Virus record (IMG/VR): IMGVR_UViG_3300029260_000348
Location: 1 to 21,229 of that record
Reading direction: 5' to 3' (one strand)
DNA from: a virus
DNA length: 21,229 nucleotides
Position numbers and translations under genes: made by a program. Under the pieces are notes generated by a model. That model did not search any database. It worked only from the letters and a program-made list of their open reading frames with translations, and was not told the DNA's origin. Below are positions 1 to 21,229 of this stretch, piece by piece. Position 1 is the first letter of the stretch. Each line of letters opens with the position of its first letter.

Positions 1-26
1 CAGAATTATTTTTGTTGATGGGAAGC

Positions 27-73
27 GACAAGCGACAAGCGAAAGGGACAAGCGCAAGCAAAAGGGACAAGCG
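27..73. repeat. Cluster of four GACAAGCG repeats upstream of small terminase gene
   Basis: The octamer GACAAGCG occurs at 27-34, 34-41, 47-54 and 66-73, in one orientation and embedded in purine-rich sequence; the last two copies sit in the longer shared word GGGACAAGCG. The cluster ends 15 bases before the small terminase start. Small terminases of several phage groups bind repeated sites in or beside their own gene to begin packaging, so a pac- or cosB-like site is a reasonable inference. It could instead be a slipped repeat in a leader. The repeats are certain; the function is a guess. Confidence 0.45.
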
Positions 74-88
74 AAACAAGGAGGACTA

Positions 89-580
89 ATGGGCGTACCA
101 AGCAGACTTACAGGCAAACAAATTATTTTTATACAAGAATTGGTGTACAATGAAGGCGAGATTACCGCAACGGAAGCGGCAATTAAGGCGGGGTACCCTG
201 AAGCTAGTGCTCGATCTAAAGCCTCCATGCTACAAAACCCGAAATATTATCCACTAGTTGCTGAACGCATCAAACAAGAACGCGAAGACTTACAGAAAAA
301 ATACCAAATCACTTCGGGTAAACATTTTAAAAAATTACAAGAGATAAGGGATGTAGCCTTAGCAGCAGGATCTTATTCAGCAGCCGTCAACGCAGAAATT
401 GCAAGAGGTAAAGCGGGGGGCTTATACATCGACCAAAAGATTATTAAGCATGGTAAATTAGATCAACTAACAGACCAAGAGGTAGACGAAAAGATTGCTG
501 ACTTAATGCGTGAAATGAAAATCATTGATGTACAAGCAGAAGAAGTGACTGTGCCTAAAGACAAAAAGAAAATTAACTAG
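89..580 (+). CDS. terS: Terminase small subunit
   Basis: A 163-residue protein that probably recognises phage DNA for packaging and recruits the large terminase. The N-terminal half reads as the helix-turn-helix of the Terminase_2 family: LTGKQIIFIQEL, then a short helix with TEAAIKAGYPE (about residues 27-39) and an ARSKASMLQNP helix. The rest is a helical oligomerisation-type region with a lysine-rich tail. The ATG follows a strong Shine-Dalgarno (AAGGAGG, 79-85). It is the only rightward gene at this end. The large terminase, usually adjacent, is not downstream: the next gene is on the opposite strand and overlaps this gene's 3' end by 8 bases. The identification rests on motif pattern and length, which are typical of the family. 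Confidence 0.85.
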   Translation: MGVPSRLTGKQIIFIQELVYNEGEITATEAAIKAGYPEASARSKASMLQNPKYYPLVAERIKQEREDLQKKYQITSGKHFKKLQEIRDVALAAGSYSAAVNAEIARGKAGGLYIDQKIIKHGKLDQLTDQEVDEKIADLMREMKIIDVQAEEVTVPKDKKKIN

Positions 581-1043
581 GCTCGTTAATATTTTTCTTC
601 AAATAATCAAGAAACCACGGGTTATCCCTGAACACCCCCATAAGATAGTTGGTGATTTGATTTACCACAATCTCTTCACTGTCGTCTTCTTTAAGTGCGC
701 CACCTGCTTGATTTAAACCACTACCATAAACACACGCATGTAATATTTCGTGTAGTACTGTGTTAGCTTTTTCTTGACCACCTAATGAATTCTGTACTTG
801 GATCTTACCTTCGCGAGCTAAATACCACCCAAAACAATCCGTTAATGTATCTGTTTTAAAATCCGGTGTTATCCATTCTATTTTAATATCACGATAGCCT
901 ACTTTGACATGTGTTGGCTCGCCTTTAGGGGCATCGATCGCAGTAATGCTAGTCAAAAGTTTTTTCTTGATGGCAGACATAGGCGACGGCGATTTTTTGG
1001 TGCGCGTCATCCCAATCTTGGTTTTGGGTAATTTGTCTTTCAT
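573..1043 (-). CDS. Phage HExxH zinc metallopeptidase-like protein
   Basis: A 156-residue protein with the zinc-protease signature HEILH at residues 98-102 (His98, Glu99, His102). A downstream acidic pair (Glu123/Glu124) in SEEIVV could supply the third ligand. The C-terminal pattern (EE..V...L...RDNP) matches a phage family that I know as a predicted metallopeptidase related to ImmA/SprT folds; its substrate is unknown. The start is taken at the ATG at 1043 because GAGGAA lies 4 bases upstream; an in-frame GTG four codons earlier (1055) overlaps that Shine-Dalgarno and is less likely. The first ~35 residues are basic and low in complexity. It is probably the last gene of the leftward unit promoted from 2061-2089. 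Its 3' end overlaps the small terminase gene convergently by 8 bases, with no visible terminator. Confidence 0.75.
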   Translation of the reverse strand: MKDKLPKTKIGMTRTKKSPSPMSAIKKKLLTSITAIDAPKGEPTHVKVGYRDIKIEWITPDFKTDTLTDCFGWYLAREGKIQVQNSLGGQEKANTVLHEILHACVYGSGLNQAGGALKEDDSEEIVVNQITNYLMGVFRDNPWFLDYLKKNINEPS

Positions 1044-1149
1044 AGCTTTCCTCACAGTTATTAGTTTCGTAATCCACGTACTGCAATCGATCGCCGTGCC
1101 CTACCGGCAAGGATGCAATCACATAAACAATTGTTAACACAAATTTCAT
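949..1149 (-). CDS. Possible small exported protein
   Basis: A 66-residue frame with a signal-peptide-like start (Met-Lys, a hydrophobic stretch to about residue 17, then GHGD) followed by a short polar region with two widely spaced cysteines (Cys32, Cys59). Small phage proteins with this layout, an export signal plus a cysteine-to-cysteine domain ending near a CxxxE segment, occur in marine phages, but I cannot name a family. Against it: no Shine-Dalgarno precedes the ATG, and 95 bases overlap the metallopeptidase gene in another frame. For it: it fills the space upstream of that gene, and the metallopeptidase ribosome-binding site would lie inside it, as in other coupled pairs here. If it is not real, 1044-1384 is non-coding. 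Confidence 0.42.
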   Translation of the reverse strand: MKFVLTIVYVIASLPVGHGDRLQYVDYETNNCEESYERQITQNQDWDDAHQKIAVAYVCHQEKTFD

Positions 1150-1208
1150 ATAGGGAATATAGGAGATTTATTAGAATTTAATTTTTCTAAAATAAGTTTT
1201 GCAAACGT

Positions 1209-1325
1209 AAAATGTATACTGTTCAAAGTATACATTTTGGATACATATTGGTATACATATTCTGTTAATATTTCCTTATATTTCAACATTAATTAGACAT
1301 TATTAACTATGTATCCTATGTATCC
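1209..1325. repeat. Palindrome and repeated GTATAC/GGATACATA motifs in AT-rich spacer
   Basis: A perfect inverted repeat with 12-base arms lies at 1209-1220 and 1227-1238 around the 6-base loop GTTCAA. It is followed by GGATACATA (1239-1247) and GGTATACATA (1250-1259). The inverse word TATGTATCC then appears twice in tandem (1308-1316 and 1317-1325). The stretch 1201-1380 is 36 of 180 bases GC by hand count. This layout fits an operator array, or iterons with an AT-rich unwinding region. Leftward, TTGCAA followed 17 bases later by TTAAAT (about 1204 down to 1176) is a weak promoter candidate. Nothing else is seen between 1150 and 1384. Confidence 0.6.
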
Positions 1326-1384
1326 GTGTTTATTTTAATAAATATTTATTTTCTAATATTTATTATTTTATACCTTATATAACT

Positions 1385-1783
1385 TCAACACCAGTCCGTC
1401 GTTCGGCGACCAACGTACGGCGCCCCAAGACCGCGGTTTATAAGGGTTTTTGCCAAATTTCGACCGTCAATATACACGTCTACAAGGGCTCTGCCATAGT
1501 ACCCATGTATACCGGAGCGCACCACCCGTACGTTATCTGCCGTAGCAATCCACTCGTTCACATAATTTCGGACTGCGAGACCCAACGCTAGTTCCGCGTT
1601 GCATTTCGGGCTGTGAATTTCCGGCGTATCGACGCCCAACAGCCGGAGCGGTTCTCCCGCTAGGTAGCAGGTATCCCCGTCGTAGCAGTATAATTCTGCC
1701 GCTTCCAACGTAGTTTTGATGACAATGTTGATCCCAATAAAGACTGCCGTGATAATCAGCACCTCTAATAAGAACTTATGCAT
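1385..1783 (-). CDS. Membrane-anchored or exported thermonuclease (staphylococcal nuclease family)
   Basis: A 132-residue SNase-fold protein. Family catalytic residues are all present: Asp37 in DGDT, Arg47, Asp52 and Glu55 in RLLGVDTPE, and Arg98 in YYGRA. Such enzymes are Ca2+-dependent and cleave DNA and RNA. Residues 3-22 form a hydrophobic segment, so the enzyme is likely exported or anchored facing the periplasm; I see no lipobox. I chose the ATG at 1783 because it directly precedes this segment and overlaps the upstream zinc-ribbon gene by 8 bases, which suggests translational coupling; there is no good Shine-Dalgarno of its own. A GTG at 1855 in frame would add 24 basic residues in front of the signal and is unlikely. 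The central 300 bases are about 51 % GC, well above most of the window, which suggests acquisition. Confidence 0.85.
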   Translation of the reverse strand: MHKFLLEVLIITAVFIGINIVIKTTLEAAELYCYDGDTCYLAGEPLRLLGVDTPEIHSPKCNAELALGLAVRNYVNEWIATADNVRVVRSGIHGYYGRALVDVYIDGRNLAKTLINRGLGAPYVGRRTTDWC

Positions 1784-1940
1784 TCGTTTTATCACGTAGT
1801 TTCTGATAAAACTCACCTTTAACGTCGACCTTGTCTTCGGGGCGCATGGGGCCACAATCTAGACATAAATCATAGTCGTAGCAGTAGTCGAGTGTGACAT
1901 AATCGCCACACGTCACACATTTGATTCCTGTTTTCTTCAT
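1776..1940 (-). CDS. Small zinc-ribbon protein
   Basis: A 54-residue protein with two CxxC pairs, Cys8/Cys11 and Cys26/Cys29, plus Cys20, giving a typical zinc-ribbon or rubredoxin-like knuckle; the last 20 residues are charged. The ATG at 1940 has a good Shine-Dalgarno (AAGGA, 5 bases upstream). The stop lies just inside the thermonuclease gene, so the two overlap by 8 bases. It is the first gene after the promoter at 2061-2089 and its structured leader. Function is unknown; such small knuckles often bind nucleic acid or a partner protein. The open frame, the cysteine spacing and the ribosome-binding site make it likely real despite its size. Confidence 0.7.
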   Translation of the reverse strand: MKKTGIKCVTCGDYVTLDYCYDYDLCLDCGPMRPEDKVDVKGEFYQKLRDKTNA

Positions 1941-2053
1941 AGTTGTCCTTTCTGTTAATACTGAGGGGACAAAGTCCCCTCCTATTTATATACCCCGGAA
2001 CTACATTGCTTTCAATCACTCTGCGGGGTCTTCAGCCTACCTTGACTGGTCTT
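1941..2053 (-). promoter_or_regulatory. Structured 5' leader with two hairpins
   Basis: This is the predicted untranslated leader between the promoter at 2061-2089 and the zinc-ribbon start. On the minus strand, ACCCCG (2029-2024) pairs with CGGGGT (1997-1992), and an inner ATTG/CAAT stem closes an AAAG loop. A second stem, GAGGGGAC/GTCCCCTC with a 3-base loop, lies at 1981-1963. CCCC and GGGG runs in the two stems could pair across them, so alternative folds are possible. Neither stem is followed by a T-run, so they are not simple terminators. The second stem ends 12 bases before the AAGGA site. A role in mRNA stability or translational control is inference. Confidence 0.5.
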
Positions 2054-2060
2054 ACTATCC

Positions 2061-2089
2061 TTTATAATGCTATTTGCTAGACTTGTCAA
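2061..2089 (-). promoter_or_regulatory. Sigma70-type promoter, leftward
   Basis: On the minus strand TTGACA (2089-2084) is separated by exactly 17 bases from TATAAA (2066-2061), a consensus -35 and a 5/6 -10. The predicted start near 2054 leads into the leader and then the zinc-ribbon, thermonuclease and metallopeptidase genes. The -35 overlaps the 3' end of the preceding 47-residue gene. Such a match suggests recognition by host RNA polymerase early in infection. Confidence 0.7.
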
Positions 2090-2213
2090 TTTTCTTTTTT
2101 AATTTCTTTAACCGTTCTTGTTTTTGATGTTTTGACTGTTCGTAGCTCATAGCCAATAATTTAAGTTCGGCGTCCCAGTGTTCGGCGAACGTCTTAGGTG
2201 GGTTTTTTGCCAT
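2070..2213 (-). CDS. Small lysine-rich protein, unknown function
   Basis: A 47-residue open frame beginning MAKNPPKTFAEHWDAE and ending in a lysine-, glutamate- and glutamine-rich helix (about residues 24-47). I do not recognise it. The Shine-Dalgarno is weak (only GGA about 8 bases upstream of the ATG at 2213). The amphipathic, charged sequence and the position as last member of the leftward set starting at 4337 support a real gene. The promoter -35 and -10 for the next leftward unit overlap and abut its 3' end. An alternative is that this is non-coding spacer (2070-2285). Confidence 0.5.
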   Translation of the reverse strand: MAKNPPKTFAEHWDAELKLLAMSYEQSKHQKQERLKKLKKKIDKSSK

Positions 2214-2285
2214 AAAGTTTAGTCCACGCCCAACTGTTTACCTTGCCTGACCAAATATATATTTTCTGCAGTAAATAATGGGTCA

Positions 2286-2501
2286 TTATAGTTCCTGTAT
2301 CACAATTACTAAGCGATACTTTTCTTTAGCACCAATAATAGTCGTCGGCACCAAATCTATTTTACGAATATCAAATGAGGTATTGGGCTTAGACCCAAAG
2401 CCTAACGGTACCGCTAACGATATCCTAGCGTTCGCACCTTCAGGGCTTTCGCAAAATTTTTCTAGCCTTGTCACTAACTCTTTTGTTGTCCACTTAATCA
2501 T
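2286..2501 (-). CDS. Hypothetical phage protein
   Basis: A 71-residue protein that I do not recognise. It starts with a short helix (MIKWTTKELVTRLEKFC), then shows alternating hydrophobic residues with several glycines and prolines, suggesting a small alpha/beta domain; no cysteine cluster, signal peptide or membrane segment is visible. The ATG is 3 bases after the oxygenase stop, on the same strand, so it is probably translated by reinitiation; there is no clear Shine-Dalgarno. A 6-base inverted repeat (2275-2280/2284-2289) overlaps its 3' end. A rightward open frame over the same bases is judged a shadow. Confidence 0.6.
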   Translation of the reverse strand: MIKWTTKELVTRLEKFCESPEGANARISLAVPLGFGSKPNTSFDIRKIDLVPTTIIGAKEKYRLVIVIQEL

Positions 2502-2504
2502 AAT

Positions 2505-3269
2505 TTATTTTAATTTATCATAAAAAGATTCGTTGCGTTCTTCAAACTGCAACCAAAACACTAACAGATACCGGTCACCTTTTTCTACGGGTAGACCCCG
2601 GTGTAAGTGAGTAAAACTAGGAAAAATTAAAGCGTTGCCTGTTGGCAATGGTGCTATTTTTCCACGCTTATGAAACTCAGTACCGCCACCAGTGTAGTCA
2701 CCAGTATTTAAAGGCACTACTACACTTATGTCAGATAACGAATCATGGTGCCAAGCTGTCTGTTTTATACCACGAGGATTGTAGTTAGCTAATTGTATAC
2801 CGCCCGCCACCACTTGACGGTTCCATATTGTTTCGAACACCACATTCATTTTAGACAAGACTATTTTCATAAATGAAATATATAAATCTTGCGCATGTTC
2901 TTGCAATACAAATTCGTTTATTTGATGTTGTGGCATTTCTTCTTCGTTAGGGGCAAAGCCAATAGTTTTTTCCATGTTGTCAATTTCGTCTATTAACATA
3001 TTGCAAAACTCTTTAGAAAAAAATGGCATGGTGTAAACTTCTTTTAAAGGTTCCGTAATAATTTTACTTAGTTCCGTTTCTGCAGGATCTTCAAAACCTT
3101 CTCTAGCTTCGAAACGTTCTACCGCAGGTATCGCGTCGACAATTAATTTTGCTAGGCCTTTATCTAAAAACCAATCGCCTGCCATTAGCAACGCTAGGTT
3201 CTTGTAAACATAAGGTTTAAGTTCCGTTTTAGGTATATTAACAGCGTCGTAAGTTTCAAAAGTTCTCAT
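2505..3269 (-). CDS. 2-oxoglutarate/Fe(II)-dependent oxygenase (prolyl 4-hydroxylase-like)
   Basis: A 254-residue protein with a C-terminal double-stranded beta-helix oxygenase domain (about residues 145-245). The iron triad is visible: His174 and Asp176 in WHHDS, and a distal His at 223 in HLHRGLPV. Arg233 in GDRYLLVFW would bind 2-oxoglutarate. The order HxD, H, R and the spacing match the P4Hc family found in many marine phages. The first ~140 residues are helical and I cannot place them; they may bind the substrate. The substrate is not evident: protein, nucleotide or DNA hydroxylation are all possible. A strong AGGAG site precedes the ATG, overlapping the stop region of the upstream exonuclease gene. 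All key residues look intact. Confidence 0.85.
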   Translation of the reverse strand: MRTFETYDAVNIPKTELKPYVYKNLALLMAGDWFLDKGLAKLIVDAIPAVERFEAREGFEDPAETELSKIITEPLKEVYTMPFFSKEFCNMLIDEIDNMEKTIGFAPNEEEMPQHQINEFVLQEHAQDLYISFMKIVLSKMNVVFETIWNRQVVAGGIQLANYNPRGIKQTAWHHDSLSDISVVVPLNTGDYTGGGTEFHKRGKIAPLPTGNALIFPSFTHLHRGLPVEKGDRYLLVFWLQFEERNESFYDKLK

Positions 3270-3270
3270 T

Positions 3271-3969
3271 CTAGTCTCCTAAATTAAAATATTTTTCACA
3301 ACGTTTCAACCATTGATATTTATAATCGTCAAAACGATCCCCATTAATTGTAAATATTTGTAAGTTCATGCCACGAGAAGCCATTAAAATTACTCCCGCT
3401 TCTAGCTTAGTGCCGTACAAAGCATCGTGCGCCATAGCGTAGGCGGCTAATTGCATAAAATAATCTTGCACATACTTCTCAATTTTTGGTTTGTTAGTTT
3501 GCTTGAAATCTATAATTGCTGGTTGACCGCGCCATACTCCCACACAGTCTGCCGTACCACCATAAAAAGTTGGGTAATATAAAGTTACTTCCGTGCCCCA
3601 ATACTCGTCCATAGATGGTAGCGCACTTTTAATAACTAACTGTGCCATGCGTTTGCCAATAACTCCGATGTTAGTTCGGTCATCATAGCCTACGCCTTGA
3701 ATGTGACACTCAAGAAACTTGTGCATTGCCGTACCTACCGAACCCGCTTGGTTTTTAATAGCTTCCGCTTGTTCTAGACCGACCCGTTGTTTCCAACGTT
3801 CTAAACCAGCTAAGTCAGCTTTAGTTTTTGTTTGTGATAGAATAGTTGTTACAGAGGGTAAAAACTTACCTTCACCCTCGTAATGCCTGCGCCCGTTGAC
3901 CGTCTTTCGACGTACTTCGTGGTACGGGTATTTAGCGGTGATCAAAGATGTATTATTCTGAATGACCAT
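3271..3969 (-). CDS. PD-(D/E)XK exonuclease (RecB/Cas4-like)
   Basis: A 232-residue nuclease of the RecB-like PD-(D/E)XK superfamily. Signature elements in order: GTAMHKFLE with His83, GGTADCVG with Asp141, IIDFK with Asp154 and Lys156, and the QLAAY motif (Gln173, Tyr177) typical of RecB/Cas4-type exonucleases. No Cas4 iron-sulfur cysteine set is visible. In phages this family processes DNA ends during replication and recombination, in the role played by T7 gp6 or lambda Exo; that role is inferred here. It starts inside the end of the preceding small basic gene (17-base overlap) and is followed after one base by the oxygenase gene. Confidence 0.85.
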   Translation of the reverse strand: MVIQNNTSLITAKYPYHEVRRKTVNGRRHYEGEGKFLPSVTTILSQTKTKADLAGLERWKQRVGLEQAEAIKNQAGSVGTAMHKFLECHIQGVGYDDRTNIGVIGKRMAQLVIKSALPSMDEYWGTEVTLYYPTFYGGTADCVGVWRGQPAIIDFKQTNKPKIEKYVQDYFMQLAAYAMAHDALYGTKLEAGVILMASRGMNLQIFTINGDRFDDYKYQWLKRCEKYFNLGD

Positions 3970-4135
3970 TCAATTTCAGTGCTTTGCTTTTGTCGCTTAC
4001 TAAGTGTTCTATAAGTTTAGCCAACGATAGATCTGCGCCAAATTCTTTAGACATAGCTTTTTGTACTAACGTTAGTTCTTTGTGTGCCTTCTTTGTAATA
4101 GAGACAGATGTGTAGCGGTTGATGTCAGGCATCAT
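3953..4135 (-). CDS. Small basic protein, possibly ribbon-helix-helix DNA-binding
   Basis: A 60-residue, lysine-rich protein. The pattern of a short strand-like RYTSVSITKKAHKEL followed by two helices (LVQKAMSKEFG and LSLAKLIEHLVSD) resembles ribbon-helix-helix regulators, but I cannot assign a family. The start is placed at the ATG at 4135 (Met-Met), because AAAGGA lies just upstream; the second ATG at 4132 is equally possible. An upstream in-frame Met (4186) would extend it by 17 residues through a region lacking a ribosome-binding site and overlapping the preceding gene. It precedes and overlaps the exonuclease gene, so it may regulate this set or assist the nuclease. Confidence 0.6.
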   Translation of the reverse strand: MMPDINRYTSVSITKKAHKELTLVQKAMSKEFGADLSLAKLIEHLVSDKSKALKLNGHSE

Positions 4136-4157
4136 TTTTCCTTTCTTGTTTTTTACG

Positions 4158-4337
4158 TTAACGAATACTATTGTATTGGGGTCCAAGAGCTTGTTCCAAA
4201 GAAACTTGTAGCTCCTTTAGTTTTTTTCTCAATGCTCCATTTTGGTTACGCAAAAAATTGTTCTCATTTGCTAACTTAATGGCATCTTCACCCATTACAG
4301 CAGTATTTTGTAACGTTACATTATCTTCAAAAATCAT
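4158..4337 (-). CDS. Small coiled-coil protein, unknown function
   Basis: A 59-residue protein whose residues ~20-50 (AIKLANENNFLRNQNGALRKKLKEL, interrupted here only by description) form a leucine/asparagine heptad coiled coil. I do not recognise a family. The start at 4337 is chosen because GGAGG lies 5 bases upstream; an in-frame ATG at 4349 would contain that ribosome-binding site. It is the first gene of the leftward set after the divergent promoter region and is followed by the small basic DNA-binding-like gene. A dimeric partner or regulator role would fit but is only a guess. Confidence 0.6.
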   Translation of the reverse strand: MIFEDNVTLQNTAVMGEDAIKLANENNFLRNQNGALRKKLKELQVSLEQALGPQYNSIR

Positions 4338-4355
4338 GGAAACCTCCATATTTTA

Positions 4356-4384
4356 TTGTGTTATGCTATAATATATAGTATAAT
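4356..4384 (+). promoter_or_regulatory. Rightward promoter in divergent region
   Basis: On the plus strand TTGTGT (4356-4361) stands 17 bases before a perfect TATAAT (4379-4384). A second TATAAT at 4367-4372 is preceded by TG, giving an extended -10 (4364-4372). Either would drive the two-gene rightward unit starting at 4416. The -35 is weak. Confidence 0.5.
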
Positions 4385-4400
4385 ACGAGTTAAATGTCAA
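4372..4400 (-). promoter_or_regulatory. Leftward promoter in divergent region
   Basis: On the minus strand TTGACA (4400-4395) is followed after 17 bases by TATATA (4377-4372). It would drive the coiled-coil, small basic, exonuclease and oxygenase genes. It overlaps the rightward promoter elements in the same 60-base region, so the two directions may interfere. Confidence 0.6.
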
Positions 4401-4415
4401 CTAGAAAGGAATAAT

Positions 4416-4658
4416 ATGACTAATATAGATAATATTGTCGTGCATTACGACCAACGAAAGCAAAAATATAAGTATTTTAACAACGCTAGGCCTTCGCCGA
4501 CTAAACTGACCAAAGGTAATATATCCGCTGCGGTTAATCATTACCAAAGAGTTATGCATACGGGACAGTTTGCGCGTTTGACTAGTGCCCAACAAAAATC
4601 CGTGGTATGTTTACGAAGAAAATGGGAGACATTACAATATGCGCACAGAATTAGATAA
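4416..4658 (+). CDS. Hypothetical small phage protein
   Basis: An 80-residue basic protein that I do not recognise. It begins MTNIDNIVVHYDQRKQKYKY, rich in Tyr, Lys and Gln, and continues with a helical arginine-rich C-terminal half. No cysteine cluster, signal or membrane segment is visible. The start at 4416 is chosen for the AGAAAGGA site 5-7 bases upstream. It is the first of two rightward genes from the divergent promoter region, and its last 20 bases overlap the start of the TSCPD gene, which suggests coupled expression. Confidence 0.6.
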   Translation: MTNIDNIVVHYDQRKQKYKYFNNARPSPTKLTKGNISAAVNHYQRVMHTGQFARLTSAQQKSVVCLRRKWETLQYAHRIR

Positions 4659-4947
4659 CCGTAGACCGTGTTACAAAGAAACTATCCGTGACAACAACGG
4701 CACCCCTTATTTATTAACCGTATCTTTTGACTTTGGTGGCATCAAAGAAGCATGGATGTCGGGTGGCGGTAAAGCCGGCACCGAACGTCCGGATATTTTA
4801 ACTGAAGTTGGTAGGTTAGTATCAGTGTCATTACAAAACGGTACGCCGTTAGAAGATTTAAGATCGTGCGCTACTTATCGTTCGGATGGTACGCCATCCA
4901 CTGTAGTTGGGGTTATGCTAGACCGAATGTCAGAGTTAGGTGACTAA
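4639..4947 (+). CDS. Stand-alone TSCPD-domain protein (NrdJ C-terminal type)
   Basis: A 102-residue protein that matches from memory the TSCPD domain found at the C-terminus of B12-dependent ribonucleotide reductase and as small separate proteins in alphaproteobacteria and their phages. Matching blocks are NRRPC near the start, GGIKEAWMSGGGKAGTE (about 34-50), the helix GRLVSVSLQNGTPLEDLR (about 58-75) and the final STVVGVMLDRMSEL. The usual cysteine-rich TSCPD tail is absent. No reductase catalytic gene lies in this window. The start ATG at 4639 has GGGAG 9 bases upstream and overlaps the previous gene by 20 bases. It ends head-to-head with the zinc-ribbon gene, sharing 4 bases. Its function as a separate protein is not known to me. 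Confidence 0.7.
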   Translation: MRTELDNRRPCYKETIRDNNGTPYLLTVSFDFGGIKEAWMSGGGKAGTERPDILTEVGRLVSVSLQNGTPLEDLRSCATYRSDGTPSTVVGVMLDRMSELGD

Positions 4948-5258
4948 TTTAATTCGTCGGGGTCAATATCTGGGTCGTATTCAAATTCGAACTCGAACTC
5001 AGATTCCTCAAAATCATTTAAATCGTTTTTAATAGAATCTTGTAGTGACGACTCGGGGGTAAATACAAAAGATATTTTATTGTTCATGGCACGGGCAATA
5101 CCAATAGGTACGTAGACTAGTTTACCGTTTTTAAATTGTTTGAATGGTTCAAAACATAATTTGCAATAGAACAAACTTTCTTTTTCACACGTTACTTTCA
5201 TAGTAGTTAGTTTATGACAACCCGGACATACCGAAACACTGACTATATTGTCTTCCAT
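4944..5258 (-). CDS. Zinc-ribbon protein with acidic tail
   Basis: A 104-residue protein with an N-terminal zinc ribbon (Cys11/Cys14 in CPGC and Cys32/Cys35 in CKLC) and a strongly acidic C-terminal tail (about residues 77-104, alternating Glu and Phe followed by Asp-Pro repeats). Acidic tails in phage replication proteins often contact partner proteins or mimic DNA, but no specific function can be assigned. Its ATG overlaps the DNA polymerase stop codon (TAATG), so it is probably coupled to polymerase translation as the last gene of the replication operon. The 3' end overlaps the rightward TSCPD gene convergently by 4 bases. Confidence 0.7.
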   Translation of the reverse strand: MEDNIVSVSVCPGCHKLTTMKVTCEKESLFYCKLCFEPFKQFKNGKLVYVPIGIARAMNNKISFVFTPESSLQDSIKNDLNDFEESEFEFEFEYDPDIDPDELN

Positions 5259-7120
5259 TACTTCGCATCGCCCCAGTTATCCGCTAAGGCATAGTCTACT
5301 TTACTAGGTATCTTTAGTTCTACACATGTTTCCATTTTACGTGCAATTTCCTTTGCTTGTTTTTCGTTATCTACTGATATATTAAGTTCATCGTGCACTT
5401 GTATATGTGGTATAATACCATCTTGTTCGTATAAATCTACCATTGCTTGTTTAGTTTGATCCGCCGCAGAACCTTGAATTAACTTATTTAAAGCCTTATA
5501 AGTACCAGCGCGTTTATATTGCCCATGACCTTCGGCCTCTATAGCTTCCTCTTTAGTCTTAAAGAAACCTTTTTTACCAAACTCCCTTGGCTCATAGAAA
5601 GGGAAACGACATATACGACCTTTTAAAGTTTTGATTTTGCCACGTGCCTCTGCTTCAATCATTAAGTTTTTAGTCAACTGTTTCACAAATGGTACTCTGC
5701 TTTGATAAGTGTTGATAATCTCTTCGGCTTCTTTGCTGTCAATACCTAATTCCGTCATAAGTTTGTTTTTACCCATGCCGTAAAATAAACCAAGATTAAT
5801 TGTTTTGGCTTGGCTTCTTGGTATCTGGGCTATCTCGGCTACCATCTGGTGAAAGTCAGCCTCGCCTTTGCGATAACCTTCCACTATCTTACCAACTTCT
5901 AAACCGTCAGTGTGTGCATAGTGTACGACTAAACGTGGTTCTTGCTGTGAGTAATCAAACGTACCCCAACGTTTGCCTCGTTCAGGTACAAAAAGACTTC
6001 TAATAATCTTTTTAATAAACGGGTTTCGTGCTGGTATCTGTTGTAGATTTGGATTGGAGTAACTAAAACGACCGGTGACCGTCCCCCCATCATCACTGCG
6101 CATCTGATGTATTTCCGAATGAATACGACCTTTGTGCTGGTGACGTAGAATGGTTTCAATAAAGGTACTATTAGCTTTGTTTATTTCCCGTGCATCAACG
6201 ATCATCTGTGCCAACGGATGTTCATTACTAGATAGAAAGTTTTTCGTAAAACTTGGGGCACCACTCTTCGGTGTTCTTGGGTAAGCTATATTTAAATGAT
6301 CGAAAGCCTTAGCGATAGAAGCTGCCGCCCATACTTCAATGTCGTGGCCAGAAGTTTTCTTTATCTGATGCATAACTTCTTTCTCTTGTGCTGATAAAGT
6401 TGCACGTGCTTGTTCTGCCGCATCAAGATCTACGCGTACCCCATGCGCGCGCATATCAATTAAACATGGTTGTAGTCGACGTTCTAAATCATAGATGTCT
6501 TCTAAGTTTTGCGCTTTAATTTCTTCTTGGTTGTATATAAATAGATCATACGTAAGCCGTGCATCCATCTCAGCGTATTCGCCAACGTGCATAGCTGGTA
6601 GCTTGTACATTTCTTTTTTCGGATCAACTCCGTGTGCTTTGGCTGCTTGTGTTAAACCACTCTCGTTCTTGGTTCGTCCCAATTTATCTTTAGCTAAACT
6701 ATTCAAAGTAAACGAATATCTATTCTCGTCAATTAACGCACTTGAAATCATGGTATCGTGTATGATACCATTGACGGTTATGCCCATATGTCTGAGCCAA
6801 CCTAAATCGTACGAAGCGTTATGAAATATCTTCTCTGCGTTATTGCCTGCAACTTTTTTAAACCACTCTACTACGGTCTTCTTATTAAGGTTACCACCAT
6901 TGTGTGCAATAGGATAGTAGCCTTCCCACTCTGCCGTAGCTACAGCAATACCAGTTACATAACCATCGTCACGTGCCCAACCGGAACCGTGCGTAATTAA
7001 ATTGGTGTCACACGTCTCTAAGTCAATGGCAATAAATTTTTCTTTAGACAAGTCTGGAAAATATTCCTTTGCCGTCCACTCAATAGGTTCGTTGTACGTA
7101 AATAAATTAATTTGATTCAT
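5258..7120 (-). CDS. polA: Family A DNA polymerase with 3'-5' exonuclease
   Basis: A 620-residue replicative polymerase of the phage family A type. The proofreading exonuclease comes first: DLE (Asp33, Glu35), NASYD (Asp105) and YAEMD (Tyr182, Asp186). The polymerase motifs follow: motif A FDYSQQEPR with Asp389; motif B RSQAKTINLGLFYG with Lys439 and Tyr447; and motif C QVHDE with Asp577 and Glu578. There is no 5' nuclease domain, as usual for phage enzymes. The residue equivalent to E. coli Phe762 is Leu443, encoded by CTT at 5792-5794. In marine phage surveys Leu762 polymerases form a distinct lineage linked to slower, more selective synthesis. The ATG overlaps the DUF3310 gene by 14 bases. 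All catalytic residues are present. Confidence 0.96.
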   Translation of the reverse strand: MNQINLFTYNEPIEWTAKEYFPDLSKEKFIAIDLETCDTNLITHGSGWARDDGYVTGIAVATAEWEGYYPIAHNGGNLNKKTVVEWFKKVAGNNAEKIFHNASYDLGWLRHMGITVNGIIHDTMISSALIDENRYSFTLNSLAKDKLGRTKNESGLTQAAKAHGVDPKKEMYKLPAMHVGEYAEMDARLTYDLFIYNQEEIKAQNLEDIYDLERRLQPCLIDMRAHGVRVDLDAAEQARATLSAQEKEVMHQIKKTSGHDIEVWAAASIAKAFDHLNIAYPRTPKSGAPSFTKNFLSSNEHPLAQMIVDAREINKANSTFIETILRHQHKGRIHSEIHQMRSDDGGTVTGRFSYSNPNLQQIPARNPFIKKIIRSLFVPERGKRWGTFDYSQQEPRLVVHYAHTDGLEVGKIVEGYRKGEADFHQMVAEIAQIPRSQAKTINLGLFYGMGKNKLMTELGIDSKEAEEIINTYQSRVPFVKQLTKNLMIEAEARGKIKTLKGRICRFPFYEPREFGKKGFFKTKEEAIEAEGHGQYKRAGTYKALNKLIQGSAADQTKQAMVDLYEQDGIIPHIQVHDELNISVDNEKQAKEIARKMETCVELKIPSKVDYALADNWGDAK

Positions 7121-7337
7121 GTAGCTCTATTAATTTCTGTATAAACCAAGTAGCTTTTTTAAGATCTTCTACTTGCTTGCCTTTATGTTCGTAACGCCAT
7201 AAATACTTCATGGCACTACCTTGTAAATAATACTTAAATCCCTCACCTAAGCAAGACTTAATCGCATCAATACACTCTATATCACCTTTTTTATAATGTT
7301 TTGGGTGGTTAACTGGGTCTAATACATCGTTTGTCAT
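7107..7337 (-). CDS. DUF3310 protein
   Basis: A 76-residue protein matching the DUF3310 family, common in phage replication operons and sometimes labelled as nucleotide kinase without good evidence. The family pattern is clear: VNHPKHY (about 9-15), IECIDAI, then GSAMKYLWRYEHKGK..EDLKKATWFI (about 40-66), which form a small helical domain. Its biochemical role is unknown to me. It sits between helicase and polymerase, overlapping the helicase stop by 4 bases (ATGA) and the polymerase start by 14 bases, so it is expressed with them. Confidence 0.88.
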   Translation of the reverse strand: MTNDVLDPVNHPKHYKKGDIECIDAIKSCLGEGFKYYLQGSAMKYLWRYEHKGKQVEDLKKATWFIQKLIELHESN

Positions 7338-8830
7338 AGTGATAACATAAAGTGCATGTTAGTTTGTGGTAGTAATATATGTAATTCTTCTTTGGCTCGA
7401 GTCGCGCCAACATAAAATACCCGTTGTTCGTCGTCCGCACTCTTGCGGTATTCGCTATAAGTTTTTACATTCATGTCTGTTGCTAGTAGTACCTTATCAC
7501 ACTCACCACCTTTTGCACCATGTATTGTGGATATTCTTATCCTTGGGGTTGAAAATATATCTTCGTCACTTTCGTTTAATCTAATTAAGTAAGCACGATC
7601 GTGTAAATTAATTTTGTCTAATGCCTGTAACCAACTGCCAACACTAAACGGTCCTAGTAAAACTTTCAACGTATCTAAATCATAAAGCTGACTGTCGTTA
7701 AGTTTATCAAAAACATCTTGAAAGTTATTTTTAGTTTGTTTGTAAAAAAATATTTTCTTTAAAGTTTTTTTATCAACGGCTCTGCCTTCGCTTAATTCTT
7801 TCCAGCCAATGATCGCATCAAACACTCGTTTAGCTATAGGCTTAGTAAATTTTTTGCGTTCTAAACGTTCGTACCACAGACCTTGCTCACGGCAAGCGTC
7901 CTCAAGTTTCTTTAGAATAAAACGATCTCGACCTAGAATAAGCCAGTTTCCTTTAGAAAAATCAACCCCTTCAATGACTTGGTGGTAGTGCACTGAGCCT
8001 TCTTCGACTCGTGCTTCCCATTGTTTCTCTATTCTGTTCTTAGTTAAACTAATTATGCTCTGTGCAAAATCTTGTACTGATTTTTTTAAACGATACGATT
8101 TAGGTAAAACTATTTCGTCACCACGGTACTCAATAAAACGTTCTACGTCTGCACCTAACCAACGATAAATAGCTTGGTCGTCGTCGCCAGCTAAATATAA
8201 TTTGTCTGCGGTAGTTGCAAAATGTTCTACCATCGCCCATTGCAAAGGTGTTAAATCTTGTGCTTCATCAATAAACACTACGTCTAGGTGGGGTAATAAA
8301 TTTTCGTTCACTGCCTCGTAAAGCATATCAGTGTAATCTATAAAACCATTCTCTTCTTTATAGGAATCATACGCTTCAGCAACATAACTAAGTTGTTTCC
8401 AATTTATTCGCGTAGGGTCAGAATACTTACTGTAGTGCTCTTCTAACGAAATGCCACGTGCTCTAGCCAAGGCATACTCATTCAAATAAAAGTTTTCTGA
8501 TATACCAGTTTCAGAATCTACACTAGACATGTTGAAACCAATCTTGTCACCAAAAGATTTAAACTGTTCTTTCTGCATTACCGCGCGACCTTCTAAATCA
8601 ATTGAATGATAACCACAAGAATGCAATGTAGAGAACCATCTAAAATCTTTTTTATCTAACTTAAACTTTTTTACTGCTCGGTCTCGTGCTTCCTCGGCCG
8701 CTTTGCGAGTAAAAGAAAAATAACCTATTTTTTTAATGTCGGTTGTGACCATAGCGTCTTCTACATAATTAAGTAAAGTGGTTGTCTTACCAGTGCCCGG
8801 CGGCCCAAGAACTTTTATTATGCTCGTCAC
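7334..8830 (-). CDS. Superfamily 1 DNA helicase, UvrD/PcrA-like
   Basis: A 498-residue helicase that should unwind DNA with ATP, probably at the phage replication fork or in repair. Motifs in order: Walker A GPPGTGKTT (residues 9-17), GYFSFTRKAAEEA (motif Ia, about 36-48), Walker B IDEAQD (187-192), GDDDQAIYRW (215-224), STIHGAKGGECDKV near the C-terminus and VGATRAKEELHIL (motif VI). The protein is shorter than bacterial UvrD (about 720 residues), as is usual in phages, with reduced 1B/2B insertions. The start codon is GTG at 8830, overlapping the primase stop by 4 bases (GTGA). The next in-frame Met lies beyond Walker A, so GTG must be the start. Confidence 0.93.
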   Translation of the reverse strand: MTSIIKVLGPPGTGKTTTLLNYVEDAMVTTDIKKIGYFSFTRKAAEEARDRAVKKFKLDKKDFRWFSTLHSCGYHSIDLEGRAVMQKEQFKSFGDKIGFNMSSVDSETGISENFYLNEYALARARGISLEEHYSKYSDPTRINWKQLSYVAEAYDSYKEENGFIDYTDMLYEAVNENLLPHLDVVFIDEAQDLTPLQWAMVEHFATTADKLYLAGDDDQAIYRWLGADVERFIEYRGDEIVLPKSYRLKKSVQDFAQSIISLTKNRIEKQWEARVEEGSVHYHQVIEGVDFSKGNWLILGRDRFILKKLEDACREQGLWYERLERKKFTKPIAKRVFDAIIGWKELSEGRAVDKKTLKKIFFYKQTKNNFQDVFDKLNDSQLYDLDTLKVLLGPFSVGSWLQALDKINLHDRAYLIRLNESDEDIFSTPRIRISTIHGAKGGECDKVLLATDMNVKTYSEYRKSADDEQRVFYVGATRAKEELHILLPQTNMHFMLSL

Positions 8831-10359
8831 TCTGCTTGATACTCTTTTCGGTCCTTCATGTCCGGAGTAGCAACTTCGATATCCTCGAACTCATCAGTAA
8901 ACTCTGGTATTGACCACACTTTAATTTTCTTTTCCTTATCGTCGGGTTTAGGCATACGTAAAGTAGTGAGATTACCTTTTAATTCTTTCTCTAAAATATT
9001 AGACATCTTGTTTCGATTGTAGACAGTAAACTTTTTCTTTTGTAAATGATCTTCTAATGATGCTAATAAAAAATAATGTTTGCCATTATCACGATACGGT
9101 TTGTTTAAGATAATCTCTTCTTTCACTTGTGCCGCACCTTTATTGGTACACCAATCACGTAAATGCTCTATAAAAATCTCTTTGTTACTAACACCTTGTA
9201 CATCAGGCTCACTTACATTTTGTAATAACGCTTGAATACGTTCTCGCCAACGACCCGGTGGCATCTGCGCTGGCATGCTATTTAACTGCTCCATACATTT
9301 CTTTTGGAAACGATTTTGATTTTGTAAATCTTCTGTTTCTAGTTCCAAGGACTGTTCACCTTCAAGAGATAGAAACCATAGTGGCGGTTCAGTACCGTAC
9401 TTTTCTAAACCAGTTGCTGCAATCTCCATTTCTATTTGACCCTTGCCGTACTTACGGCGTAGGCATTCTCGACGATTGCAATTAGAAGATAATGGTTCTT
9501 TATTGCACGCATAGTCATACTCTTTACCCGATACAGAACGATATATTTTCTCAATGTCTTGTTGTGTTAATGCAGGGTCACACATATCTTTATTGATGTT
9601 TAATAAATCTAATAAAAATTCTGAGTTACCAGACTTTTTGTAAAACACTGCTACGTTAGTCATAGTTTCATCGCGCCCTCCTTCGGGTACACCATTATGG
9701 TGTAAAGTGTTTAGGCAAGGTGGTCCGTCTTGAAAAAAATCTTCTAACTTAATAAAATCTACATCTGCGTTTTTCTGCGCATACACATCGTATAAGGTAT
9801 AAAATTGCTCTAAACTACAAGGTTTACCTTGATCATCTATTGCGTAACGTTCGCCATTTTCTGAATTAAAATAAGGTAAATTTAAATAGTTTCCTGTTTG
9901 CCCTTTATCCAATAACAACTTTACTTGTTTTGGAAAAATTTCAGATCCCGCACAACCTAGAAAAGAAGAAAATTCTTTTAATCTAGATTGCACGAGAGCC
10001 GCTTTCACAGGGACAGTGAAGAACATGAAGACATGAGCACCACCACTTTTAGATCTAAATACGATCAAAGGTAGCCCATGTTTTCGAATCTTTTTAATCA
10101 ACTCAAGGTGATCAAAACCATTGTATTTGTCTATGTCGATACAACCCCAACGACATTTATTGTTTTCGTCAATCGGTATAGCACCTAAACTTTCAGTACC
10201 TTCTAAATGATTTTCCCAAAGTTCGTCGGGTATACCATCGGGACACCTAACAATTTGGTTCTTACCTTTAAGTTTACCATTAATATCTTTATCTTCTGGT
10301 ACGAATTTACCATAGGCAATACTAAGCCCTTTAAATATATTTCTAAACTTCTCTGACAT
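8827..10359 (-). CDS. Archaeo-eukaryotic-type primase (PrimPol-like)
   Basis: A 510-residue protein whose first ~200 residues form an AEP-type primase/polymerase domain: the metal-binding pair Asp75 and Asp77 in CIDIDKYN, the FRSKSGGAHV motif (101-110) and the NYLNLPYF segment (157-164). This order is like that of primases in TOTE-type systems and many phages. A four-cysteine set (Cys215, Cys285, Cys294, Cys299) near residues 210-300 suggests a zinc knuckle of the PriCT kind. The C-terminal ~200 residues have no motif that I recognise, although a winged-helix-like segment may lie around 390-470; no helicase ATPase is fused. It lies just downstream of a terminator and overlaps the helicase start. 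A DnaG-type primase is excluded by the motifs. Confidence 0.85.
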   Translation of the reverse strand: MSEKFRNIFKGLSIAYGKFVPEDKDINGKLKGKNQIVRCPDGIPDELWENHLEGTESLGAIPIDENNKCRWGCIDIDKYNGFDHLELIKKIRKHGLPLIVFRSKSGGAHVFMFFTVPVKAALVQSRLKEFSSFLGCAGSEIFPKQVKLLLDKGQTGNYLNLPYFNSENGERYAIDDQGKPCSLEQFYTLYDVYAQKNADVDFIKLEDFFQDGPPCLNTLHHNGVPEGGRDETMTNVAVFYKKSGNSEFLLDLLNINKDMCDPALTQQDIEKIYRSVSGKEYDYACNKEPLSSNCNRRECLRRKYGKGQIEMEIAATGLEKYGTEPPLWFLSLEGEQSLELETEDLQNQNRFQKKCMEQLNSMPAQMPPGRWRERIQALLQNVSEPDVQGVSNKEIFIEHLRDWCTNKGAAQVKEEIILNKPYRDNGKHYFLLASLEDHLQKKKFTVYNRNKMSNILEKELKGNLTTLRMPKPDDKEKKIKVWSIPEFTDEFEDIEVATPDMKDRKEYQAE

Positions 10360-10374
10360 TCTGTTCCCATAGTG

Positions 10375-10397
10375 AAAAGGGCGGCTTGCGCCGCCCT
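10375..10397 (-). terminator. Rho-independent-type terminator or attenuator
   Basis: In the leftward transcript, the 8-base stem AGGGCGGC/GCCGCCCT closes a stable GCAA tetraloop and runs into four U residues. It lies between the ssDNA-binding-like gene (stop at 10403) and the primase (start 10359). Since no strong promoter is visible between it and the primase, read-through is probably needed, so it likely acts as a partial terminator. Confidence 0.8.
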
Positions 10398-10402
10398 AGT
10401 AT

Positions 10403-11215
10403 TTAAGCCGTGTAGGCAGAAGAGACGGGAGCCTGTTGCTCTTCGTTCTCGTCGACAACTTTTACATCGTCTCTACCAACTGCTTGCGCGAAGGCTTTAG
10501 CTTCAGCGTAGATTTTAGCATCTTTTACAATTTCTTTTTTGTAAATGTCCCAACCAAACCAAGTTCCCTTAGCATTAGATTGAGGTGCTGTTTTGAGTGT
10601 ATAGATATGACTAAACATAGAAGGGGTAATTGGTCCCTCTTTGCCTTGCAGTCGTATACCATCCATCATGGAGTTCCATGCCTTAGCTTGTTTAATTGCA
10701 GTACCCGCCATAGTTATAAGTGCCTTCTTTACACCTTCTTCTTTGTCAAGAATCATCACGTAGTGCCGTGTAGTTTCTTTAAGGGTATTACCATTAGCCA
10801 TTCTAAGAACATAGTTTGCGTCTCTAGACGTTTGTCCTAAATCGATATCAGCACTATGTACTTTAATCAACTTACCTTGTTGATTAGCATCCCACTCAAC
10901 AAACTCTCGTTTGTATCCGCAAGGAATAACATCGACTCCTTCTTGTCCATCGTAAAGTTTCTTGTCAATGGTTTGATAAATCATGCCCGGTTCAGCACCC
11001 GGCATATAGTTATTACTAGCTTGATTGCATTGACCCGACACTTGACTTAATACCCTTAAAAAAGGTATAGACACGTCGTCAGCAGAATTGATATTCTCAA
11101 ATCCGGTGACTTCGCCTGCCGCTGGAGTAAACATACTTACATCTAAAGTTGCTACTTCTGTTTTTTTATCCGTTGTTTCTGTTTTTTTATCCGTTGTTTT
11201 TGTTACTTTGTTCAT
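10403..11215 (-). CDS. Putative phage ssDNA-binding protein
   Basis: A 270-residue protein with no catalytic motif. The sequence pattern (IPFLRVLSQ near 50-58, GAEPGMIYQTI about 73-83, LYDGQEGVDVIPCGYKREFVEW about 87-108, then a central segment with IKQAKAWNSMM) matches a conserved family found beside replication genes in marine phages and often described as ssDNA-binding; I am fairly sure of the family but not of its biochemistry. The C-terminal region is acidic (DENEE) but does not end in the usual acidic tip of bacterial SSB. The N-terminus carries a 7-residue duplication, TDKKTET, from a 21-base DNA repeat. The terminator directly after it would favour high expression, as expected of an SSB. 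Confidence 0.6.
   Translation of the reverse strand: MNKVTKTTDKKTETTDKKTEVATLDVSMFTPAAGEVTGFENINSADDVSIPFLRVLSQVSGQCNQASNNYMPGAEPGMIYQTIDKKLYDGQEGVDVIPCGYKREFVEWDANQQGKLIKVHSADIDLGQTSRDANYVLRMANGNTLKETTRHYVMILDKEEGVKKALITMAGTAIKQAKAWNSMMDGIRLQGKEGPITPSMFSHIYTLKTAPQSNAKGTWFGWDIYKKEIVKDAKIYAEAKAFAQAVGRDDVKVVDENEEQQAPVSSAYTA
11157..11198. repeat. Two tandem copies of a 21-base repeat
   Basis: The 21-base unit TCTG-T7-ATCCGTTGTT is present twice head to tail (11157-11177, 11178-11198), inside the 5' end of the putative ssDNA-binding gene. It keeps the frame, adding seven residues (TDKKTET type) to a flexible N-terminal tail. Copy number could vary between related genomes by slippage. Confidence 0.9.
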
Positions 11216-11217
11216 TG

Positions 11218-11799
11218 TTATTTTTTCCTTGTTACTTTTGCTTGCCTACCAACAAACGTTTTAAAAATCTCTTGGGGTGGTAGATCAGCACCTTTTTCGT
11301 GCAGTTCCCGTAGAGTTGCTTTTAGGGTCATTGGCTCAACTTTTAAATCTTGTTGAACTTCATACCCATTGGCGGTGGCTAACTTGGAAAATTCCAATGC
11401 CTTCCCGTCTTCGTTACGACCAAATCTAGCTGATATTTCGTTCTTAATAATATCACCTAAGTCATGATCACGAAGCCATTGATATGCCTCAGCCCGTTCG
11501 TCGGGATCTTTTGGCACACTGATACCGTAAAAATTTCTTATTTCTATGGCACTTCCATCACTTAATTTTAATTGTGTCAAGTTTTTTTCTTTCATTAACG
11601 AAGGTATTTTTTCGTTCCGAACACTTAACATTTCTTCTTTTATGTGTTTCAATTGATCCTCGAGGGTAGTTGCTTCGTTCTCAAGATCGACCAATCTTTG
11701 ACAACAGCTAGCGATACTAAGGAGTTGCGAATCATCTACCTTCCCTAATTCATCTTTAGCATAATCAATTAAATCACCATTATAATCTACTTCATTCAT
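11218..11799 (-). CDS. Conserved phage replication-associated protein, coiled-coil N-terminus
   Basis: A 193-residue protein with an N-terminal coiled coil (about residues 30-70) followed by a conserved alpha/beta domain: MKEKNLTQLKLSDGSAIEI, a PKDPDERAEAYQWL helix, GDIIKNEISARFGR, VEPMTLKATLRE and LPPQEIFKTFVGRQAKV at the end. I recognise this as a widespread phage family that lies beside ssDNA-binding or annealing genes, but its function is unknown to me. A GAGGA site precedes the ATG, which overlaps the upstream gene by 8 bases; the next gene starts 3 bases beyond its stop. A partner of the ssDNA-binding-like protein is a fair inference from position. Confidence 0.65.
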   Translation of the reverse strand: MNEVDYNGDLIDYAKDELGKVDDSQLLSIASCCQRLVDLENEATTLEDQLKHIKEEMLSVRNEKIPSLMKEKNLTQLKLSDGSAIEIRNFYGISVPKDPDERAEAYQWLRDHDLGDIIKNEISARFGRNEDGKALEFSKLATANGYEVQQDLKVEPMTLKATLRELHEKGADLPPQEIFKTFVGRQAKVTRKK

Positions 11800-12142
11800 A
11801 ATCTTTATCCTCTTTCTGATATAAATTTATACTTAACGGATAATACTTTCCAGCTAAACGGTCCCACTTCAACACATTAAATTTGCCGTGGTTTATGTCT
11901 GCAACTAATGCCGCCGTAGCCGCAATGATTGCTGGATCACCAACTAGAAGAACATAGTCCTCATCGTTAAAATCCCGTAGTAACTTTCTAAGCTTATTTA
12001 TTAAGCTACCAGCACTATATACTAACTGTGCTCTTTCTGTCAAGAGAAATTTTACTTCGCCAAAAGATAATGCTTTCATCACATTATATTTGGGATTACC
12101 TTCTGCTGTGCCCGGAGGCTCTTGGATACAATATACAGTCAT
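11792..12142 (-). CDS. Conserved phage hypothetical protein
   Basis: A 116-residue protein, the first of the leftward replication operon. The most conserved part is YVLLVGDPAIIAATAALVADI followed by NGKF-type sequence and KWDR....YYPLSI at the C-terminus, a pattern that I recall from many phages as a protein of unknown function near ssDNA-binding genes. The VGDP segment and the following helix look like a structural turn rather than a P-loop, since no GKS/T follows. The ATG at 12142 has only a weak ribosome-binding site. The gene overlaps the next by 8 bases. Confidence 0.65.
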   Translation of the reverse strand: MTVYCIQEPPGTAEGNPKYNVMKALSFGEVKFLLTERAQLVYSAGSLINKLRKLLRDFNDEDYVLLVGDPAIIAATAALVADINHGKFNVLKWDRLAGKYYPLSINLYQKEDKDYE

Positions 12143-12237
12143 ACTTTCTTGACAACTTCCTTTATATAGATTACTTGTGTAAATAGAAAGTAATATATTT
12201 ATGCATAAAATGCAACAACAGAAAGGATTTGAGTCTT
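12143..12237. promoter_or_regulatory. Divergent intergenic region with palindrome
   Basis: This 95-base region separates the leftward replication operon from the rightward SNF2 unit. It holds TTGACA on the plus strand (12149-12154) without a good -10 at 17 bases. On the minus strand ACTTTC (12191-12186) stands 17 bases before TATATA (12168-12163), a weak leftward promoter. A perfect 12-base palindrome TTTATGCATAAA (12198-12209) could be an operator. AAAGGA (12223-12227 region) is the ribosome-binding site for the SNF2 gene. Confidence 0.4.
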
Positions 12238-13692
12238 ATGGACTACAAATTTAAAACTACGCCGTATCAACATCAACTTGATGCGTTAGAAAAATGCAGT
12301 AAAAAACGTGATTATGCGTTGTTTTGCGAAATGGGTACAGGAAAATCTAAAATACTATTAGACAATATTGGTATGTTGTACGATGAAGGCAGAATTAATG
12401 GAGCCATTATTGTAGCACCAAAAGGAGTGTACAAAAACTGGATTGTTCAAGAGATACCTACGCATCTACCTGATCATATTTTATGCCGAACGTTTCAGTG
12501 GGTGGCACCTAGTTCTAGAACTAAACAAGATCAAGAACTATTAGATCAATTGTATGCGGATACCCGTGACCCTGCGTTAACTTTATTTGTAGTAAATGTA
12601 GAAGCATTTTCTTCTGCCCCCGGCATAGAAGAAGCAAAAAAGTTTTTAAGTGCTTACAACTCTATGTTTGCTATTGACGAAAGTACTACCATCAAATCGC
12701 CCGGCGCCCAACGTACACAGAACATCGTCCGTATAAGTCGCATGGCGAAGTACCGCCGTATTATGACCGGAAGTCCCGTTACTAAAAGTCCGTTAGACTT
12801 GTATTCACAATGCGAGTTTCTTGATCCCGAACTATTAGGGCATAGTTCTTTTTATACCTTCCGTGCGCGCTACGCTAATATGCAGACTATTAACGTCGGT
12901 GGTCGTTCGGTAAACATTGTTCGACCAAACAATAGTTACCGTAACTTAGGTGAGCTATCCGACATCGTTAGTAAATTTTCGTACCGTATTTTAAAAGAAG
13001 ATTGTTTAGATTTACCCGACAAAGTTTATGAAAAAAGAATTGTTGAACTTAGCCCCGAACAACAACGTGCTTACACCAGTATGCGCCGGTTAGCTTTAGC
13101 TGAGTTAGGTGGCGAAGTGTGTTCTACGGTAAGTGTGCTTACACAATTGTTACGTCTACATCAAATTACTTGTGGTCATTTAAAAACTGATGAAGGTAAT
13201 ATTAAAGTCTTAAAGAACAACAGACTAAAAGAATTAATGTCCGTACTAGAAGAGTGTGAAGGTAAGGTTATTATCTGGGCAAACTATGTACAAGACTTAG
13301 AAACAATCTCTAAAGAAATAGAAAAAACGTTTGGACCTAATAGTTATTGTACCTATTATGGTAAAACTAAACAAGAAGATAGGCAACGAAATATCACGCG
13401 TTTTCAAGACAAAGAGTCAGAAACTAGGTTTTTTATAGGTAATACGCAGACTGGTGGCTATGGTATTACTTTAACTGCGGCAAGTACTGTGGTATATTAT
13501 TCGAATAATTATGATCTTGAGAAACGATTACAGTCAGAAGATAGAGCGCATAGAATTGGACAAGTAAATAAAGTAACTTACATCGATTTGATTTGTGAAA
13601 ACACTGTAGACGAAAAGATTGTAAAGGCATTAAAGAGTAAAATAAATATCGCAAATGAAATACTGGGTGAAGAGTTAAGGGAGTGGCTATAG
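12238..13692 (+). CDS. SNF2-family DEAD/H ATPase (DNA translocase/helicase)
   Basis: A 484-residue superfamily 2 ATPase. Motifs: MGTGKS (motif I, residues 32-37), a DEST motif II (147-150), MTGSPVTKSPLDLYSQ (motif III), VIIWANYVQDLE (start of the second RecA lobe), GITLTAASTVVYYS (motif V) and QSEDRAHRIGQ (motif VI, 432-442), which is diagnostic of SNF2-type enzymes. Such phage proteins are expected to move on dsDNA, remodel forks or drive branch migration; that is family knowledge, not shown here. An in-frame TTG at 12229 is too close to AAAGGA, so the ATG at 12238 is preferred (10-base spacing). No extra DNA-binding domain is fused. It overlaps the small nuclease gene by 10 bases, so the two form one unit. 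Confidence 0.92.
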   Translation: MDYKFKTTPYQHQLDALEKCSKKRDYALFCEMGTGKSKILLDNIGMLYDEGRINGAIIVAPKGVYKNWIVQEIPTHLPDHILCRTFQWVAPSSRTKQDQELLDQLYADTRDPALTLFVVNVEAFSSAPGIEEAKKFLSAYNSMFAIDESTTIKSPGAQRTQNIVRISRMAKYRRIMTGSPVTKSPLDLYSQCEFLDPELLGHSSFYTFRARYANMQTINVGGRSVNIVRPNNSYRNLGELSDIVSKFSYRILKEDCLDLPDKVYEKRIVELSPEQQRAYTSMRRLALAELGGEVCSTVSVLTQLLRLHQITCGHLKTDEGNIKVLKNNRLKELMSVLEECEGKVIIWANYVQDLETISKEIEKTFGPNSYCTYYGKTKQEDRQRNITRFQDKESETRFFIGNTQTGGYGITLTAASTVVYYSNNYDLEKRLQSEDRAHRIGQVNKVTYIDLICENTVDEKIVKALKSKINIANEILGEELREWL

Positions 13693-13988
13693 GAAAGCAA
13701 CAGAAGGGTATCCGGAACGAGTTGTTGGCAGCCATAGAATTTTTAGACAAACCATTTAATCATGTGTACTACGACCTTGGGGGCAAAGGCCCTTGCGATC
13801 TCGTAGTCATTAACTCCGCAGACGGCACGGTAGATTTGTATGATGTAAAGACGCATAGCGAACGTATGCAAAAAGGTAAGATGAGAAGAATTAATCGAAC
13901 TAAAAACAAGTCAGCTAAGAACTTAGATGTGAAAATACTTTACGTTAAACAAGTTTCTGAAATACCCATACAATGCTCAATAGAATAG
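13683..13988 (+). CDS. Small PD-(D/E)XK nuclease, Holliday-junction-resolvase-like
   Basis: A 101-residue protein with the layout of minimal PD-(D/E)XK nucleases: Glu13 in RNELLAAIEFL, Asp39 in GPCDLVVI and Asp54-Val-Lys56 in YDVKTHS, followed by a basic segment (about 64-82). The order E...D...(D/E)xK and the size resemble Hjc-type Holliday-junction resolvases and related phage endonucleases. The start is GTG at 13683, within the end of the SNF2 gene (10-base overlap); no ATG is available before the catalytic region, and AAGGGA abuts the GTG. Coupling to a SNF2 ATPase suggests that the two act together on branched DNA. A VRR-NUC or homing-like nuclease is an alternative. The 3' end overlaps the leftward holin-like gene by 44 bases. 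Confidence 0.7.
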   Translation: MAIGKQQKGIRNELLAAIEFLDKPFNHVYYDLGGKGPCDLVVINSADGTVDLYDVKTHSERMQKGKMRRINRTKNKSAKNLDVKILYVKQVSEIPIQCSIE

Positions 13989-14172
13989 AGATCGCCGCAA
14001 ATGACGCTGACGCTCCCATAAACCATGTCATCATCTGACGTAACTCAAATGTGTGTTTATTGATTTTTTCTTGTTGTGATTGCAACGCATCTAATTTTTC
14101 ATCCAACACTTCGTGCCTAATTTGACATTCAGCTAAGTGGGTTTCTAAAGCTATGCGGGTATCGTCGCTCAT
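13945..14172 (-). CDS. Holin-like small membrane protein with coiled coil
   Basis: A 75-residue protein with a charged N-terminal coiled coil (about residues 8-46) and one hydrophobic segment (about 50-70) near the C-terminus, ending in a short basic tail. This layout resembles the XhlA-type haemolysin/holin family of phages, which helps release endolysin. No endolysin gene is in the window, so lysis function is inferred. The ATG overlaps the stop of the giant virion gene by 4 bases (ATGA), placing it at the end of the virion operon. Its last 44 bases overlap the rightward nuclease gene, an unusually deep convergent overlap in this window. Confidence 0.6.
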   Translation of the reverse strand: MSDDTRIALETHLAECQIRHEVLDEKLDALQSQQEKINKHTFELRQMMTWFMGASASFAAISILLSIVWVFQKLV

Positions 14173-17100
14173 GCAAAATCCTTTAGAAAATCATCGTTTT
14201 CTATTATTCTATCTCTAGTAGTTTTGGAGGCAACCGTAGTCGGTGCGGCAACCGTAGTCGGTGCAACAGCCGCTAGTGCTTTAGGTTCAACTACTTGATT
14301 AGGCAAAGGATCTAACGAAGATTCTCTTTTTTCTCTTCGTGTTTCGTATGCTTCTTGGTCTTTTTCTAAAATAAATTCTTGTATTTCTTCTTCAGTCATA
14401 TTTAAAGGAAGTCTATTAAATTGTCTTTGTATGTCATATAATTGTTTCATTGGAACTAGATCATATATATTGTCCATACCTTTGTACTCTTTCATTTTCC
14501 AAAAACGACTGCCGTATTTTATAGAAGGAACTTTTGCTGATGTAAATTCTCCGTTGACTATTGCAGAAATATCCGATTTAGTTATCCCTGATCTTTTAGA
14601 TAAAGCGCCAACAATAAAGTTTTTGGTAGTACCTAAACCTCTAGCGTCTTTTGCGTCTCTAAAAAAATCATTGTATATTCTATAATTCCTTAATTGGTAA
14701 TCATAAAAGGCTTGTGCAATATCTTCGGGGCTGTTGTTAGGATTATAAAGATTGGGAGCCGCTTGTCTTCTAGAGTCTGTAAGTCTTTTTGCAAATTTTG
14801 AAATGTCATATTGTTCAAACGATTTATTAACATCTACGGTGTAGGTTCTAACGCCAGCAATCAAAGCACTACCTTCGTCACCTACATTATAGGCTTCGCC
14901 TTGATTAGAATAAAACTTATCTTTGCCTTCTGGTGTAAATAAATTAAAGGACGCTTTAGCAAACTTATTTAATTGATCAAAAGCTCCCGGTTTAAAAGTT
15001 TGTGTTGTGACGTGGACAAAAGCTTTTACAAATTTGTCGGTAACTGTGTCATCGTCATAGTATATAGTTTTGCCATTTGCGTTTTTTCCGCCTCTTGTGA
15101 AAATATCTAAGAGAGCGGCTGGAGCTATCGACTCTCCAGTAAAAGGTTCAAGAAGAACTTGCGCTCCTTCAAAAACTCCTTTTAACAACGCTTCATCTCT
15201 TTCAGCACCCGTTAATCTTTGGTCTTGATAAGTGTTTAAAGCTTTGTAAAAAGGGCCTTGTATAATAGTAGTGTAAGGGTTTTGGTAGGCTGTGTTAATG
15301 TATTTAAATTTAAAACCATCTTCTTTTTTGTTAGGTTCTTTAGATATTACCATTAAAGGACCGTTTTGATTCCAACTAGGCGCTTTACTTCTTTGTAATT
15401 TTTCTAATTCGTCATTCGTTGTGCCGGTTAGAATTTGCCCTGCTTCTTGCAAAGCCCTGTCGATTCCAAGTACTGAAGTGCTAAAACCAACTAAACGTTT
15501 AGCACCTATTGCTCTTACTTGTGGATCACTAGAATTTAATTCTTTGATTCCAAATTTTGTAATGTTCATACTTGTCCTAATCATTTCAGCAGGGAAAGAT
15601 ACAAAATTACCAAAAGGCAGACGTCTAATATTTTGAACTAAAGTAGGTACGTAATTATAATTAGGATAAGTGTTTTTAATAATGTTACCTGCATTTCTTC
15701 TAATAAAAAGATCAAAATCTGTTTCAATAAGATCGTCAATACTATTTTTTCCTGCTCTTCTCAATGCGTCCTCTACATCAAACCGTTTGCCTAACACTTC
15801 TTCAGAATATTTAACTGCTTTCTCCACACTTTTTCTACTATTAAAAACTAGTTCCCCTCCTATGTTGTCCATTTGTGTCCAAATTGGACCAAACCTAGAT
15901 TTTTCAAATTCATAGCCATAAAATTTCCAAACATCATCTCCAGATTGGTAAACTTTAGTCAACACTTCCATAACGGGACTTTTGTATAAAGCTTCAAATA
16001 ATTTATCTACACTAGTTATTCTACTTAGACTGGCACCTAACGCAGTATCTTTACTAAGTAGTTCAAGTTCTCTTGTTACTAAACTTGAGTTAACAACACC
16101 TTCTTCAGTCAGTTCATTCATTTTTTTTGATAAAGATTCAAAATCAAATTTACCGTCTTTAATAAATAAATCTTTAACTATTATTTTTATGGAATCATTT
16201 AAATTTCCGCCTTTACCAAAATGTCCGTTGGCCAACGCAAACATTGCGGCAGAAGTGACGTTTCTAATTTGTGTGGTCGGACTTAAAACAGTTTTTGAAA
16301 CTTGAGCTATCCCTTTCATTTGCATCAACGATCTTAAAATAGGATTTTTTATAAGGTTATCTGTGGCCAAACTACCGTGAAATTCTATTGCCTCTTTTAT
16401 AGCGGGCGTAGTGTACAGACCGTCTAAATTAGCGGAAACTCTTAGCCCTGCGGTTATTTTCCCTGACATAGGGACTAACCCAGTGGAGATACCTTTAGAC
16501 AAAGCCAATTCATCTGCAGTTTTAAAAAAAATTTCACCCATGCCGTTTTTTGCAATTCCGTCAAACATTCTTGTTCTAACCGTTGACGAAGCTAATTCAA
16601 GAGCTGTTTCTAAAACTCTTTCTCTTACATCATCAACTTGACCATATAATTTTCTAACTACGTCAGGAAGTTCTTCGCCTCTTTTTAAAAAATTTCTGTC
16701 TTTGGCAAGAAACCCGGAAGCTTCAGTCAGTAATTGTGCGGCAGAAATATTTGTTTGTTTACCGGTAGTTGGGTTTATTCCTATCCCTATGTTTGATAAC
16801 TGCTGTGCCCGTGTTTGAGCCAAGTTTTGCAGTTCTTTAATAGATTTATTTTTATATTCAGGCAATTGTTTAAATCTAGACACGTACATAGCAACCACTC
16901 CTTTTAAGTCCTCTCTACTAGGAGTTTTGCCTTTCAAAATTTTAAAGTTTAAATTTAAATAATCGGCGGCATCTTTTTCAAAAGCTTCGTCTAAAACGTG
17001 TTTTTTATTTTTTGTTAGTTTAATATCTCTTATTTGTGAATATTCTTTTTTAAGGCCGCTCAACATTTCTTTAACTCTTGTGGCTGCACTTCTAATTTCA

Positions 17101-18452
17101 AAAGGTAAAAGATTACCTTTATTCATTGGTTGAGTTACAAAATCAAAAAAATCATCCTGTAAAGTTTTGTGTTTAAAAGCAGACACTTGTTCAACAGTTT
17201 TTCCTCTTTTAGTCATATCTGCAGCTATCTTATGCATGTTAGCACTGATAATTTCTAAATTACTTTCCATAGTTCTTCTAACTACGTTCAAAGTTGCTTC
17301 CGCAGTGCGGATTTCGTCCATAGTATGACGACCCGCTGCTCCGCTAGTTTTTAACGTTGATATAATAGAATTTGCAGCACCTAAAGTTTGTTCACCTAAA
17401 TGACCGCTATTCTTAACGCTATATAGTTTCCAATCTTTAATAGGTGGTATTTTTGCCAGTGCGTCCCCCGACGTGTATGGATTTGCTCTATTAAAAATTT
17501 CTAATTTTTTACTTACAGCACTAACTGCTGGTCGTAATGTATCCACTACTCTGTTAGAAGTTGCTGCTGCTAAAATAGGATCTACAACAGTAGCCGCTGC
17601 TCTTGCGCCTACGCCCCCTGCTTGTATTATTTTTTTTCCAATAGGTTTTACAAGTGCAGGTAAGCCGAGGCCGATAGCGGGTAACACGACAGATGCCTCA
17701 GCTCCAAACAATGCTTTTTGTTTAAGTAAATTTACCGCTCTTTCGTATGGGGTTAAATTCTCTCGGTCAGGGTCAATAAAACTTTTTCCTGTTAAGCCTT
17801 GCATTAAAGTAACATCTCGTGATGTTGCAACAAATGGTTCGGATATTACAGCCGGCATAGCAAGGTCTGCTATTTTACTAGTTATAGGCTTAGCTCGTTT
17901 TTTAGCAGCTTGTCTAGTAAGGTATGCGCCTCCCGCTAATTTACCAGCACCTCCAATTAATTTTTTAGCAATACCGTAACCAGTTCCGTATTGAACTACC
18001 AACTCGGCGGATTTACCAGCAAAATTATCTAACTCTATATTTGGAAAAAAATCTTCTACGGCGCTTAGCGCATCAGTCGGTTTGCCTATTAATCCACTCA
18101 CTACGTCCGTAATGGCCGCTGGTACCCCTGCAGCTCCTTCCATTATTTTGTTAACGCCACTAACAGAACCTAGTTTAACACTGTCCAATAAACCAAGATC
18201 CACTGCTTTTGCTGATTTACCACGATATCTTACATCAAAAGCTTTTTCGCCCATTTCTTTCAGCACAAAGTGTCTGTAGTAATCTTTACTGCCTGATTTT
18301 TTAATTGCTTTAAGCATACCAGCATCAACTTGCGGATCTGGAGCTTGGTCTAGTAATTGATTATAATAATCTTTAACAATATCTGGGTTTTCAATGAAAA
18401 TTTCAGCTATTCTTCGGGTATCTTCAATTTGTTTAGGGGTAAGTTTAGCCAT
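14169..18452 (-). CDS. Giant internal virion (DNA ejection-type) protein
   Basis: A 1427-residue protein, the longest gene here, in the leftward virion operon. It is mostly helical. The N-terminal part holds glycine/alanine-rich hydrophobic stretches (about 148-180 and 248-300) that could enter membranes, as in podovirus ejection proteins such as T7 gp16. The segment KTVLSPTTQIRNV (about 720-733) matches a motif that I recall from large marine phage virion proteins. No lysozyme or protease motif is seen. The C-terminus has a duplicated APTTVA and a charged linker. The Shine-Dalgarno before the ATG at 18452 is weak. The upstream gene ends 12 bases before it and the holin-like gene overlaps its stop. 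Ejection is inferred from size, position and composition; a tape-measure-like role is the main alternative. Confidence 0.6.
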   Translation of the reverse strand: MAKLTPKQIEDTRRIAEIFIENPDIVKDYYNQLLDQAPDPQVDAGMLKAIKKSGSKDYYRHFVLKEMGEKAFDVRYRGKSAKAVDLGLLDSVKLGSVSGVNKIMEGAAGVPAAITDVVSGLIGKPTDALSAVEDFFPNIELDNFAGKSAELVVQYGTGYGIAKKLIGGAGKLAGGAYLTRQAAKKRAKPITSKIADLAMPAVISEPFVATSRDVTLMQGLTGKSFIDPDRENLTPYERAVNLLKQKALFGAEASVVLPAIGLGLPALVKPIGKKIIQAGGVGARAAATVVDPILAAATSNRVVDTLRPAVSAVSKKLEIFNRANPYTSGDALAKIPPIKDWKLYSVKNSGHLGEQTLGAANSIISTLKTSGAAGRHTMDEIRTAEATLNVVRRTMESNLEIISANMHKIAADMTKRGKTVEQVSAFKHKTLQDDFFDFVTQPMNKGNLLPFEIRSAATRVKEMLSGLKKEYSQIRDIKLTKNKKHVLDEAFEKDAADYLNLNFKILKGKTPSREDLKGVVAMYVSRFKQLPEYKNKSIKELQNLAQTRAQQLSNIGIGINPTTGKQTNISAAQLLTEASGFLAKDRNFLKRGEELPDVVRKLYGQVDDVRERVLETALELASSTVRTRMFDGIAKNGMGEIFFKTADELALSKGISTGLVPMSGKITAGLRVSANLDGLYTTPAIKEAIEFHGSLATDNLIKNPILRSLMQMKGIAQVSKTVLSPTTQIRNVTSAAMFALANGHFGKGGNLNDSIKIIVKDLFIKDGKFDFESLSKKMNELTEEGVVNSSLVTRELELLSKDTALGASLSRITSVDKLFEALYKSPVMEVLTKVYQSGDDVWKFYGYEFEKSRFGPIWTQMDNIGGELVFNSRKSVEKAVKYSEEVLGKRFDVEDALRRAGKNSIDDLIETDFDLFIRRNAGNIIKNTYPNYNYVPTLVQNIRRLPFGNFVSFPAEMIRTSMNITKFGIKELNSSDPQVRAIGAKRLVGFSTSVLGIDRALQEAGQILTGTTNDELEKLQRSKAPSWNQNGPLMVISKEPNKKEDGFKFKYINTAYQNPYTTIIQGPFYKALNTYQDQRLTGAERDEALLKGVFEGAQVLLEPFTGESIAPAALLDIFTRGGKNANGKTIYYDDDTVTDKFVKAFVHVTTQTFKPGAFDQLNKFAKASFNLFTPEGKDKFYSNQGEAYNVGDEGSALIAGVRTYTVDVNKSFEQYDISKFAKRLTDSRRQAAPNLYNPNNSPEDIAQAFYDYQLRNYRIYNDFFRDAKDARGLGTTKNFIVGALSKRSGITKSDISAIVNGEFTSAKVPSIKYGSRFWKMKEYKGMDNIYDLVPMKQLYDIQRQFNRLPLNMTEEEIQEFILEKDQEAYETRREKRESSLDPLPNQVVEPKALAAVAPTTVAAPTTVASKTTRDRIIENDDFLKDFA
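14229..14264. repeat. Two tandem 18-base repeats encoding APTTVA
   Basis: GGCAACCGTAGTCGGTGC occurs twice in tandem (14229-14246, 14247-14264) inside the 3' end of the giant virion gene. The identical copies encode a Pro/Thr-rich hexapeptide duplication in a linker near the C-terminus. Identical DNA suggests a recent slippage duplication. Confidence 0.9.
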
Positions 18453-18464
18453 GTGAATACTGGC

Positions 18465-19550
18465 CTAATCCAATGTTTCTTTTTCTTGATTTTTTCTTGC
18501 TTCAGCTATTATAGAGTCTATAGTCGGAGCAGGCACCTGCACGTTATCAGGGTTGTTGTTAGTTTCCTCATCTAAATCCTGTATGGATTTTGGACCCTTA
18601 ATTTTTTCCAAATCTAAGTCGTTTATGTTTAAATTTTTTGCCACACCAATTTTTCCTATAAATGAATCAAACGCCGTTAATGCTAGTTGTAAAGCCTCAT
18701 CAGCAGGAATTGGTAGGGCGTTAGCATCTACAGAATAATGTTTCACTAATTTTTCAAATAAAGACATTTGGTTATCTAATGTCCCGTACACTATCGCACT
18801 TGCTTGTTCAAATGTTTTACCGTTTTGCATTTGTTTATCTATTTCTTTAAGGTTTGCAGGCGTTGTTGCTGCTTGTAGTGCCATAGCATTCTTGTGTTCT
18901 AAACCTACTTTTTGTAGGTCTTGGAAAAAATCTAATTCATCTTTTGCTTGTGCGTCACCTGCAGTAATTTGTGCTTGTAATAGTTGTTTTGAACCGTCGT
19001 ACGCCGCCGTATCTTGTTTTTGAAACTCTATTTGTTGTTTAAGGTCAAAAGCGTCATTAAATTCTTTTCTCTGTTGTCTAGCGTCACCCATTGCTATACC
19101 AAGATCTACAAATTGATTAGGCGAACCAACTGTTCCGGCTGGAATAATTTCTTGTCGTTTTTTTAAAAAATTAAGTGCAGCATTGCTTATCATGTCACCT
19201 CGAGTTTGTTTAAATTTACTGTAGTCCACTTCTCTTATGTTTTCTTGGCGCATTTCTTTTTCCCTGTCAATAATATTTTGAAGAGTATTATCTGCGCTGA
19301 CATTTGATTGTACCGGTGCCGGTATTGACGGTGGGGTAAAAGTAGTTTGAAAAGGATCTGGCTTACCATCAGACATCATGATATTGGAAACAGCAACAGG
19401 CCCTTGAGGCAAATGCCTGCCGCCGTGGCTAAAACCAACGCGGCCGCCAGCATTGTACCCCGGTCGATAAGACAAGCCACTAGCAATACCAGTGCCTTGA
19501 TGTTGCTTGTTACCTACCGTAAACATTTTTCTAGTTAAAGTTTTATCCAT
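18465..19550 (-). CDS. Virion protein with GGRVGF motif
   Basis: A 361-residue protein, probably part of the virion. The N-terminal ~50 residues are glycine-rich and contain AGGRVGFSHGG (about 34-44), a motif that I associate with virion proteins of marine phages. The middle is helical and rich in Gln, Lys and Ala (coiled-coil-like, about 105-230), and the C-terminus is acidic. I do not recognise a named family. The ATG at 19550 lies 4 bases after the stop of the upstream gene; an upstream in-frame Met at 19655 would overlap that gene by about 100 bases and has no support. It lies between the Gln/Ala-rich protein and the giant virion protein. Confidence 0.55.
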   Translation of the reverse strand: MDKTLTRKMFTVGNKQHQGTGIASGLSYRPGYNAGGRVGFSHGGRHLPQGPVAVSNIMMSDGKPDPFQTTFTPPSIPAPVQSNVSADNTLQNIIDREKEMRQENIREVDYSKFKQTRGDMISNAALNFLKKRQEIIPAGTVGSPNQFVDLGIAMGDARQQRKEFNDAFDLKQQIEFQKQDTAAYDGSKQLLQAQITAGDAQAKDELDFFQDLQKVGLEHKNAMALQAATTPANLKEIDKQMQNGKTFEQASAIVYGTLDNQMSLFEKLVKHYSVDANALPIPADEALQLALTAFDSFIGKIGVAKNLNINDLDLEKIKGPKSIQDLDEETNNNPDNVQVPAPTIDSIIAEARKNQEKETLD

Positions 19551-19554
19551 ATTA

Positions 19555-20325
19555 TTATCCAAACATTGAACCAGCAAAACCAGCAATACCCGATAAAACT
19601 GGGTTAGTATTTTGATAGCTTGCGAAAGATGGTGCACCTTGTAGTGCGCCGGCAAATTGACCTAGACCGTAGAACGGCGTTTGGTATTCAGCTAAATTTT
19701 GTGCCCCTAATATTTGTCTTTCGTTTTCACCTTGTTGCTCTAAAGCACCGACATCACCGTATAGACCTTTTTGTGCCGTTAAGCCTAGTGTGCCAAAAGT
19801 ATTAGCTAATTGGTTTTGAGTTGATGCGGCTTGAGCGGCAGCGTTTTGCGCCATGTTGAAGCCACCCGAATAAATATTACTTAAAGCTTTTGCTGCCGTA
19901 TCGCCTTGGCCTCGTTGTAGTTCTGCTGCCATTACTGCATCTCTTGTTCCGGAACCTGCAAAAGCTCCTGATTGAATAGCTCGTTGTTGTTGTTGTGCTT
20001 GTTGGCCGCCGAACATACGTTGTAGGTCCGTCATAGTAGTATTAGCTTGTTGCTGTAAATAAGGGTTTAAATATTGTTGTGCTGCTCCGGGACCGGTTGC
20101 TGCCATGCCCGCAGTTGCTGCTTGCCCACCTGCAGTTACGAAAGGTTGATACGAACCTATGCCCGCTTGCGTTAAGGCTCTTGCGTCAAGTTGGGATTGT
20201 TGTAGATTAGGTGCAAGTTGTTGTCCACTGGGAATATTTCCCGGTTGGATCATTGATTTATAGCCCTCTATAATACCTCCGGGGGCGGTAAAGGCCGAGG
20301 ATACGGTTTCGTCAATAGTTGCCAT
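19555..20325 (-). CDS. Gln/Ala/Gly-rich virion protein
   Basis: A 256-residue protein rich in Gln, Ala and Gly. Its core pattern (QYLNPYLQQQANTTMTDLQR, a QQ-rich helix, then SGAFAGSGTRDAVMAAELQRG, about residues 84-140) matches a phage family that I recall from podovirus-like marine genomes beside ejection proteins, where the usual form is GAFGGSR. The function is unproven; an internal or ejection-linked structural role is likely. No signal peptide or cysteine is visible. Its ATG overlaps the stop of the preceding gene by one base (TAATG), so translation is probably coupled. Confidence 0.55.
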   Translation of the reverse strand: MATIDETVSSAFTAPGGIIEGYKSMIQPGNIPSGQQLAPNLQQSQLDARALTQAGIGSYQPFVTAGGQAATAGMAATGPGAAQQYLNPYLQQQANTTMTDLQRMFGGQQAQQQQRAIQSGAFAGSGTRDAVMAAELQRGQGDTAAKALSNIYSGGFNMAQNAAAQAASTQNQLANTFGTLGLTAQKGLYGDVGALEQQGENERQILGAQNLAEYQTPFYGLGQFAGALQGAPSFASYQNTNPVLSGIAGFAGSMFG

Positions 20326-21206
20326 TATGCTTGCGACTCCAGTTGATTCATCATGTCATACATACGTTGCGCACCTTTTTCTATGCTGCCACCACCGGCT
20401 GCTCTTACGGCATCGGAAGTCATTACAAATTCATTTTTAGCCAACATTGCTGGCACGTCATCTCTTTTTTCTTGTGCGCCCATAGGAATAAAACCACCAC
20501 CTTGCCCATCAAGTTGCATACCTTGCGGTACCATTGGAGTCTGTGGAATACTACCCATGCCGCCCATATTGTAATTAGTTCTTATCGGACCACCATTCAT
20601 ATAACCTACACGGCCGCCGTTAGCAGCAGTAAGAGTATCCTTGAAGTTTAGGTCATAAAAGTTGGGATTTAAAGCGTTGAAGCCCGGACCTTGGTACCTA
20701 TCGTTGTCTTCGTTTTGTTCTTTTTGACCAAAATAATTTATAGCACCCTCAAGGCCAGCTTGGACTAATCTAGGGTTGTTTTTTAAATAATTAAACCCTT
20801 TGCTGAAAAAATTACCTATGCCACCGCCACCGCCGCCGCCGCCGCCGACGCCTCCGTGGACGTTTAGTCCGCCATAACCTTGATTCGAACTAAACAAATT
20901 AGTAAGAGAACCACCCGAACCCGCTTGGTTTTTAAACAAAGATCCTAAACCACCCTTGCCAGTGCCCATAGGACTACTGAAAGAAAAAGGATTAGCTCCA
21001 GTAGCAAACGGATTTCCTTGTAAATTACCCATGCCGCCACCAATAGCTCGTCCTGCTTGACCCATAACATAACTTTTAGCGCCTGTTTTCAAAGCGTCAG
21101 TAATACTACCGTCTCTATCTAAACTAGATTGAGCAGCCATAGCCGCACCAATTAGTGGGTTGAACATACTAACTATCGGCGCAAGTTTACCGCCTATTGC
21201 TGCCAC
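20325..21206 (-). CDS. Glycine-rich virion protein, possibly 5'-truncated
   Basis: A 293-residue protein in three parts: a hydrophobic Ala/Gly-rich N-terminus (about 1-30), a glycine-rich middle with a poly-Gly run (about 119-129) and a C-terminal module. The module contains GGRVGYMNGG (197-206), shared in motif with the 361-residue protein, and RDDVPAMLAKNEFVMT followed by a helical tail, a pattern that I know from marine phage structural proteins. The first codon here is GTG (21206). Upstream the frame stays open through a 23-base C/T-only tract to the window edge, so the true start may be missing. No catalytic residues are seen. Confidence 0.5.
   Translation of the reverse strand: MAAIGGKLAPIVSMFNPLIGAAMAAQSSLDRDGSITDALKTGAKSYVMGQAGRAIGGGMGNLQGNPFATGANPFSFSSPMGTGKGGLGSLFKNQAGSGGSLTNLFSSNQGYGGLNVHGGVGGGGGGGGGIGNFFSKGFNYLKNNPRLVQAGLEGAINYFGQKEQNEDNDRYQGPGFNALNPNFYDLNFKDTLTAANGGRVGYMNGGPIRTNYNMGGMGSIPQTPMVPQGMQLDGQGGGFIPMGAQEKRDDVPAMLAKNEFVMTSDAVRAAGGGSIEKGAQRMYDMMNQLESQA
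20821..20850. repeat. Trinucleotide (CCG/CCA) tract encoding poly-glycine
   Basis: A run of CCA/CCG triplets on the plus strand encodes an unbroken glycine stretch in the 293-residue virion protein. It is GC-rich in an AT-rich genome and is prone to slippage, so the length of the linker could vary between relatives. Confidence 0.85.
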
Positions 21207-21229
21207 CCCCTTCCCCTCCCCCCTCCCCC
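21207..21229. other. Low-complexity C/T tract at window end
   Basis: The last 23 bases contain only C and T, mostly C runs. Nothing else in this AT-rich genome looks like it. It probably reflects a sequencing or assembly artefact at a contig end (read as G runs on the other strand), although a purine-rich ribosome-binding region cannot be excluded. Confidence 0.55.

Follow-up and report, generated by a model that had tools for sequence, protein, structure and literature searches.

Ribonucleotide reductase genes serve to mark, in the ocean, both the replication style of phages and B12 dependence. The TSCPD domain is an alpha+beta, IscU-like module; in many class II (B12-dependent) reductases (NrdJ) it follows the catalytic barrel and precedes the zinc/cysteine tail. 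The class II C-terminal domain in this position has been described as IscU-like; no role was reported for it, and a contribution to oligomerisation was suggested (PMC9669993). In the S. nassauensis NrdJ, dATP/dGTP-induced tetramers and hexamers form only with the entire C-terminal region, which electron transfer via six cysteines also requires (PMC5704485). In the split class II reductase of P. aeruginosa, NrdJb too encodes the tail-region domain as a gene of its own, an IscU-like domain with a zinc finger (PMC4520616, PMC9669993); this separately encoded tail subunit binds NrdJa near its C-terminus and mediates disulphide exchange (PMC4520616). Among phages, the published description of the Rhodobacter RcC group lists a TSCPD gene (see below) as ribonucleotide reductase among the nucleotide-metabolism genes (PMC8601537).

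The window (the whole stretch of DNA analysed here, 21,229 nucleotides) is a 21-kb fragment of a marine virus of bacteria. It holds no ribonucleotide reductase, as the original prediction stated, and the TSCPD domain is encoded alone, in an open reading frame whose product starts with MRTELDNRRP and ends with SELGD, lacking the cysteine tail. TSCPD (PF12637) is the sole Pfam match of this protein (E 2.8e-4); its 21.5 bits are just short of the gathering cut-off of 22.8 bits, while 11 of 11 related viral records tested exceed it (24.6–37.9 bits), including G009, which bears a 99%-identical copy. The predicted family assignment thus falls narrowly short for the window protein by itself and holds for its relatives. 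Taken together, the protein is almost certainly a free-standing TSCPD/IscU-like protein. It is not a class II reductase in its own right: it has 102 residues, and neither the protein nor the related records contain the reductase barrel, PF02867. The gene was found in 24 viral loci in scans of IMG/VR, at 65–100% identity, with its start codon, length and place conserved across the 24 contigs and a dN/dS of ~0.03–0.16 (NG86, pairs computed). It is a real gene under purifying selection.

Table 1. Positions of the TSCPD genes and of the genes around the window copy (numbering of the window unless a locus is named).
Feature	Position	Strand	Length	Remarks
TSCPD (IscU-like) stand-alone protein, without cysteine/zinc tail	4639..4947	+	102 aa	
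Small basic protein	4416..4658	+	80 aa	overlaps TSCPD start by 20 nt
Convergent neighbour, Cys pairs	4944..5258	-	104 aa	overlaps TSCPD stop by 4 nt
DNA polymerase A	5258..7120	-		52-53% identity to pelagiphages HTVC027P/HTVC023P and phage 023Pt_psg01
Cas4-like / PD-(D/E)XK exonuclease	3271..3969	-		
TSCPD gene of NrdJ-less genome G109	L247 5409-6227			
TSCPD gene of NrdJ-less genome G201	L249 6144-6968			
TSCPD gene of NrdJ-less genome G033	L248 4744-5580			

The TSCPD gene and the gene of the small basic protein form a plus-strand pair amid minus-strand early genes, the divergent unit that had been proposed for them. The overlapping pair is kept in the nearest relatives of the window (L003, L004 and L008), and a homologue of the basic protein is reported for L005 too. 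The basic protein matches no family above cut-off in Pfam, PHROG or NCBIfam; it has a conserved end, FARLTSAQQ.SVVCLRRKWETL. The convergent neighbour, conserved within the window clade, is a probable zinc binder. Synteny with the window extends to G012, a viral contig of 62 kb, in which the TSCPD gene likewise stands beside the polymerase, at the corresponding position. The three phages named with the polymerase in Table 1 have genomes of ~58–61 kb each, and relatives of the window phage infect Pelagibacter. No TSCPD domain is present in these three or in phage DSL-LC04. HTVC027P (L021 8172-8819) and 023Pt_psg01 (L022 7251-7910) have a PurM-like gene of ~215 residues directly after polA, near the spot that the TSCPD pair occupies in the window clade. 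Megablast found no near relative of the window among phage records, and a consensus promoter scan did no better than on shuffled sequences. Elsewhere in the window are a primase with an AEP-TOTE domain (PF22548) and PriCT-1 (8827-10359), and a putative metallopeptidase with a HEILH motif (573-1055, phrog_1233).

Profile-profile comparison bore out the predicted homology with the C-terminal part of class II reductases. The window-clade profile aligned with NrdJ TSCPD domains over columns 2–81 (hhalign probability 96%, E 2.9e-9), and with the free-standing members outside the window clade over columns 2–99 (98.4%, E 7e-15), an alignment that takes in the DGxPSxxxG end. A profile of 16 free-standing proteins (A4) matches NrdJ in most of 192 alphaproteobacterial genomes, typically at E 1e-18 to 1e-21. 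The phage protein and the C-terminal PF12637 domain of NrdJ share the LPxRR entry motif and the S..LQ.G core; unlike NrdJ, the phage protein is without the barrel, zinc finger and cysteine tail, and has its own clan and signature residues. The core LPxRR...E.F...K.G...S..LQ.G is kept in the free-standing family; R2, L5, P6, R8, R9, G21, E37, F39, K45, G47, S62, L65, Q66 and G68 are common to NrdJ and the family at large, whereas D56, R80, G84 and G91 are the free-standing proteins' own signature. The window clade has variants of its own, with LP changed to LD or similar, F39 to W, D56 to E and R80 to Y.

In a tree of 89 TSCPD domains (IQ-TREE), 67 free-standing proteins, window clade included, separate from the NrdJ domains at 100/100, and the window clade itself is supported at 100/100; the window protein is represented by the 99%-identical L003. 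The window protein very probably belongs to this clan of mobile-element TSCPD proteins. The free-standing proteins have probably parted from the NrdJ domains as a single group, and they have lost the electron-delivering cysteines. Given a short alignment, a bootstrap that had not converged and an arbitrary root, a single origin of the clan is likely, not proven. Three kinds of sequence are placed among the NrdJ domains instead: the Manatee Spring phage protein, the viral protein L132 and the TSCPD proteins of NrdJ-less cellular genomes; these look like further, separate splits. L132 (4980-5393) is a free-standing viral TSCPD ORF of 137 residues, still NrdJ-like in sequence, which groups with the phage NrdJ L123 and is apparently a separate, later split.

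The AlphaFold2 model of the window protein (33 sequences, mean pLDDT 91) has strands β1–β3 followed by three helices, in keeping with the IscU-like domain published for class II reductases. No solved structure was matched by sequence, Foldseek against the PDB gave no match at E <0.001, and an NrdJ C-terminal query aligned to the solved NrdJ chains over its barrel portion only. The best three matches in BFVD are small proteins of phages, of which two bear the name ribonucleoside-diphosphate reductase. In a second look, IscU and SufU chains were among the better structural matches (Z ~5), beside unrelated folds, which is weak when taken alone but gains support from the published account of the NrdJ domain (PMC9669993).

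The window gene is a member of a large family and not an isolated case. The wider family could be reached only by walking through diverged relatives: the window protein had no tblastn match in 50,697 phage records even at E 10, a scan of bacterial genomes with the window protein singly confirmed no relative, and the protein matched nothing in PHROGs, NCBIfam or PADLOC. With the relative L013 as the tblastn query, an unannotated 105-residue ORF was found on a Bradyrhizobium plasmid with a terminase gene, along with hypothetical proteins on Rhodoplanes and Beijerinckia plasmids. The Bradyrhizobium ORF in turn matched proteins of Rhodobacter phages, including RcKemmy gp62 (113 aa), EBPR podovirus 2 gp11 (117 aa), the Manatee Spring phage protein, and proteins of Phaeobacter, Ruegeria and Paracoccus plasmids; several of these are annotated as ribonucleotide reductase. 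A scan of IMG/VR with ten family proteins gave at least 113 related viral stretches. All but one of the 79 viral ORFs inspected are free-standing, the remaining one (L123) being a full NrdJ. A distantly matched Cupriavidus plasmid had no TSCPD-like ORF in its ORF listing. The members of the free-standing TSCPD family are ~100 residues long and occur in phages, phage-plasmids and prophages of Alphaproteobacteria. The family's genes have DNA methylase, helicase, primase and polymerase genes as neighbours, and SSB genes directly adjoin the TSCPD gene in several plasmids and contigs. On the Phaeobacter and Ruegeria plasmids the TSCPD and SSB genes have thermonuclease genes nearby, and the window itself encodes a thermonuclease-like protein (1385-1855).

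The names given to these proteins are misleading and have hidden the family. The genes of the RcKemmy gp62 type in the Rhodobacter RcC phages and of EBPR podovirus 2 gp11 adjoin DNA-metabolism genes and are annotated as the enzyme. RcKemmy gp62 (L039 6001-6342) is a TSCPD protein, while gp16 of the RcD phage RcMcDreamy (L260 13555-15447), a product of 630 residues, bears the same name, so that ‘ribonucleotide reductase’ covers two different things. Widespread phage proteins, some of them so labelled, are the tail-region domain of the enzyme alone.

The viral carriers of the free-standing gene that were examined lack the enzyme from which the domain is known. No reductase barrel turned up in 15 related contigs (G012, at 62 kb, among them) or in four related phages, and a phage nrdJ from which the domain might have been split was likewise absent from the related contigs, one of which is near-complete. 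Of the 29 carriers that are 31 kb or longer, the L123 contig alone has the barrel; it is absent from 28 of 28 carriers of the free-standing gene in this size range (a few being near-duplicates). No free-standing member inspected has a CxxC in its last 40 residues. All 13 cellular genomes with a free-standing phage-type copy do encode NrdJ, compared with about two thirds of the 192-genome sample, a difference uncorrected for kinship; since NrdJ is common in those orders, this co-occurrence is suggestive only. A different situation is seen in G109 and G201, genomes of ~1.2 Mb (GC 27% around the TSCPD gene), which have a class I NrdA next to NrdB and no NrdJ; the NrdA of G201 ends in CLSC. Both keep a tail-less TSCPD protein of 272–274 residues with the NrdJ-type domain well conserved, indicating that the domain can be kept, and can have a role, without NrdJ. 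G033 likewise has class I NrdAB and no NrdJ, and its TSCPD protein retains the cysteine tail. These genomes are putatively SAR11-like in size and composition.

What, then, might the phage protein do? The suggestion in the original prediction that it modulates the host reductase is plausible, and we tentatively favour, at somewhat less than an even chance, action on the host dNTP supply through the class II reductase NrdJ. The TSCPD protein would be an early, replication-associated phage protein; most likely it would bind host NrdJ at the sites where the TSCPD domains of the enzyme itself pack. There it would compete with the dATP/dGTP-induced higher oligomers formed by the tail region and so change the enzyme's assembly, feedback or activity while phage DNA is being made. 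Given the replication-gene neighbours and the presence of NrdJ in every cellular carrier of the phage-type copy, a small, early NrdJ-binding protein is the best-supported mechanism, although nearly every early gene in phages of these orders would be expected to have such neighbours and an NrdJ-bearing host. Lacking the cysteine tail, the phage protein is unable to replace NrdJb as electron carrier, and electron delivery is excluded as a job for the phage proteins. It is accordingly very improbable that the protein is a tail subunit of a split class II reductase, as the P. aeruginosa precedent might suggest: NrdJb keeps its zinc finger and cysteines and a catalytic partner, NrdJa, whereas the phage protein has no zinc finger or CxxC, no catalytic subunit was found in the related records or the larger carriers, and the family has a separate place in the tree. 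This reading was dropped for the missing cysteines and partner. An Fe-S scaffold or carrier like IscU or SufU, which the second-look structural matches would fit, is scarcely more probable. The alpha+beta arrangement seems similar, but the cluster-binding cysteines of the scaffolds are not conserved in the phage protein; no cysteine is conserved across the family (the best column reaches 31%), C11 and C77, though invariant in the window clade, are private to it, and the Z of ~5 may reflect only a common arrangement. For want of conserved cysteines this candidate too was rejected. Least probable of all is that the gene is a fragment or decaying remnant without function; its shortness and its kinship to one domain of a larger enzyme would fit, yet the selection and the conservation described above, in a family that is broad and long-lived, argue against decay. 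A role in defence was discarded for want of matches.

A role independent of the class II reductase is a much closer competitor to NrdJ binding and is nearly as likely, if still doubtful in absolute terms. Here the free TSCPD protein would be, for example, a partner of the class I NrdAB, a partner of a replication protein, or a dNTP-responsive regulator, and NrdJ would merely contain a fused copy of the domain. The tail-less proteins of G109 and G201, in genomes with NrdAB and no NrdJ, point in this direction, with G033 showing the same reductase set; so do the conserved residues peculiar to the phage family and the directly adjoining SSB genes. Against it, the TSCPD proteins of NrdJ-less cells fall with NrdJ in the tree, outside the phage clan, and may be relics of recent date, and the cellular carriers of the phage-type copy have NrdJ without exception. 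A broader form of the idea we consider rather unlikely: the TSCPD/IscU-like module would regulate dNTP supply or replication as a unit complete in itself, put to use independently in cells that have lost NrdJ and in many alphaproteobacterial phages and plasmids, and would be fused to NrdJ in only part of its range.

Between them, the tail-less phage copies and the NrdJ-less cellular copies make the role of the domain directly testable, for instance in Rhodobacter capsulatus. In the three NrdJ-less genomes, which are alphaproteobacterial, small and AT-rich, the chromosomal TSCPD gene lies beside accBC and an NDUFA12-like gene.
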